A stretch of 64,000 bases of DNA. Origin: an uncultured Poribacteria bacterium. GTDB lineage: Bacteria > Poribacteria > WGA-4E > WGA-3G. The stretch is from the NCBI GenBank assembly GCA_951828385.1, contig OX639973.1:6054845-6118844 (forward strand), in the 5' to 3' direction. The translations under genes were made by a program, and so were the position numbers. Shown here one piece after another: positions 1 to 64,000 of this stretch. Under the pieces are notes generated by a model. It ran no database searches. It was given only the letters and a program-made list of their open reading frames with translations, and was not told where the DNA came from. Within the stretch, counting starts at the first letter, position 1, and each line of letters opens with the position of its first letter.

Positions 1-1560
1 CAATTTATTAATACGTTGGTAGTTAGCAACGGCAAACTCTATGTTGTAGCAGGTGTTAAGGTTTCGCAGAAGTTAAATATATTTGAGGAAGTCCGTGAAC
101 TGGATCAATCGGTTGAGATATTAAAGTCTCCACCGAGAATTTTTCGTTCAACCGACCTTGGCGATACATGGGTCGATATTTCACCGGTAATGGGAAAAAA
201 CGAAAGAGGCGAGTTATGGATAGAGTTGCCGCTAACAGATGATAAATTCCGACTCCAAATGTTCAGTGGTATCCAGTTGGCAGCAGTCGGCGATCAACTT
301 GTAGTGATGGGGACGCGCCTCTTACTACATTCTTATGATAGCGGCGAAACGTGGACAAATATCGGAAAAGACATCAACATTGGAAAGAATGCGTTGAGTC
401 AGAGTGTTTTCCCTGTTGCCGCATTGGACGAAAATAACTTCTATACCTCCGATATTTCTGGAGTTGCCCGGTCAACGGATGCAGGTAGATCGTGGCATGC
501 CTTCCTTACTGGGATAGTAAACTCACACGTTCAGAGTCTGGTGCCCCTTAAAAACGCACTTTGTGCCCTCACTCCTGAAGGGATAGTCAAATCAACGGAT
601 CTCGGGGAATCGTGGACATCCGTTGGCGTAAATGTTCATGCCATCGCCGTGGCAGAAGGTAAACTTCAAAAGAAACAGGCAGCTCCAGATGTGCTGAGTT
701 ACGCAAAAATCGAGACAGCTAACGATTCACTTTACATAAGCAACAGTACATCTGATAATATCGGTTTTTACCACCTTTCTGATGATAGAAGTATGCTGAT
801 GGCTGTCCAAGGCGTGCCTGCATTTGCTGAAGATACGCTACAAGTTGAATGGATGAAAAAGATGCTTAATGCTAGACGTCGCCGTAGTGAATTAGGTTAC
901 CAGATGAGAACAAATATGCCCAATATCATTGAAGAGCGTCTAACAAATGGTGGGTTTACAATGACGGATGAAACCGTCTACATGGAATTCGGAAAAAAAC
1001 TTTTCAGATGGCGGAAAGGTGAAAAACAATGGTTCAACACTGGGCTCATAGATACCACCGAACGCGCCCCAGGGGCAGATACATCCAAAGGCTTCACGCT
1101 CGCAGCTTCGCAGAATGTCGTCTATGCAGGTAAACGCGACGGATCCCTATTTCAGTCGCTTGACAGCGGAGAGAATTGGAAAGAGATTACCACGGATTTA
1201 GCCTTTCCTTTCGCATATTTTGAAGAGATAGTCTTTGCGGGTGCTACCGTTTATGTCGTAACAGATCAAGGCGTTATGAATTCGCACGACGGCATCCATT
1301 GGCACGCACTCACAGATACAGCTGGTAACCGTCCCCTGATTGCTCGGATAGCCGTAGAGGGTGATAAGGTCTACGGTGTAGATAACCAAGGCGTTTATCG
1401 CATAAACACAGACACAGGTACGTGGATTCAGATGGCATCCGAGATTCCATACAAGGTAACAGCTTTCGCTGTAGATCGCGGTATTTTCTATATCGGCACG
1501 CGGCATCGCGGTGTCCTCCGCTTACAACTTAACCAATCCTACAATTATAGTGAACTCTAA
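1..1560 (+). CDS. BNR/Asp-box (YCF48-like) beta-propeller protein, 5'-truncated
   Basis: The reading frame is open from the first base of the window, so the gene begins upstream; the first in-window start (TTG at 16) has no ribosome-binding site before it. Asp-box signatures (S-x-D-x-G-x-x-W) recur through the protein: STDLGDTW, SYDSGETW, STDAGRSW, STDLGESW, SLDSGENW and a weaker SHDGIHW. Such boxes mark blades of sialidase-like or YCF48-like beta-propellers. There is no enzymatic motif, so a glycan- or protein-binding or scaffolding role is as likely as hydrolysis. The missing N-terminus would show whether a signal peptide is present. It is followed by a hairpin terminator and an IS4-family insertion. 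The propeller class is well supported; the function is unknown. Confidence 0.8.
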   Translation, partial: QFINTLVVSNGKLYVVAGVKVSQKLNIFEEVRELDQSVEILKSPPRIFRSTDLGDTWVDISPVMGKNERGELWIELPLTDDKFRLQMFSGIQLAAVGDQLVVMGTRLLLHSYDSGETWTNIGKDINIGKNALSQSVFPVAALDENNFYTSDISGVARSTDAGRSWHAFLTGIVNSHVQSLVPLKNALCALTPEGIVKSTDLGESWTSVGVNVHAIAVAEGKLQKKQAAPDVLSYAKIETANDSLYISNSTSDNIGFYHLSDDRSMLMAVQGVPAFAEDTLQVEWMKKMLNARRRRSELGYQMRTNMPNIIEERLTNGGFTMTDETVYMEFGKKLFRWRKGEKQWFNTGLIDTTERAPGADTSKGFTLAASQNVVYAGKRDGSLFQSLDSGENWKEITTDLAFPFAYFEEIVFAGATVYVVTDQGVMNSHDGIHWHALTDTAGNRPLIARIAVEGDKVYGVDNQGVYRINTDTGTWIQMASEIPYKVTAFAVDRGIFYIGTRHRGVLRLQLNQSYNYSEL

Positions 1561-1577
1561 AAATAAATAAACATCTT

Positions 1578-1601
1578 TGTAGCATAAACTGTTAGTTTGT
1601 G
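1578..1601. repeat. dispersed short palindrome, GCATAAACT type
   Basis: A 9-bp stem (GCATAAACT and AGTTTGTGC with one G-T wobble) closes a 3-nt GTT loop. Variants of the same palindrome occur at about 20752-20776, 20788-20812, 56007-56027 and 56811-56831, always between genes. It looks like a REP-type dispersed element of this genome. Confidence 0.7.
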
Positions 1602-1602
1602 C

Positions 1603-1635
1603 CAGTCTGAATGCCTGTTATAGGTATTCAGACTG
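1603..1635 (+). terminator. stem-loop after the propeller gene, probable terminator
   Basis: A 13-bp stem starting CAGTCTGAATGCC and closing GGTATTCAGACTG (one G-T pair) has a 7-nt loop and is followed by TTTGAATT. It lies 42 bp after the stop codon at 1560. The T tract is short, so termination strength is uncertain; it may be a paired dispersed repeat instead. Confidence 0.5.
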
Positions 1636-1682
1636 TTTGAATTGAAAGTGCCCAATTAATTATAGGTTTTACTATAATTTTA

Positions 1683-3080
1683 CTAAAGTTTGGACAATTT
1701 TATGAATTAAGATGACAAAAAGCAGAAAAGTAGGTATCCTTTCAGAAATAACCACACTTTTGAAAGGAAAGTAAAAATGAACCTCCTTTTCTGCTTAGAA
1801 GATATTCTATCGTATTTTCGTCCTTTATTCAACCTACAAAACTTCGCACTGTTCCAAGCGATGATCTGTGGCTTTATTGCCAATACACACGGTGGCACCC
1901 TCACCCGTCTTTATCAATCAAGTTTCTCGAAGACGAAGTATTGGTCTTTTACGAAGTTTCTCTCCCGAGGGGAGTGGGACGTTAATGCTGTCGCTGCACG
2001 GCTTGTTGTGAAGATACAGGAGGTGTTTCCTCATTGGGTTTATGTTTATGATCTCACGAGTGCCGTAAAAACAGGCAAGAGACAATTTGGACTGCATTTC
2101 TTCCGCAACTTCAAGTATCAAAAGGGTCGCGTGAATCAATCAAAGTTTCACTTCGGACATGAGTTTGCTGCTTTGGGGCTGCTTTGCGAAACTCCGAGAC
2201 AATGGATCCTGTTTCCTGTTTGGGTCAGACTCATCGTGGCGGAGAAACTCCGAGACAAAGGCGATGCGGTATTGAAACGTATCTTTTCAAGAATCCCTCG
2301 GGGACTCGTCATCTTTGATAGAGGGTTCGCCCGCCGGAAAGTCTTTCAAACGCTTTTGGCACTCAAACACCAGATCTTGTGTCGTGCGAAGTCCAATGCC
2401 GTCTTCTATCGTATGCCTAAACGTCGCAAACGTCCCGGCCCCGGACGTCCCAAGAAATACGGAGACCGTCTAAACATCAGACGTTTGCGGTATAAAGTCG
2501 TCTCCATAATGGGCAAAGACTCTCAGGTGGCTTCACAGATCGTCCGGACGAAAATGTGTCCCGCAGATGTGCGCCTCGTTGTTATACGAACAAAACCTAA
2601 ACCTTCAAAGCCGTATCAATATTTTTCTGTCTTTACAACCGATTTGACGCTTGAGATACCGAAGATCGTTGAATACTATCGCCACAGGTGGCAGATAGAG
2701 ACCGCATTTCGAGATGCCAAGCAACACTTCGGCTTCAGCGGCTATCAGGTGAAATCTCGCAAAAGCATCAATCGTTTTCTCCAAATGAGTTTCGTCGCAG
2801 CATCTCTAACAAAGTTGATCTTTTCTATGCCAGAAATGACGAAGAAACACCTCAGTGTTCAAGAGGTCTGTGAACAACTCGGTATTCATTGGTATAAACC
2901 CAAGAAACTCACGCAAGGACTTCGTGTCGCTTATCTTCAAGCACAAATTGGGTGGCTCCGATTTTCTACGAGTTCCAAAGAAAAAACAAACTCGCAGAAT
3001 ATTCAGACTCAGACACCACAGGATAACGCACTGCCTTTTGACAAGGCAGCATGAAATCTATAATATTGTCCAAACTTTAG
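1683..3080 (+). mobile_element. Complete IS4-family insertion sequence (1398 bp)
   Basis: Perfect 16-bp terminal inverted repeats (CTAAAGTTTGGACAAT at 1683-1698, its complement at 3065-3080) bracket one transposase gene. A perfect 10-bp duplication, TATAATTTTA, flanks the element at 1673-1682 and 3081-3090; 10-13 bp duplications are usual for IS4-type elements. Intact ends, intact duplication and an intact transposase indicate a recent insertion. The insertion lies 13 bp before the start of the LamG-like gene at 3104 and so separates that gene from its upstream region. Confidence 0.93.
1777..3054 (+). CDS. IS4-family DDE transposase
   Basis: A 425-residue transposase that would cut and join the ends of the surrounding element. 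The DDE triad can be placed at the Asp of VYDLTS, the Asp of VIFDRGFARRK and the Glu of RHRWQIETAFRDAK. The last stretch matches the IS4 signature Y-x2-R-x3-E-x6-K exactly (Y, R, E, K of YRHRWQIETAFRDAK). The ATG at 1777 follows GAAAGGAAAG by a usual distance. The gene fills most of the 1398-bp element and shows no internal stop or frameshift, so it is probably functional. The C-terminus after the signature is short and basic, as in related elements. Confidence 0.92.
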   Translation: MNLLFCLEDILSYFRPLFNLQNFALFQAMICGFIANTHGGTLTRLYQSSFSKTKYWSFTKFLSRGEWDVNAVAARLVVKIQEVFPHWVYVYDLTSAVKTGKRQFGLHFFRNFKYQKGRVNQSKFHFGHEFAALGLLCETPRQWILFPVWVRLIVAEKLRDKGDAVLKRIFSRIPRGLVIFDRGFARRKVFQTLLALKHQILCRAKSNAVFYRMPKRRKRPGPGRPKKYGDRLNIRRLRYKVVSIMGKDSQVASQIVRTKMCPADVRLVVIRTKPKPSKPYQYFSVFTTDLTLEIPKIVEYYRHRWQIETAFRDAKQHFGFSGYQVKSRKSINRFLQMSFVAASLTKLIFSMPEMTKKHLSVQEVCEQLGIHWYKPKKLTQGLRVAYLQAQIGWLRFSTSSKEKTNSQNIQTQTPQDNALPFDKAA

Positions 3081-3103
3081 TATAATTTTAACAGAGGTCT
3101 CTC

Positions 3104-3868
3104 ATGAAAAGGCTCAAACATATATTCTTCGTAATCATCTTAATGCTGCCTTTAACGCTCTATGCAGCACCGCACGAGCCTTCTCCTGCCGGAGGCGGTT
3201 GGCTGGAACTGAACCCCGAGCTACCCCTCGTGCAAACCCAAAAACCTTGGTTTCCCGATTATCCGGGTCCGCTAACGATTGAGGCGTGGGTCTACATAGA
3301 CAGACCACCGAGCGTTCGAGATGTTATATCGCTGGCTGCTGGATCCCCTGCTGCTTTTTCTATAGTAGGTCAGACCGACCGATTCACCTGTGCCATTGTC
3401 GGTGATGGGTATAAAGCCAGTCCTGCCATCGTCACAAACGGTATTGAAGGTGGATCCGGAAAGATATGAGGAGTGCTACCTACCGGGCGGTGGGTCTATT
3501 ACGTGGCAATAATTGACGGCGGCTCGACTGTCGGATGCGGCGGCTCTATCTCTGGGCTGATACCAGGGAGCCATCTCACATCCGCGAGTGAACCGCTCCT
3601 TGTCGGTGGCGTTCCCCTTCTAAAGGAGAGTGGGCTGAAAGCAGTGCCTGCATCTGGGATGTATATAGACGAACTGAGAATCAGCCGTGTTGTACGTTAT
3701 GACGTTGGGGCGTACAACGTACCAGCAAACGCATTTACCGCAGATGACGACACATTGGGACTTTACCATTTTGATGGAAAATCAACTGAACGTTATGAAG
3801 ATGCCTCCCGACATAAAATTCCATTGATCCGTATTAAAAAGCAGGCAGAGTCTGGATCAACTCAGTAA
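3104..3868 (+). pseudogene. Secreted LamG/concanavalin-A-like protein interrupted by an in-frame TGA
   Basis: The ATG at 3104 opens a signal peptide (MKRLKHIFFVIILMLPLTLYA) and the first half of a LamG-type fold (LTIEAWVYID). TGA at 3467-3469 stops it after GGSGKI. The same frame then continues without any shift (GVLPTGRWVYYVAIIDGG ... MYIDELRISR ... LGLYHFDG) to TAA at 3866-3868. GRWVYYVAIIDGG and YIDELRISR are core LamG strands, so both parts are one ancestral gene of about 254 codons. A single nonsense change, for example from TGG, explains it best. A 7-bp stem with a GGGC loop follows the TGA by 15 nt, so recoding cannot be wholly excluded. The IS4 element directly upstream may have silenced the gene and relaxed selection. 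Confidence 0.7.
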
Positions 3869-4080
3869 TCATCAATTTATCGTGCCTTTGAAACCCGACA
3901 CTCGCTGGACAACCCTTAAAAAATACAAATTTATCTACTTTTTTCACAAAATGCACGTTTTCTACCGCAAAATTGTGTCTTTAAGAGCAGGAAAGATATG
4001 TTCCGTTTTGAAAGTGGAGAGTTCATCTGAAATTCAAACGCATTGGTAACCAGTGTCTATTAAAAAAGGGGTTTTTGTTT

Positions 4081-4620
4081 ATGATGTTTCGATTACGCTT
4101 CATCGGGTTTCTGCTCGTGACAACACCGCTAATGGCGTGCGGGGTTCTCTTTAACATCAATCGCGTCATGAGACTCGATCCCGTTCTCCTCACACAGGAT
4201 GATCTCCCGACAATGCGACTAAAGGAGAATCACCGCCTCGATAGATTCCCAGAGGAATCATCTATTATCGTAGGATGCGAGCAGCGGTGGAATGTAAATC
4301 AACTGATTGTTCGATATTATTTATTTCACTCCGAGCACGCTGCCCAAAAAGTGTGGAAGAATCCGTGGGGATACCGCGTTGCCGGCCCAGTGAGCTTCCA
4401 CCCCGAGCTAAATCCCGAGGATGTTATTGGCGATGCGACATGGCACTACATCCCTAAGAGACAGACGAAAAAGATAAACGATACGGAAATTTTGTTCGTG
4501 AAAAACAACGTCGCGGTCCTCATTATGGCAAACGGACATGCGTCCAATCAACTGCAGTTCGCCCGTGACGTTGCCCGAAAGATTGAAGCCAAAATTACAG
4601 CAGTATTGAAGAAAAAATGA
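4081..4620 (+). CDS. Putative lipoprotein of unknown function
   Basis: The ATG at 4081 sits 10 nt after AAAAAAGGGG; a second ATG follows at once at 4084. The N-terminus (MMFRLRFIGFLLVTTPLMACG) has a short basic region, a hydrophobic core and a lipobox-like LMAC, suggesting export and lipidation. The remaining 160 or so residues have alternating strands and a closing amphipathic helix (QFARDVARKIEAKITAVLKKK). No family was recognised. It stands alone between long non-coding stretches and faces the same way as its neighbours. Confidence 0.7.
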   Translation: MMFRLRFIGFLLVTTPLMACGVLFNINRVMRLDPVLLTQDDLPTMRLKENHRLDRFPEESSIIVGCEQRWNVNQLIVRYYLFHSEHAAQKVWKNPWGYRVAGPVSFHPELNPEDVIGDATWHYIPKRQTKKINDTEILFVKNNVAVLIMANGHASNQLQFARDVARKIEAKITAVLKKK

Positions 4621-5001
4621 ACACGGAGTTCCCAAAAAACTTAATTCGCTTGAAAAACGGTTCTATCCAGACACCCGCTATCACACCACACATCCTTTCC
4701 TTTAGATCCGCCTACAAAACATTAAAAGTTTATCCGTTTTCAGAGGTGCCTTCTGATTGCTGATGACTATTTGGCTGACAACCATTCCGCAATTTAAATC
4801 CTTTCTCAAAAACACCAAATGTAGTATAATGATATATTGAAAGATATGCAGAACAAAACCGTCTGGTGTGCTGTCAGATTCATAAGCGCAACACTATGAG
4901 ATGTTTCTGACAGAAGCACAGCGGCGTTAAACATTAAGACCTTTTTCAGCGTCTTAATAAGATTACAGATACACGTAAAATACATGAGGAGGAACAGAAA
5001 T
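4621..5001. other. Intergenic region, candidate promoter
   Basis: No convincing coding frame is seen in this 381-bp gap. TATAAT occurs at 4825-4830 after a weak upstream hexamer, so a promoter for the following gene is possible but would leave a leader of about 170 nt. No strong hairpin is seen after the lipoprotein stop. Confidence 0.35.
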
Positions 5002-6321
5002 TTGCACCATTGGAAATCAAGCCTTTTTCTATTACTCACCTGCTTTGTTCTGGTTGCCCTTCCTATACATGCTATTGCTGGCGATTGGCCAACGTGGCGG
5101 GGACCGAATCAAGACGGCACCTCTGCTGAAACCGGGTTAATCTCAACTTGGTCAGCCGAAGGTGAGAACCTGCTCTGGGAAGCAGAATTTATCGGACGTT
5201 CCACACCGATCGTCCTCAACGACAGAGTCTATGTCATCGGACGTGTCGGCAAAGACATCACCGAACAGGAGCGTGTCGCCTGCTTCGACGCTGAAACCGG
5301 CGAACGCTTGTGGAATTATCAATTTAACGTCTTTCATACCACGATCTCTTTCAACCGAGTCGGGTGGACGAGCCTCGCTGGCGACCCCGAAACCGGGAAT
5401 ATCTACGCACACGGGGTCCAAGGACTTTTCTTCTGCTTTGACAAAGATGGGAACATCGTCTGGTCGCGTTCACTCACAGAGGAGTATGGACGGATATCCG
5501 GTTACGGTGGACGTGTACATACACCTATTATCGCTGGCGACCTCGTCGTGATTAGTTACCTTAACTCAGGATGGGGCGCTCAAGCCGCGACACGCCACCG
5601 CTACTTCGCTTTCGACAAACGCGACGGTGAACTGATTTGGATCTCAACCCCCGGGGGTAGACCCTTAGACACAACTTACTCTACACCCGTCGTTGCCAAT
5701 ATCAACGGACAACAACTCATCATCGGCGGTAATGCGGATGGCGGCATATACGCCATGAAGCAAAGCACAGGCGAGATGGTCTGGGGCTTTAAACTCAGTC
5801 AGCGCGGTATCAATACATCTGTCATCGTTTCAGGCACAAAAGTCTACGCTACGCATAGCGAAGAGAATATAGATACGACCACGATGGGGCGCGTCGTCTG
5901 TATTGACGCAACCGGCACAGGAGATGTCACCAAAACGCACGAACTTTGGCGCTACGACGGGGTGAACGTAGGATACGCATCCCCTACACTGAACGCCGGA
6001 CACCTCTATGTCGTCGATAACTCCGCTAACCTTCACGCTGTGGATGCTGAAACAGGCCAATTGCAATGGCAACACAGTATCGGCAAAGTCGGAAGAGGGT
6101 CACCCGTCTGGGCGGACGGTAAACTCTATGTCACCGAAGTCAACGGCGGCTTCGCTATCCTTCAACCCAGCGAGGACGGTTGTGAGTCGCTAAGTGTCCA
6201 AGAGATAAGTCGAGCCGAGGAAGATCACTACGTCGAAATCTACGGATCACCCGCTATCGTTGATGGACGCATCTATTTCACCACAGAAGAACGCCTCTAC
6301 TGTATCGGGAGGAAAGAATAG
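5002..6321 (+). CDS. Secreted PQQ-type (BamB-like) beta-propeller protein
   Basis: Repeated PQQ-like blade motifs are visible: CFDAETGERLWNYQF, AFDKRDGELIWIS, AMKQSTGEMVWGFK and AVDAETGQLQWQHS. The protein starts its mature part with GDWPTWRGPNQDGTS, a common beginning of exported PQQ-propeller proteins in planctomycete- and poribacteria-type genomes. A frame upstream reaches ATG 4984, but AGGAGG lies inside it at 4987-4992, 9 nt before an in-frame TTG at 5002. I prefer the TTG, which gives the signal peptide LHHWKSSLFLLLTCFVLVALP. A paralogue at 8622 also uses TTG. There is no sign of enzyme residues; a binding or dehydrogenase-like role is possible. It is followed directly by an OMEGA-type element. 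Confidence 0.85.
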   Translation: MHHWKSSLFLLLTCFVLVALPIHAIAGDWPTWRGPNQDGTSAETGLISTWSAEGENLLWEAEFIGRSTPIVLNDRVYVIGRVGKDITEQERVACFDAETGERLWNYQFNVFHTTISFNRVGWTSLAGDPETGNIYAHGVQGLFFCFDKDGNIVWSRSLTEEYGRISGYGGRVHTPIIAGDLVVISYLNSGWGAQAATRHRYFAFDKRDGELIWISTPGGRPLDTTYSTPVVANINGQQLIIGGNADGGIYAMKQSTGEMVWGFKLSQRGINTSVIVSGTKVYATHSEENIDTTTMGRVVCIDATGTGDVTKTHELWRYDGVNVGYASPTLNAGHLYVVDNSANLHAVDAETGQLQWQHSIGKVGRGSPVWADGKLYVTEVNGGFAILQPSEDGCESLSVQEISRAEEDHYVEIYGSPAIVDGRIYFTTEERLYCIGRKE

Positions 6322-6328
6322 TCAATAA

Positions 6329-6530
6329 CCCCAAGCTAAAGCCTGGGGCTTGTGCGAAGCGTATGCCAAACGTTCACTCCACAAGTTAAACTATTTTCTA
6401 CAGTAAAATATCGCAGTATCTCGGCGTGGCAGCCTAAACAATGTTTCGGATACTCCCCACGTCTGATTCACTTTTGGATACTGTGATCTGGAAGGGGCAA
6501 CACATACCCTGCAAAGGAGAATACAAACTT
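6329..6530 (+). ncRNA. Putative omega-RNA leader of the IsrB element
   Basis: The 200 nt before isrB fold into several nested helices by eye. These are the left-end hairpin (6329-6348), CTTGTG paired with CACAAG enclosing GAA(G)CGT/ACGTTC, GGCGTGG paired with CCACGTC (7 bp, one wobble), and GGGG/CCC near the ribosome-binding site. OMEGA systems encode their guide-bearing RNA exactly here, upstream of the nuclease gene. The guide would be the DNA just left of the element, that is the end of the propeller gene. The assignment is by position and foldability; no covariance model was run. Confidence 0.5.
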
Positions 6531-7559
6531 ATGTTTGTGCCTGTCCAAACGAAAGACGGACAACAACTGATGCCGATGCATGCTGCACGTGCGAGAAAAC
6601 TTGTTAAACGCGGCGAAGCAACCCCTTATTGGTCTAATGGTGTCTATTGTATGCGTCTTAATAAAGAACCCTCTGATAGAGACACACAAGAGGTTGTTGT
6701 GGGTGTAGATCCCGGTAGTAAGAAAGAGGGCTTTACCGTCAAATCAGCATCTCATACCTACTTGAATATCCAAGCAGATGCACACAGTGGTGTCGGTAAG
6801 AAAGTCGCCAAACGTCGCGAGTTGCGTAGGAGTCGACGCTCTCGTAAATGTCCTAATCGCAAGAATAGAACCAACCGTCTTGCGAACGAAGAGCGTATCC
6901 CCGCAGGCACACGTGCGAGGTGGGATTGGAAACTTCGTATACTCAATTGGCTTTCAAAGGTGTATCCCGTCACACACGTATGTGTTGAAGATATTAAGGC
7001 ACGCACCATAGAACGTGCTAAGAAATGGAATACCTCTTTTAGTCCGCTTGAAGTCGGTAAGCGGTGGTTTTATACCGAAATTCGGAAACGGTGGGAGTTG
7101 CGAACCCTTCAAGGGTGGCAAACCCAAGAGATACGCGATCGGTTAGGACTCAAGAAGTCGTCAGACAAGATGTCAGAAACTTTTGACGCACATTGCGTAG
7201 ATTCCTACTGCTTGGCGTATCACACGGTTGGGGGTTCGGGTGTCCCGGATAACACGGACTTAATGTATGTCTCACCGATACCGATAAAACGAAGAGAGTT
7301 GCATAGGCAACAGGAAGCGAAGGGGGGTAAACGCTCACGGGTGGGTGGCACTGTATTAGGGCAAGGTTTAGTCAAAAATACATTGATTAGGCATGTCAAA
7401 TACGGTTTAACACGACTCGCTGGCGTTAACGCAAAGGGTTTGTTTTCAATATACAGTCTGGGAAACAAACGCTTAACCACAGGTGCGAAGCGGTCTGATT
7501 TTAGAGTGCTAACACGCCTCAACTTTTACTACAGGAGCGGGCATTCCTCCCCAACCTAA
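6531..7559 (+). CDS. isrB: IsrB-like RNA-guided nickase (IscB family, HNH-less)
   Basis: The ATG at 6531 follows AAAGGAGA by a normal distance; upstream in-frame codons are leader sequence. Domains in order are: an N-terminal PLMP/RRXRR domain (QQLMPMHAARARKLVKRGEA); RuvC-I with catalytic Asp in VVVGVDPGSKKEG; an arginine-rich bridge helix (KKVAKRRELRRSRRSRK); RuvC-II with Glu in VTHVCVEDIKA; and RuvC-III with His and Asp in FDAHCVDSYCLAY. Only about 60 residues separate RuvC-II from RuvC-III and they hold no Cys/His zinc or HNH motif, so this is the IsrB type and not IscB. About 342 residues matches IsrB length. The family nicks the non-target strand using an omega-RNA. All RuvC acidic residues are present, so it is likely active. 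Confidence 0.85.
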   Translation: MFVPVQTKDGQQLMPMHAARARKLVKRGEATPYWSNGVYCMRLNKEPSDRDTQEVVVGVDPGSKKEGFTVKSASHTYLNIQADAHSGVGKKVAKRRELRRSRRSRKCPNRKNRTNRLANEERIPAGTRARWDWKLRILNWLSKVYPVTHVCVEDIKARTIERAKKWNTSFSPLEVGKRWFYTEIRKRWELRTLQGWQTQEIRDRLGLKKSSDKMSETFDAHCVDSYCLAYHTVGGSGVPDNTDLMYVSPIPIKRRELHRQQEAKGGKRSRVGGTVLGQGLVKNTLIRHVKYGLTRLAGVNAKGLFSIYSLGNKRLTTGAKRSDFRVLTRLNFYYRSGHSSPT

Positions 7560-7586
7560 AGGATGGGGTCTCCTGCCCGAAGATTG

Positions 7587-8573
7587 ATGATTTTTTATTT
7601 ATTACGTTTTCGCTCCTTTTTTTCCGTTGTCAAAAAAGGATTTTGGGTTAAATCGGAAATGCTACTGGGTTTATTGGGTTTCTTTATTTTTTGCCTTTTT
7701 ATTGCGGGTTGTGCCAGCAAAGAGATGGCACCAGAACCCGTTGAGATGAATACGGCACCCGCTGTTTCACTATTACTTACGCCCGCTGAAAAACTCACAT
7801 CAGGCGACCCCATTGAATTCAGTGTCATCGCGTTCGATGCAAACGGAAAACAGACGAGCGCAATCGGTGCTATAGAATGGATGAAAACTGGATTAACAGG
7901 GACATTACAAAACAATACATTCACACCCGATAAAAGTGTAGGCGCGCATGCTGGCGTTGTCACTGCACAATCGGGCGATATAAAAGCGACGGCTCGCGTC
8001 CGAGTTATACCCTCACTTCCATGGACAGAGGATTTTGAGGCAATTGAACTCGAAACAATACCGACGCACTGGATCGGCGCGACCGGCAAATTCTTTGTAC
8101 GTGAGAAGGATGGCAATAAAATTCTCGTCAAACCCCCTCCTCAACGTGGTTTGGACCGCTCCAATGTCTACATCGGGCCCTCCACGATGAAAAGCTATCA
8201 GATTCAAGTGGACCTCATGGGGACAAGAAATAAGCGCAGACTACCGGATATGGGGCTCATTGCGAACCGATATACGTTGGATATGCAGGGTAAACACCAA
8301 CGCCTGCAAGTCCGTTCGTGGGCATCGGATTTACGGATGGCGAAGACAATTGACTTCTCGTGGGAGATGGATGTCTGGTACACGATGAAAATGATGGTAG
8401 AAATTACCGAGGATAAAGCCATCATCCGTGGAAAAGTATGGCGAACTGGCGAATCTGAACCCGCAGAATGGACAATCACTGCTGAAGACCCACTGCCGAA
8501 CCGCGAGGGAAGCCCGGGTATCTATGGCAACTCCCCAGCTGATATCTATTATGACAACCTTAAAGTATGGTAA
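7587..8573 (+). CDS. Lipoprotein with Ig-like and lectin-like regions
   Basis: The hydrophobic stretch LLGLLGFFIFCLFIAGC ends in a lipobox (IAGC). The start is uncertain. ATG 7587 gives a basic N-region (VVKKGFWVK), ATG 7659 gives a compact 18-residue signal without charges, and neither has a good ribosome-binding site. The OMEGA element ends at about 7580 and may have replaced the native start region. After the lipobox comes an Ig-like section (SVIAFDANGKQTSAIGAIEW), then a jelly-roll-like domain (LPWTEDFEAIELETIPTHW ... GSPGIYGNSPADIYYDNLKVW). This last part resembles secreted LamG or DUF1080-type folds. Probably a surface carbohydrate-binding protein. It faces the PQQ propeller that follows after 48 bp. 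Confidence 0.75.
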   Translation: MIFYLLRFRSFFSVVKKGFWVKSEMLLGLLGFFIFCLFIAGCASKEMAPEPVEMNTAPAVSLLLTPAEKLTSGDPIEFSVIAFDANGKQTSAIGAIEWMKTGLTGTLQNNTFTPDKSVGAHAGVVTAQSGDIKATARVRVIPSLPWTEDFEAIELETIPTHWIGATGKFFVREKDGNKILVKPPPQRGLDRSNVYIGPSTMKSYQIQVDLMGTRNKRRLPDMGLIANRYTLDMQGKHQRLQVRSWASDLRMAKTIDFSWEMDVWYTMKMMVEITEDKAIIRGKVWRTGESEPAEWTITAEDPLPNREGSPGIYGNSPADIYYDNLKVW

Positions 8574-8621
8574 TCCACTAACGAACACCATGCCTAATAT
8601 CAAAACAAAGGAGTCGTTCAA

Positions 8622-10076
8622 TTGAAACCTTTTTGGAAATCACAATTTACCTATATCATAACACTCGCAGCGCTTCTCGTTTTTGCTGTATCCACTGTCT
8701 CGGCTGAAAAAGAGATCGCCTTGTGGGGCGGTACGCTCAGCCGAAACATGGTCTCCGACGAAAAGAATATTCCCGCAAGTTGGGATTTGGAAACCCGTGA
8801 AAATATCAAATGGACAGCAGAACTCGGGTCACAAAGTTACGCAGGACCGCTCATCATCGGTGGAAAAGTTTTCGTCGGAACAAACAACAAAGCACTCTAC
8901 AACCCAAAACTCACCGGCGACCGCGGAAATCTTATGGCGTTTCGCGAATCCGATGGAAAGTTTCTCTGGCAATCAACCCACACCAAACTCCCCGCAGGCA
9001 GAGTTAATGACTGGCCCCTGCAGGGAATCTGTTCCACCCCGTATATCGAAGGCGACCGCCTCTACTATATCTCTAACCGTTGTGAAGTCGTCTGTGTTGA
9101 TACGGAAGGCTTCCTTGATGGTGAAAACGACGGTCCCTTTACCGAAGAAACTGAAACAAGCGAGATTGATGGCGACATCATCTGGAGCTACGATATGATG
9201 GATGAGTTGGATGTCTTTCCGCATAATCTCGCCACCTGTTCACCACTGGCTGTCGGTGATCTGCTCTTCTTGGAAACAAGTAACGGTGTTGATGAAGGGC
9301 ATATTCATATCCCTTCACCCGATGCACCATCCTTCATCGCATTGAACAAACACACGGGTGAACTCGTCTGGGAAGATGCCTCCCCCGCTGAAAACATACT
9401 ACACGGGCAGTGGTCGAACCCCGCTTATGGTGTCATCAAAGGTGTTCCACAGGTTATCATCCCCGGCGGTGACGGTTGGGTCTACGCCTTCGCACCAGAG
9501 ACTGGCGACATTATCTGGAAGTTTGACTGTAATCCAAAAAATTCTGTCTGGGAACTCGGTGGACGCGGCACACGTAATAACATTATCTCGACACCTGTCG
9601 TTTATGATGACAAGGTCTTTCTTGCTGTTGGACAGGATCCAGAACACGGTGAAGGTGTAGGACACCTCTGGTGCATTGATGCCTCCCAAACCGGTGATAT
9701 TACTGAAACTGCTATTATCTGGCACTTCGGCGACGAACAGTTCAATCGCACGATGTCTACCGTAGCCATTGCTGATGGACTCCTCTACATCTCAGACCTT
9801 AGCGGATTCCTCTACTGCTTGGATGTCAACACCGGCGACCTCTTTTGGAAACACGATACCTTCGCCGCAATTTGGGGGTCACCCTATGTTGTGGACGGCA
9901 AGATTTATCTCGGCGACGAAGATGGTGATGTCGTAATCCTAAAAGCAGGAAAGACTGAGCAAGTGTTGTTTGAAACCAATATGGGCAGTGCTGTCTATAC
10001 AACACCTGTGGCAAAAAACGGCGTGCTTTACATCGTAACCCGTAACACTCTGGTCGCCATCCAAGAAAATCAATAA
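8622..10076 (+). CDS. Secreted PQQ-type beta-propeller protein (paralogue)
   Basis: The start is TTG at 8622, set by AAGGAG 8 nt upstream; no ATG fits. The signal peptide KPFWKSQFTYIITLAALLVFAVSTVSA is cleaved before EKEIALWGG. Blade motifs include AFAPETGDIIWKFD, CLDVNTGDLFWKHD, ALNKHTGELVWED and AFRESDGKFLWQS, giving a PQQ-like propeller as in the protein at 5002. Together with the preceding lipoprotein it forms a short co-directional set that was probably continuous with the first propeller before the OMEGA element inserted. No catalytic residues can be named. Confidence 0.85.
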   Translation: MKPFWKSQFTYIITLAALLVFAVSTVSAEKEIALWGGTLSRNMVSDEKNIPASWDLETRENIKWTAELGSQSYAGPLIIGGKVFVGTNNKALYNPKLTGDRGNLMAFRESDGKFLWQSTHTKLPAGRVNDWPLQGICSTPYIEGDRLYYISNRCEVVCVDTEGFLDGENDGPFTEETETSEIDGDIIWSYDMMDELDVFPHNLATCSPLAVGDLLFLETSNGVDEGHIHIPSPDAPSFIALNKHTGELVWEDASPAENILHGQWSNPAYGVIKGVPQVIIPGGDGWVYAFAPETGDIIWKFDCNPKNSVWELGGRGTRNNIISTPVVYDDKVFLAVGQDPEHGEGVGHLWCIDASQTGDITETAIIWHFGDEQFNRTMSTVAIADGLLYISDLSGFLYCLDVNTGDLFWKHDTFAAIWGSPYVVDGKIYLGDEDGDVVILKAGKTEQVLFETNMGSAVYTTPVAKNGVLYIVTRNTLVAIQENQ

Positions 10077-10133
10077 AAATGGCGAACCGAAACCGGCCCC
10101 GTCGTTTTATACCGACTGGAGGAGGTCCCTCGT

Positions 10134-10739
10134 ATGGCGTATAGCAACTTTACTTTACCAGCTGCACGTGCAGCATTTGAATTAGAAGAAGCTGATATCG
10201 CCGGTCTTTTTTCCGAGAGTGAACCCGTGGCTCCGAGTAAACTCCTCACTGCAATATTAGCGCGAAATATACCGTTAGCCACCGCTATCGGTACCGAAAA
10301 AGCGAAGTCAGAAATGATTGTAGCCAATGTGCTTGTTGAACTCCGCGAGCACTTTGAGCACCGCATCAGTCTTTTTTCCGGTATTGATTTCAACGTTGAT
10401 CCTGACGCAGACTTAACTGGAGTCTGTGATTTTGTCGTCAGCCTCTCACCAGTCCAGTTTGATTTGGAGGGACCTATTATTGTGCTTGTTGAGGCGAAAA
10501 ACGATAATTTGGAAGTCGGACTTGGGCAGTGTGTAGCAGAAATGGTGGCTGCCCAACGCTTTAACGCTGAACGGGGGAATGACATTCCCCGCATCTATGG
10601 TGCAACTACAACCGGGGTGCTTTGGCGGTTCCTCAAATTGGAGGGCAAAAAACTCCACATTGACATGCTGCCCTACCAAATTGAACGCTGCGACAAAATC
10701 CTCGGTATCCTTGCAAGTATGGTCAAACAAAAAGCCTAA
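10134..10739 (+). CDS. PD-(D/E)XK nuclease-like protein
   Basis: The gene starts ATG at 10134, 9 nt after a GGAGGTCC site. The middle of this 201-residue protein has the restriction-fold core: an Asp in LTGVCDFVVSLS, then IIVLVEAKND, matching D-x(n)-E-x-K. This is typical of small uncharacterised proteins with a nuclease-like fold common in cyanobacteria and poribacteria. The C-terminus ends in an amphipathic helix (ILGILASMVKQKA). It lies 28 bp before the ANL gene and may be co-transcribed. Biochemical activity is an inference from the motif only. Confidence 0.65.
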   Translation: MAYSNFTLPAARAAFELEEADIAGLFSESEPVAPSKLLTAILARNIPLATAIGTEKAKSEMIVANVLVELREHFEHRISLFSGIDFNVDPDADLTGVCDFVVSLSPVQFDLEGPIIVLVEAKNDNLEVGLGQCVAEMVAAQRFNAERGNDIPRIYGATTTGVLWRFLKLEGKKLHIDMLPYQIERCDKILGILASMVKQKA

Positions 10740-10767
10740 ATGCGAAAAATTTAGGAGACTTCCGAAA

Positions 10768-11946
10768 ATGAAAGCGTTGCAAGTACCAGAATTTTCGACC
10801 TATGAAGAAGAAGCCACTTTTTGGGATAACCTTGACACCGCCGATTTTATGGAAGTAGAAAGTTTTTTACAAATGAACCTTACCCGAAAAATTACTGAAA
10901 ACCGAAAAGCACTCGATGCACACGTCCGAGAGATCGTCAAATGGCACTTCAGCCCAAAGACCGGATCTCCTTTCTGGTTGGAATTCGCTGAAAACCTCGA
11001 CTTTGATCCAAGGAAAGAGATCGGCGGCTACGCGGACCTCAAATGCCTCGGACATTTCCAAGACGAATGGCTCCGCGGTGGACCCGTCCGACGCTGGGTA
11101 CCCAAGGCTTACGCCAATGAACCGATCTATGTCTTTGAAACTGGCGGCTCAACAGGTATTCCCAAATCGCGAATCAGCATTCGTGATTTTCATATTGACT
11201 ATGAGATATTCAGCAAAACGCTTTCCGATGAAAGTTTCCCACCCGGTAGCGATTGGCTCATGTTGGGACCAACAGGACCGCGCCGGTTACGACTCGCTGT
11301 TGAGCATCTCGCGCAGCATCGCGGGGGTATCTGTTTCCACGTGGATCTCGACCCGCGCTGGGTGAACCAACTCGTGCGTTACGGGAAAAATGAGGAGTTG
11401 GATGCCTATAAAAACCATGTGATCTCGCAGGCACTCAACGTGCTACGTGCCCATGAAAACGTCCAATGCCTCTTCACCACACCGAAGCTGCTGGAGGCGT
11501 TGTGCGAAAAGATTTCCTTGCCAAAAGCCGGTATCAAGGGCATTTTTTGTGGCGGCACCGAGATGGACGCACAGTTCCACCGCTTCGCACGCGAGGAACT
11601 CGTGCCAGGCATCGACTTTATCCCGACTTACGGCAATACGCTCATGGGATTAGCCACTTGTAAACCCTTTGATCCAGCGGACAACTATGCAATTATCTAT
11701 TATCCACCACATCCGCGTGCTGTCATTGAACTCGTTAACCCAGAAAATCCAGAGGAAACTGTTGATTACGGCGAAACCGGACGCGTCATGCTCACAACCC
11801 TAACAAAAGAATTTTTTGTGCCTCGTTTTCTGGAGCGTGACGAAGCCGAACGCGCCGAACCGATACCAGAATACCCGTGGGACGGCGTTGAAAACCTCCG
11901 CCTCCTCACCGAACTCCAAGAGAGTGTCGTTGTAGGTGTTTATTAG
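10768..11946 (+). CDS. Short ANL-superfamily adenylating enzyme (EhpF-like) with CopG-antitoxin-like N-terminus
   Basis: The ATG at 10768 is fixed by TTAGGAG 9 nt upstream. ANL motifs are clear: the phosphate loop YVFETGGSTGIPKSR, TYGNTLMG, and DYGETGRVMLT. The enzyme should activate a carboxylate as an acyl-adenylate. At 392 residues it is much shorter than acyl-CoA synthetases and resembles EhpF/phenylacetate-CoA-ligase-like proteins lacking a full C-terminal lid. The first 30 residues (KALQVPEFSTYEEEATFWDN) instead look like the CopG-type antitoxin family (F-s-x-E-E-E-x-x-F-W-D). An internal ATG at 10873 would start the pure ANL part but has no ribosome-binding site. The aldehyde-dehydrogenase-fold gene at 14155 could act on its product. 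Confidence 0.75.
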   Translation: MKALQVPEFSTYEEEATFWDNLDTADFMEVESFLQMNLTRKITENRKALDAHVREIVKWHFSPKTGSPFWLEFAENLDFDPRKEIGGYADLKCLGHFQDEWLRGGPVRRWVPKAYANEPIYVFETGGSTGIPKSRISIRDFHIDYEIFSKTLSDESFPPGSDWLMLGPTGPRRLRLAVEHLAQHRGGICFHVDLDPRWVNQLVRYGKNEELDAYKNHVISQALNVLRAHENVQCLFTTPKLLEALCEKISLPKAGIKGIFCGGTEMDAQFHRFAREELVPGIDFIPTYGNTLMGLATCKPFDPADNYAIIYYPPHPRAVIELVNPENPEETVDYGETGRVMLTTLTKEFFVPRFLERDEAERAEPIPEYPWDGVENLRLLTELQESVVVGVY

Positions 11947-12104
11947 TTTTTACGATTGCACCTCTTGAAAATGCGGAACTTGATATTAAAACACAAAGTG
12001 ATAAGAGAGTAGGCTTAAACAGAGCAGCGGAAAAAATAGCAGCGAAAGTCGCTGAAGTTCCGCCATCTTGATTTGAAATCGGGAACTGCGACGATAGGAG
12101 GTAA

Positions 12105-13265
12105 ATGATGGTAGACCTTAGCGACGTTCTTAGCAGTACAGCGAGTGTGCAAGTGCAAGCATATTGGGATCCGATTTCAGATGCTACCTATAACTTGCAT
12201 CAACTAACGGAAGAACAGTTCGCTCGGATCAAAGTAAGATGCCCAGAATTAGTGAATATGGAATGGAAACAAGCGTTGGAACTGTTCAATACGAAACCAG
12301 CGTATCCGGTAAAGGAGTATAACACAACAGATTTTCAAGCTTTTCTTCCATCTTCAACTGCTAAAGTGGGGGATGTTTGGGAACTTGACTCAGAAGAAAT
12401 TCTCCCATTCTTCCGCCAGTTTCACTCGGGCGCAACAACGGAGATCACCATCTTTTCGCACAGAACACCTAAATCTGACGGAGCAAAAGCGTGTTTGCGA
12501 GCGATCTCGCCAGACTATGCTGAAATTGTTTTCCGAATTCATGCACAGTTTGTGCTAAACGCACCCGGTGTCCGTTTGTTGCCGGCACAGTTTGCAGGGC
12601 GGCTGGTACTGGCTCTCAAGGAAGCGGTAATTGTTGAATTTTCTCTGTCTCTGCCGTCACGCAATAGTAATGTAGATGTTAACGCGTTCAGAGCGGCGGA
12701 TATGGCTTTTATTCCGCGCATGGAACTCTCCACTTCATCAAGCACACCTGTACGCGAGATAGCATGGGAAACAACCATCACTGAGGAAGAAGCCCGCAAA
12801 AAGTTAGCGACTGCGTTTTACAAATTCGCTGAAATTGAGTGGACCCCGATTGAAAAGACGGTTGAACTCGCGAAAGCAACAAATCGCCCTATCCACGCGT
12901 TAGTTTTATTTGGTGCACTTGACGACGAATCCTGCTGAGGGACAGGCAAAGGTTTGAGGGCGGGTCCGCTCTCCTCGTCAAAGATTATCAAGTTCCTCAA
13001 CGCACACTTTGTGAACACTTGGGTTTTACTAAGAGAATTGTCCGAACTTGAGGCAGGGGCAAAAGGAGATGCTGCAGCTGCCTTAGCCACAAGGCTCCAT
13101 GAGCATTTTGTCTATCCGGTGGATCCCTTGATTCTGACACCGGAATTAGAGTTTATTCAACACTTGCCGACAAATGAGTTTTACAAGTCTTTTCCGAGTA
13201 ATGAACGAAAATCCGAATATTTTAGGTGGCTAAAGTCATCTTTAGCGCAGGTAGATAGACACTGA
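12105..13265 (+). CDS. Candidate selenoprotein: thioredoxin-like domain with SC-Sec-G motif
   Basis: AGGAGGTAA precedes ATG 12105. The frame runs 277 codons to TGA at 12936-12938, then continues in the same frame for 108 codons to TGA at 13263. The join reads ALVLFGALDDESC-(TGA)-GTGKGLRAGPL. It lies inside a thioredoxin-like segment (RPIHALVLF before it, KIIKFLNAHFVNTWVLLREL after it), where the TGA occupies the second redox position beside Cys. A hairpin with a GGG-starting loop lies 23 nt after the TGA, as bacterial SECIS rules require. Read as selenocysteine, the product is 386 residues with Sec at 278. The N-terminal 200 residues match no family I know. The alternative is a nonsense mutation, but conservation of the downstream frame argues against it. 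Confidence 0.75.
12939..12975 (+). promoter_or_regulatory. bacterial SECIS-like hairpin after in-frame TGA
   Basis: A 6-bp stem, GAGGGC (12956-12961) with GCTCTC (12968-12973, one G-U pair), closes the 6-nt loop GGGTCC. The loop starts 23 nt after the TGA and begins with G. Both fit the published bacterial SECIS pattern of a 16-37 nt distance, a small loop and G among the first loop bases. Confidence 0.6.
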
Positions 13266-13279
13266 AGAGGAGTCCAAAT

Positions 13280-13975
13280 ATGATAACGAAAATTGAAAAA
13301 GTCTTCCGCTCACCCTATACCGTGCCGAACGGTTTGCAAGTTACGGATGATGGTTTATGGATCGTTGACCAGATTACCGATAGAGTCGCCTTAGTTGAAA
13401 TCACATCAGACCCGGACTATACCGTGCCGAAACTCATTCGCGACATTCCGAGCGAATCCTCTAACACAAGCGGGATGACGTTCGGTGGCGGCGCACTCTG
13501 GTTAGCCGCAAACGGTTCAGGCGAACGCTGGCGTCCCGTCCGGGATACGGATGCCGGGACAGGCGAGATTTTCCAAGTCGATCCGGCTACCGGTGAAACC
13601 CTCGGACGCTACCCGATACCCGATGGCGGCGGCACGCACGGTGTCGAATATGACCACTACGATGAAGGGCATCTCTGGGTCCAAACACTTAAGGATCAGG
13701 TCACCCATAAGGTCAGGATTTCGGACTGGTCTGTGCAAAAGACGCTGCCGTTGCCACATGGGCGTGGACACGGTATGGTTCGCGTTGAAGATGGGCTTTG
13801 GTCAACCCATACCTCTGATAGGGTCATCGTCAAACTCAATCTTGAAGACGGCACACCGCTTGATGTGATTGAAGTTCCCGAAGATTACCCTGAGCCACAC
13901 GGATTATCCATCTACGGCGACGATTTCCTCTATTGTGATGCCGCCTCCGGGTGGGTAGCAAAAATTACATGGTAA
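13280..13975 (+). CDS. SMP-30/NHL- or Vgb-like six-bladed propeller protein
   Basis: AAGAGGAGTCC precedes ATG 13280, 14 nt after the candidate selenoprotein, so co-transcription is likely. Repeats such as PNGLQVTDDGLWIVDQITDRV, IFQVDPATGETLGRYPI and MVRVEDGLWSTHTSDRVIVKL are typical of SMP-30/virginiamycin-lyase-like propellers. His residues in GGGTHGVEYDHYD, HGRGHGMV and PEPHGLS resemble the histidines that line the centre of such propellers and may bind a metal. There is no signal peptide, so the protein is probably cytoplasmic. At 231 residues it is short for six blades. Enzymatic function (lactonase, lyase) is open. Confidence 0.75.
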   Translation: MITKIEKVFRSPYTVPNGLQVTDDGLWIVDQITDRVALVEITSDPDYTVPKLIRDIPSESSNTSGMTFGGGALWLAANGSGERWRPVRDTDAGTGEIFQVDPATGETLGRYPIPDGGGTHGVEYDHYDEGHLWVQTLKDQVTHKVRISDWSVQKTLPLPHGRGHGMVRVEDGLWSTHTSDRVIVKLNLEDGTPLDVIEVPEDYPEPHGLSIYGDDFLYCDAASGWVAKITW

Positions 13976-13980
13976 AATGG

Positions 13981-14152
13981 TTCTCAGTACTCAGTACGAT
14001 TTTTCTGCGAAAAATCTTTCAGTACCCAGTTATCAGTTAAGAGATTATTTGTAGCGGTTACTTTTCTTGCTACTGCCACAAGCGACCTCTTTAACTGAGT
14101 CCTGAAAGCGCAGCGTACTGAAAACTGAAAACTGAAAACTGAAAACTATAAA
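13981..14152. repeat. Dispersed CAGTACTGA/GATTTTTC palindromic repeat block
   Basis: The gap before the aldehyde-dehydrogenase gene is filled by inverted blocks. GATTTTTCTGCGAAAAATC is a palindrome, and CAGTACTCAGTAC and AACTGAGTCCTGAAAG are mirrored around a unique core of about 60 bp. The block ends in three or four AACTGAAA copies up to the ATG at 14155. The same vocabulary recurs at 43096-43270 and 62018-62085. It looks like a non-coding dispersed repeat. Confidence 0.7.
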
Positions 14153-14154
14153 AG

Positions 14155-15561
14155 ATGATACACATTCCAATTCTACGTGCCGGACGTTCTTACAGAAGCC
14201 TGAACACCGTCAGCGTGTCACATATCAAAACAGGCGAACCCTTAGTCGAGGTGAGCCAGGCCAACCGTGGATTAATAGCGAAGGACCTCGTTGATATCGG
14301 ACTCCAGAAAGAGGCACTTGCACAACGTCCTATCGCTGGATTGATTGCTATCTGTAAAGAGGCAGCGCGTCTTTTCTCAACGGCGACGCTGCCTCTTGAC
14401 GGCACCGAGCAATCCCCGACGGATTATATCCAACAGGTCTCTGGGACAACCGGCTTGCCTGAAGCACTCTGTCAACAGAATCTGGGCAAAATTCAGGGAG
14501 TCATGGAAAACATAGATACCGTTTTAGACGGACTCACCCGTGGATTGGATTTACAACTCCTTGACACTGGGTGGGGTGTCCAAAACGGACGCACGTTGAG
14601 TTATGTCTGTGAAACGGATTCTCTCGGTGCTATCCTGCCGAGCAACTCGCCGGGTGTGCATTCACTATGGGTGCCCGCTATCGCCTTGAAAGTCCCCGTT
14701 GTCCTAAAACCGGGACGCGAGGAACCGTGGACTCCCTACCGTATCGCGCAGGCGTTTATCGCAGCGGGTGCCCCCGCGGAGGCGTTCAGTTTCTATCCAA
14801 CCGATTATTCGGGTGCCAACGAAATCCTGAACCGATGTGGACGTGCTATGCTTTTCGGGGGTGGTTCAACCGTCGCACCGTGGCTGAACACGCCGCGCGT
14901 TGAAATCCACGGACCCGGACGCAGCAAAATCATCATCCACGAAGGTGAGCAGAACAACTCGGAGCAGTACCTTGATCTCATTGTAGAATCGGTCGCTAAA
15001 AATGGTGGTAGGTCTTGCATTAACGCCTCTGGTGTATGGGTAACAGCGAACGGACGTGAAATCGCTGAAGCGTTAGCAGAACGCTTCGCACGTATTGAAC
15101 CGAAACCGCTGGATCATCCAGAAGCAGGAATCGCAGCGTGGGCAAACCCGAAAGCCGCACACGGTATCTCATCGCTCATTGACCGACACCTCAAAGAACC
15201 CGGGGCAACGGAATTAACAACCGGTGACCGAGTCGTCGAATTAGATAGCTGCACCTTCCTTAGACCGACCGTGATATGGTGTGAGGACGCAGAACACCCG
15301 TTAGCAAACACCGAATTCCCATTTCCGTTTGTGAGTGTTGTAGAAGTTTCACCAGTGGAGTTAGTCGAATCTATGGGCGCGACACTCGTTGCTACCGCAA
15401 TTACAGAAGATGAAAAACTCACGCAAGACCTCATAGCAACACCGTTCATTGACCGACTCAATTTAGGCGCGATTCCGACGAATCAAATTTCTTGGGATAG
15501 TCCACATGAGGGGAATCTGTTCGAGCATCTCTACAGACAACGGGCTTTTCAACGCGAGTAA
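14155..15561 (+). CDS. Aldehyde dehydrogenase-superfamily protein (acyl reductase-like)
   Basis: A 468-residue ALDH-fold protein. The cofactor region is represented by LPSNSPGVHSLWVPAIALKVPVVLKPG; the catalytic Cys lies in KNGGRSCINASGVWV; FGGGSTVAPW replaces the usual FTGS turn before the catalytic loop. EFPFPFVSVVEV near the end is the typical E-x-F-x-P segment. These deviations suggest an acyl-CoA or acyl-adenylate reductase (LuxC- or EhpG-like) rather than a classical ALDH. In the phenazine cluster of Pantoea, an ANL enzyme (EhpF) and an ALDH-like protein (EhpG) are thought to reduce a carboxylate; the ANL gene at 10768 makes the same pairing plausible here. The ATG at 14155 has no ribosome-binding site because a dispersed repeat abuts it. 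Confidence 0.8.
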   Translation: MIHIPILRAGRSYRSLNTVSVSHIKTGEPLVEVSQANRGLIAKDLVDIGLQKEALAQRPIAGLIAICKEAARLFSTATLPLDGTEQSPTDYIQQVSGTTGLPEALCQQNLGKIQGVMENIDTVLDGLTRGLDLQLLDTGWGVQNGRTLSYVCETDSLGAILPSNSPGVHSLWVPAIALKVPVVLKPGREEPWTPYRIAQAFIAAGAPAEAFSFYPTDYSGANEILNRCGRAMLFGGGSTVAPWLNTPRVEIHGPGRSKIIIHEGEQNNSEQYLDLIVESVAKNGGRSCINASGVWVTANGREIAEALAERFARIEPKPLDHPEAGIAAWANPKAAHGISSLIDRHLKEPGATELTTGDRVVELDSCTFLRPTVIWCEDAEHPLANTEFPFPFVSVVEVSPVELVESMGATLVATAITEDEKLTQDLIATPFIDRLNLGAIPTNQISWDSPHEGNLFEHLYRQRAFQRE

Positions 15562-15589
15562 TGTTCAAAAAATCGGCAGAAAGTTCACA

Positions 15590-15823
15590 ATGAAAGGAAA
15601 GTATTTTCATGACACCGCTACAGCCTTGATTGAGTTCTCTACACACGCTGTTGCCGAAACAAAAGAAATCAATGAGAATATTTACATAGATTTGGATGCT
15701 ATGGGAAATCTGGTTGCGATAACTATTGAACACGCCGACTTACACGCGAATCTACCCGATTTGTTTTATGAACAGATAGGGGACCAGAGCCGCAAAGGAA
15801 CAGTCAATACACATGACCGATAA
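15590..15823 (+). CDS. DUF2283-family small protein
   Basis: The ATG at 15590 starts a 77-residue protein whose middle (FSTHAVAETKEINENIYIDLDAMGNLVAITIEHAD) matches the DUF2283 pattern: two short beta hairpins with a D-x-D-x-x-G turn. The function of this family is unknown. It begins 29 bp after the ALDH gene and its last 11 bases overlap the start of the sulfatase gene, so translation of the two is probably coupled. The ribosome-binding site is weak. Confidence 0.75.
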   Translation: MKGKYFHDTATALIEFSTHAVAETKEINENIYIDLDAMGNLVAITIEHADLHANLPDLFYEQIGDQSRKGTVNTHDR

Positions 15824-17309
15824 CCCGAATGTTATTCTCATTTTCGCAGACGATCTCGGACGCGGGATGCTCAGCTGCTATGGACAGCAACATTTCGAGA
15901 CTCCGAATATCGACCGCCTCGCAAACGAAGGAATGAAGTTCAACCACGCCTACGGTTGTGCATTTTGTGCACCATCCCGTGCCAGCATGTTGACGGGGAT
16001 TCACGATTGCCACGAGGGGACATGGACATATACCCAAGGCGGACTCTACAACAGACTAAGTGCTGGTGAACTGACACTCGACCAAATTACGGAATCGCTG
16101 CATACAACAGGGCTTCAAGCAGAGCCTGATGATGTCTTCTTGGCACAAGTCGCCGAGGAAGCTGGCTACGTTACAGGACAAATCGGGAAACTTGAATGGG
16201 GGTTTGCCACAACCGGCGCCCGTATCCGTCGGCACGGCTGGCAGTATCACTACGGCTACTATGACCATCAACGTTGCCACGGCTTTTACCCGCCATATCT
16301 CTTTGAAAACGGGCAAATTACACCCATCCGAGGCAATACGCATGCCGACTGCGGCGTACATCCAAACTCGGAATCCGAGGAAAATATGGAGATTCGCAGG
16401 AACAAGGAAGGCAAAGCGGTATATTCTCAAGACATTTTCAACGAGAAAATCATAGAGTTCCTTCGCTACCACAAGGATAAACCTTTCTTCCTCTACCATC
16501 CCTCTCAGTTGCCACATGGACCCATCGCCATTCCTGACATCCACCCGGCAGTCAAGCAGTCTTCGGCGTTGACAACGTATGAGAAAGAATACGCCTCCAT
16601 GATCCTAAAACTTGATGAAACCGTCGGGATTATCTTGGACGAACTCGAACGACTCGGAATTGACGACCGCACGATGATTGTCTTCTCCGCTGATAACGGA
16701 CACGAAGTGTATTACCGCCAACAAGGACGAACAACAGGTCGGCAAGTCGATTTAGACGGTAACCGCTTCGACGACATCACAACGAAATTCTATTCGGAGA
16801 CCGGCGGCGATGTATTCAACGGAAACGACGGCATGGGAGGCTTGAAGTTTTCGAGTTGGGAAGGCGGCACGCGAATCCCTTACATGGTCCGTTTCCCCGG
16901 ACGGATTACACCTAACAGTGTGTCCGACCACATGCTCACGAACTATGATCTAATGCCGACCCTTGCAGACTTCATCGGCGCGGAAATGCCGCAAGACAAA
17001 GACGGCGTATCGTTCTTACCGACGCTGTTTGAAAGGCATGAAGACCAGCAGCACCACGAGTGGGTCATATATGCCTCTCGGCTCGGTCCAGCACTCGTAA
17101 CAGCAGAGGGTTGGAAACTACGGTATATCAATCGCACGGACAGTTTCCAGTTATATCATCTCCCAAACGACTACCGCGAGGAAAACGACATCTCGGCAGA
17201 TCATCCCGACCTTGTTGCTCGGCTCAGTGGATGGATGCGCAACGCGTGCGATGGGGATTATCAAAACGGCACACCCGGCGCACATCTCGCTGCATATCCA
17301 GATTTCTAA
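15813..17309 (+). CDS. Type I sulfatase (formylglycine-dependent)
   Basis: The N-terminus PNVILIFADDLG carries the metal-binding Asp pair, and CAPSRASMLTG (Cys about residue 52) is the C-x-P-S-R site converted to formylglycine. Further family marks are GKLEWGF (K in the active site), MIVFSADNGHEV (metal-binding DN) and GGLKFSSWEGGTRIP. At 498 residues it has normal length. No signal peptide is present, so it acts in the cytoplasm or is exported by other means; a maturase (anSME or FGE) must be encoded elsewhere. Substrates are probably sulfated sugars or small sulfate esters. It is translationally coupled to the DUF2283 gene before it. Confidence 0.93.
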   Translation: MTDNPNVILIFADDLGRGMLSCYGQQHFETPNIDRLANEGMKFNHAYGCAFCAPSRASMLTGIHDCHEGTWTYTQGGLYNRLSAGELTLDQITESLHTTGLQAEPDDVFLAQVAEEAGYVTGQIGKLEWGFATTGARIRRHGWQYHYGYYDHQRCHGFYPPYLFENGQITPIRGNTHADCGVHPNSESEENMEIRRNKEGKAVYSQDIFNEKIIEFLRYHKDKPFFLYHPSQLPHGPIAIPDIHPAVKQSSALTTYEKEYASMILKLDETVGIILDELERLGIDDRTMIVFSADNGHEVYYRQQGRTTGRQVDLDGNRFDDITTKFYSETGGDVFNGNDGMGGLKFSSWEGGTRIPYMVRFPGRITPNSVSDHMLTNYDLMPTLADFIGAEMPQDKDGVSFLPTLFERHEDQQHHEWVIYASRLGPALVTAEGWKLRYINRTDSFQLYHLPNDYREENDISADHPDLVARLSGWMRNACDGDYQNGTPGAHLAAYPDF

Positions 17310-17382
17310 TTTATGGTCCCTTGGACCGCGCTACGCTACGCTTACACATTTACATTATCTCTCCGCAAGGTAAAATTAAAAA

Positions 17383-18465
17383 ATGCTTATTATTGATGCA
17401 CATCTTGATCTATCCATGAATGCGTTACAAGGCAATAGAGATTTGCTGCGTTCCGCCTATACAATTCGCACCCAAGAAGTAGGGCTGCCCCGGAAGGGGC
17501 AAGGCACCGTGGCTTTCCCGGAGATGCGTCAGGGTCGGATCGCTCTGAGTTTCGTCACACTCTTTGCCCGTTCAACCGGCAGACCCGCCCCGCATTTCGA
17601 TTTTGCTTCACCTGTCCAAGCTTACGGTGTCGCACAGGGACAATTGGCTTACTACTATGCTTTAGAAGAGACAGGACATGTCCGTATCATCACGAATAGA
17701 GAAAACTTGGACGACCACATCAACGACTGGCAGAATTGGGAGAGCAAGACAACGGATGATACAGCCGACCCCGATAACACGCCTTCGTTGGGATTCGTAA
17801 TTAGTCTGGAGGGAGCTGATCCGATTCTACAGCCAGAGCAATTAGAGACTTGGGTGAATGGCGGGTTGCGCTTCATCGGACTGACACACTACGGTCCCGG
17901 ACGTTACGCTGGCGGAACAGGCACAGAAATCGGATTAACCGAACTCGGGCCGCCACTGTTGGCTGAGATGGAACGGTTAGGCGTTATCCTTGACCTCACC
18001 CACTGCTCAGATCAGGCGTTCTGGCAATCGTTAGACCACTACAACGGCTTAGTCCTCGCCAGTCATAATAACTGCCGCGCACTCGTTCCGCATCAACGTC
18101 AATTTAGCGACGCACAATTACGTGCCATTTTTGAACGGGATGGGGTGATCGGTGCTGCTTTTGATGCATGGATGCTCCAACCCGGTTGGATTACCGGTGA
18201 AACGCCCCATGACAAGGTCACCTTGAACACCGTCGTTGACCACATTGACTATATCTGTCAGTTAGCGGGCAACAGTCGGCACGCCGCTATCGGTACTGAC
18301 TTAGACGGCGGTTACGGACGTGAGCAGTCTCCCAGCGACTTGGACACCATCGCCGACCTACAGAAGATACCGGGCTTAATGTCAGCCCGCGGCTATAGCG
18401 ACGACGACATCGCCGCAATCATGCACGGCAACTGGCTCCGATTCTTACACGACGCATGGGGTTAA
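17383..18465 (+). CDS. Membrane dipeptidase-type metallopeptidase (M19)
   Basis: Family M19 signatures are visible in order: the metal-binding H-x-D in IIDAHLDLS, Glu in VISLEGADP, ILDLTHCSDQAFW, His in LASHNNCRAL, and AAIGTDLDGGYG with the active-site Asp. These zinc enzymes hydrolyse dipeptides or related amide substrates. At 360 residues it is full length and has no signal peptide, so it is probably cytoplasmic. The start at 17383 follows CCGCAAGGTAAAATTAAAA, a leader that recurs before three other genes of this window. A GC-rich 70-bp gap separates it from the sulfatase gene. Confidence 0.9.
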   Translation: MLIIDAHLDLSMNALQGNRDLLRSAYTIRTQEVGLPRKGQGTVAFPEMRQGRIALSFVTLFARSTGRPAPHFDFASPVQAYGVAQGQLAYYYALEETGHVRIITNRENLDDHINDWQNWESKTTDDTADPDNTPSLGFVISLEGADPILQPEQLETWVNGGLRFIGLTHYGPGRYAGGTGTEIGLTELGPPLLAEMERLGVILDLTHCSDQAFWQSLDHYNGLVLASHNNCRALVPHQRQFSDAQLRAIFERDGVIGAAFDAWMLQPGWITGETPHDKVTLNTVVDHIDYICQLAGNSRHAAIGTDLDGGYGREQSPSDLDTIADLQKIPGLMSARGYSDDDIAAIMHGNWLRFLHDAWG

Positions 18466-18616
18466 CGGACTTAAAAACCGTTAATATGAATAGGTTTACC
18501 AGACCGCTTGCGAATTTATCTCTTGGTATTCAGTTCAATTTTATGTTACAATTATCAGAGATGCAAAACATTTATACTTGCACATTCGTCTTTTTTTTAA
18601 CGCAAGGAGAATTACA

Positions 18617-18886
18617 ATGCCGTATCCCAATTATACACCTGAATCCGTCACCGCTCGTGGCGAGGAAATCTATCAGCAGCAGATACGACACAAAGTTGAA
18701 CCAGAGCACAAAGGCAAGTTCTTAGTTCTTGATATTGAAACTGGCGACTATGAAATTGACGCTGAAGATTTGGAAGCGACAATGCGCCTGCTTGCCAAGC
18801 ACCCTGAAGCTGTTACCTACGGACTTCGGATTGGATACCCAGCTGCCTACGGCATTGGCTTTAACTTTACGGCATACACAAAATGA
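18617..18886 (+). CDS. Small partner protein of an aspartic-protease pair
   Basis: AAGGAG precedes ATG 18617 by 8 nt. The 89-residue product (PYPNYTPESVTARGEEIYQQ ... GKFLVLDIETGDYEIDAEDLE) is a small alpha/beta protein without signal peptide. Its TGA overlaps the next ATG as ATGA (18883-18886), so the two genes are translationally coupled. Such two-gene units, with a short protein followed by a clan-AA aspartic protease, are frequent in cyanobacteria and poribacteria and have toxin-antitoxin-like layout, but their job is not established. Confidence 0.75.
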   Translation: MPYPNYTPESVTARGEEIYQQQIRHKVEPEHKGKFLVLDIETGDYEIDAEDLEATMRLLAKHPEAVTYGLRIGYPAAYGIGFNFTAYTK

Positions 18887-19254
18887 TTATTGGAAAAATT
18901 AGAGCCGATCAGGAAGCTGTCATTGAATTGGAAGTTGTTGGATTAAATCACCGCGAAAAGGTTGAGGTGGTCATTGATACTGGTTTCACAGGTTTTTTAA
19001 TGCTGCCATCCGATTTGATTAAACGCCTCCGACTTCAACTGATCGGTAACCGTCGTGCAATTCTCGGTGATGGAAGCCCAGTCAGTTTTGATCTATATCT
19101 TGCCACAGTCGTATGGCACGGCAGAACACGTGATGTTCCCGTGCTTCGCGCAAAACATGACGGTGCGCTCCTCGGCATGTTGATGCTTTCTGGGAGTCGT
19201 GCAGTATTAGAGGTTGTACCGAGCGGTACCGTAACGATTGTTCCTATGACATAA
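18883..19254 (+). CDS. Clan AA (retropepsin-like) aspartic protease
   Basis: This 123-residue protein has the D-T-G active-site triplet in VEVVIDTGFTGFLMLP and the family's later G-(S/A)-D/LLGMLML strand (DGALLGMLMLSG). Retropepsin-like enzymes of this size act as dimers, each subunit giving one D-T-G. It is coupled by an ATGA overlap to the small gene before it, which may be its regulator or substrate. A non-autonomous insertion element begins 46 bp after its stop. Confidence 0.82.
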   Translation: MIIGKIRADQEAVIELEVVGLNHREKVEVVIDTGFTGFLMLPSDLIKRLRLQLIGNRRAILGDGSPVSFDLYLATVVWHGRTRDVPVLRAKHDGALLGMLMLSGSRAVLEVVPSGTVTIVPMT

Positions 19255-19299
19255 ATCAAAAATTTCATGACGAATTAAATCTTTTGGAATATCAGTATA

Positions 19300-19795
19300 C
19301 TATAGTTTGGACAATTTTTAGACATAGCACTCCGCTGGAGTGCAAGAACCTCTAAACCAAAGTCTCTATAGACATATTGCTCCGCTGGAGCAAAGATACG
19401 CAACCTATCCGGGTGCCAGGCGCAATCCATAAGGAACTAACGACACCGACACTCAGATGTCTCCTCACGCCAGAGGCGTGATATTGCTTCGCAGTGAGAA
19501 TAGAAATGAGGGGCAGAGAGTCCCGCACTCCGTATGAAGATTAAGAATTTAATCGGGTAATTCTGAGACGTGTGATAACAAGTAGATCGGTTCGTAGTAG
19601 TGCGATTCATCGCACGTCGCAGTGCCTGAATTACCCAATTTATTTGTTAAACCTCATTAGGAGTGCTATGTAAAGCTTCACGCCTTGGACATAAATGTGC
19701 TTTTCAGCGAGTTATGCTGCCCCTAAAACTCGTAGAAAAACAGAAACGCCCTTGGAAACACGACACGAAACAGACAGAAACTGTCCAAACTATAG
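19300..19795. mobile_element. Non-autonomous element (MITE-like) with IS4-related ends
   Basis: Ends CTATAGTTTGGACA (19300-19313) and TGTCCAAACTATAG (19782-19795) form a perfect 14-bp inverted repeat, one base away from the ends of the IS4 element at 1683 (CTAAAGTTTGGACAAT). The 496-bp interior has no credible gene. It holds short palindromes: CACTCCGCTGGAGTG, GCTCCGCTGGAGC, and a TTCGTAGTAGTGCGATTCAT motif shared with the tandem array at 52550. No clean target duplication remains. The right end abuts TATAAT, as for the IS4 element, and lies 17 bp before the next start codon. Confidence 0.7.
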
Positions 19796-19812
19796 TATAA
19801 TTAGGCGGAAAC

Positions 19813-20709
19813 ATGCCAGAACCGAACGATACATCGCAAAATCACAACAGTGAACCTACTATAGGAACGACTGCCCTTAAACCGATGCGATTTGAGGACA
19901 TTCTGGATACGACGTTTAGCCTCTATCGGAAACATTTTTGGCTATTCTTGGGACTTGTCGCTTTTTCTGTCCTATCAGAACTTGTATTACATCTTTTGAG
20001 TGATTTTTCTGAGCTTTTCTTTGACCATTCTTTTCTATTGGGAATCGCAGCAGTTTTAATTACCATTACTTTTTTCGTTATAGGTATAGGCGGAATAGCT
20101 ATCGGTAGCGGGGCAACCTATCTCGGTGAAAACATTACAATTCGTTCAGCTTTACAACAAACAATGGATAGGTTTTGGCAGCTGATGGGTTGTTTTCTTC
20201 TTTGGTTGTTAGTTGTAACGGTTTTGACAGTTACGGTCATCGGTATACCGTTTGCAATCTATTTTGCGGTACGTTGGGGATTGTTCATTCAAACAATCAT
20301 GTTTGAAAAGCCTGTCATAAGCATCGCTCTCGGACGGAGTAGTGAACTCGTCAAGGATATGTGGTGGCGCGTGTTTGGAATGCTACTCGCAATCCTTTTG
20401 TTGAGTACCGTGGTTCACGCAATAATTGAAATTTCCATCGGATTCATACTTATTGCAACAAACCTTGTGAGTGAAGTAGATTTTATTGATATTCTTCAAT
20501 GGGGACTATTCGGAGAATCTTTTGAGAGCAGTACGCCACTTTTTCACGCGATTTCGATTGTTATACATCTTGGTGTCTATGCGATTTCATTTCCAATTTG
20601 GATTATCGGTATCACCCTTCTTTACTTCAACCAACGCATCCGGAAAGAGGGATTTGATATTGAGATGCAGATCCCGCAACCTAACGCTGTTGAAAATGAC
20701 TTAGGTTGA
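19813..20709 (+). CDS. Multi-pass membrane protein (glycerophosphodiester phosphodiesterase membrane-domain-like)
   Basis: A 298-residue protein with about six hydrophobic helices. The opening KPMRFEDILDTTFSLYRKHFWLFLGL is typical of the 'YckC/GdpP-membrane or DUF975-like' group of inner-membrane proteins whose role is unknown. Later segments show WQLMGCFLLWLLVVTVLTVT and MLLAILLLSTVVHAIIEIS. There is no catalytic domain. The gene starts ATG at 19813, 17 bp downstream of the MITE-like element, whose insertion may now supply or have replaced its promoter. Confidence 0.75.
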   Translation: MPEPNDTSQNHNSEPTIGTTALKPMRFEDILDTTFSLYRKHFWLFLGLVAFSVLSELVLHLLSDFSELFFDHSFLLGIAAVLITITFFVIGIGGIAIGSGATYLGENITIRSALQQTMDRFWQLMGCFLLWLLVVTVLTVTVIGIPFAIYFAVRWGLFIQTIMFEKPVISIALGRSSELVKDMWWRVFGMLLAILLLSTVVHAIIEISIGFILIATNLVSEVDFIDILQWGLFGESFESSTPLFHAISIVIHLGVYAISFPIWIIGITLLYFNQRIRKEGFDIEMQIPQPNAVENDLG

Positions 20710-21126
20710 TTTGTTGGCAACATTCCAGCGTATAGGTGTGGCACGTATCCGGTGTAGCATAGACTGTTAGTCTGTGGCACGTATCCGGTGTAGCATAGAC
20801 TGTTAGTCTGTGTCCTGTGGAGAACCTGTATTTCCCAATCCGCGAAATCCGTGAAAATTTGGGATTTGCGGCGCACTCATCCATAAGCGACCAACATTCA
20901 GACAACAATTGACAAAATATTTACACACACCTTTAGTCAGAGCCATTCAGTTTTCGGTTTTTTCGTCCAATTTTGGTCCTCCCAGGTTCGGTAGGTTCGG
21001 TTTGCCACCGCACCGGACTTGAAAAAGAAGATTCAAAAATTCAGACAATCCGACAATTTGCTTAAAACTAAATGACCCTGGTCAAGTAACTGTTGCGAAA
21101 ATCGCAACGCAAAAGGAGGTATCTTC
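20710..21126. other. Non-coding stretch with duplicated palindrome
   Basis: A 36-bp unit occurs twice in tandem (20737-20772, 20773-20808). It contains the palindrome GCATAGACTGTTAGTCTGTG of the dispersed family also found at 1578 and 56811. After it come AATCCGCGAAATCCGTGAA (a phrase recurring near 58166) and a doubled GGTTCGGTAGGTTCGGT. No coding frame is supported. Confidence 0.65.
21092..21108. promoter_or_regulatory. 17-bp palindrome, copy 1 of 3
   Basis: GTTGCGAAAATCGCAAC is a perfect 7-bp inverted repeat with a 3-bp centre, placed 4 bp before the AAAGGAGG site of the gene at 21127. Identical arms recur at 21545 and 21997, so an operator or a translation-control hairpin is likely. Confidence 0.6.
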
Positions 21127-21528
21127 ATGGGATTTCCATCATATCAAGAGGATATTCAGGACGCGAAAGGTGAACCTGTAAAGGCAGGAAAACAGAAAGA
21201 TCAAGTTATTGTAGAAGAATTGGAAGAATTAGAAGAACTCATAGAATCCGGGAAAAATACGGTTATCGTCAAAGCAGATGGTCTGGCGATCAACTCTATT
21301 GAGATGGAAAGTTATGCCTGCGACATCACGTTCATGGATAGTGAGGCGCAATTAGAACCGCAGATAGACCTCAGTGCAACCGCACGAGCAGAGAAAGGTG
21401 GAAAAGTGTTTCATATCTCAACTTTCTATGACATCAAAGAAGCTTGTTCTCTGCTAACGGCTCTTATGTCGGCTATTGAAAATGGGGAAGAAGTCTTTAA
21501 TGTCCGTAAACTCAATTCAAATGTATGA
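21127..21528 (+). CDS. Hypothetical acidic protein
   Basis: AAAGGAGG precedes ATG 21127. The 133-residue protein is acidic at the start (VIVEELEELEELIESGK), followed by an alpha/beta part (DLSATARAEKGGKVFHIST). There is no signal peptide and no family was recognised. It is the first of three small genes, each preceded by the same 17-bp palindrome, which suggests common control. Confidence 0.7.
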   Translation: MGFPSYQEDIQDAKGEPVKAGKQKDQVIVEELEELEELIESGKNTVIVKADGLAINSIEMESYACDITFMDSEAQLEPQIDLSATARAEKGGKVFHISTFYDIKEACSLLTALMSAIENGEEVFNVRKLNSNV

Positions 21529-21544
21529 CTTGAAATTGAATGAA

Positions 21545-21561
21545 GTTGCGAAAATCGCAAC
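21545..21561. promoter_or_regulatory. 17-bp palindrome, copy 2 of 3
   Basis: GTTGCGAAAATCGCAAC, identical to the copy at 21092, lies 28 bp before the start codon of the gene at 21590. The distance from copy 1 is 453 bp. Confidence 0.6.
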
Positions 21562-21589
21562 CCTACCAACATTCTATAGGAGGCAACCT

Positions 21590-21895
21590 ATGAGAGATAA
21601 GATTGTGTTTTTTATACTCGGTGCAGTGCTGGCGACTATCGCGTACGCTGTCGGCAATGCGAACAGGGTTGAGGCAGATAACGGCAAAAAGGGAACATAC
21701 GGCTTTTTATCAGTAAGCCACCTTGAAGTTGACAGTATGCGTGTAGCTGAAAATGTCCATATCACAAAAAGTGATATACTTATCTCGGATCCTAAGAATC
21801 CTGGGAACCTTATTCGTATCTCTATTGAGCAGGGGATTCCGCATATAAGTCTCCAGACTGGAGATGGTGAAAAATCAACTTCTCACATTATGTGA
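21590..21895 (+). CDS. Exported or membrane-anchored hypothetical protein, frame continues past TGA
   Basis: AGGAGGC precedes ATG 21590. A single N-terminal hydrophobic helix (DKIVFFILGAVLATIAYAVG) anchors or exports the product; the rest is beta-rich (YGFLSVSHLEVDSMRVAENV, RISIEQGIPHISLQTGDGE). TGA at 21893 ends it at 101 residues. The frame then stays open for 32 more codons (LLYLGSDDGKKAYGLTSEG) to TAA at 21994, and that extension has the same strand pattern as the body. A nonsense change near the end of a 134-codon gene is the simplest reading. No good SECIS-like hairpin follows. The palindrome at 21545 lies upstream. Confidence 0.6.
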   Translation: MRDKIVFFILGAVLATIAYAVGNANRVEADNGKKGTYGFLSVSHLEVDSMRVAENVHITKSDILISDPKNPGNLIRISIEQGIPHISLQTGDGEKSTSHIM

Positions 21896-21996
21896 ATCGC
21901 AAAACCAATGATGCAACCACTCTTGTATTTGGGTAGTGATGATGGGAAAAAGGCGTATGGACTTACTTCTGAAGGTGTTGTTCCTAACAAATAACC

Positions 21997-22013
21997 GTTG
22001 CGAAATTCGCAAC
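21997..22013. promoter_or_regulatory. 17-bp palindrome, copy 3 of 3
   Basis: GTTGCGAAATTCGCAAC has the same 7-bp arms as the two earlier copies with one changed central base. It lies 2 bp after the TAA at 21994 and 116 bp before ATG 22130. A half site (GTTGCGA) is at 22729-22735, upstream of the minus-strand gene that starts at 22709. Confidence 0.6.
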
Positions 22014-22129
22014 AAACTTAAGGATTATTTCCTTAGACGGAAGTAACCTAACCAACTCTTTTTTTGGTGGTAGTAGCATCAAGGATATGCTTCCAGCAAG
22101 GTATGCAATCCATAAGGAGAAGAATCTCA

Positions 22130-22456
22130 ATGAGTAGACACTACAAGAAAAACTCTTATTCTCCAGTCAACAGGACTCAGAGTATAGGGTCACAAAGGGC
22201 AGAATGTGAAATATTCACGGAAACAAAGCGGCTGTCTAATCGCTCGGTACGTGAGTGGAAAGGTTGGAAATGCGATAAATGCGGCATCGTTCTAAAAGAC
22301 AATGACGAGATGCTACGTAGACATTTGTGTATCGGATGTCGTGCCGAACGACCCGGTAAAAACCACCGAAAACTAAAAGGAAGACAAACTTATAAACGCT
22401 TTATGGAAAAATACGGCAAAGAGTGGCGTAGACGACGCGGAGGACTTAAGAAATGA
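22130..22456 (+). CDS. Small basic zinc-ribbon protein
   Basis: The start is ATG 22130 after AAGGAGA. This 108-residue, Arg/Lys-rich protein has two C-x2-C knuckles, WKCDKCGIVL and HLCIGCRAE, 17 residues apart, which should bind one zinc. The tail KRFMEKYGKEWRRRRGGLKK is strongly basic, which suggests nucleic-acid binding. The family is unknown. Its 3' end overlaps the convergent gene at 22446 by 11 bp. Confidence 0.65.
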   Translation: MSRHYKKNSYSPVNRTQSIGSQRAECEIFTETKRLSNRSVREWKGWKCDKCGIVLKDNDEMLRRHLCIGCRAERPGKNHRKLKGRQTYKRFMEKYGKEWRRRRGGLKK

Positions 22457-22709
22457 AAATAGGAAAGGGAAGACGCAATGCTTTTAGTTGTGAACACCAA
22501 TTCCGGTAATATTGACGTTCTTGACATCTACTATAGATACAGCCAGCCGTACTACTCACCCCACCTAACATAAACCACATAACTTTCGACATATTCGAAT
22601 TCGCATCGGCTCTTGCCTGTGCTTCCACGGAGCTCTGTTGTGCGAAGCTAACCGGTATTGCATTAAAAAGTAGTAGCATTGCTATAAGAATGACGGATAC
22701 ACGGAACAT
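22446..22709 (-). CDS. Truncated paralogue of the neighbouring secreted glycine-rich protein
   Basis: The first 57 or so residues (MFRVSVILIAMLLLFNAIPV ... GGVSSTAG) are homologous to the gene at 22783, including signal peptide and a second hydrophobic segment. After that point similarity ends and the remaining 30 residues (CIYSRCQERQYYRN) look unrelated, so the gene was probably cut or frameshifted. AAGGAAA precedes the ATG. It lies downstream of its longer paralogue in the same direction, so a tandem duplication followed by decay is likely. Confidence 0.55.
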   Translation of the reverse strand: MFRVSVILIAMLLLFNAIPVSFAQQSSVEAQARADANSNMSKVMWFMLGGVSSTAGCIYSRCQERQYYRNWCSQLKALRLPFPIFIS

Positions 22710-22782
22710 AAAGTATTTCCTTGGAGGTGTTGCGAATTTCCAAGTAGTCTGATTTTCTAATTGAGATCTGTCAGCAGTAACA

Positions 22783-23301
22783 TCATAAATCGCTAATTAT
22801 GAACAGTAACACCATGCCCGCAATGCCTAAGTTAGAGGTGAGAGACCTTGTAGTTACCAGCCTTTTCCGAAGCAATATTGTTTTTGATCTATAGACTTGG
22901 GCGTAAGCTTCGATATATTCTGGAGATTTTCCGAGGAGTCGCTCCAGTGGCGGATTTACGTTGTGTGGATATGTGAAAACAACCCCTGGCATTGCCAAGG
23001 CACCCATAAGAATAGAACTTGAGATGCCACAATTCGTCACCGGGTCATCGGAAAAAAAATGTATGGGGGTCGTACCTATGAACGTCCCCAATAAACACCC
23101 TCCGACACAGCCAGTGACACTACCCGCACTGCTGCCGACGAGTCCGAACATAAACCACCACCCTTTTTTCATATCGTGATCTATATCTATTAGAGCATCG
23201 GCTTTCGCCTGTGTTTGCATAGCGTTCTCTTGTGCGAAACCGACGGGTATTGTGCTAAAAAGTAGTAAGGTTAGTATCAAAAGAGCGGATATACGGAACA
23301 T
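22783..23301 (-). CDS. Secreted protein with glycine-rich membrane hairpin
   Basis: GAGGAAG precedes the ATG at 23301 (a longer frame upstream has no ribosome-binding site). A signal peptide (MFRISALLILTLLLFSTIPVGFA) is cleaved before QENAMQTQAKADA. Then comes a Gly/Ser-rich hydrophobic hairpin (FGLVGSSAGSVTGCVGGCLL), a loop, and a final hydrophobic stretch (LGIAGMVLLFIISDL). The layout resembles small glycine-zipper envelope proteins. No enzyme motif; function unknown. A truncated copy follows at 22446. Confidence 0.65.
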   Translation of the reverse strand: MFRISALLILTLLLFSTIPVGFAQENAMQTQAKADALIDIDHDMKKGWWFMFGLVGSSAGSVTGCVGGCLLGTFIGTTPIHFFSDDPVTNCGISSSILMGALAMPGVVFTYPHNVNPPLERLLGKSPEYIEAYAQVYRSKTILLRKRLVTTRSLTSNLGIAGMVLLFIISDL

Positions 23302-23515
23302 AAGGCTTCCTCTTTTATTTCGGTTCTGGGAATAGTATGGCATATATCACAGAGATTATTTGGGTTGAACGCAACAGAGGATTTTTTCTCACTTGAAACA
23401 AAAACGGGAATCTGTTATGATTTAATTTCTAAACGAAACTTTCTTTCGTGCTTTTTGACGTGAAAATACGCAAAATTGTCCAAATGTTAACATAAAAATG
23501 GCAAGGGAGCGACTG

Positions 23516-23863
23516 ATGCAAGTCAATATTCAAAACAAGAACTTTACACTTTTAGAAATCCAAGGAAGAGTCATTGGACAAGATGCACTTGTACTTAAGA
23601 CGATGCTTGAAGAACATATTCAAGAACTTGAAGCGCAAGGTGGAACACCTACGCTGATTGTTGACATGTCGAAAGCCCAGACAATGGATAGTGCCGGTTT
23701 AGGCGTGCTTATTACCACCAGCACCCAAATCCGTCAAAATGGCGGACAGACGATGCTCGTTAACGTCAATAAAGGTATCAAACGCATGATGATCCGGACA
23801 AATCTGACATCACTTTTCGACTTTCCGAAGAACCTCACGGAAGCGATAACCAGCGCGTTGTAA
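23516..23863 (+). CDS. STAS-domain protein (anti-sigma factor antagonist-like)
   Basis: AAGGGAG lies 6 nt before ATG 23516, which I prefer over ATG 23498, which itself lies upstream of that site. The whole 115-residue protein is one STAS domain. The regulatory serine is in AQTMDSAGLGVLITT, the site phosphorylated by anti-sigma kinases in the SpoIIAA/RsbV family. A second STAS gene is at 36394. Its kinase partner is not in this window. Upstream, at 23475, the sequence ATTGTCCAAA resembles the outer part of the IS4 ends and may be a relic. Confidence 0.88.
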   Translation: MQVNIQNKNFTLLEIQGRVIGQDALVLKTMLEEHIQELEAQGGTPTLIVDMSKAQTMDSAGLGVLITTSTQIRQNGGQTMLVNVNKGIKRMMIRTNLTSLFDFPKNLTEAITSAL

Positions 23864-23882
23864 TCTTTGTTGCAAGATGCCC

Positions 23883-25208
23883 CTATTCCGTATATCCTGT
23901 CCTATCTGTGTTCCCGCCATACTTCAGCGCATAAATCAGTAAGTTTGACATGAACCGATAGACATCCGTGGAACGCCGGAGCCGTAGCATCGTACGGCTC
24001 TCGATCTCTGCAGTTTCCATCGCACACATATAATCTTTGCGATTGTAAACTACCGCCAACCGGTTGTCGATGGTAATCCCTTTCTGAAAACGGAATTGCG
24101 TCGGTTGTGCGTTGTTTTCGTTTCCCCAGAAGACATCACCTCCGTTCGGGGGTTTCGGCAAGTGGTAATAGATACTATAGAGTTCATGGTCGTGCGGTAC
24201 AATTTCAAGAGGATATTCTGGAAAAATTTGCCTGAGTTCATCAACGACAATATGTGCGAAAAGCCCGTTGAAACCGCAGTCGTCAAAAAACAGCATACCG
24301 CCCTTTTCAAGAATATATTTCCGAAGGGCGACGCGTTCTTCCGACGTGAAACCTGTCTGCAGTGGACCGTCTTTTGCAAGTTGACGACTGACAGTAATAT
24401 CTTTATCATGCCCTGTCATGATGATGAGCGGTGCGTCCATGATTTTTGAATTAGTGAGTCGTAGGGCACCACCTGCGAAATCCATATCCGCCCGAATCGG
24501 GGTGTGATCCTCTAACCATTTGATGAGTGAAGGGATCGCAGTTGGGTCCTGCCACCAATCCGAAAGCGAGTGTTTGAGACGAATCAGTCGAATGTGCCCC
24601 CGAATCTCGTTGCCTGTCCCTTCAAGGATACCGCCCAATTTTCCTTTCGGTATTTTTACAAAATTTCGCAATGTTATATCGGGCCCATCACCTAACCCGT
24701 TTGTCGGCAGGGCACCATCAAGGAATTCTGTGAACCCAGTGTCGGCTGTTCCTCTGCTTTGGACTGTAGGCGGCGTAGTTCTTTCGATGATTGCGGCACC
24801 ACCGCCAGGGGCAACAGACGCATGTGCCGATGAAGTGTTCGGTGTCTCAACATTAGACACGGTAGGCACATCCGCGACTTCCACAGGATCCAGCGCGTCT
24901 TCAAATCGTGGCTCTTGTCGGATGGTCGCTGTCTGCTCTTTCGGAAGCTGCCGTATATGCGATACCTGCGTCGGCGTGCGTGGTGTGGAAGTGGAAGTCT
25001 CTATTGTGAGTGTCGGATTGACAGTGACGGTTCTATGGGTCGGGCGGATTTCCGTCTCTATTTTAGTCGGATTGAGTTTAACAAGTGTGCCTTGGAACGC
25101 ATCGTTATCTAACGCCTTTTGTTCAGATAACAACAACGCCACAATTAGGGCAAAGAGCAGATGTAATCCAATTGAAGCAATAACTGCGCGAAAACGTCTC
25201 TGTTTCAT
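23883..25208 (-). CDS. DUF4159 protein with TonB-like N-terminal anchor
   Basis: The N-terminus (FRAVIASIGLHLLFALIVALLL) is one membrane helix of TonB type, followed by a long Thr/Pro-rich linker up to about residue 175. The C-terminal half is DUF4159: RADMDFAGGALRL, APLIIMTGHDKD, ILEKGGMLFFDDCGFNG, and PPNGGDVFWGNENNAQPTQF. DUF4159 has a flavodoxin/GATase-like fold and is often encoded near MoxR/VWA-type operons. Its activity is unknown. The start is preceded by CCGCAAGGTAAATTAAAAA, a leader shared with other genes here. Confidence 0.82.
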   Translation of the reverse strand: MKQRRFRAVIASIGLHLLFALIVALLLSEQKALDNDAFQGTLVKLNPTKIETEIRPTHRTVTVNPTLTIETSTSTPRTPTQVSHIRQLPKEQTATIRQEPRFEDALDPVEVADVPTVSNVETPNTSSAHASVAPGGGAAIIERTTPPTVQSRGTADTGFTEFLDGALPTNGLGDGPDITLRNFVKIPKGKLGGILEGTGNEIRGHIRLIRLKHSLSDWWQDPTAIPSLIKWLEDHTPIRADMDFAGGALRLTNSKIMDAPLIIMTGHDKDITVSRQLAKDGPLQTGFTSEERVALRKYILEKGGMLFFDDCGFNGLFAHIVVDELRQIFPEYPLEIVPHDHELYSIYYHLPKPPNGGDVFWGNENNAQPTQFRFQKGITIDNRLAVVYNRKDYMCAMETAEIESRTMLRLRRSTDVYRFMSNLLIYALKYGGNTDRTGYTE

Positions 25209-25211
25209 ATT

Positions 25212-25325
25212 TTTAATTTACCTTGCGGTTCGCTAAAGTGAGTTTAAACATTGACGTGCTTTCCCGTAGAACCGCCTCCATTACATTACGGCTTACGGTC
25301 TCTTGCTAAGAGGATAGAAGTTTCT
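25212..25325 (-). repeat. Dispersed intergenic repeat, copy 1
   Basis: This block upstream of the DUF4159 gene is similar over about 115 bp to 29706-29822, which lies upstream of the enolase-superfamily gene. Both share ACCTTGCGG-type leader ends, CCTCCATTACATTACGGCTT, and GGATAGAAG. It is non-coding and seems to carry a shared leader. Confidence 0.6.
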
Positions 25326-25354
25326 CAGTTTATACTGCCTTGTCCTCGGTATCC

Positions 25355-25924
25355 TTATAGATGCCGCTGAATGTGCTGATAGCTCTGCGCATCTAACTCC
25401 CGATAGTCCGGAATATCGTACCGATTCCCGCGCACATCCGTCACAAAAAGCCGGGCTGGTGGTACCTGTTTGATGTTCTGATTCAACCCACGCACCGAGA
25501 ACGTGATACGCCCGCGTTCCGTTTCAACTTCCCATTCATGAATCCCGAATTGTTCCTTCACGCGATGAATCTTCTGAATCGTCGGTGTGAAATACCGCTT
25601 ATCCAGTTCCTCTTGTAGAATCTTCAGACTTTCCGGGGCAAGTTCCGATGGATTCACAAGGATACCGATTTCAGTATCCTCATCGGCTGCGAGTGAGATG
25701 TAGCCGTCAGGATTGCTGAGTGGCATAAGCCGCCGCACCACTACCCGCAAATAACACGCTTCTCCGTGTATTTCGAGCCGTGGTGTCCCGACTTCAGCGC
25801 GTGTAAATGTTAGATCGGCTGCGTCGAAGTAGCGTGGCGTAAAGTCATCCGATTCAGACAACCCTGGTGTTGGCGTGTCCTTTGTGGGGGTTGTGTTCTG
25901 TTTCTCAGTATTTTCGTTTGCCAT
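25355..25924 (-). CDS. DUF1854 protein (ABC-exporter partner)
   Basis: After a disordered 30-residue start, the protein shows the DUF1854 pattern: YLRVVVRRLMPLSNPDGYISL, LDKRYFTPTIQKIHRVKEQFG, HEWEVETERGRITFSVRG and RLFVTDVRGNRYDIPD. It begins 2 bp after the stop of the ABC exporter gene, so the two form an operon. Database naming links this pair with cyanophycin metabolism, but no cyanophycin gene is visible here. It probably acts in the cytoplasm with the exporter. Confidence 0.88.
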   Translation of the reverse strand: MANENTEKQNTTPTKDTPTPGLSESDDFTPRYFDAADLTFTRAEVGTPRLEIHGEACYLRVVVRRLMPLSNPDGYISLAADEDTEIGILVNPSELAPESLKILQEELDKRYFTPTIQKIHRVKEQFGIHEWEVETERGRITFSVRGLNQNIKQVPPARLFVTDVRGNRYDIPDYRELDAQSYQHIQRHL

Positions 25925-25926
25925 GT

Positions 25927-28251
25927 TTACCTCTCCACGGCTTGTGCTTGCGCACGGACATTGGCAGCTTCCCGCTGTGTTTCTACAAGTTTGTAATAGA
26001 TACCCTTTTTCTCCATAAGTTCCTCATGAGAGCCACATTCAACCCCTTTACCCTTTTCGATGACGAAAAGCCGATCGGCATTTCGGAGCGTTGAAAGCCG
26101 ATGTGCAATCGCAAACGTCGTCCGGTTCTGCACCAATCTGTCAATCGCTTGCTGAATCTTCTTTTCAGTCTCCACATCTACAGACGAGGTGGCTTCGTCA
26201 AGAATCAGGATGCGTGGGTTGTGCAGAATCGCACGCGCAATTGAGATGCGTTGCCGTTCACCACCGGATAAACTGCCACCCCGTTCACCGACTTCGGTAT
26301 CATAACCATCGGGGAACTTGACAATAAATTCATGCGCATTTGCTGCTTTGGCTGCCGCAATAATATCCTCCATAGCGGCATCGGGATGCGCGTAGGCGAT
26401 GTTCTCCGCAATAGTTCCGCTAAACAGATACGGGTCCTGTAGCACGACCCCGATCTGTCCCCGTAAATCCTTGAGGTCAATCTGCTTAATATTCTCGCCA
26501 TCAATTTCTAAACGTCCTGAGTCGGGTGTATAGAACCGGCAGATCAGGTTAATAAGCGTTGACTTCCCTGCTCCAGAATGACCGACGAGTCCAATCATCT
26601 CACCCGGTTGAACGTGAAGATTAATGTCTTTCAATACCGGTTTGTGTGACTCATAACCGAAGGTCATATTGTGAAATCTAACCTCTCCAGTGATATTTGG
26701 CATCGTTTTAAGGGTGCCATCGTCAAACTGTTCGGGTTGCGAGTCTATGACTTCAAAAAGCCGTTCCGCTGCTGTCATCGAACGCGAAGCCCAATTAATC
26801 AGCGGACTCACATACCGCATCGGTTCATAGAACATAGCGAGGTAACCGAGAAAAGCGAACAAGGTACCGAGCTGCATTGGTCCTCCGGTAAGAAGATCAA
26901 GTCCACCGACATACCAAACGATGAGGGTTCCGAACTGGACAGCAAACATCAAAGGCGGATAATATGTTGCCCAGATCATCTCAGCATGCGTCTCATAGTC
27001 GCGTGCATCGATATTCGCATGACCAAACCGGCTGACTTCATCTTTTTGTTGTCCGAAGGCACGAACAACCCGAATCCCAGATACGGAATCATTGACAACA
27101 TCGAAGAGTTTTGAACGCCGCCGGTAGGCACGGTGCCAAAGACTCCGCACTTTCCGCCAGAACCAACTCGCACCCAAGACGATTATCGGAATCGGGATTA
27201 AGATAAAGCACGCCAATTTCCAGTTCATAAAGAAAAGCATACTTCCAATCCCGAAGAACAGAAGCATCTGCACACTGAGAAATGAAAGTCCTTCTAACAT
27301 AAAATCTTGAAGTCTTTCGCTGTCCTCGGTAATGTGCGAGATAACCGTTCCAGTGGTTCGTTTGTCGAAAAATCGGATAGACAAGTTATGAAGATGCTGG
27401 TAGACATGTGCCCGGATGTTTGAAGCGATGCGGAAGGTCAACCAAGCCCCCAGACGTTGTTGAAAAATTGAAAAAATTGCGCCGATAACTCGTATAGCTA
27501 ACAGCATACCTACAGCCACAGATAAAGCGATGGCTAAAGGTTGAATGCCCCTGAATATTTCACCCAGCCACGTCTCTGACGCTTCTGGCACAACGTTAGG
27601 TGTCTCACTCAACAACAAGATATCATCGACAAGGATGCGTGTGAAATACGGAGGCATTAATGTAATGAGTGTTCCAACGATAAGGAACATAGTATACAGG
27701 ATTGCCCTACCGCGATACGGTTTTATGTAGGACAAAATCCGTAACATCACCTTGTGTTTCTTGGTACATGCCGGACAAGGTGAAAACTCGTCTGGTAACA
27801 GGAGTCCGCAGCTTTTACAGGAGTGCTCCTCAGGCTTATAGTCCCAAATCGGTGACTCATCACGTTTACCGTTTCCGAACTCAATCTCGTCGCCGATGAA
27901 TCGCGCGACGAATCCGAACTTTGAAGCACAACCGTTGGAATAGCGAATGAGGTCTACTGTCCCTTCTTGGGTTTCTAATACTAAGAGACCCGCATCTACT
28001 ACCACTTCCGCACGGATACCCAACACACTTTTATAAGGGATATAGTGAAGCACCTCACCCTCACCCGTTACGGTAAATATCGCTGCCTCTGTCAGCACGA
28101 ACCACTCTTCGCCGTAACTGCCTGTTGAACTTATATCGCTTTGGACTGCAAATCGGATCTGTTCTGTTGGGACATTCAGACGTTGGAGCGTCTCTTCCAA
28201 TGAATCGGGCAGCGCGTCAAGCGTACCCGTTGGTGTCTCTGCAGTTGCCAT
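25927..28251 (-). CDS. ABC exporter (permease-ATPase fusion) with N-terminal domain and zinc ribbon
   Basis: The 774-residue protein has an unusual front of about 175 residues: a beta-rich domain (VLTEAAIFTVTGEGEVLHYIPYK) and a zinc ribbon (CKSCGLLLPDEFSPCPAC). Six transmembrane helices follow, then the ATPase: Walker A GHSGAGKSTL, signature LSGGERQRISIARA, Walker B ILILDEATSS, H-loop AHRLST. The architecture matches exporters that pair with DUF1854 proteins, encoded next door. It should work as a homodimer in the inner membrane. The substrate is unknown. Confidence 0.92.
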   Translation of the reverse strand: MATAETPTGTLDALPDSLEETLQRLNVPTEQIRFAVQSDISSTGSYGEEWFVLTEAAIFTVTGEGEVLHYIPYKSVLGIRAEVVVDAGLLVLETQEGTVDLIRYSNGCASKFGFVARFIGDEIEFGNGKRDESPIWDYKPEEHSCKSCGLLLPDEFSPCPACTKKHKVMLRILSYIKPYRGRAILYTMFLIVGTLITLMPPYFTRILVDDILLLSETPNVVPEASETWLGEIFRGIQPLAIALSVAVGMLLAIRVIGAIFSIFQQRLGAWLTFRIASNIRAHVYQHLHNLSIRFFDKRTTGTVISHITEDSERLQDFMLEGLSFLSVQMLLFFGIGSMLFFMNWKLACFILIPIPIIVLGASWFWRKVRSLWHRAYRRRSKLFDVVNDSVSGIRVVRAFGQQKDEVSRFGHANIDARDYETHAEMIWATYYPPLMFAVQFGTLIVWYVGGLDLLTGGPMQLGTLFAFLGYLAMFYEPMRYVSPLINWASRSMTAAERLFEVIDSQPEQFDDGTLKTMPNITGEVRFHNMTFGYESHKPVLKDINLHVQPGEMIGLVGHSGAGKSTLINLICRFYTPDSGRLEIDGENIKQIDLKDLRGQIGVVLQDPYLFSGTIAENIAYAHPDAAMEDIIAAAKAANAHEFIVKFPDGYDTEVGERGGSLSGGERQRISIARAILHNPRILILDEATSSVDVETEKKIQQAIDRLVQNRTTFAIAHRLSTLRNADRLFVIEKGKGVECGSHEELMEKKGIYYKLVETQREAANVRAQAQAVER

Positions 28252-28272
28252 ACCTTCTTTGTTCCCCCGTAC

Positions 28273-28494
28273 TTACTTTCCGGGTGTACGTTCATCCGGA
28301 TATTTCCAAAGCACTTTGCGATCAATAGACTTCCAACGCCTTGAATCAACACGTTGGACAGCATATATCTTCCGACCACACTTGCACCGTATATCGTGAA
28401 CATGCCCATTTGAGCAGGTCTGTTTCATAACAAAATTAACGCTCTCTTGATGCACGCGATAGCCGTGCCTGCACGCATAACAAACCAAATACAT
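28273..28494 (-). CDS. Small zinc-ribbon protein
   Basis: Start ATG at 28494, 7 nt after ATAGGTG; a GTG at 28501-28503 is possible. About 73 residues with two Cys pairs, YLVCYACRHGYRV and CKCGRKIYAV, plus CSNGH between them, consistent with one or two zinc knuckles. The C-terminus is basic and rich in Trp/Arg (DSRRWKSIDRKVLWKYPDER). It lies between the enolase-superfamily gene and the ABC exporter on the same strand. No function known. Confidence 0.55.
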   Translation of the reverse strand: MYLVCYACRHGYRVHQESVNFVMKQTCSNGHVHDIRCKCGRKIYAVQRVDSRRWKSIDRKVLWKYPDERTPGK

Positions 28495-28583
28495 CACAAA
28501 CACCTATATCTACTGCATTTCCTGCCAACACATAATACTCTTTAACCCATTTTTCGCAGTACAATTCAGTTGAATAACATTTT

Positions 28584-29702
28584 TCAAACCACAACCGAAT
28601 GCTTCTCCAAAACTGCGTCATTCAATTCAATACCGAGTCCGGGTCTCGTTGATGGAATGATGTACCCGTCTTCCCACTGCAACGGCTCCTTGAGAATATC
28701 GGCATGAAAGCCGTCCCATGTATGGATACCTTCCTGAATCAGGAAATTCGGGCTACAGACATCCAACTGGATATTCGCCGCACCGCCAATGGGACCGCCG
28801 TACAGGTGTGGTGCGATCTGCGCATAGTGTGCCTCACCCATAGATGCAATCTTCTTCGCTTCAAGGATACCCCCTGTGATCGTCAAATCCATCTGCAAAA
28901 TAGAAGCCGCCTGTTGTTCGAGTAAATCCGCAAACTCATATTTCGTCAGCAACCTTTCGCCAGTCGCAATCGGGATACTCGTTGACTGGGCAACGCGTGC
29001 CATCTCCTTGATATTCTCTGGCGGTATGGGTTCCTCAAACCAGAGCGGATCATACTGTTCGACGCGTTTCGCGAAACGGATTGCGCTGTTTGTGTTGAAC
29101 TGCCCGTGTGTCCCAATCAGAATGTCACACTTATCACCAACGGCATCCCGAATGCCTCGGATAACACTCTCTGCGTAATTGAGTGTCTCTAATCTATCAG
29201 CAGTGCCAGCATCAACGGGGTCAAACTTGACGGCGGTAAAGCCTTTCTCGACGTAAGAGAGCGCGAGTTCGCCGGTCTTTTCTGGAGAATCGCCGCGCCG
29301 CCATGGCAGGAGATAGGAATAGGCGCGCAATTTCTCATGGAACATGCCACCTAACAGATTGTAGATCGGCTGATTCAACGCCTTCCCGACAATATCCCAA
29401 CACGCCATCTCAATCGCACTCATCGCGGGTGTCGTCAGCGGGCCGGAGTGCCGTACACAGGGACCTTCATAAAGCGTTGACCAGATTCTTTCAATCCGAA
29501 ACGGATCCGCCCCAATCAGGAAACGTTCGCCCCAATCCTTGATGAGTTCAACGACAACATGATTGAGTTGCGTATGATAGGTACATTCACCTACACCCTC
29601 AATGCCGTCATCGGTGACCAGCTTGACAAAAATCCAGCGTCTGCCGCCCCAATGCGGTGGCGGTACATCAACGAGATACGTTTTTACATCAACAATCTTC
29701 AT
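28584..29702 (-). CDS. Enolase-superfamily dehydratase (mandelate racemase/muconate lactonizing type)
   Basis: I use the ATG at 29702 (MKIVDVKTYLVDVPPPHWGG), preceded by GCAAGGAAAATTAAAA; a longer frame has no ribosome-binding site. Family residues are GFTAVKFDP (base Lys), WFEEPIPPEN and IATGERLLTKYEF (metal-binding acids), and IAPHLYGGPIG (catalytic His). The V-K-F-D-P stretch and His-in-APHLYGG resemble galactonate dehydratases, so an acid-sugar dehydratase is most likely. The length of 372 residues is normal. It needs Mg2+. No sugar-acid kinase or aldolase gene is adjacent. Confidence 0.88.
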   Translation of the reverse strand: MKIVDVKTYLVDVPPPHWGGRRWIFVKLVTDDGIEGVGECTYHTQLNHVVVELIKDWGERFLIGADPFRIERIWSTLYEGPCVRHSGPLTTPAMSAIEMACWDIVGKALNQPIYNLLGGMFHEKLRAYSYLLPWRRGDSPEKTGELALSYVEKGFTAVKFDPVDAGTADRLETLNYAESVIRGIRDAVGDKCDILIGTHGQFNTNSAIRFAKRVEQYDPLWFEEPIPPENIKEMARVAQSTSIPIATGERLLTKYEFADLLEQQAASILQMDLTITGGILEAKKIASMGEAHYAQIAPHLYGGPIGGAANIQLDVCSPNFLIQEGIHTWDGFHADILKEPLQWEDGYIIPSTRPGLGIELNDAVLEKHSVVV

Positions 29703-29705
29703 TTT

Positions 29706-29822
29706 TTTAATTTTCCTTGCGGAGTAACGATGTGGATTTGGTATTAGCGTGCCTTTCAAAAAATCCGTCCTCCACTACGTTACGGACTACGGTTTTCTGG
29801 CGGATAGAAGTGAAGAATCGCA
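29706..29822 (-). repeat. Dispersed intergenic repeat, copy 2
   Basis: This block is similar to 25212-25325 and again directly upstream of a minus-strand start codon. The shared parts are the CCTTGCGG leader end, CCTCCACTACGTTACGGACT and GCGGATAGAAG. It shows no coding signal. Confidence 0.6.
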
Positions 29823-29833
29823 ATCAGAAAACA

Positions 29834-32065
29834 TCACGGATTCCACCAATACGTCACTTTACCAACCAAAGTTGTGTCGAGCAACCCGGATGTCATGCTG
29901 TCTGTTCCATACGTCTGATTGAAGACTAAGTAAAAGTCGCTGCCGGGTTGGTAGATATAGTTGACTAAGAAATTCGTGGTAATCAGGTTCCGATCGCTGT
30001 TCCATTGTACGTAGAGTTTCGTAAAAAGGTCCGTAGAGAAAGAATAACCGACGCGCCCGCCAAAAACGTTGGTGTCAAACGCACCTTGCGGCAGCGTGAC
30101 TCGGTTAAACTCGTATCTCGGTTCCAAACTAAAACGCCCAGTGAGTCGGAGGTCGAGCCGGATGTCAAATCCTCGGCGGGTACCGTTGTAGAAATCCCCA
30201 ATATTGAACCCCACGCGTCCATTGAAAACGTTGCCTTCAGCATTGAGCATGAGGCTATAGTTATTGTAAGTGTATTCACCCTGCGGAATGATAATCCCTT
30301 CTCGAATTTCAAAGTCTTCAGTGAGGTTCTCAAAGTTTCTATAGATGCGGATACCCCCCCAACCGTTGGTTTCCAATTCAAGCCATGTGCTCCAGATAAA
30401 AGTTCGCGTCTCTAATTGATTATCGGAATTCAGCACAATATCGATCTCCGGCCCGATCCACATCCGGCGGAGACCGTACCAATGAAGATAAGGGGTTCCG
30501 CGTAGTTCGCCTCGGAACCAACGTGATCCAGTGCGATACACGTAACCGACTTCAGGGTTAAAATCCTCACCGATGTCTGTGTAGGAGGCGTTTACTCGCG
30601 CGACTGCACTTTGCCAATTTCCGCCGAAATACAACGCGTTTCGGTTTCCTATAGCGGTTTCACTGGATGAGATATTGTTTCCGTTGATAAGGTCATCCTG
30701 AATTTCGCTCGGTTCAAAGGTACGTGCCCAGAGTCCGCGAAAGTTCATCCTGTCGGTGGGACGGTAGATAAAATCGACACCTGTCGCGCGATTGTATCCA
30801 TCGGGTCCTTGCTTGTTAATCGCAATCATACCGAGGCTCGACCCAGTAAAAAGATCGCGCTTGATACGCAACACCGAGTAGTTTGTCCTGTCAACATCAA
30901 CTGCGTCTAAATCTTCTGTAGTGTCGGCTGCATACTTATCCGTGAAAACATTCAGTCCCCCTACCCCGAAGCCGCCTACTTTACCCGTAACTTTTCCACC
31001 TCCCAGAATCGGGATGGCGTGCCCTTCTTCAATACCGATCCGGCGACTATAGAAAAGCAAGAGCGGTGGCGGCGCATTGAAACTCGTACGTGGAACGCCA
31101 AAATCGAATAAGCCCGCGCCCTCTAAGAAAAATTGACGTTTTTCCGGAAAAAAGAGGCTAAACCGTGTTAAATTCGCTTGTTCCTGGTCTGCTTCAACTT
31201 GTGCAAAGTCTGTGTTGACGGTGAGATCGGCGGTCAGATTTGAGGTGACGCTCACCTTCATATCTGCCCCGAAGTCAAGCACACCGATTGTGCCTTCTTC
31301 TTCTGTCCGGGCGACACCGGGGAGGAGATACGGTAGAAACTCGATGTTGCGGCGGTGTGAGATGCCAGATAAACCGGTTAAGGTCCCTAAGTGCGTCGTC
31401 CGATAACGCGCCAGGAAGGTATAGGCTGCTGGCACGGGGGCCCACGTGCCTTCTTCTTGGTTTTTCTGGATGGTGCGTCCAAGATTCAAACCCCATGTTA
31501 ACGCCTCTTCACCTTTGAACCGGAGTTGACTGAACGGAATCGCAATTTCTGTAGTCCAATTATCGCCATTAATTTTCGATCGAGCGTCCCAAACCGCGTT
31601 CCAGTTCTCGTTTCGACTGTCGCCGCTGTCCATGAGTGCCACATCTTCTCGCGCACCCAACGGATTGACACGAAAAAAGAAACCACTCCGCCGGTCATTA
31701 TAAGTATCCAATAGCACAAAGACGTTGTCTTGGTCCCACATCTCTGCATCACGGCGCATCTTATTGGCAATAATCTTAGAGCGGTCAGGTTCGCTGCAGA
31801 CAAAACCGAAGTAGATGTGTTTGTCATCATAAAGTATCCGAACCTCTGTCGCTTCTGTTAAAGGGGCACCCGCATCGGGTTCAAATTGAATAAATTGACG
31901 GATAGGCGTTGCGTTTTGCCAATCGGATTCTGTCAGTTCCCCGTCAATCTCAACGCTCTCATAAGTCCGGTAGGCTTCTGCTTGAAGTGCCTCAGTTTCG
32001 GCATGGACACCAACACCGATAGAAAAGAGGAGTAGCATTGATAGCCATCTACATAGATAATCCAT
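29834..32065 (-). CDS. DUF5916 outer-membrane protein with CBM9-like N-terminal domain
   Basis: The likely start is ATG 32065 (MDYLCRWLSMLLLFSIGVGVHA), though its ribosome-binding site is unclear; GGGAGG lies 24 nt upstream. After the signal peptide comes a CBM9-like domain (YESVEIDGELTESDW, VRILYDDKHIYFGFVC). Next is the DUF5916 barrel, with long amphipathic strands to the end and a final aromatic segment (GKVTYWWNP) typical of outer-membrane barrels. Family members accompany peptidases and glycan-use genes, but their function is unproven. The length of about 743 residues is normal. Confidence 0.88.
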   Translation of the reverse strand: MDYLCRWLSMLLLFSIGVGVHAETEALQAEAYRTYESVEIDGELTESDWQNATPIRQFIQFEPDAGAPLTEATEVRILYDDKHIYFGFVCSEPDRSKIIANKMRRDAEMWDQDNVFVLLDTYNDRRSGFFFRVNPLGAREDVALMDSGDSRNENWNAVWDARSKINGDNWTTEIAIPFSQLRFKGEEALTWGLNLGRTIQKNQEEGTWAPVPAAYTFLARYRTTHLGTLTGLSGISHRRNIEFLPYLLPGVARTEEEGTIGVLDFGADMKVSVTSNLTADLTVNTDFAQVEADQEQANLTRFSLFFPEKRQFFLEGAGLFDFGVPRTSFNAPPPLLLFYSRRIGIEEGHAIPILGGGKVTGKVGGFGVGGLNVFTDKYAADTTEDLDAVDVDRTNYSVLRIKRDLFTGSSLGMIAINKQGPDGYNRATGVDFIYRPTDRMNFRGLWARTFEPSEIQDDLINGNNISSSETAIGNRNALYFGGNWQSAVARVNASYTDIGEDFNPEVGYVYRTGSRWFRGELRGTPYLHWYGLRRMWIGPEIDIVLNSDNQLETRTFIWSTWLELETNGWGGIRIYRNFENLTEDFEIREGIIIPQGEYTYNNYSLMLNAEGNVFNGRVGFNIGDFYNGTRRGFDIRLDLRLTGRFSLEPRYEFNRVTLPQGAFDTNVFGGRVGYSFSTDLFTKLYVQWNSDRNLITTNFLVNYIYQPGSDFYLVFNQTYGTDSMTSGLLDTTLVGKVTYWWNP

Positions 32066-34621
<2,556 letters not shown>

Positions 34622-34634
34622 TCTCGGCGAAGTA

Positions 34635-34672
34635 GGGCAGTGGCGCGTGGAACCCTCACGCTGCCGCTGCCC
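34635..34672 (+). terminator. GC-rich hairpin after katG
   Basis: GGGCAGTGGCGCGTG and CACGCTGCCGCTGCCC pair almost completely around a 7-nt loop, 13 bp after the katG stop. There is no T tract, so it may be Rho-assisted or protect the 3' end. Confidence 0.5.
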
Positions 34673-34801
34673 CCATTCACTAAAACACTCCTCTGACTCC
34701 TGACAACTGAATACCGACCGCAAATCTTATTGATTTCCTTCCGAAAGTGTGGGAAAATGCAGGAAACATTCCAACCCCAACGTTTTGCAAACCGGAGAAC
34801 C

Positions 34802-36115
34802 ATGAAAAACGATAAGAAAACAATCTTCGGGTGGTGCATGTACGACTGGGCGAATTCAGCCTACATAACCACCGTGATCGCCGCCATATTGCCGAATTAC
34901 TTTGCCAAAGCCATTGTAGGCGAAGCCGGTGTTGACTTCCTTGGCATGAATGTGAGTGCAACGGCATTATGGGGATTCATGTTAGGGGGCGCCGCGTTTC
35001 TCGTTTTCCTCTTTGCACCTGTACTGGGCGCGATTGCCGATTTCTCTTCAGCGAAAAAGAGGTTTCTTATCGGTTTCGCATATATGGGTAGTCTTTTCGC
35101 AATGATGCTCTATTTTTGTAAATCCGGCGATGTAACGTTGACAATCGTGCTATTTCTCGGTTCACAAGTTTGCTTTGTCGCAGGCAACGTCTTCTATGAC
35201 GCATTTTTACCGCAGATCGCCTCTGAGGACAAAATGGATGCCGTTTCTGCCAAGGGCTATGCATTCGGATACATCGGAGGGTCGCTCCAATTTGCGATCG
35301 CACTTGGACTCGTCGCCATGCAAAAGACACCAGAGAACCAAGCAATGGCAGCACGCATCGGGATGGCGATGACAGGACTCTGGTGGGCAGGGTGGACGCT
35401 GTTCACTATGAAGTACCTGAAAGAGGAAAGAACACCGCACGAACTTCCAGACAAATACCACAATCAACCGAAAACTTTAGCCTATCTTGCCGTTGGCATC
35501 AGCAGGACGATCGCAACCGCGAAAAGGGTCGGACGCTTTAAACACCTCACCCTCTTTCTCATTGCTTACATGGTTTACAATGATGGCATCCACACAGTTA
35601 CCAGCATGGCGACAATTTACGGCACCGAAGAACTAAAACTCACGACAACCGCACTGATGGTAACACTTTTGCTTGTCCAGGTCGTTGCGATTGCTGGAGC
35701 GTTGATCTTCAGTCGGCTCGCAAATCGCATCGGTGCCAAACGCTCCGTGATGTTTGCCTTAGTTCTGTGGAGTGGTGTTGTCACCTATGGCTATTTCATC
35801 CATACCGCAACGGAATTTTTTGTTTTGGGTGTCGTTGTCGGTGTTGTACTCGGTGGAACACAGGCGTTGAGTCGCTCCTTGTATGGCGCGATGATTCCAG
35901 AAGAAGCAAGCGCAGAGTTTTACGGATTCTATTCTATCTTTAGCAAATTTTCGTCCATTTGGGGACCTACGACGTTTGGCGTTATCAAACAGGTCACCGG
36001 TAGCGCACGTCTTGCTATCATCTCATTAATGGTTTTCTTTATTGCCGGGTTAGTGCTGTTAGGGTTTGTCGATGAAACAAAGGCGAAGGCAGATAAGGAT
36101 AAGTTTGCATTCTAA
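34802..36115 (+). CDS. MFS transporter, UMF1/Atg22-like family
   Basis: ATG 34802 follows CCGGAGAA; upstream in-frame codons are leader. The N-terminus IFGWCMYDWANSAYITTVIAAILPNYF is diagnostic of the UMF1 group of major facilitators. About twelve transmembrane helices follow, with VVLGGTQALSRSLYGAMIP between helices 10 and 11, a second family mark. The substrate is unknown; homologues are often guessed to move amino acids or nucleosides. At 437 residues it is full length. Confidence 0.9.
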   Translation: MKNDKKTIFGWCMYDWANSAYITTVIAAILPNYFAKAIVGEAGVDFLGMNVSATALWGFMLGGAAFLVFLFAPVLGAIADFSSAKKRFLIGFAYMGSLFAMMLYFCKSGDVTLTIVLFLGSQVCFVAGNVFYDAFLPQIASEDKMDAVSAKGYAFGYIGGSLQFAIALGLVAMQKTPENQAMAARIGMAMTGLWWAGWTLFTMKYLKEERTPHELPDKYHNQPKTLAYLAVGISRTIATAKRVGRFKHLTLFLIAYMVYNDGIHTVTSMATIYGTEELKLTTTALMVTLLLVQVVAIAGALIFSRLANRIGAKRSVMFALVLWSGVVTYGYFIHTATEFFVLGVVVGVVLGGTQALSRSLYGAMIPEEASAEFYGFYSIFSKFSSIWGPTTFGVIKQVTGSARLAIISLMVFFIAGLVLLGFVDETKAKADKDKFAF

Positions 36116-36393
36116 CAGGTTTGGAACCCCGCCGAATTCTCCTATGTAGTCGCAGAATAGTAGTATTAACCGAAGCGTTCTATTGCTGCTGTATACCTAT
36201 ATTTTCCCTAAGTCCCACTTTGTAAGAAAATATCGCCTATTTTTGCGGAAAAACGAGAAAAAAGGAAAAATTTCTTAAAAATTCTGCAAGCAGCCCTTAA
36301 CTTTTTCCGTTTCATCTCTATAATTAAGATAACGGGCATTTCATGGATGATGAATTGCTATTTTCAACTTTCCTAAGAAAAAGGAGAAAACAG

Positions 36394-36777
36394 ATGGCAA
36401 CTACAATTCGCTTAAAAGGTGGCGTTGTAATTTTGGAACCGAATGGGAAGATAATTGGAACCGCAGTATCGGAATTGCGAGAGAAACTCGCTTCGCAGTT
36501 AGAAGCCTCCGATGCAGCATGTATTCTCATCAATTTCGAGCATGTTAACCAAATGGACAGCTCCGGACTCGGCATGCTGGTCAATACGCATGCCGTCGCA
36601 GCACGGAAGAAAAGCCGCATCGGGATTATCAATGTTGAGAAAAAAATCAGGAACCTGCTCGTCCTCAGCCGGCTCATTAGCCTCTTTGAACATTTTGATA
36701 CGGAGACGGCTGCAATTGCGGCATTCAACCGTCAGCAGCGGACCTTTCCTATAAAACTGAAGAAATCAACGCTGTGA
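36394..36777 (+). CDS. STAS-domain protein (anti-sigma factor antagonist-like)
   Basis: AAAGGAGAAA precedes ATG 36394. The domain carries the phospho-serine site in VNQMDSSGLGMLVN and ends with SLFEHFDTETAAIAAF, as in the SpoIIAA/RsbV family. It is a paralogue of the protein at 23516 with an extra basic tail (QQRTFPIKLKKSTL). It has no kinase or phosphatase neighbour. The AT-rich 278-bp region upstream holds TATAATTAAGAT near 36320, a plausible promoter -10. Confidence 0.88.
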   Translation: MATTIRLKGGVVILEPNGKIIGTAVSELREKLASQLEASDAACILINFEHVNQMDSSGLGMLVNTHAVAARKKSRIGIINVEKKIRNLLVLSRLISLFEHFDTETAAIAAFNRQQRTFPIKLKKSTL

Positions 36778-36831
36778 GATTCATAATTTCTCAAAGGAGG
36801 CTAAAAGATGGAATCTACGAAATATCGCTAA

Positions 36832-37020
36832 GTGCTACTCATGCACCTTTTAGCCATATTTGGATTATCCCTAATATGTGGGTATTCGGCATTGGGACCA
36901 AAAAAAATTGAACGTCCCCAAGTTCCGCCTAATTTTCCATACGCTATCGTGGCAAAACCGATAATTATTGTTTGGTGCGTTTCCGAAGCGCGCCTACACA
37001 TACGTAACTTAATTCGCTAA
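36832..37020 (+). CDS. Possible short lipoprotein, weakly supported
   Basis: A good ribosome-binding site (AAAGGAGG) serves ATG 36808, but that frame ends after seven codons (ESTKYR then TAA). The same frame goes on from GTG 36832 with LLMHLLAIFGLSLICGYSALG, which looks like a signal peptide with a lipobox Cys. This is either a leader peptide coupled through TAAGTG or a gene broken by a stop. The 3' end overlaps the tonB-like gene on the other strand by 12 bp. Confidence 0.3.
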   Translation: MLLMHLLAIFGLSLICGYSALGPKKIERPQVPPNFPYAIVAKPIIIVWCVSEARLHIRNLIR

Positions 37021-37884
37021 CTCGAAAATAATCGGGATTTCAAGTCGCAGGCTATTCCCCGCTTGTCCTTCAGGAAAAGATGGGTAAGGCACTGCATTTT
37101 GGACTGCAGCGATGGCAGCGTTATCAAGGGCTGTTGAACCAGAAGAATCAGAAACGACTGGATTCCGAATGGTGCCATCTTTGAAAAGCGTAAACCGAAC
37201 CGTTGTTGTAGTGCCATCATCGAGATTCCGTACACGTGGCGGGAAGCGTTGAACCTGTTTGATCCGCTCCCGTACCGCTTTTAGGAAATCGCTAAACGAC
37301 TGTTTCGCCTCGCCTAAGTTGACTGAGGCGAGCGCTAAGTTCCCCGGATCGTCGAACTCTGTTTCTGCAAGGCTCGTTCCCATATCCATTCTTGAGGCTA
37401 AGCTGGTACTTTCAAACTTCGGTACCTCGAATTTCGGCAGCGTTGTAACAATATTTGCCTGTTGTTGTGTCGCTCTGAACAGATTTCTGCCGATCCCTAC
37501 CGTGCTCGGGGCCATGACGCGACGTTCCGGTACATCACTCACTGGCAGTGTGAAGCGCGCGTTGCCCATCGGAATTTTAGCACTCGTCGTGACAGACTGT
37601 CCTTTCGGTACCCGGATTTTAGAAAACTTCGGTTGCTTCGGTTTTCGTGTTGTACGGGGTGGGGTGCGGCGTTTCGGCTGTGGTTTCGACGCTTCCAAAA
37701 CGACACTGTCTACTTTATCTTGGTTCATCTCCAACACTGTTTTGTGGATAAAGTAGATAGCACCGGCGATAATCCCGATGACATGCAGTCCGATTGCAAA
37801 GGTCCATGCAATGCGGATCGCTTTCTTTTTCTGTTTTTGGGCGGCTTCTCGGTTCTGCCGCTGAGCATCAGCAATCGTTATCAT
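37009..37884 (-). CDS. TonB-family energy transducer
   Basis: A single N-terminal membrane helix (IRIAWTFAIGLHVIGIIAGAIYFI) is followed by a basic Pro/Lys-rich linker (RRTPPRTTRKPKQPK) and a C-terminal TonB domain. The latter contains RIKQVQRFPPRVRNLDDGTTTVRFTLFK-type strands and NAVPYPSFPEG, the usual Y-P motif. It should pass proton-motive energy to the receptor encoded at 40057, in the same transcription unit. ExbB/ExbD are not in this window. Full length at 291 residues. Confidence 0.9.
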   Translation of the reverse strand: MITIADAQRQNREAAQKQKKKAIRIAWTFAIGLHVIGIIAGAIYFIHKTVLEMNQDKVDSVVLEASKPQPKRRTPPRTTRKPKQPKFSKIRVPKGQSVTTSAKIPMGNARFTLPVSDVPERRVMAPSTVGIGRNLFRATQQQANIVTTLPKFEVPKFESTSLASRMDMGTSLAETEFDDPGNLALASVNLGEAKQSFSDFLKAVRERIKQVQRFPPRVRNLDDGTTTTVRFTLFKDGTIRNPVVSDSSGSTALDNAAIAAVQNAVPYPSFPEGQAGNSLRLEIPIIFELAN

Positions 37885-37910
37885 ATTTTTTTCAGTCCTT
37901 CCTTCGGTAA

Positions 37911-38441
37911 TTAGTCTTTATAACTCAGCAACTTGTATTGATTGTTTTTAACAACTACCGAGCCGAGAATCTTCAATTCCCGTTTTTCCCCGGCGGTGTT
38001 CTGTAACGTCAAAACGGTCCCACGCAAAAGTTGAAATCCGTCGTAAATCTTTTGCGGTTGCTCGAAGCGGATGTCCACGAATTTCAGATTGTGGCCTCCG
38101 TAGTGATTAATCCACTTTTTCATGCCGATGTTACATTTATTATTCATATTTGACCAAGCAAAATCACCGGGAAAGTTACTTGGCGGACGACTCGCAGGAA
38201 ACGCGGGCCAAACCCAATCAAGGAATTCTTCGCGCTGCACACGCAAGCGATTCAAGTGTTCAATATTTTCGCGATTAAGTGCGTCAACGACTGCTATACC
38301 GAGTTGGTCTGGCGAGTGTAGGGGTTGGGTAACCCAACCCCTACGATTCGATTTCTCACACCCTACTAAACCGCTGTAGACAAACAGTGTCGTTAGAAGG
38401 ATGTAAAACGTGTAAACGGTGCGTTCATTACCTCTGTGCAC
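37911..38441 (-). CDS. Lipoprotein of TonB operon carrying an in-frame palindrome
   Basis: The start is probably GTG 38441, overlapping the end of the preceding gene by 14 bp, which suggests coupled translation. The signal peptide ends in a lipobox (GLVGC). Right after the Cys, codons for NRRGWVTQPLHS are made entirely from a 27-bp perfect palindrome (38318-38344) that appears to be an inserted dispersed repeat kept in frame. The rest is alpha/beta (VWPAFPASRPPSNFPGDF ... RELKILGSVVVKNNQYKLLSY). No family recognised. Its place between a beta-helix lipoprotein and TonB suggests a role in the same uptake system. Confidence 0.72.
   Translation of the reverse strand: MHRGNERTVYTFYILLTTLFVYSGLVGCEKSNRRGWVTQPLHSPDQLGIAVVDALNRENIEHLNRLRVQREEFLDWVWPAFPASRPPSNFPGDFAWSNMNNKCNIGMKKWINHYGGHNLKFVDIRFEQPQKIYDGFQLLRGTVLTLQNTAGEKRELKILGSVVVKNNQYKLLSYKD
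38318..38344. repeat. 27-bp perfect palindrome inside a coding sequence
   Basis: Thirteen-base arms GTAGGGGTTGGGT and ACCCAACCCCTAC flank a central A. It has a length divisible by three and no stop in the frame used, so the lipoprotein gene tolerates it. It looks like a mobile palindromic repeat of this genome. Confidence 0.75.
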
Positions 38442-39798
38442 TCGTTGTCCATCCCGTGGTCCAGTTGTTGCTTGGGCTCACGCCACCGACAAAGTCAACC
38501 TGTTCAAAGAACCCGTCACTCGGAGGAGTCGCGGGCGTGACTGCTTTCGCACCTGCGCTGGGTGTGAAGTTCGGTGTAGCCTTATTGAACGGATCTACCA
38601 AGCCTGGGTCGGTTTCTTTATTCCCATGGGAGGCTGCAAAATCGGCTTCGTCGAACCCATCATCGTCTTTTTCGTCTCCGAAGTTGCCTTTCTTATTTTC
38701 AAAGAAAATGCTATTCTTGACGACCAGCTTACCACTATCTGCTTGCACATGTGTCGCTTCGTTGTTGATATCGAGTCCGACTTTGTTAAATCCAGTAACG
38801 ATGAAGTTTGCGAATGTGCCAGCAGCACCTTCGCGAATCAACATACCGTTATCGCTTTCCGGACCCGCTGGATCACCGACAAGCGTCGCATTGTAGATAG
38901 TAGCGGCGGAACGTGGTGTTGCCTCGTTATCTTTACTGCTGTTATCAACTTCAAAGCCGTTATCTGCGTCGTCACCATACTGTTGTGCGACCCAGAATTG
39001 CCCTTTACCGGTCCAACCGTCTGTCCAGTCAAAGGAATCGTCGCGTGCACCCGTAACCATGACATATTTAAGGTTGACGGTGCCACCGAACATCTCAACG
39101 CCATCATCTTGGTTCATGTGTACTTGGACGTGATCGACGACAGTACCGGATCCAACACCTTGGAAGGCGATGCCGTTCAACTCGTTGTCAGGACTGAATT
39201 CGATGCCTGCGTACTCGACACGGACGTAGCGGAGAACACCACTACTGTCAGCAGGATTATTTCCACCGAATGCACCTGTGTCACCTTCACCGAAAGTTAT
39301 GCCTTGGTTCGTCGGGGCACTACCGTTGACAATCAAACCACCCCACTGTCCCCGTGCGCGGCTCCCTATAGCGGCATCACTGGACATAACGATAGGGGCA
39401 GATGCTGTCCCTTCTGCCATGATTTTAGAACCTTGGGCAATAATAAGTGTGCCATTGCTTGCCTGTTCACCGTAAACTTGGACACCCGGTTCAATGGTTA
39501 ATGTCGCGCCTCCTTCGACAAACACTGCACCCCGGAGGAGATAATCGTAAGCCGCCGAGAGCGTTTTATCGGCATTCAATTTGCCTTCAAGGATGACTAC
39601 GTCACGACCGTCAACAGTAATAATTTCTTCTTCTGGAACGAGTGTTTCTTCCGTTTCGTCGGTTTCTTCGTCATCGCTGCCACAGCCGACAAAAGCTAAC
39701 GCTACGCCAACCGAGAAAATGACCATTAACTGAAACAACCAATTCTGATACAAACCCCTTTTCCTTGGTGAGGCAGGACTGGACCCAATATTTAACAT
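38428..39798 (-). CDS. Lipoprotein with right-handed beta-helix
   Basis: AAGGAG precedes ATG 39798. The signal peptide ends with lipobox FVGC, then an acidic linker (SDDEETDETEETLVPEEE). The body has parallel beta-helix coils: VFVEGGATLTIEPGVQVYG, SAPIVMSSD, LRYVRVEYAGIE, VDHVQVHMNQDDGVEMFGG and LKYVMVTGARDDSFDW. Proteins of this kind lie next to TonB-dependent receptors in Bacteroidetes and related groups and are presumed surface ligand-binding partners. It precedes the small lipoprotein and TonB in one minus-strand unit with the receptor. Confidence 0.85.
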   Translation of the reverse strand: MLNIGSSPASPRKRGLYQNWLFQLMVIFSVGVALAFVGCGSDDEETDETEETLVPEEEIITVDGRDVVILEGKLNADKTLSAAYDYLLRGAVFVEGGATLTIEPGVQVYGEQASNGTLIIAQGSKIMAEGTASAPIVMSSDAAIGSRARGQWGGLIVNGSAPTNQGITFGEGDTGAFGGNNPADSSGVLRYVRVEYAGIEFSPDNELNGIAFQGVGSGTVVDHVQVHMNQDDGVEMFGGTVNLKYVMVTGARDDSFDWTDGWTGKGQFWVAQQYGDDADNGFEVDNSSKDNEATPRSAATIYNATLVGDPAGPESDNGMLIREGAAGTFANFIVTGFNKVGLDINNEATHVQADSGKLVVKNSIFFENKKGNFGDEKDDDGFDEADFAASHGNKETDPGLVDPFNKATPNFTPSAGAKAVTPATPPSDGFFEQVDFVGGVSPSNNWTTGWTTSAQR

Positions 39799-40056
39799 TA
39801 GCTATCTAAGCTCCTTTTTTGTTTTTTAGATGCCTAACCGATCTCGCGGACAGGCACAAATAATTGCGACTCGACGATACACATCGCCATTGATTTTACG
39901 TCGCTGTTATAAGTTTTCCTCATTCTTAAAGGATACCCATTAATTGTTGCAAAAGGTTGACAATATTATGATTTTTTCTCCTTCGCAAGCAGAGGTATTC
40001 AGTTTCCCATAAGCGTCAAGCGATAGCAGCGAATAATGAACTACTCGCAATTTATA

Positions 40057-42912
40057 TTACAAATTGTAACTTATCCCAAACGAGAACGATCTGCCTATCT
40101 TATACTCGACGTATGTTTCTTCACCAATTTTGTAATGAACATAAGGGTCAAGAAGGTTTTTCGCTGAAACACTGAATTTGAAATGATTTGCAACTGTCCG
40201 GCTGAAACTTGCATCCAATTGTCCACGGGGCTGCTCATAGACATCCGGTACCCCGTGGTTCCCCACTTCAGAGAGCCGCCGTCCAAAGATGTTATACGCA
40301 AGCGCACTTGAAATACCCCAGTTCGGGTCGTCAAAACCGACGGACACATTCACGATGTAAGGACATTGCCCCTGTAGTGGACGCTCAGAAGAAGTCTGAA
40401 TGCCGACATCTTCCGGCAAAACAACTTGCGAGGAGATCAACGCAGCGTTAGTGTTAATCGAAAAATTGCGCAACGCATCGGTAAGAACGCCTAAATTCTG
40501 ACGTGCTTCTAACTCTAAGCCGTAATTGTGGGCACCTTCGGCGTTTTCATAAGTGATTCGGACTTCAGCCTGCGGTTGGACAATCTGCTCAATCGGTTTT
40601 TGGAACCGCTTATAGAACGCACTTACTGCCAAAATACCGCCTATCTGTGGAAAAACTTCCCAACGAAAATCGAAGTTATCGATCTGCGTACGTTCTAACT
40701 CTGGATTACCAAGAATCGTCCTGCCGCCAACGAAATCTGTGAACTCAAAAGGTGCAAGTTCGCGGAAATCGGGACGTGTAATCGTACGAGATGCTGCAAA
40801 GCGCAAATTCATCCGCTCTGTTAAGCGATACGTTACATTTAACCCCGGCAGCCAATCAAGTGTTTGCAAATTCGCTTCAATTTCCTTGCGAGTGGCAGCG
40901 AACGGATCGTAGGTCGTGACCGTTTGATCGGAAGATTCCAATCGGACACCGCTCATCACTTGCCATTTGGCGGAAAGCGGTAAATCCAGCATCATATAAC
41001 CCGAGTAGATATTGTGATCTGCCAAGTAGTTATCAGTAGAACGCGTGGATTCTCGCAATTCAAAAACACGGGGCGCTATATTTTCGGTTTGGAAAAGTAT
41101 TTCTGGTTGGTCGGAGAGATTGACCGTAGCATCTACTTGGTCAGAGGGCAAGAATCTAAATCTGCGTACATCGAATGTACGCGCTCTGTCTCGGAGCATC
41201 CCGCCAAATTTGAAGAGACTTTCCGTTCCAATCCGAACTTTCCAATCGGCGCGGGCGTTATATTCATCGTCCTCAAGATCAAAGAAAAATCGGCTACCGC
41301 TTTGCGTGACATCACGGAATACGAAGGTGCCATCGCCTCTATCTTCATAGATATTCTCGCGCGTGTCTGGTTCATCGCGCGCTGCACGTGAATAGGTAAG
41401 CCGCCACTCCATAGAGACGGCAGAATCTTCCGGTACTTCTAACTCAGGTTCAGGTTCACCAAAGTTGAAATCATGCATCCCCGCGAACTGTCCGGAGAAA
41501 AGTTGGCGTTCAACGTATCGGAGTCGCGTACTCCGCATATCTGTGTTCCTATCGGCGTTGAAGCCTTTCCATGTTCGGGTTTCGTTTTCGGCAGTATGTG
41601 TCAAAAACGTCTTTAAACTGATGAGGTGTTCCGGTGAGAAGCGCAAACTGGTGTTTAAGACTGTCCCCCAATCTACTTCGTTACCGCTCCGTTCAATGTC
41701 GTAGGAGGTTACAGGGGAAAGCGTCTGGTTCAAACCTATACGATAGGCATTGCGAACTTGCGTGCCATAATTATGGCTGTTGCCGTAAGAGATGACACCC
41801 AAATAACCGAACTGTTTGCCAAAAATCGTCCTGCTATTCCCAAGACTAAATTTATAGCCTTGATTGACAGGTAACGGTTGGCGTTCCGGGGTCCAGACAT
41901 TCTCAAACGATTGCCCGAACGCCTGAATCTCTTGCGGCGTGAAGCCAGCAGGTGTAAAACGTCCACGCTCCCGGATCGGCACATCCGCTGCCTGATCTTC
42001 AATGATGCTCGGGAGTTGACGCGAACCGTCGTCAAAGCCTAAAAAGTCGTAATCGCCACCCGGATAAGTCAAACCTTCTTCCCCTGTTGCCTGTGTGTTG
42101 AAACCTGTTGACATCGATAGCGACATCGACAACGCTTCCGGGAAGTCTTTCGTGAACACTTGGACGGAACCGCCCGCGAAACCACCCGGTTGGTCAGGTG
42201 AGAACGTCTTTACTGTCTGTAGACTCGCGAGCAGGCTTGCCGGGAAAATATCCATCGGCACAACCCGTCTGTTCGGTTCAGGACTCGGAATTTCGACATT
42301 ATTGAGGAGCGTGTTACTATAGCGTTCTCCCAATCCACGCACAAAGACATAACGGCCACCGACAATGCTGACACCTGTCACCCGTTTAATAGCCTCACCC
42401 GCAGACGATGCCGGGAGTCGGCTCATCTCTTCCGTACTGATGCTATCCTCAATTCGGGAACTACGCATCCGTTGTTCAAGCAGCCCACGCTCACTGGATT
42501 GGCTCAGTTGGACCGGCATCTTAATCGCATCCAATTTCACCACTTGCGCCACCAATAGGACGCGAAGCGGTTCCGGTGTTTCGTCTGCTTTTACTTGAAG
42601 ATCCGTAACGACATAGGTATTATAAAACGACGCACTTGCTTGAATTTTGTAAGTACCGATCGGTAATTCCAGCGAAAACGTGCCAGTTTCGTCAGTTGTT
42701 ACACGGATTTGGGTATCAGTGACCCGGATTGTTACATCTACCAGCGGTGCCTCGGTGTTGCTATCTACAACAATACCTGTTATTTTCACGGGCGATTGCG
42801 TTTCATGGTTATCAGCACTTACTTCGCAGAATGTGAGTCCTGTGCCAATTAACAAAAGCAACAGGTATCCGATACGAAGGCGTCCACCGAAAAGTGGAAC
42901 CTGCAAACCCAT
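40057..42912 (-). CDS. TonB-dependent receptor with carboxypeptidase-like regulatory domain
   Basis: AGAGGA lies 9 nt before ATG 42912, which I prefer over upstream in-frame codons. After the signal sequence comes a carboxypeptidase-regulatory-like beta sandwich (VKITGIVVDSNTEAPLVDVT). The plug follows (SSAGEAIKRVTGVSIVGGRYVFVRGLGERY), then a 22-strand barrel ending FSFGISYNL with the terminal aromatic-x pattern. This is the outer-membrane gate; TonB at 37009 would energise it. The beta-helix lipoprotein downstream is its likely partner. Ligand unknown. The usual N-terminal TonB box was not identified with certainty. Confidence 0.93.
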   Translation of the reverse strand: MGLQVPLFGGRLRIGYLLLLLIGTGLTFCEVSADNHETQSPVKITGIVVDSNTEAPLVDVTIRVTDTQIRVTTDETGTFSLELPIGTYKIQASASFYNTYVVTDLQVKADETPEPLRVLLVAQVVKLDAIKMPVQLSQSSERGLLEQRMRSSRIEDSISTEEMSRLPASSAGEAIKRVTGVSIVGGRYVFVRGLGERYSNTLLNNVEIPSPEPNRRVVPMDIFPASLLASLQTVKTFSPDQPGGFAGGSVQVFTKDFPEALSMSLSMSTGFNTQATGEEGLTYPGGDYDFLGFDDGSRQLPSIIEDQAADVPIRERGRFTPAGFTPQEIQAFGQSFENVWTPERQPLPVNQGYKFSLGNSRTIFGKQFGYLGVISYGNSHNYGTQVRNAYRIGLNQTLSPVTSYDIERSGNEVDWGTVLNTSLRFSPEHLISLKTFLTHTAENETRTWKGFNADRNTDMRSTRLRYVERQLFSGQFAGMHDFNFGEPEPELEVPEDSAVSMEWRLTYSRAARDEPDTRENIYEDRGDGTFVFRDVTQSGSRFFFDLEDDEYNARADWKVRIGTESLFKFGGMLRDRARTFDVRRFRFLPSDQVDATVNLSDQPEILFQTENIAPRVFELRESTRSTDNYLADHNIYSGYMMLDLPLSAKWQVMSGVRLESSDQTVTTYDPFAATRKEIEANLQTLDWLPGLNVTYRLTERMNLRFAASRTITRPDFRELAPFEFTDFVGGRTILGNPELERTQIDNFDFRWEVFPQIGGILAVSAFYKRFQKPIEQIVQPQAEVRITYENAEGAHNYGLELEARQNLGVLTDALRNFSINTNAALISSQVVLPEDVGIQTSSERPLQGQCPYIVNVSVGFDDPNWGISSALAYNIFGRRLSEVGNHGVPDVYEQPRGQLDASFSRTVANHFKFSVSAKNLLDPYVHYKIGEETYVEYKIGRSFSFGISYNL

Positions 42913-43352
42913 ATTAAGAAGTCCTCTCATTTGATATTTTCTATCTTTAGGCAAATTTGAAATCCTCGTATAATTTTGTAAGGTGCAAAAAGTGTTCCGC
43001 CAACATTTCTATTCCCAATACTATTTCAACGATAAAAATTATAATCTCTGAATGCAACAAAAATGTGTGTTTTTTTTGTCAAAAAAATAGAAAACGGTCA
43101 GTACTCAGTTGTCAGTTATCAGTTTAAGGAGCACTCTGATTAATCAAATCTCTCTTTAACTGAGTACTGAAAGATTTTTCGCAGAAAAATCGTATTCTCA
43201 CTGCGAAGCAAACTGACAACTATTAAAACTGAAAGATTTTTCGCAGAAAAATCGTACTGACAACTACTAAAAAACCATTTCCCTTGATATTTTCTCTTGT
43301 AAACCCTATAATAATTAAGCATACATTATTCGGTTATTTCGGAGGTTAATCA
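42913..43352. repeat. Divergent intergenic region with dispersed palindromic repeat
   Basis: The half near the receptor gene is AT-rich and should contain its promoter. 43096-43270 is a repeat block of CAGTACTCAGTTGTCAGTTA type with two copies of the GATTTTTCGCAGAAAAATC palindrome, shared with 13981-14152 and 62018-62085. TATAATAATTAAG near 43307 could be the -10 region of the gene at 43353. Confidence 0.6.
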
Positions 43353-43913
43353 ATGATAGCCGAGCTGCTTCGCAAAAGCATTCATTTATCAGGACTCATC
43401 CTGCCGGTTATCTATCTCTTCTTGGATAAACCGACGATGTTGGTTCTAATGGGGATACTGACAGGTGGTGCGCTTGCCGTGGAATTCGTGAAATGGTGCT
43501 CCCCAGATTTCGGCGAGTTTTTTTTCAAAATTTTCAAACCGCTGCTCCGTAGCCATGAACGCAAAGGTGCGATGACAGGCGCGACCTATTATCTAATCAG
43601 TGCGTTCCTATGTATCCTCTTATTTGCTAAGACGCTTGCTATTGTCTGTATCTTTTTTATGATATTAGGGGATATGGCAGCTGCACTCGTCGGTAGAAAG
43701 TGGGGTAGGACGAAACTCCTCGGTAGAAAAAGTTTAGAGGGGAGTGCGGCGTGTTTCGTTGTTTGTGTCGCAATCGCTTTGGTGAAATTAAACCCTGTTA
43801 TCGCAATCGTTGGTGCCTTGGTCGCTACAATCGTGGAACTCATGCCCTTCCCGATTGACGATAATCTCACTGTGCCACTTATTTCCGGCGCAGTCATGCA
43901 CTTTCTAATGTGA
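43353..43913 (+). CDS. Polyprenol/diacylglycerol kinase-like membrane protein (SEC59/VTE5 family)
   Basis: TCGGAGG precedes ATG 43353. The protein has five or six hydrophobic helices. The family block GDMAAALVGRKWGRTKLLGR followed by KSLEGSAACF corresponds to the CTP-binding G-D-x-x-A-x-x-x-G and K-S-x-E-G motifs of dolichol kinase, phytol kinase and DGK1. It probably phosphorylates a polyprenol, phytol or diacylglycerol using CTP in the inner membrane. At 186 residues it is the short bacterial form. Confidence 0.85.
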   Translation: MIAELLRKSIHLSGLILPVIYLFLDKPTMLVLMGILTGGALAVEFVKWCSPDFGEFFFKIFKPLLRSHERKGAMTGATYYLISAFLCILLFAKTLAIVCIFFMILGDMAAALVGRKWGRTKLLGRKSLEGSAACFVVCVAIALVKLNPVIAIVGALVATIVELMPFPIDDNLTVPLISGAVMHFLM

Positions 43914-44029
43914 AGTAGCAGTCAGTTCGGATTTTTCCTCCGAAAAAATCCTTGAAGTTTTCAGTGGTTATAAGTTTGATTTTTTCTACAACCCTCTTAA
44001 CTTATAACTTATAACTTATAACTTATATT

Positions 44030-45148
44030 ATGGCGCATATCAAACTTGAAAACGTCGTAAAACGTTTCGGCGATGTCGTTGCCGTCAAAGATTTTAACCT
44101 CGAAGTTGAAGACAAAGAGTTCGTTGTTTTTCTGGGGCCCTCCGGCTGCGGTAAAACGACAACACTCCGTCTCATCGCAGGCTTGGAGAATCCTGAAGAA
44201 GGCGACATCTTTATTGATGGGCAACGGGTCAATGATCTTTCGCCTGCCGACCGGGACATCGCATTTGTCTTCCAATTCTACGCACTCTACCCACATCTGA
44301 ACGTCTACGATAACATCGCTTTCCCACTCAAAGCGGTAAAGGTTTCAAAAACGGAGATTGACACCCAAGTCAAGCGTGTTGCGGACATCCTACAAATATC
44401 TGACATGTTAAATAGGAAACCGAGCGTGCTCAGCGGTGGTGAGATGCAACGCGTCGCGCTCGGACGCGCAATGGTCCGCCAACCGAAAGTTTACCTGCTT
44501 GATGAACCTATGGCGAATTTAGACGCAAAGATGCGCGTTGACACGCGCGCCGAAATTAAACGACTCCAACATGAAATCGGCGCGACGACGATCTTTGTAA
44601 CGCATGACCAAGTTGAAGCGATGTCCCTTGCAGACAGAATCGCTGTGATTCACCAAGGCATCCTGCAACAGATCGGTACCCCGCATGAGATTTACAATAA
44701 ACCTCAGAGTCTTTTCGTTGCCGGATTTATGGGAATGCCTACCATGAACCTCCTTGACGCGGAACTCACGCTCAAGGATGGGGAATCCGTGCTACATCTC
44801 AGCCACACCGATATTCACCTTCGCCTCTCTCCAGAACGGCAGACAATGATCGCTTCAGGCGCGCAAGAAAACGGCTTGGTATTTGGTATTCGTCCAGAGC
44901 ATATCACAGCAGCGAATCAACCGAGTGAACATAATATTTCCGCACACGTGCATCTTATTGAACCGCTTGGGGCGGTGAACATCCTTGACATCCGTCTCGG
45001 TACCCATTCGGAGACGCAGGACCCTATTTTGCTTCGCGTGCGAACACATCCAACATTTCAGGTCGCAGTAGGCGATACGGTCTGGTTAGGTTTTGATGAA
45101 ACGGAAATGCATCTCTTCGACCGAGAGACAGAGCAAGCCGTCTGGTAA
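44030..45148 (+). CDS. ugpC: Sugar/glycerol-phosphate ABC importer ATPase (MalK/UgpC type)
   Basis: Walker A GPSGCGKTTTLR, signature LSGGEMQRVALGRAM, Walker B YLLDEPMANLDAKMR and H-loop VTHDQVEAM are intact. The C-terminal third has the OB-fold (TOBE) regulatory part typical of MalK/UgpC (VFGIRPEHI). At 372 residues it is full length. No permease or binding-protein gene is adjacent, so it probably energises several importers encoded elsewhere, as MsmK does. Upstream lie three AACTTATA repeats and no recognisable ribosome-binding site. Confidence 0.9.
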   Translation: MAHIKLENVVKRFGDVVAVKDFNLEVEDKEFVVFLGPSGCGKTTTLRLIAGLENPEEGDIFIDGQRVNDLSPADRDIAFVFQFYALYPHLNVYDNIAFPLKAVKVSKTEIDTQVKRVADILQISDMLNRKPSVLSGGEMQRVALGRAMVRQPKVYLLDEPMANLDAKMRVDTRAEIKRLQHEIGATTIFVTHDQVEAMSLADRIAVIHQGILQQIGTPHEIYNKPQSLFVAGFMGMPTMNLLDAELTLKDGESVLHLSHTDIHLRLSPERQTMIASGAQENGLVFGIRPEHITAANQPSEHNISAHVHLIEPLGAVNILDIRLGTHSETQDPILLRVRTHPTFQVAVGDTVWLGFDETEMHLFDRETEQAVW

Positions 45149-45193
45149 TTTCACTTGACAAATCAACGATTAAAAAAATGGAGGATAAAATAG

Positions 45194-46009
45194 ATGGAAG
45201 GCGACACGAGAAAAATAGAATGTCGTTTAGCAGCTTTCGACTTGGACGGAACACTACTCAGTAGTGATCATACGTTGTCACCGAAAAACCGAGAGGCACT
45301 TCAGGCACTCGCGGCAAATGATATACTCGTCGTATTAGTATCTGGAAGGATGCACCGGTCTATCCAACCCATTAGCGATCAGATCGGACTCGAAAATCCT
45401 ATTATCTCTTATAACGGGGGGATGGTACGCCATGCAACGACCACCGAGGTATATCACCACACGCCTGTGCCAACAGATGACGCGATGGCAGTTGTCAATG
45501 ACTGCATCGAGCAGGGATTACATCTCAATTTCTGTCTGAACGACGAGCTTTATGTCGCTGAACGCAACGCATGGAGCGATCTTTATGAAGCGCGGACAGG
45601 CGTTCCCGCTACGCCGATCGGAGACCTGCGCGAGTTAGCAGGTGAAACGCCAACGAAACTGCTGATAATCCATACGCCCGAAAAATTGCAACCGCTCTTA
45701 AGGCGTTTTCAAACCAATTATGCGGAGAAGCTTTATGTTACGCAGACCCAAGCAGAATATATTGAATTTATGAATCCAGAGGTTACTAAAGGGCGCGCAC
45801 TCACAGCACTCGCCAACCGGTTCAACATCCCGATGGATACGGTTGTCGCTTTTGGCGATAGTTATAACGATGAAAGTTTACTCAAAACAGCAGGTTTCGG
45901 AATAGCCATGGCAAACGCTGTGCCACCGATCCGTGATTGTGCCGACTTCATCACGACGACAAATGACGATAACGGGGTCGCAAAAGCGATTTCGGAATTG
46001 ATTCTCTGA
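45194..46009 (+). CDS. HAD-superfamily Cof-type phosphatase
   Basis: TGGAGGA precedes ATG 45194. HAD motif I is AFDLDGTLLSSD (nucleophile Asp), motif II VVLVSGR, motif III Lys in NPEVTKGRAL, motif IV VVAFGDSYNDESLL. The large alpha/beta cap between motifs II and III makes it a Cof/YbiV-type sugar-phosphate or FMN phosphatase. It is 45 bp after the ABC ATPase, so the two may be co-transcribed. Full length at 271 residues. Confidence 0.93.
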   Translation: MEGDTRKIECRLAAFDLDGTLLSSDHTLSPKNREALQALAANDILVVLVSGRMHRSIQPISDQIGLENPIISYNGGMVRHATTTEVYHHTPVPTDDAMAVVNDCIEQGLHLNFCLNDELYVAERNAWSDLYEARTGVPATPIGDLRELAGETPTKLLIIHTPEKLQPLLRRFQTNYAEKLYVTQTQAEYIEFMNPEVTKGRALTALANRFNIPMDTVVAFGDSYNDESLLKTAGFGIAMANAVPPIRDCADFITTTNDDNGVAKAISELIL

Positions 46010-46071
46010 CGCAGAAAACCCTTATTGCCCGTGGATATGATTTCAAGGCGCATAAATCTCTCGCTTACCGA

Positions 46072-46344
46072 TTATTGTCTCATGTTCGTTTCGTGGAACT
46101 TCGTATAAGGAAAATCCGCCACAAGGATGTAGGAATTCCCCTCCTGTTTCAAGTCCATCTTAACAGAGTTCGCTGAAAATTCAAAATACTTTGCCAGCAC
46201 CTCCGCTAATTCATGATGTAACCTCGTCATAACTCGGTCATCGACATCGAACCTGTCTTGGGTGATGACCAGTTTCAGGCGCTGTTTGGCGATACTACTG
46301 GATTTCGGTTTGCGCCCGAATAATTGTCTTATACTGATATTCAT
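46072..46344 (-). CDS. minE: Cell division topological specificity factor MinE
   Basis: Ninety residues with the MinE pattern: ISIRQLFGR at the start (membrane-targeting helix), AKQRLKLVITQDR (MinD-contact beta strand/helix), and the dimerisation part LAEVLAKYFEFSANSVKMDL. AAGGAG precedes the ATG. It stimulates the MinD ATPase and so confines the MinCD inhibitor away from mid-cell. Last gene of the minCDE operon, 11 bp after minD. The tail PYTKFHETNMRQ is short but usual. Confidence 0.93.
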   Translation of the reverse strand: MNISIRQLFGRKPKSSSIAKQRLKLVITQDRFDVDDRVMTRLHHELAEVLAKYFEFSANSVKMDLKQEGNSYILVADFPYTKFHETNMRQ

Positions 46345-46355
46345 CAGAAAACTCC

Positions 46356-47150
46356 TTATCTCTTTCTCGTGAACCAGTTTACAATGTTATTGAGTAAACC
46401 TTTCTGCTCAAAACTATGAATCGGGATGCGCTGCCCGGTCAATCGCCGTGCGATACGCATATACGCCTGAGCACCGGGTGAACCGTCTTCATATACGAGC
46501 GGAATGCCTCGGTTGGTAGAGGTGATAACCGCGCTGTCTTCTGGCACAACGCCGATGAGGTCAATATTGAGGATATCCAATACATCGGCTTGATCCATCA
46601 TGCTCCCGTTTCCGACCAGTTGTGGTGAAAATCGATTTATAACCAGATTGATCGGTTCAATCCTCGCATTTTGCAACAATCCGATAATCCTGTCAGCATC
46701 CCGAATCGCAGAGACATCCGGCGTTGTAACAACGATGGCTTCGTCCGCACCTGCTGAAGCGTTGCTGAAACCGCGTTCAATGCCGGCAGGCGAGTCAATC
46801 AGGACAAAATCGTGTGTCGTCCGCAACTTGTCACAAATCGCTTTCATCTGTTCTGGCTGGATATCGTCTTTGTTATTTTTTTGCGATGCCGCGAGCAGCA
46901 TCAGCCCGTCAACGCGCCGATCCCTAACGAGGGCTTTACTGAGTTCACACTGTTTCTCAATGACATCCATTGAGGTATAAACAATCCGACTCTCAAGCCC
47001 CATCACGATATCGAGATTCCGAAGCCCGACATCCGCATCAACAACTGCGACGGTTTTATCAAGGAGCGCAAGGGCTGTGCCCAAATTGGCCGTAGAGGTT
47101 GTTTTTCCGACACCTCCCTTTCCTGATGTCACTACAATTACTTTTCCCAT
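46356..47150 (-). CDS. minD: Septum-site-determining ATPase MinD
   Basis: The deviant Walker A is VTSGKGGVGKTTSTANLG; VDADVGLRNLDIVMGLE and FVLIDSPAGIERGF are the other nucleotide-binding loops. The C-terminal amphipathic membrane-targeting helix is present (GLLNNIVNWFTRKR). At 264 residues it is full length. AAAGGAGG precedes the ATG. MinD binds the membrane as an ATP dimer, recruits MinC and is released by MinE. It lies between minC and minE. Confidence 0.97.
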   Translation of the reverse strand: MGKVIVVTSGKGGVGKTTSTANLGTALALLDKTVAVVDADVGLRNLDIVMGLESRIVYTSMDVIEKQCELSKALVRDRRVDGLMLLAASQKNNKDDIQPEQMKAICDKLRTTHDFVLIDSPAGIERGFSNASAGADEAIVVTTPDVSAIRDADRIIGLLQNARIEPINLVINRFSPQLVGNGSMMDQADVLDILNIDLIGVVPEDSAVITSTNRGIPLVYEDGSPGAQAYMRIARRLTGQRIPIHSFEQKGLLNNIVNWFTRKR

Positions 47151-47167
47151 AACCGGAACCTCCTTTG

Positions 47168-47851
47168 CTAAAACTTAACGAATTTTTCGACAATAATTAT
47201 ATCATCCGCCCCGATGCGGGCGATCTCTGGATAACCGCGGGGTTCTTGATTGACCGATGAACGGTTCATATGCGTCCCTATCTGAAGTTGTAACGGCGCA
47301 AAATCCATCGCTATAATCACCGCGGATAGCCTACCATTCGCACCAGCGTAAGCACTTCCACGCAGCGTACCCAGTACAACAATGTCACCGCCTGCTCTGA
47401 CTTCACCACCTGAGTTGACATCGCCGTAAATAATGAGACTCCCTTGGGGAAATTCTTCTGTTTGCCCAGAACGAATCGTGTACGGGACAATCCGAGACGG
47501 TTCACTATCCCGTGGGTTAACGGTATCTGTCGTTTGCGAGATAACATGCGTCGTTGGCGCAGCAGCGATCGGGGGCGCGACCGGTTCATCAGCGACTTCA
47601 ACACCTCGCACTGTGAGATCGTAGGTTTCCTTGAGCTTCGAGCTGAGAAACTCTATCTCCGCCTCTTTCAAAGTTGGAGACTTAAGATCAATCTGCACGG
47701 AGGCACCAGCTAAAGACCGATTCATGCGCGATATTTCCTGCTGAATCGCAGCCTCAACTTCGGTTATAGATAGGTGGGGCCTGATAATCAGGTGTAAGCC
47801 GTCCCTATATGCTCTGAGTGCCACAGTAGAATTTGCCATTTTGCTATTCAT
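47168..47851 (-). CDS. minC: Septum-site-determining protein MinC
   Basis: The C-terminal beta-helix domain is clear (SLIIYGDVNSGGEVRAGGDI, VLGTLRGSAYAG). The N-terminal FtsZ-binding domain is more diverged. Start codons at 47851 and 47839 are both possible. A 127-bp MITE-like element ends 15 bp upstream of the first, so the native promoter and ribosome-binding site may have been displaced. Inhibits FtsZ assembly together with MinD. First gene of minCDE, 17 bp before minD. Confidence 0.9.
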   Translation of the reverse strand: MNSKMANSTVALRAYRDGLHLIIRPHLSITEVEAAIQQEISRMNRSLAGASVQIDLKSPTLKEAEIEFLSSKLKETYDLTVRGVEVADEPVAPPIAAAPTTHVISQTTDTVNPRDSEPSRIVPYTIRSGQTEEFPQGSLIIYGDVNSGGEVRAGGDIVVLGTLRGSAYAGANGRLSAVIIAMDFAPLQLQIGTHMNRSSVNQEPRGYPEIARIGADDIIIVEKFVKF

Positions 47852-47865
47852 TCTCAACTTCAATA

Positions 47866-47992
47866 GGACTTACGCATTTCCTCTTAAAGTCCCCCTGGTA
47901 ACGGATTTACGGGGTTAAATAACTGAAATACTCTTAATGCGAGGCATTTTTGGCTAAAATGTATCGCTTTTAGACGCAAGTTGCATAAGTCC
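47866..47992. mobile_element. 127-bp MITE-like element with GGACTTACGCA ends
   Basis: Ends GGACTTACGCA (47866-47876) and TGCATAAGTCC (47982-47992) are inverted repeats with one mismatch, flanked by TTCAATA-like sequence on both sides. The interior is non-coding. Single GGACTTACGCA ends also occur at 55980 and 60634. It lies between larA and minC, close to the minC start. Confidence 0.65.
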
Positions 47993-48040
47993 TGTTCAAT
48001 AGACTGAGGAATTGCCTCGGTGGTTAAATTTCGGTTGGTA

Positions 48041-49318
48041 TTAAGCCCTTTCCAACTGTGCTAAAACATAAGGACCTTCAGGAATCACAGCAATTTGGAC
48101 ATCTGCCCCGTAGCGGGTTAACAATTCGGCGATGCCTGCCTGCGCACTTTTCAACGGATGCACGAAGAGCTTCGCCCGTTGATGGTAAGGGATGCCGTCG
48201 GTATAAAAATAAATATCAGCCTTCCGGGCTACCTTCGCTAATTCTTCAAGTTGCCACTGATCAATCACAAAGTTTGCCGGGTTGTAAAGTCCTTGGACAA
48301 ACGCGGTTAAATCGTCAGTCTTGAAAATTAGATCCCTAAACGGTTTGCTGCCGATCCCTTCACTGCACGCCGCGACCAGCAAGATACTACCCCCCTGTCT
48401 CACGATTTCAACAGCCGTCAGTAAGCCTTTGATCGCTTGGTAAAACGTTGTGTCCAGAGGATAGCCCGCACTGGAGACGACAACTACATCCGCGGGTGCC
48501 GGTAGCGTAACCTTTGCCTGTTTTTCCACAAATTGCGCACCAACACGATGCGATTCAACCATATCGCCTGCGAACACGCCGGTAATGTGACGCTGCTTGT
48601 CGATCGCAACGTTCAGGTTGAAATCAACGCCAGCCATCAGCGCGATTTTGGTCGCCTCCATGTGAAACGGGTTTCCTTCTAAGATACCAACTGCCGACTT
48701 CGGATGTTCCATGAGTTCGGGTCCGTGCATCACCTTCATTGTCTCAACAGAGGCAACCCCAGGGCAGATCGCCTTCCTGCCGCCAGAATAGCCAGCCATC
48801 AGGTGTGGTTCAATCAACCCGGTCGTGATCTTCAGGTCCGATGCGAGGTAGGTTTTATCAATATGAACGGGGGTGCCGTTTTGCGTCTTGCCTAAATATG
48901 CGTGGTGCTCGGGTTTCTGCGAAAAATGGTTGACAATACGGTATGTATCTATAATGTCGCGTCCAACCATCTGTTCCAGTTCGTCACCTTCATTAGGACG
49001 GTGGATACCAGTCGCGATGAGGATAGTAATCTTTTCGCGTGGGATACCTGTGCGTTCGAGCGTTTCCAACAGGGGCGGAAGGATGACCTTATTTGGCACC
49101 GGACGAGTCACATCAGAGATAACAATACAGGCCGACTCGCGCCCCTTAGCAAGCGCAGCCAAAGGCAGTGACCCAATCGGTCGCGCAATCGCCTCTCGAA
49201 CCGCGCCATCTTCATCCGACAGCGGAACACTTTCCGAGATTTCGAGAACGCCGGCAACGTTCTTATCAGGAATCTCGATCGGTAAGGTGCCGGTTCCATA
49301 TCTCATTTCCACTCTCAT
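48041..49318 (-). CDS. larA: Nickel-pincer lactate racemase family protein (LarA)
   Basis: AAGGGAT precedes ATG 49318. Family signatures are: IVISDVTRPVPNKVILPPLL; the catalytic region VNHFSQKPEHHAYLGKTQNG; and GLIEPHLMAGYSGGRKAICPG, holding the His and Lys that bind the pyridinium-nickel pincer cofactor. At 425 residues it is full length. The cofactor genes larB, larC and larE are not adjacent. LarA homologues racemise or epimerise various 2-hydroxy acids, so lactate is only one possibility. Confidence 0.93.
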   Translation of the reverse strand: MRVEMRYGTGTLPIEIPDKNVAGVLEISESVPLSDEDGAVREAIARPIGSLPLAALAKGRESACIVISDVTRPVPNKVILPPLLETLERTGIPREKITILIATGIHRPNEGDELEQMVGRDIIDTYRIVNHFSQKPEHHAYLGKTQNGTPVHIDKTYLASDLKITTGLIEPHLMAGYSGGRKAICPGVASVETMKVMHGPELMEHPKSAVGILEGNPFHMEATKIALMAGVDFNLNVAIDKQRHITGVFAGDMVESHRVGAQFVEKQAKVTLPAPADVVVVSSAGYPLDTTFYQAIKGLLTAVEIVRQGGSILLVAACSEGIGSKPFRDLIFKTDDLTAFVQGLYNPANFVIDQWQLEELAKVARKADIYFYTDGIPYHQRAKLFVHPLKSAQAGIAELLTRYGADVQIAVIPEGPYVLAQLERA

Positions 49319-49659
49319 GTCGCGTTCATCCCTTCAGATTAACTCCATAAAATGTAAAAATTAGCGCATTGATGCGCGAAAATACTATCCCCTTTTACAA
49401 TTATACTCGTTTTTCAGAAAAAATGCAAATTTATTTACTTTTAAAGTCATATTAACCACATTTTTTAAAGTCATGTGAGCCATATTTTGTCGGTCTTTCC
49501 CTTTTTTAACCGAAAATTAAATGCTTCTCCCGTCCTAATCGTCCTAATTCAGGTACTTGACTTTTTCGGCACAACGTGTTAGAATGTTTACCAAAACCTG
49601 TATGTTTAACCGCGCGGAGTGCGGGAGCATCTAAACACGGAATGGAGAACGAAACAGCC

Positions 49660-50052
49660 ATGCAACGCATTGAAGTTACCACCAAACCCAACGGCGCGGG
49701 ACGCAATTGGTTAGAAGTCGGTCATTTTGAAACAGACGCACTCGATCGCAAGCAGTGGGTGAAAAAGAACGTACCCCATCAAGATTCAAAACTAACCGTA
49801 GATAGACAGTACTCCGCCCGTGGTGAAACGATTGATTGGATCGTCATTATCCCTGAGAATTATCCGTTTACGCTAGTCAAAGTTACCTATGACCGACTCA
49901 ACCCGAAAGCACTTGAGGTGCTCTGGTCTCCAGAGAATGAAACGCCGGAATCCGAAAATGATCGTGAAGCCAAGATTAAACGCGTTTTTGAACTCGCTGC
50001 TGGCAATGATGAATTGACGAATCTTCTCAAAGAACTCCTTTCAAATAAGTAG
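49660..50052 (+). CDS. Hypothetical protein
   Basis: Two nearby ATGs are possible (49642, 49660); GGAGAA lies 13 nt before the second and overlaps the first, so I take 49660. The product of about 130 residues is hydrophilic: a beta-rich front (QRIEVTTKPNGAGRNWLEV), then TIDWIVIIPENYPFTLVKV, and an acidic helical tail (RVFELAAGNDELTNLLKELL). No family recognised. It is convergent with the nucleotidyltransferase gene, with stops 31 bp apart. Confidence 0.6.
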   Translation: MQRIEVTTKPNGAGRNWLEVGHFETDALDRKQWVKKNVPHQDSKLTVDRQYSARGETIDWIVIIPENYPFTLVKVTYDRLNPKALEVLWSPENETPESENDREAKIKRVFELAAGNDELTNLLKELLSNK

Positions 50053-50083
50053 GAGGGAAACCTTGTAAGCCCGATTTGCACGC

Positions 50084-51478
50084 TTACCACCCATAACGTT
50101 CCGGCCCCCACGGTTTCGTAATTAATTCCTGTTTCGCCATCACCATCGTTTTGCTCGGTACATCGTCGTATAAAATAACGCCCGGTCCAACAACGCTATA
50201 AGACCCGATGCGCCGCCCCGGCATAAGCATCGCATTCACCCCAGTCCGGCAATAGTCACCCATATACGTCGCATTCGCACCGTAGGGCGGAACTTCATAA
50301 CGGCCTTCTACCTGTATCGCGGTATCCTTGTCATCAAATCGGAGTGTTCCGCATACCGTCGCTGCACCAATATCGGTCGCGCATCCAAAAACGCCAGACA
50401 TTTCACAATAGTGGTAAAGATAGACTTTATCGAACAGGACACCCGCCATCTCGGCACCGTGTCCAATGATACACCGATTTCCGATAGCACTACTACCGAC
50501 ATCGCAATAATCGCTGATTCTACACTGGTCTCCGACGAAGATATTGCCGTGTAAAATCGCACCGTTTGTGATACTGTTATTCGCACCTGCGATAAGCGTG
50601 CCGTTGACAACAACGCGGGGGCCGATCACGGAGTTTTTTCCCAACACAACGTGACCATTGATTTCAGCAGCGTCCGAGATTTTCGCGCCCGCCTCAATAC
50701 GATCTTCTGTAACCTGTTTTGCCAGATAATCAACGCACCGCTTGTTCGCTTCCAGCACGTGCCACGGCTTATCGACATCGACAAAAAAGTCCTCTGTCTC
50801 GACTGCCAATACAGTCCTTCCGTCGTCCACCATCAGTTGTAAAGATTGCGCGATTTCGGATTCAGGGGGCGGCATGCCACCGACGGGGACCCGTGTAACG
50901 ATGCCGGGGTTCCTTAAGAGGTAGGGTGTCGCGCGACTCTCAAAAGCGTATACGCCACAAAGCCGATGCGAGCCGCCGCGCGGATGTCCCTCAATACCTT
51001 TAAGTTCTAAAACACCCCCGTTTTCGACATCCGCCGTCCCGATACCCGCGCAAAGCCAGTCGCTTGCGTCTTCATTACCGAGCGGTTGCACGAGTGCGGC
51101 AGCTTCTACGTTGTCTGATCGAAAGGCACTAATGAAGTTACGGAAGTTCTCAGCGGTGGTTACGATATCACCGTAAACGACGAGATAGGGTTCATCTTCG
51201 AGATGTTCGCGTGCTGTCAGTACTGCGCTTGCGGTTCCGTCAAGGGAATGCTGCGTAACGAAAACAGTGTTCGGTATATCGGCAAGTGCACCGCGGACCT
51301 GTTGCGCGTGATGCCCCACCACCACAACAATGCGCTGACAGCCTGCCGCAACCAAATTTTCCACAACTCGGCGAACGATCGGCTTATTAGCGACAGGAAT
51401 TGTACATTTCTGACGAAATTCTCCGTAGGGCCATACCTTACGTCCTAATCCTGCAGCGAGAACAATAGCGGTATCCAT
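50084..51478 (-). CDS. Sugar-1-phosphate nucleotidyltransferase with left-handed beta-helix
   Basis: N-terminal NTP-transferase fold: AIVLAAGLGRKVWPYGEFRQ with Lys in KCTIPVANKPI, and LVVYGDIVTT as the metal-binding Asp region. The C-terminal half has hexapeptide repeats (INGHVVLGKNSVIGPRVVVN, ITNGAILHGNIFVGDQCRIS) forming a left-handed beta-helix, as in GlmU and related bifunctional enzymes. It probably makes an NDP-sugar; which sugar cannot be told. The signature G-x-G-T-R is altered to GLGRKV. It starts 1 bp after bioD ends, so it is probably co-transcribed with bioD. Confidence 0.88.
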   Translation of the reverse strand: MDTAIVLAAGLGRKVWPYGEFRQKCTIPVANKPIVRRVVENLVAAGCQRIVVVVGHHAQQVRGALADIPNTVFVTQHSLDGTASAVLTAREHLEDEPYLVVYGDIVTTAENFRNFISAFRSDNVEAAALVQPLGNEDASDWLCAGIGTADVENGGVLELKGIEGHPRGGSHRLCGVYAFESRATPYLLRNPGIVTRVPVGGMPPPESEIAQSLQLMVDDGRTVLAVETEDFFVDVDKPWHVLEANKRCVDYLAKQVTEDRIEAGAKISDAAEINGHVVLGKNSVIGPRVVVNGTLIAGANNSITNGAILHGNIFVGDQCRISDYCDVGSSAIGNRCIIGHGAEMAGVLFDKVYLYHYCEMSGVFGCATDIGAATVCGTLRFDDKDTAIQVEGRYEVPPYGANATYMGDYCRTGVNAMLMPGRRIGSYSVVGPGVILYDDVPSKTMVMAKQELITKPWGPERYGW

Positions 51479-51479
51479 A

Positions 51480-52211
<732 letters not shown>

Positions 52212-52266
52212 CTACGTTCAATAATAGGTCCTTTCTCCGAAAGTCCACCTTGCGACTTGCGACCCT

Positions 52267-52322
52267 GTAGCACAAACTTCCCAGTTTGTGTGCTATGGGC
52301 GCAAACTGGGAAGTTTGCGCTA
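52267..52322. repeat. Paired dispersed palindromes in bioD upstream region
   Basis: Two hairpins face each other, GCACAAACTTCCCAGTTTGTG and, after GGGC, GCAAACTGGGAAGTTTGCGC. The two also pair with one another (GTAGC...GCTAC), giving a long cruciform-like repeat. They belong to the GTAGCACAAACT family seen near 55878 and 56841. Confidence 0.65.
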
Positions 52323-52549
52323 CAATATACTTTTATCAAACTCACGTTATTATACGTCCAAAACCACTTTTCGTCAAGGAAAAGGAATGGAATATTGGAA
52401 GGATGGAAGCAGCTACTTGTTGAGGCGATGCGAATGTTTGCGTTCGGCGTTTTTTAATGTTATGCTTAACATAAGTCATATTTAATTCTTTGTTTCCATT
52501 TGGTTAGGACAGTTCCTGAGACTATTGATTCTTCAAGTTTGAGTTTATA

Positions 52550-52861
52550 GGTGATCCTGTTCGTAGTAGGGCAATTCATTGCCCGTTAGGTGATCCTGTT
52601 CGTAGTAGGGCAATTCATTGCCCGTTAGGTGATCCTGTTTGTAGTAGGGCAATTCATTGCCGGTTAGGTGATCCTGTTTGTAGTAGGGCAATTCATTGCC
52701 GGTTAGGTGATCCTGTTTGTAGTAGGGCAATTCATTGCCGGTTAGGTGATCCTGTTTGTAGTAGGGCAATTCATTGCCGGTTAGGTGATCCTGTTCGTAG
52801 TAGGGCAATTCATTGCCGGTTAGGTGATCCTGTTCGTAGTAGGGCAATTCATTGCCCGTTG
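52550..52861. repeat. Eight tandem copies of a 39-bp palindromic repeat
   Basis: Eight head-to-tail units of 39 bp, GTGATCCTGTTCGTAGTAG + GGCAATTCATTGCC + a short tail, differ only at two positions (C/T in GTTYGTAG; C/G after ATTGCC). Each has the palindrome GGCAATTCATTGCC. There are no spacers, so it is not a CRISPR array. The TTCGTAGTAG core is a dispersed repeat here; an inverted variant follows at about 52877-52902. The array ends 92 bp before the WYL gene. Confidence 0.9.
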
Positions 52862-52952
52862 CTCTCACTGCAAGGCAATGCGATAAATCGCACTACTACG
52901 AACCTCCCCTCAAGTTCAAAGTTGATAAAGCACTACTCACAAGGAGACAGAT

Positions 52953-53978
52953 ATGGGCTATAGCGATGGTAGAAAACAGGTACAGCGTATCCTGGATCTA
53001 ATCAGGACACTGGAAAGATCTTCAGGGATGAAGGTTGCTGCGTTAGCGAGATTGTATGGTGTTGATAAAAGCCGCATCTATAACGATCTGAAGATTCTGA
53101 AAAAGTACTACGTTGTAGAAAAGAGGCAGGGTGTTTATAGGATTCGGGGGGAACGCAAGATGCCCTGGCCTAGCATCACAAAAGCAGAAGCTCGGAACCT
53201 AAAATTGGTGATAGAGGCTTCACCCCTTGCACAGCAGCCGCACTTTGTGGAACCTCTCAAAAGCCTTTTAGAAAGACTTCACCCACCACTGGCGAAGTAC
53301 ATTGAAAAGGCACTTGGAAAGGAAGTTGGGACTCTTCAGGAGGCAGAAACCGACTATCTCCATAGCAATAGCGTCTCGATCCAGCTTAAATCAGATGGGT
53401 TCCACGCTGAGAGTGATACATATTTTGACGTGCTGGAGAAGGCACTTCTAACTCGAAAAGCGGTGCGTGCAAGTTATCTACCGGGTGGGAAAACAGAGTC
53501 TATTGAACATGTACTCCATCCGTATGCCATCTTTTTCCGAAAAGAGGATTGGTATCTTGAAGCACGTTCTAATTTATCGGAGAATACATCGCTTACCTTC
53601 AAGATCCTCCGCTTTCAAAAGGTTGAATTGACAAAAGAGACCTTTGAGACTCCTCCAGATTTTTCATTGTCCGATAATTTGGATTCTCGATGGGAGCTCT
53701 TTAGTGGTAAACCGATCAGTGTCACGCTTAAGATTGCCCCGCGTAAAGTATATCTCGTTACGGAAAAAGAACGTCACCGCTCCCAAGAGATTGTAGAACA
53801 GTGTGTAGATGGGTCTGTGATTGTCCGTTATGAGGTCCCAAAAGAGGAGTTTACATTTTGGGTGTTGAGTCTCGGCGATGCGGTAGAGGTCTTAGATCCA
53901 CCAGAATACCGCGCAGAGTTCCAAGAAATAGTGCGCCGGATGCACGATGTCTATTCTGAAGATTTGGAAGGGATGTAG
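52953..53978 (+). CDS. WYL-domain transcriptional regulator
   Basis: AAGGAG precedes ATG 52953. An N-terminal winged helix-turn-helix (VAALARLYGVDKSRIYNDLK) is followed by a central WYL domain (RKAVRASYLPGGKTESIEHV ... LHPYAIFFRKEDWYLEA) and a complete C-terminal extension (VIVRYEVPKEEFTFWVLSLG). Such regulators often control CRISPR, BREX and other defence genes or SOS-like responses by sensing nucleic acid ligands through WYL. The region downstream holds many remnants of defence genes. The eight-copy palindrome array lies just upstream and may affect its expression. Confidence 0.9.
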   Translation: MGYSDGRKQVQRILDLIRTLERSSGMKVAALARLYGVDKSRIYNDLKILKKYYVVEKRQGVYRIRGERKMPWPSITKAEARNLKLVIEASPLAQQPHFVEPLKSLLERLHPPLAKYIEKALGKEVGTLQEAETDYLHSNSVSIQLKSDGFHAESDTYFDVLEKALLTRKAVRASYLPGGKTESIEHVLHPYAIFFRKEDWYLEARSNLSENTSLTFKILRFQKVELTKETFETPPDFSLSDNLDSRWELFSGKPISVTLKIAPRKVYLVTEKERHRSQEIVEQCVDGSVIVRYEVPKEEFTFWVLSLGDAVEVLDPPEYRAEFQEIVRRMHDVYSEDLEGM

Positions 53979-54030
53979 AAATTGACCTTAATAGGGCAGA
54001 GCACACAGCCCTGCCGTATTGAACAAACTA

Positions 54031-54255
54031 CAGAAAACCACCTTGGTGAGAGGTGGGCAACCTATCCCATTGACCCATCAATGGGCAGTCTGGCATACGC
54101 AACAGTTTTCGGCTGCGATTTTACTTCTGATTCTCATCTAATTTTTAAACCGCGGGTCGTCCGACAGAAAACCACCTTGGTGAAAGGTGGGCAACCTATC
54201 CCACTGACCGGTCAGCAGGCAGCTCAGCATACGCAATAGTTTTCGGCTGCGATTT
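54031..54255 (+). ncRNA. Two 91-nt structured repeats between the WYL genes
   Basis: Copies at 54031-54121 and 54165-54255 have equal length and near-identical ends. The first hairpin (CCACCT paired with AGGTGG) is the same in both. The second differs in both arms: CCCATTGA/TCAATGGG in copy 1, and an inner CTGA/TCAG in copy 2, with a T-A to C-G pair change. Paired change favours a structured RNA, or a cruciform DNA repeat. The family is unknown. Confidence 0.5.
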
Positions 54256-54395
54256 CACTGTATAGACTATTTGGCACAAAAAGTCGAGGAATTTTGGTAA
54301 AATAAATTGTTTTTGAGAAAAAAGACTTATTTTTTACGTTCTTGGATCGAATTTTTAACCTTTCGCTTAGGGTACAAATTTAACTGGAGGTGCCT

Positions 54396-55226
54396 ATGTA
54401 CCGGAAACACCAGATGGCGCGCATCATCCAAGTAGCACATCTTATTCACAATGAACCCCGTAAATGGACGCGCCCCCGGTTGGCAGAAGAATTTGGGGTT
54501 AATAAAACAACCATCCAACGTGATGTTAACCTCTTATCTGATATGGGAATCGAGGTGGTCCCATGTGGTAAACAGGGATATGAAATGGTCTCCGACTTTT
54601 TCCTGCCTACGCTCAACTTCGATTTCAAGGAAGCACTTGCACTGGTTACGGCAGCGAATCTTTATCGAACAGCAGAAGGTAAACAGGCGGTTGAAGTCCT
54701 TGACCGTGCCATTAATAAGATTACTTCTGCTTTGCCGAAACAGGTAAACGACACCTTAAATCAGATCGTTCCGCGAATTGAAGTTCCGGATCAACAGATG
54801 AGTGAAATCGACGAAAACCAGCCGTATAAGGAGGACCTATACCAAGCGATTCGAGAACGGCGCAGCGTCCGTATAACATACAATTCTTTTAGCAGTGGAC
54901 AGAAGACGGATCATCGACTCGCACCGTACGCAGTGCTTTTTCGCAAACACGCATGGTATGTCATCGGGTACTCCGAAACATCCGACCAAATCCGGACTTT
55001 TCGCATCAATCGCATTGATTCCCTGAAAATCACACAACTCGGTTATACGATTCCAGAGCATTTCTCTGTCCAAAAGCACCTTGAGAAAAGTTGGGATATC
55101 ATGCTTGGACCAGAGACTCATGTCGTTATCCTATTTGCGCCGCGCATCGCCCCGTTAATTCGGGAGGTGAATTGGCATCCGACACAGAGCGGATCTCAAG
55201 CGTCAACTCTATCAAGCCTACCTTGA
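54396..55226 (+). CDS. WYL-domain regulator, C-terminus lost in a chimeric junction
   Basis: TGGAGG lies 5 nt before ATG 54396. The winged helix (RPRLAEEFGVNKTTIQRDVNLL) and the WYL domain (SVRITYNSFSSGQKTDHRLA, PYAVLFRKHAWYVIGY) are intact. The C-terminal extension breaks off after FAPRIAPLIREVNWHPTQ. The last residues (SGSQASTLSSLP) come from another source: 55190-55225 resembles 60455-60500, the tail of an HsdR-like gene, read in a different frame. About 65 residues are missing relative to the neighbouring WYL protein. DNA binding may survive; ligand response may be altered. Confidence 0.8.
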   Translation: MYRKHQMARIIQVAHLIHNEPRKWTRPRLAEEFGVNKTTIQRDVNLLSDMGIEVVPCGKQGYEMVSDFFLPTLNFDFKEALALVTAANLYRTAEGKQAVEVLDRAINKITSALPKQVNDTLNQIVPRIEVPDQQMSEIDENQPYKEDLYQAIRERRSVRITYNSFSSGQKTDHRLAPYAVLFRKHAWYVIGYSETSDQIRTFRINRIDSLKITQLGYTIPEHFSVQKHLEKSWDIMLGPETHVVILFAPRIAPLIREVNWHPTQSGSQASTLSSLP

Positions 55227-55407
55227 GCAACCGTCCTCTCCCTCTTGATTACGAGATTAGAACTTAACTTTAGGTACTTCACTACTTCTCAACGCTCAAC
55301 TAGAAACGACAAACCATCCCTCCCAGTATAAACAACCAATTTTCCAATCTTCTCCCTTCCATCAAACAACATTCGTATAAAATGTACTAAAGAAAGTCGA
55401 AAAATAT

Positions 55408-55436
55408 TTGCATTCAATCGCTTTTTAGTATATACT
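55408..55436 (+). promoter_or_regulatory. Sigma70-like promoter (conserved in both gene copies)
   Basis: TTGCAT (55408-55413), 17-bp spacer, TATACT (55431-55436). The same elements with the same spacing occur at 60726-60754 before the full-length copy of the downstream gene, despite differences in flanking sequence, which supports function. Confidence 0.65.
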
Positions 55437-55511
55437 TAATTTAATTATACTTTTTTGAGTTTGCTTATATGAAATAAGTATCATGCTTTCCCTAATAACG
55501 GAGGATAAAAA

Positions 55512-55784
55512 ATGACTGTAGAAAACGCGAACACGCCACGCAAAAAATCGCCGCTTGAAGAGTTTATATCCGAGGTAACCCTGGAAGCCCGTTCAGATTT
55601 GAAGCACCTCTTCGATACCTTGAAGGGCGATGAACTTCTCGAAGCAGTTATTGAACGGCTCCAACGTTATGCAATTGAAGGATTACACGACGCTGAGCGC
55701 GCGAATTTCAGAAAGTACAAACAACCACACATGTTAGGAACAATCAGAGAAAGCGTCGCTAAAGAACCTCGATTACGAGATTGA
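55512..55784 (+). pseudogene. Truncated copy of the gene at 60830
   Basis: ACGGAGGAT precedes the ATG. The first 85 or so codons (TVENANTPRKKSPLEEF ... KQPHMLGTIRESV) are nearly identical to the protein encoded at 60830. The copy then runs into a CRISPR-like repeat at 55761 and stops after AKEPRLRD, so about 230 residues are lost. The promoter and leader are also duplicated. A protein of 90 residues could still be made, but the family domain is incomplete. Confidence 0.8.
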
Positions 55785-55861
55785 AACGTGCGTGCCAAAC
55801 GATTTCTCTGTGTACTCTGAGAAACTTGAAATCAAAAGAACCTCGATTACGAGATTGAAAC
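55761..55861 (+). CRISPR. Two-repeat CRISPR-like relic (one spacer)
   Basis: Two identical 27-nt repeats (55761-55787, 55835-55861) begin AAAGAACCTCGATTACGAG and end GATTGAAAC, separated by 47 nt. ATTGAAAC ends are typical of type I/III repeats, and CTCG-ATTA-CGAG is a small palindrome. The core GATTACGAGATT appears a third time at 55247-55258 within a degenerate version. No cas gene or leader is seen. This could also be a non-CRISPR dispersed repeat; two copies are too few to decide. Confidence 0.5.
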
Positions 55862-56101
55862 AATATGCCCTTCTTCGTACCACAAACTTCCAGTTTGTCT
55901 TGAACACATTCACACATTTATGATTTGCTTGGCACAAAGTAGAAAATGTGGTATACTCTCTTAGGATCAAAAAACTTTTAGGACTTACGCAGGATGCTCT
56001 TTCGTAGCATAACCAGTTAGGTTGTGCCACCAAAACGTCTGTGTTTTTTCAGGAATCTCCATCTCACAGATCAATATTTCCAGAGATAAACGGAGGGAAT
56101 C

Positions 56102-56710
56102 ATGGCGGTAAGTGCTGTCCAAACATACCTCAGTCCAGAAGAATACATCACTTTAGAACGTAAAGCAAAACCTGACGCGAACACAGTCAGAAACGAATAC
56201 ATCCAAGGTAAAATTATCGCTATGTCCGGTGCAAGTTTTACACATAATCTTATTAAAGGGAATATCTTTGTTCAACTTCACAATCGCTTGATAGAAAGCA
56301 GTTGTGTCGTTTTTGCGAATGAAATGCGTGTCGGTATCCCTTCAGCAAAATCCTACTTTTACCCTGATGTCGGTGTCGTTTGTGATGAACCGCGTTTTGA
56401 AGACAATGTTTTTGACACACTCCTGAACCCAGTTGTTATTGTAGAGGTACTTTCTCCGAGTACCGAGGGCTATGACAGAGGTGAAAAGTTCTCGCGCTAC
56501 CGACAGCTCGATGCCTTGAAAGAATATATCCTTGTTTCACAAGATAGCGTGAATGTTGAACGTTTTCTGCGAAAGCGTGATGAATGGAGTTACACTTACT
56601 TTCAAGGACTTGAGCAGCACCTTCCACTAACCTCTCTTCAGTGCGAATTACCCTTGCAGGAAATATATGGGCGCGTCACATTTCCTGAAGCGTCTGACGG
56701 AGAGGGGTAA
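56102..56710 (+). CDS. Uma2-family (DUF820) PD-(D/E)XK endonuclease
   Basis: CGGAGGGA precedes ATG 56102. The Uma2 pattern is visible in order: YLSPEEYITLERKAKPDA, FYPDVGVVCDEP (catalytic Asp) and VIVEVLSPSTEGYDRGEKFS (E-V-L-S...K region), then YRQLDALKEYILVSQD. Family members are very numerous in cyanobacteria and poribacteria and are thought to be nucleases of mobile or stress-linked function. At 202 residues it is full length. It stands alone in the decayed defence region. Confidence 0.92.
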   Translation: MAVSAVQTYLSPEEYITLERKAKPDANTVRNEYIQGKIIAMSGASFTHNLIKGNIFVQLHNRLIESSCVVFANEMRVGIPSAKSYFYPDVGVVCDEPRFEDNVFDTLLNPVVIVEVLSPSTEGYDRGEKFSRYRQLDALKEYILVSQDSVNVERFLRKRDEWSYTYFQGLEQHLPLTSLQCELPLQEIYGRVTFPEASDGEG

Positions 56711-56775
56711 TAACACACCTCAAGAACAGAGCCTAAAATGCCTTTGCTCCATAAGTAACGCAAGTTGCCACCCTT

Positions 56776-56866
56776 GTAGCAGAATCCGTTAGATTGTGAG
56801 AGCTGTTGTAGCATAGACTGTTAGTCTGTGCATGTATAAGGCGCAAACTAAAAGTTTACGCTACAA
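56776..56866. repeat. Cluster of three dispersed palindromes
   Basis: Three related hairpins lie side by side: GCAGAATCCGTTAGATTGTG, GCATAGACTGTTAGTCTGTG and GCGCAAACTAAAAGTTTACGC, each next to a GTAGC/GCTAC. They match elements at 1578, 20752 and 52267. Confidence 0.65.
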
Positions 56867-56929
56867 AAAAGAAAACTAAATGACCCTGACTCGCTCAGCA
56901 AAGAATCTTGAATATGGAGATGGGATATA

Positions 56930-57235
56930 ATGATGGAACGATTTAGAACGTGGCAAGAAATTTTGATGGAACGTCTTGCTGATCCAGAAGATGTTATCGG
57001 CTACCTTGAAGTTTCTCTCGAAGAATATTTAGATGATGGCGACAAGGCGTTTTTTCTAAAGGGAATAAAAAATGTAGTAGAAGCACAAGGTGGGATTCTT
57101 AGCGTTTCAGAACAAGCTGGCATTGATCCGAAGTTTCTTTCAGATGCTGTAAACAATGGATCCATGCCACCTTTTCATATCCTTAATTCAATTTTCACAT
57201 CTTTTGGAGCGGTATCTCTCATTAGCAAAATCTGA
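56930..57235 (+). CDS. HigA-like addiction-module antidote protein, orphan
   Basis: A 101-residue protein with the pattern of the 'probable addiction module antidote' family: VIGYLEVSLEEYLDDGDKAF, FLKGIKNVVEAQGGILSVSE, and the helix-turn-helix QAGIDPKFLSDAVNNGSMPPF. It would bind DNA and neutralise a RelE/HigB-type toxin. No toxin gene is found on either side, so it is an orphan or its partner was lost. The ATG at 56930 is followed by another at 56933; the ribosome-binding site is weak. Confidence 0.75.
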   Translation: MMERFRTWQEILMERLADPEDVIGYLEVSLEEYLDDGDKAFFLKGIKNVVEAQGGILSVSEQAGIDPKFLSDAVNNGSMPPFHILNSIFTSFGAVSLISKI

Positions 57236-57383
57236 GAAACGCGTGGCTTTCAGAAATCAAGAGGCAGATCCTACCGATGAGAAAGATTGGCATAATCAAC
57301 ACGGATAGTTGGTTGATATGCTTGAAAAATTCCATGCAGTATTTCATCCACGACTTAAGAGACTAATGGTGGAGGTAAATAAT

Positions 57384-57884
57384 ATGGTAAAATCAGCAGC
57401 AGAAACGCTTATAGAAAAAGGCTTTGAGCAAGGCTTTGCAGTAGGATTTGAGGAAGGCAAAATAATAGGGAAAACAAAAGTTATTCAGCAAGACCTTACA
57501 AAAAATATTGCAAAAATTGTTGAACAAGGCATTGCAATAGGTATTGACCGAGATATTGCAAAAGACATTGAAAAAGTTATTGAGCAAGCCAAAGTAAAAG
57601 TTATTCAGAAGGGCATTGCAAAAGACATTGAAAAAGTTATTGAGCAAGCCAAAGCAATAGGTATTGACCGAGACATTGCAAAAGACACTGATAAAACTAT
57701 TGAACAGGGCATTGTAAAGGGTATTGAGCAGGGCATTGCAAAAGTTATTGAGCAAGCCAAAGTCGAGATATATCGTGCTTGGCACGCAGATTGGGAAAAA
57801 CGAAGACAGGCAGCAGCAGAAAAAGGACTCCCCTTTAACGATCCGCCGCTACCAAATCCTAATAATAACAACTCTCAAGAATAG
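57384..57884 (+). CDS. Internally repetitive coiled-coil protein
   Basis: GGTGGAGG precedes ATG 57384. Most of the product is built from imperfect 14-15-residue units such as AIGIDRDIAKDIEKVIEQAK, EQGIVKGIEQGIAKVIEQAK and GFEQGFAVGFEEGK. Similar K-G/E-G repeats form the C-termini of Rpn-type nucleases. The tail (YRAWHADWEKRRQAAAEKG) has the charge pattern of a helix followed by a proline-rich end. The DNA repeats are also nearly identical, indicating recent unit expansion. There is no catalytic domain; function unknown. Confidence 0.65.
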   Translation: MVKSAAETLIEKGFEQGFAVGFEEGKIIGKTKVIQQDLTKNIAKIVEQGIAIGIDRDIAKDIEKVIEQAKVKVIQKGIAKDIEKVIEQAKAIGIDRDIAKDTDKTIEQGIVKGIEQGIAKVIEQAKVEIYRAWHADWEKRRQAAAEKGLPFNDPPLPNPNNNNSQE

Positions 57885-57946
57885 AACCTACTATAACGGC
57901 TTCTGCTTGAAGTGCCAACGCTAATTAGAGCCGAAATTCCGTAAAG

Positions 57947-58107
57947 TTAAGACAAGTTTTTTTGCTCAAATTCGACAGGTGTCAAGTATCCTAACCCCGA
58001 GTGACGGTGTTTCTGGTTATATACCTGTTTGATAAAATGTCCGATGTCCGCTTTAGCCTCCATTATATTATCATAGTTATTGAGGTGAACCTCTTCCTCC
58101 TTGAGAG
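57947..58107 (-). pseudogene. Remnant of an IS3-family transposase (OrfB C-terminus)
   Basis: The minus strand reads LKEEEVHLNNYDNIMEAKAD, then IGHFIKQVYNQKHRHSGLGY and LTPVEFE to a stop. This is the end of the rve integrase domain of IS3 transposases, including the last catalytic Glu region and the N-x-x-R-x-H-x-x-L-G-Y-x-x-P-x-E-F signature. Only about 52 codons remain; upstream the frame is closed. No element ends were found. Confidence 0.85.
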
Positions 58108-58225
58108 TTAGGACGGGTTTTCAACTTGGCTATAGCAGCGATGATTTGACATGAGGACATCTTAAAATCCGCGAAATCCGTGTAATCCGCGATTCAGACG
58201 TTATCCTGAATATAAAGAGAGCAGC

Positions 58226-58825
58226 GTGGAATGGATTGGGGAGATACCAGCACATTGGGAAATACAGAAAATAAAACACGTCGCAACTCTTGTAAGCGAA
58301 AAATCTACTCCTGAAACAGATGCCATAAAAATTTCACCTGAAAATGTTGAATCGGAAACCGGCAAAGTCCTTGATTTTTATAGTTCTTATGATGCGGTTG
58401 GTGTGAAATTTCAAGTTGGAGATGTGCTATTTAACAAAATTCGTGTCTATCTCAACAAGGTAGTCTTTGCAAAATATGATGGGTACTCTCTTGGTGAAAT
58501 GATAGTCATAAGACCTACTTTACAATGTATAAGTAAATATCTTTTCTATTTGATGCTATCCAATCGCTTCATTGAATACTGCGATTCTATATCTTACGGG
58601 GCAAAAATGCCGCGAACGGCTGTTGACGATATTCTGAATGCAAAAATTCCTATACCTTTGGATCAGGAGAAGCTCCAAATAGCTGACTTCCTTGACCGCA
58701 AAACCGAACAGATTGACGAACTGATAGCCGCAGAACAGCGAAAAATAGAACTCCTCAAAGAATACCGTCAATCCCTTATCTCCGAAGCAGTGACCGGCAA
58801 AATAGATGTCCGAAATGAGGTTTAG
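58226..58825 (+). pseudogene. hsdS: Type I restriction specificity subunit fragment (half HsdS)
   Basis: The product (MEWIGEIPAHWEIQKIKHVA ... QIADFLDRKTEQIDELIAAE) is one target-recognition domain and the following conserved coiled coil of HsdS. Upstream, in frame, codons for RRYPEYKESSVEWIGEIP are present; they belong to the usual HsdS opening. They run into a dispersed AATCC repeat with no start codon, so the true 5' end is lost. GTG 58226 could still start a 199-residue half-subunit. The methylase gene and an intact hsdR are absent. Confidence 0.8.
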
Positions 58826-58942
58826 ATCCGATCTTGTTATTTTCCGAGTTGGCGTGCGATACATATCGCGTTGATTTTTCGGTATTTCTATGTTATACTT
58901 TGCAAAATGTTTTTCTTCAACGATTGTAAAGTATAGACATCT

Positions 58943-60009
58943 ATGCACAAAACACAGGATACGCAGATAGAACACTTTCCTGACCGGAGCCTCAGACGCT
59001 TGCTTCAAGACAGCGAATATGTGCGCGGGTTAGTCCAAATCGTTGCACCGGACATCGAGACGTTTCTCGACTTCAGCAGGATCACATACCAGAAAAGGAG
59101 TTTTATCTCTAAAGCACTGCAGGAACGCGAGTCAGATGTTCTACTGAGTGTCTCTTTTCAAAAAGACACAGATGCCACAGATGCCGAGGCACTGCTCATC
59201 TATATCCTCATTGAACACCAATCCACTGTGGATAAAACGATGGGGTTTCGGTTATTGTCCTACATGGTGCAAATCTGGGAGTCGCAACGGCGGGAATGGG
59301 AAACCGAGAAACTTCCTGAAAATGAAAGACGTTTACAGCCGATCCTGCCAATTCTGTTTTATACGGGCGACCGTCCATGGACCGTGCCGGTGTCCCTAAC
59401 AGCGATCATGGATGTGCCTGAAATCTTGAAGCGTTTCGTTCCAAGTTTCGACACGCTGTTTTTAGGGGTCAAGGCGACGGAAGCAGAGGTGCTGACGCAA
59501 TCCGGACATCCGTTAGGCTGGTTGCTACATGTGCTTCAAAAGGAGCATTCGGACGAGACGGAGATAAGCGAAGCACTAACAGACGCTATGTCGCATATAG
59601 CATCATAGCATCTGTAGATGAAGACTTCGCACCGCAAGTTGCCGAGGCACTCCGGTATTTTGTGCAGTTGATATTCCACCGGCGTTCTCTTGACGAACGC
59701 GATGCGTTAGTAAACATTATCAGACAACACATTCAAGACGACAAGGAGTTAGAAACGATGGCACAGACAACAGCCGAATTTCTCATAGAACAAGGCAAAG
59801 CAGAAGGCAAAGTAGAAGGCAAAGCGGAAGGTATAGCAGAAGGCAAACAGGACGCGGTCCTCAAACTTTTGCGGCTCCGATTTCAGGACGTGCCAGAAGT
59901 GCTCTCACGTGAAATCAGCAACATTCACAACATAACACGCCTCGACATGCTCTTAGAGCAAGCAATGACTGTGCAAAGTTTAGACGAAATTGATACGCAT
60001 TTCTCCTAA
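58943..60009 (+). pseudogene. Rpn-family nuclease (recombination-promoting), frameshifted
   Basis: ATG 58943 opens an Rpn/PD-(D/E)XK protein: SDVLLSVSF, then ALLIYILIEHQSTVDKTMGF with the E-x-Q active-site pair and PILPILFYTGDRPW. The frame stops at 59608. The remaining part (DEDFAPQVAEALRYFVQLIF ... EAMTVQ-type tail with KAEGKVEGKAEG repeats) is in another frame up to 60009. One indel near 59600-59620 explains this. Rpn proteins cleave DNA and promote recombination. The C-terminal section is duplicated downstream at 60038. Confidence 0.82.
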
Positions 60010-60037
60010 AATCTTCCGTGATAAGGAGTTAGAAACG

Positions 60038-60331
60038 ATGGCAAAGACAACAGCCGAATTTCTCAGAGAACAAGGCAAAGCGGAAGGTATAGCAGAAGGC
60101 AAACAGGACGCGGTCCTCAAACTTTTGCGGCTCCGATTTCAGGACGTGCCAGAAGTGCTCTCACGTGAAATCAGCAACATCCACAACCTAACACGCCTCG
60201 ACATGCTCTTAGAGCAAGCGATGACTGTGCAAAGTTTAGAGGAAATAGATACGCATCTCTCCTTCAACCACCGAAAAGTGCACGAAACAACCACCGAAAA
60301 GTGCACGAAAACGAGGAACTTCGGCAGGTGA
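60038..60331 (+). pseudogene. Duplicated C-terminal piece of the Rpn gene
   Basis: AAGGAG precedes ATG 60038. About 75 codons (TTAEFLREQGKAEG ... RLDMLLEQAMTVQSLEEIDT) repeat 59758-60000 almost exactly, lacking two of the K-x-E-G units. The copy then runs into a twice-repeated AACCACCGAAAAGTGCACG segment (from 60268) and the HsdR-like tail. It has its own start and ribosome-binding site and could be translated, but it carries no nuclease core. Confidence 0.75.
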
Positions 60332-60516
60332 TTGAAGGCGATAATTCGGAGAGCAATAAACGGTATAAGTTTGATCAGGTGGTTGAGGACATTTTATTGG
60401 ATTTCGTCAATAACAAGTTGGAGCTCTACACAAAATTATCGAAACCAGAAATTAACGCCGATCTCAAACAACGTCTCTATCAAGCCTATCGTGAGCAATT
60501 GTCCGCTCTGGTGTAG
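60301..60516 (+). pseudogene. Tail of a type I restriction (HsdR-like) helicase subunit
   Basis: The 71 codons from GTG 60301 (HENEELRQVIEGDNSESNKR, YKFDQVVEDILLDFVNNKLE, LYTKLSKPEI ... LYQAYREQ) match the extreme C-terminus of type I restriction R subunits. Nothing of the nuclease or motor domains remains. A second, shorter piece of the same tail is fused to the WYL gene at 55190. Confidence 0.7.
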
Positions 60517-60829
60517 AAGCGATCTTAACTTTAGGTCCTTCACAACTCTCAAACTCGGAACTACAAACCATCCCCACCGATATAAAACAACCAATTGTCC
60601 AATCTTCTCCGTTCCATCAAATAACATTTGTCTGGACTTACGCAGCAAACCCGTGTTCGCCGAGGGCCCCGTGCCTCGGCGAACTCCCCTTTCAGAGGTT
60701 CCCTCATTAAAAAGTCGAAAAATATTTGCATTTAATCGCTTTTTAGGATATACTTAATATAACTATACTTTTTTGAGTTTGCTTATCAGATTTACGAATT
60801 ACGATTTCCCTAATAACGGAGGATGGAAA
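60517..60829. other. Duplicated intergenic leader with promoter and MITE end
   Basis: Most of this gap is a diverged copy of 55256-55511. Relative to that copy it carries an extra block from about 60632 to 60706. The block begins with GGACTTACGCA, the end sequence of the MITE at 47866, and contains a GTTCGCCGAGG/CCTCGGCGAAC hairpin. The promoter TTGCAT-17-TATACT is at 60726-60754. Confidence 0.65.
60726..60754 (+). promoter_or_regulatory. Sigma70-like promoter of the gene at 60830
   Basis: TTGCAT (60726-60731) and TATACT (60749-60754) are separated by 17 bp. They are conserved, with the same spacing, in the other copy at 55408. Confidence 0.65.
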
Positions 60830-61795
60830 ATGACTATAGAAAACGCGAACACGCCACGCAAAAAATCACCGCTTGAAGAGTTTTTGGCCGAGACAACCCT
60901 GGAAGTGCGTTCAGATTTGAAGCACCTCTTCAATACCTTGAAGGGTGATGAACTTCTGGAAACAGTTATTGAACGCCTCCAACGTTATGCAATTGAATCG
61001 TTACATGACGCTGAGCGCGCGAATTTCAGACGCTACAAACAACCACACATGTTAGGAACAATCAGAGAAACCGTCTCTGAGGAATTAACAGGATGGATCT
61101 CACATTTTATCTCAGACGCACACCGAGAGTTTATCGTCCATTGCCATGCACGAGGGCTTCCCACTGCCGAGGCAGTTTCGACGTTGGTGCAGGAAGACAA
61201 GACGTTCAGCCGATTGGCACAGCCAGATGTAATGGGGACAAGCAGTCTCCGGAGGGCGTTAGTTCCACGGTTGGCATATCTGAAACCGGGCACCGCACGG
61301 TGGCCCGAAAAGAAATACGGTGCACTCTGGCGCGAGGCGCGGGAACAGCATAAACGGGATATACGGGATAGTCCACTCACATCGCCAATGGAACAGAGCG
61401 CTCTCTTAGCCAAGCATGTGGATTATATTAACGAATTGTTATATGATAAGAATCATGATGTGAAAGACGTTCAAGCGTTAACAGATTCACTCATTAAAAC
61501 GGTGGAGGCTCTACAGAAGTTGTCTACCATTGAACAGCAGGAACCGCCTAACTACTCTCGGACACAACTCGTCGCCGTCTTAGAGCGGTTAACACTTGAA
61601 TTGGATACGCCCGAGCAATTCGCGCTGAGCGGCGACACTGAGGGACTTGTTGAGGTACTTGAGCGGCTAACCCTTGCTTTGAAGTCATCCGATCGCAAGG
61701 CGATTACGGACAAAACTGAAAGCATGCCGACAGATAACAGTCAGGACAATCCTGCGCAACCGGTTCATGCCACGCGGAAACCTGAATACCGTTGA
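60830..61795 (+). CDS. Hypothetical protein (full-length member of a duplicated family)
   Basis: ACGGAGGAT precedes ATG 60830. The 321-residue protein is soluble and mostly helical: an acidic front (SPLEEFLAETTLEVRSDLKH), a basic middle (ARWPEKKYGALWREAREQHK) and a leucine-rich end with LVAVLERLTLEL and LVEVLERLTLAL repeats. A truncated copy lies at 55512 with the same promoter. I recognise no domain. Its position in a decayed restriction/nuclease region and its duplication suggest a mobile or defence-linked gene, but this is guesswork. Confidence 0.7.
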   Translation: MTIENANTPRKKSPLEEFLAETTLEVRSDLKHLFNTLKGDELLETVIERLQRYAIESLHDAERANFRRYKQPHMLGTIRETVSEELTGWISHFISDAHREFIVHCHARGLPTAEAVSTLVQEDKTFSRLAQPDVMGTSSLRRALVPRLAYLKPGTARWPEKKYGALWREAREQHKRDIRDSPLTSPMEQSALLAKHVDYINELLYDKNHDVKDVQALTDSLIKTVEALQKLSTIEQQEPPNYSRTQLVAVLERLTLELDTPEQFALSGDTEGLVEVLERLTLALKSSDRKAITDKTESMPTDNSQDNPAQPVHATRKPEYR

Positions 61796-62153
61796 TTCTG
61801 ATTCTTTTGACTCACGAAATTTTCATAGCAATTTTCATAGCAGCCTTCATAGCAACTTTTGATGAAATTGACTAAAACCCAATCGTGGTAAGGGTTTATA
61901 GCCTTTCAAGAAACATATTGAATTCGCAGTTTTGCTATGAAAACTGTGAAACGCGTCGGTCTTAAAAACGCATCTATAATCCTGAAAATCCTCGAATCCT
62001 GCAAATCCTGATTCAGACAACTGAGTACTGAAAGATTTTTCGCAGAAAAATCGTACTGACGACTGATAACTGACAACTATTTCTCCTTGACTGTTTTTGC
62101 CAAAGGCGTTATGATTACTTTATTAGTACATATGACGAAAAAGGAGAATTCTT
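61796..62153. other. Non-coding stretch with iteron-like and AATCC repeats
   Basis: TTCATAGCA occurs three times at an exact 12-bp period (61822, 61834, 61846), with an inverted copy TGCTATGAA at 61933. At about 61977-62010 AATCCTGA-type units repeat four times. At 62018-62085 lies the GATTTTTCGCAGAAAAATC palindrome block. No gene is supported. The promoter of hflKC should lie near 62090-62130 (TTGACTGTTT, then TTATGATTACT). Confidence 0.55.
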
Positions 62154-63122
62154 ATGCAAGACCTCCAAGAATTGATTACGCAGCAACCTTATAGGCATCT
62201 CATCACTCCCAAAAGGGTGCTGATGGTGATCCTCGGCATTATAATCCTTGCGTGTTTAGCGACAAGTTTTTATACCGTCGAAGCAGACGAAATCGCGGTT
62301 GTCCTGATGTTCGGGAAGTCTGTCCGGCAAGCCGAACCCGGGCTCCACTTCAAATTACCGCTCGGCATTGAGAGAGCCATTAACGTACCCGTCCGGAAAG
62401 TCTTCAAAGAGGAGTTCGGTTTTCGGACGATTCGAGCAGGTGTGCGCACGCAGTACGACACCCGCGACTATTCAGAGGAATCGCTGCTACTCACGGGCGA
62501 CCTGAGTATCGCTGATGTCGAATGGGTGGTTCAGTATAAAATCAAAGACCCGAAAATGTTCCTGTTCTCTGTCAGGAGTCCACAGCGGACTTTGCGCGAC
62601 CTCTCAGAATCCGTAATGAGCCGAACCGTTGGTGACCGGACTGTCACGGAAGTGTTGACAGTGGGGCGTATCGAAGTTGCAGCGGAAGTTGAAGCACATC
62701 TGCAGCAACTGCTTGATCTCTATCAGACAGGTTTAGATGTCGCAACGGTAACCCTGCAGGATGTCAATCCACCGGAAACCGTGAAAGCAGCGTTTAACGC
62801 CGTGAACGAGGCGAAACAGGAGAAGGAGCGTTTAATCAACGAAGCGTGGCGCGATTACAACCAATCTGTCCCGAAATCAAAAGGGTTGGCAGCACAACAG
62901 ATTTCGGAAGCACAAGGGTACGCCCTCAAACGCGTGAACGAGGCGCAAGGCGACGCGGATCGGTTCAAGGCGATTCGCACAGAATATCAGAAAGCGAAAG
63001 CCGTCACCCGCCGCCGCCTCTATCTCGAAGCGATGCAAGAAGTTTTACCACTCGTCAAGGAGATTTATATTATTGACGGTAAAACCACTTCACCTATCCC
63101 ACTTCTGCAACTCAATGAATGA
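62154..63122 (+). CDS. hflK: HflK-type SPFH (band 7) membrane protein
   Basis: AAAAGGAGAA precedes ATG 62154. One N-terminal helix (VLMVILGIIILACLATSFYTV) anchors the protein. The SPFH domain follows (ADEIAVVLMFGKSVRQAEPG, LHFKLPLGIERAINVPVRK), then a long coiled coil rich in EAQG/NEAQG. HflK and HflC form a large complex that cages and modulates the FtsH protease. The hflC gene follows after 23 bp. At 322 residues it is somewhat shorter than enterobacterial HflK, lacking the Gly-rich N-terminus. Confidence 0.88.
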   Translation: MQDLQELITQQPYRHLITPKRVLMVILGIIILACLATSFYTVEADEIAVVLMFGKSVRQAEPGLHFKLPLGIERAINVPVRKVFKEEFGFRTIRAGVRTQYDTRDYSEESLLLTGDLSIADVEWVVQYKIKDPKMFLFSVRSPQRTLRDLSESVMSRTVGDRTVTEVLTVGRIEVAAEVEAHLQQLLDLYQTGLDVATVTLQDVNPPETVKAAFNAVNEAKQEKERLINEAWRDYNQSVPKSKGLAAQQISEAQGYALKRVNEAQGDADRFKAIRTEYQKAKAVTRRRLYLEAMQEVLPLVKEIYIIDGKTTSPIPLLQLNE

Positions 63123-63145
63123 AAACCGTAAGGAAAATTAAAAAC

Positions 63146-64000
63146 ATGAGATCGAAAAAGATACTGATACCCGTGATTATCGTTGTAATTTTAGTACTCC
63201 CAGTCGCTGCAGGGATGTTCTATGTTGTCTATGAAGGTGAGCAGGTGGTTATTACCGAATTCGGTCGTCCTGTCGGGCAGCCTATTGTTACTGCCGGATT
63301 AAAAATCAAAACGCCTTTTATTCAGCAGGTGCATCGTTTCGAGAAACGTATCCTTGAATGGGACGGATCTCCGAACCAGATTCCGACGAAGGACAAACGG
63401 TTCATCTGGCTGGATACGACCGCGCGGTGGCGTATTAAAGATGCACTCAAGTTCTATCAAGCGCTCGGCACAGAACAGTTCGCACAATCCCGATTGGATG
63501 ACATCATCGATTCCGCAGCACGGGATTTGGTAACGGCACAACTCCTCATTGAAGTCGTCCGGGATTCAAATCGCGTCTTAAGCCTCGATCTGGAAGCACT
63601 CGAAGGAGAAGAGGGACAATCCGGGGAACCGTTGGAAGAGATTCAGATCGGCAGGGAACGGATTACACGCCTGATGCTTGAGAAAGTACAGGAGACGGTG
63701 CCGCAATACGGTATAGAACTCGTTGATGTTCAGATAAAACGCATTAACTACGTAGACGAAGTCCGCAAGAAAGTCTTTGACCAAATGATTTCGGAACGTC
63801 AACGTATCTCTGAGAAGTATAAATCGGAAGGTGCGGGTGAAGCCGCCGACATCATGGGGCAGAAAAAGAAGGAGTTAGACCGGATCCAATCTGAAGCCTA
63901 TAAGCAAGCAGAGCAGCTTAAGGGAGATGCCGATGCGCAGGCGATCCAGATTTACGCCGAAGCGCACGGTCAAGACCCGGAGTTCTACGCTTTTATTCAA
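63146..64000 (+). CDS. hflC: HflC-type SPFH protein, cut by the window end
   Basis: Starts ATG 63146 after CCGTAAGGAAAATTAAAAAC, the leader motif shared with three other genes. The product opens with a membrane helix (ILIPVIIVVILVLPVAAGMF), then YEGEQVVITEFGRPVGQPIV and an SPFH domain with LEWDGSPNQIPTKDKRFIWL. The HflC-like stretch RQRISEKYKSEGAGEAADIM and the GDADAQAIQIYAEAHGQDPE segment follow. The frame is open to base 64000, so about 285 codons are seen and only the end is missing. It is the partner of HflK, in one operon. Confidence 0.9.
   Translation, partial: MRSKKILIPVIIVVILVLPVAAGMFYVVYEGEQVVITEFGRPVGQPIVTAGLKIKTPFIQQVHRFEKRILEWDGSPNQIPTKDKRFIWLDTTARWRIKDALKFYQALGTEQFAQSRLDDIIDSAARDLVTAQLLIEVVRDSNRVLSLDLEALEGEEGQSGEPLEEIQIGRERITRLMLEKVQETVPQYGIELVDVQIKRINYVDEVRKKVFDQMISERQRISEKYKSEGAGEAADIMGQKKKELDRIQSEAYKQAEQLKGDADAQAIQIYAEAHGQDPEFYAFIQ

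Follow-up and report, generated by a model that had tools for sequence, protein, structure and literature searches.

Selenoprotein N (SELENON, SEPN1) is a selenocysteine (Sec)-containing protein whose loss causes a human congenital myopathy, yet its enzymatic chemistry and structure are poorly known. The human protein is 590 residues long (PMC12839072) and carries its Sec at position 462 within an SCUG motif, which resembles the GCUG motif of thioredoxin reductase, with its adjacent Cys-Sec redox pair (PMC12839072). The animal protein is a type II membrane protein of the ER with an EF-hand calcium-binding motif. Lobanov and colleagues described SelN as animal-specific (PMC2375036), and a sponge has it (PMC3473315). 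We found no paper on a bacterial selenoprotein N in the literature searched, which did not cover most subscription journals. Here, we show that a gene of an uncultured Poribacteria bacterium very probably encodes a selenoprotein and that its product looks like a bacterial relative of selenoprotein N. The gene lies in a window of 64,000 nucleotides (assembly GCA_951828385.1, contig OX639973.1, positions 6,054,845 to 6,118,844 of the forward strand), which is part of a 6.66 Mb single-contig genome. The features of the locus are the following (window positions):

10810..11946 (+), conserved upstream neighbour, AMP-binding-like protein (sub-threshold Pfam match)
12096..12101 (+), AGGAGG ribosome-binding site, 6 nt before ATG 12108 and 3 nt before ATG 12105
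12105..13265 (+), selenoprotein gene (selenoprotein N-like), 386 codons with TGA 12936 read as Sec, ending at TGA 13263-13265
12318..12731 (+), selenoprotein N-like region upstream of the thioredoxin-like domain, about residues 72-209 (F..FLP, VG..W, Q.HP, ACLRA, FRIHA.F, P.QF.G, NSNVD, MEL)
12834..13148 (+), thioredoxin-like region, about residues 244-348, carrying the Sec
12933..12935 (+), TGC, Cys277, the presumed selenylsulfide partner of Sec278 (SCUG motif), invariant in one of our alignments (A1)
12936..12938 (+), TGA codon for selenocysteine, residue 278
12956..12973 (+), bacterial-type SECIS hairpin with a 6 bp stem and the loop GGGUCC at 12962-12967, 23 nt after the UGA
13280..13975 (+), conserved downstream neighbour, beta-propeller weakly like virginiamycin B lyase
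14155..15561 (+), conserved downstream neighbour, aldehyde dehydrogenase-like protein

A preliminary description, made from the sequence alone, had noted the in-frame TGA and the hairpin and had proposed a Sec-dependent redox protein with a large uncharacterised N-terminal region. All of its facts hold and its interpretation is supported. The frame 12105-13262 gives 386 residues with a single internal TGA in the context GALDDESC-U-GTGKGLRAGPLSS, followed by 108 codons. A small correction concerns the start: the ribosome-binding site fits the second ATG (12108) better than the first, so that the product may be 385 residues long. What had been missed is that the N-terminal region belongs to a family that probably resembles animal selenoprotein N, present in 12 Sec-bearing copies in this genome.

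The genome has the components required for making selenoproteins. A tRNA-Sec with a UCA anticodon (76.4 bits) is found at 592461-592550, beside selB at 592590-594485 (355 bits), while selA is located at 2902639-2903997 (603 bits) and selD at 1330118-1331041 (363 bits; about 619-1542 of L097, the locus numbering used here for retrieved genome segments). Interestingly, selD is itself a putative selenoprotein, with a TGA in the N-terminal CAG-U-ASK motif and a GC-rich hairpin-like stretch after it. Across the phylum, 72 of 85 genomes have selA above the curated cut-off.

The TGA is conserved in the family. The twelve copies of the gene in this genome each have an in-frame TGA, and together with 16 loci from other Poribacteria they gave 28 aligned genes, in which the column is TGA 28 times. 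In a wider set of 93 distinct sites, found with a pattern that left the residue free, all 93 are TGA. Homologues do not end at the TGA, and no full-length Cys form was seen in the listed matches, in which the entries without a stop are fragments or separate parts of the profile. The Sec lies within SCUG in this protein and within SCU(G/A) in most members, with ACU or TCU in a few. Because many of these genomes are metagenome-assembled, a sequencing error or a decaying gene with a remnant downstream frame could be considered, but the recurrence of the TGA at 93 distinct sites across many genomes, with conserved protein sequence on both sides and conserved gene order, contradicts it. A genome-wide reassignment of UGA (to Trp or Gly) would also explain a frame open through UGA. 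However, UGA ends this gene, and at about the same point orthologues use TGA, TAA or TAG; in addition, selA, selB, tRNA-Sec and selD are present, and the UGA sits at the redox position and is followed by a conserved hairpin. Reassignment, frameshift and pseudogene are therefore untenable. Two orthologues (L024:4004-4900 and L022:4001-4849) lack roughly 90-100 residues between about residue 35 and 150 by clean in-frame deletions, yet keep the TGA and the hairpin, which possibly reflects a separable N-terminal module, an assembly fault or decay. Finally, UGA might be used as a regulated stop, with a short form of 277 residues as the main product and Sec read-through only when selenium is plentiful, since such competition is established for Sec codons in general. 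This is unlikely, because the short form would end before the catalytic residue and lose most of the thioredoxin-like region, and the downstream part is also well conserved, although it is not excluded as minor regulation.

The hairpin GAGGGC-GGGTCC-GCTCTC would not be convincing from one sequence only, since the window stretch folded alone is not unusually stable (z = 0.47 for 40 nt and -0.15 for 55 nt). Comparison provided the evidence: 27 of 28 genes have the hairpin against 2.2 expected when synonymous codons are resampled, and 91 of 93 distinct sites have it in the larger set, mostly at 23 nt. The codons are frozen, Leu289 being CTC in 28 of 28, Gly287 GGT in 26 of 26 and Arg285 always AGA or AGG. 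Two registers exist, a GGGUCC hexaloop in the window's group and an AGGU or AGUU tetraloop in the paralogues. When they were taken as one set with the 6-nt-loop register (alignment A3), covariation was no better than in shuffles. After their separation, the tetraloop set showed 385 of 390 cells paired against at most 379 in 1000 shuffles, with GC/TA/CG and GC/AT exchanges, although the relatedness of the sequences was not corrected for in that shuffle. A search of Rfam over the gene gave only a chance 5.8S match below threshold.

The region around the Sec is thioredoxin-like. The family profile weakly hits small WCGYC thioredoxin-like proteins of another phylum (7 of 132 genomes), which have signal-peptide-like N termini, and aligns Sec278 with the first, nucleophilic Cys of their CxxC; it also aligns with DUF255/Thioredox_DsbH (PF03190; hhalign 95%). 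In these proteins Cys replaces Sec, the resolving Cys comes three residues after rather than just before, and there is no selenoprotein N-type region. Three members of the family (L028:403-2286 (-), L020:72-1757 and L019:4004-5815) carry an extra C-terminal Redoxin/AhpC-TSA-type (TlpA-like) domain, confirmed by Pfam for two of them, which supports a redox role; the CxxC of this domain is WCGFC in L019 but WNGFC in L028 and L020, so the first Cys is lost in two of three. The thioredoxin-like assignment rests on sequence profiles; the AlphaFold models were too poor to use (pLDDT 49 and 38). With thioredoxin reductase only a likeness of motif is claimed.

Searches of Pfam and NCBIfam with the window protein returned no family, searches of the PDB by sequence and by profile found nothing, and viral contigs and plasmids had no relative. 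The resemblance to selenoprotein N relies on a human fragment whose sequence is only probable and was not taken from a database, and we consider it a very strong lead rather than a finished test. Against this fragment, the bacterial profile scored 194.9 bits (1.4e-61 in a database of one), with 2000 shuffles reaching at most 5.0, and hhalign gave 100%, E 4e-40, and 33% identity over 270 columns. Shared elements include Sec in SCUG and, probably, the pattern LDD.SCUG.G(K/R).LR and the FRIHA.F, P.QF.G, NVD and MEL blocks upstream. Four of five published human anchor points agree with the fragment: Sec462, Arg466 and His389 (PMC8967691) and the length of 590 (PMC12839072). At the fifth, Arg291, the fragment has Gln, whereas the published Arg equals the bacterial invariant R144; Arg291Gln is a reported patient variant. 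One could argue that the likeness is only the SCUG motif on a generic thioredoxin fold and that the N-terminal region is a bacterial invention, given the provisional nature of the human sequence, the absence of Pfam and PDB matches for the N-terminal region, and the fact that the thioredoxin part also matches generic thioredoxins. We consider this unlikely, since the match runs over 270 columns, much of it upstream of the thioredoxin region, and since the disease residue reported as Arg291 falls on invariant R144. The bacterial protein also differs from the animal one. No EF-hand was found in Pfam scans, there is no hydrophobic N-terminal segment in this protein, the SECIS is bacterial and lies inside the coding region, and there are many paralogues, some fused to a Redoxin/AhpC-TSA domain or carrying another C-terminal domain. 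Since the EF-hand and the membrane anchor of the animal protein are absent, we call it a selenoprotein N-like relative and not SELENON itself.

The paralogues of this genome include tandem clusters of three or four Sec-bearing genes (L025 at 5.40 Mb and L026 at 1.24 Mb). Those in L026 have signal-peptide-like N termini, and most carry a C-terminal domain of about 130 residues with no Pfam match, which is duplicated in L025:5670-7697. Within the phylum, 65 of 85 genomes have the family, all within one order (three families, f1 to f3), while other classes of the phylum have none. Eight of these 65 genomes lack a selA hit over the cut-off, but two of the eight have fragments and several are incomplete. 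Among the 302 genomes sampled from other phyla, only the weak thioredoxin match appeared; this sample is not exhaustive, and the one scan of the whole collection used patterns from a single protein. Around the gene, the AMP-binding-like gene upstream, and the propeller, the aldehyde dehydrogenase-like gene and in most a sulfatase-like gene downstream, keep their places in most of the Poribacteria loci long enough to show them, whereas the three more distant loci L019 to L021 lack these neighbours. This marks a stable locus but does not name the substrate. A weak CopG-antitoxin match (window 10780-10893; 28.5 bits, cut-off 28) lies in frame just upstream of the AMP-binding-like gene and is perhaps a separate short gene.

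Together, these results support with high confidence a scenario in which SelB and tRNA-Sec(UCA) read UGA 12936 as selenocysteine under the direction of the hairpin just downstream, and in which the product is probably a bacterial relative of animal selenoprotein N, with an N-terminal region of the selenoprotein N type followed by a thioredoxin-like domain where Sec278 occupies the nucleophilic Cys position. Sec insertion is close to certain on comparative grounds, whereas the redox chemistry is inferred from position and homology. Most likely, the protein is a thiol/disulfide oxidoreductase in which Sec278 attacks a disulfide or oxidised thiol, after which Cys277 forms a selenylsulfide that is reduced by a thioredoxin-type donor.

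It is possible, although only tentatively proposed here, that selenoprotein N moved between animals and bacteria such as Poribacteria, which are known as sponge symbionts, or that it descends from a bacterial family, the bacterial branch having kept Sec, used a bacterial SECIS instead of the eukaryotic one and expanded to 12 Sec paralogues in one genome. Since SelN has been called animal-specific, a bacterial branch reopens its origin. A bacterial relative without membrane segment or EF-hand would give a simpler protein for structure and enzymology, and a single selenoprotein family with 12 copies in one bacterium also shows heavy use of selenium.
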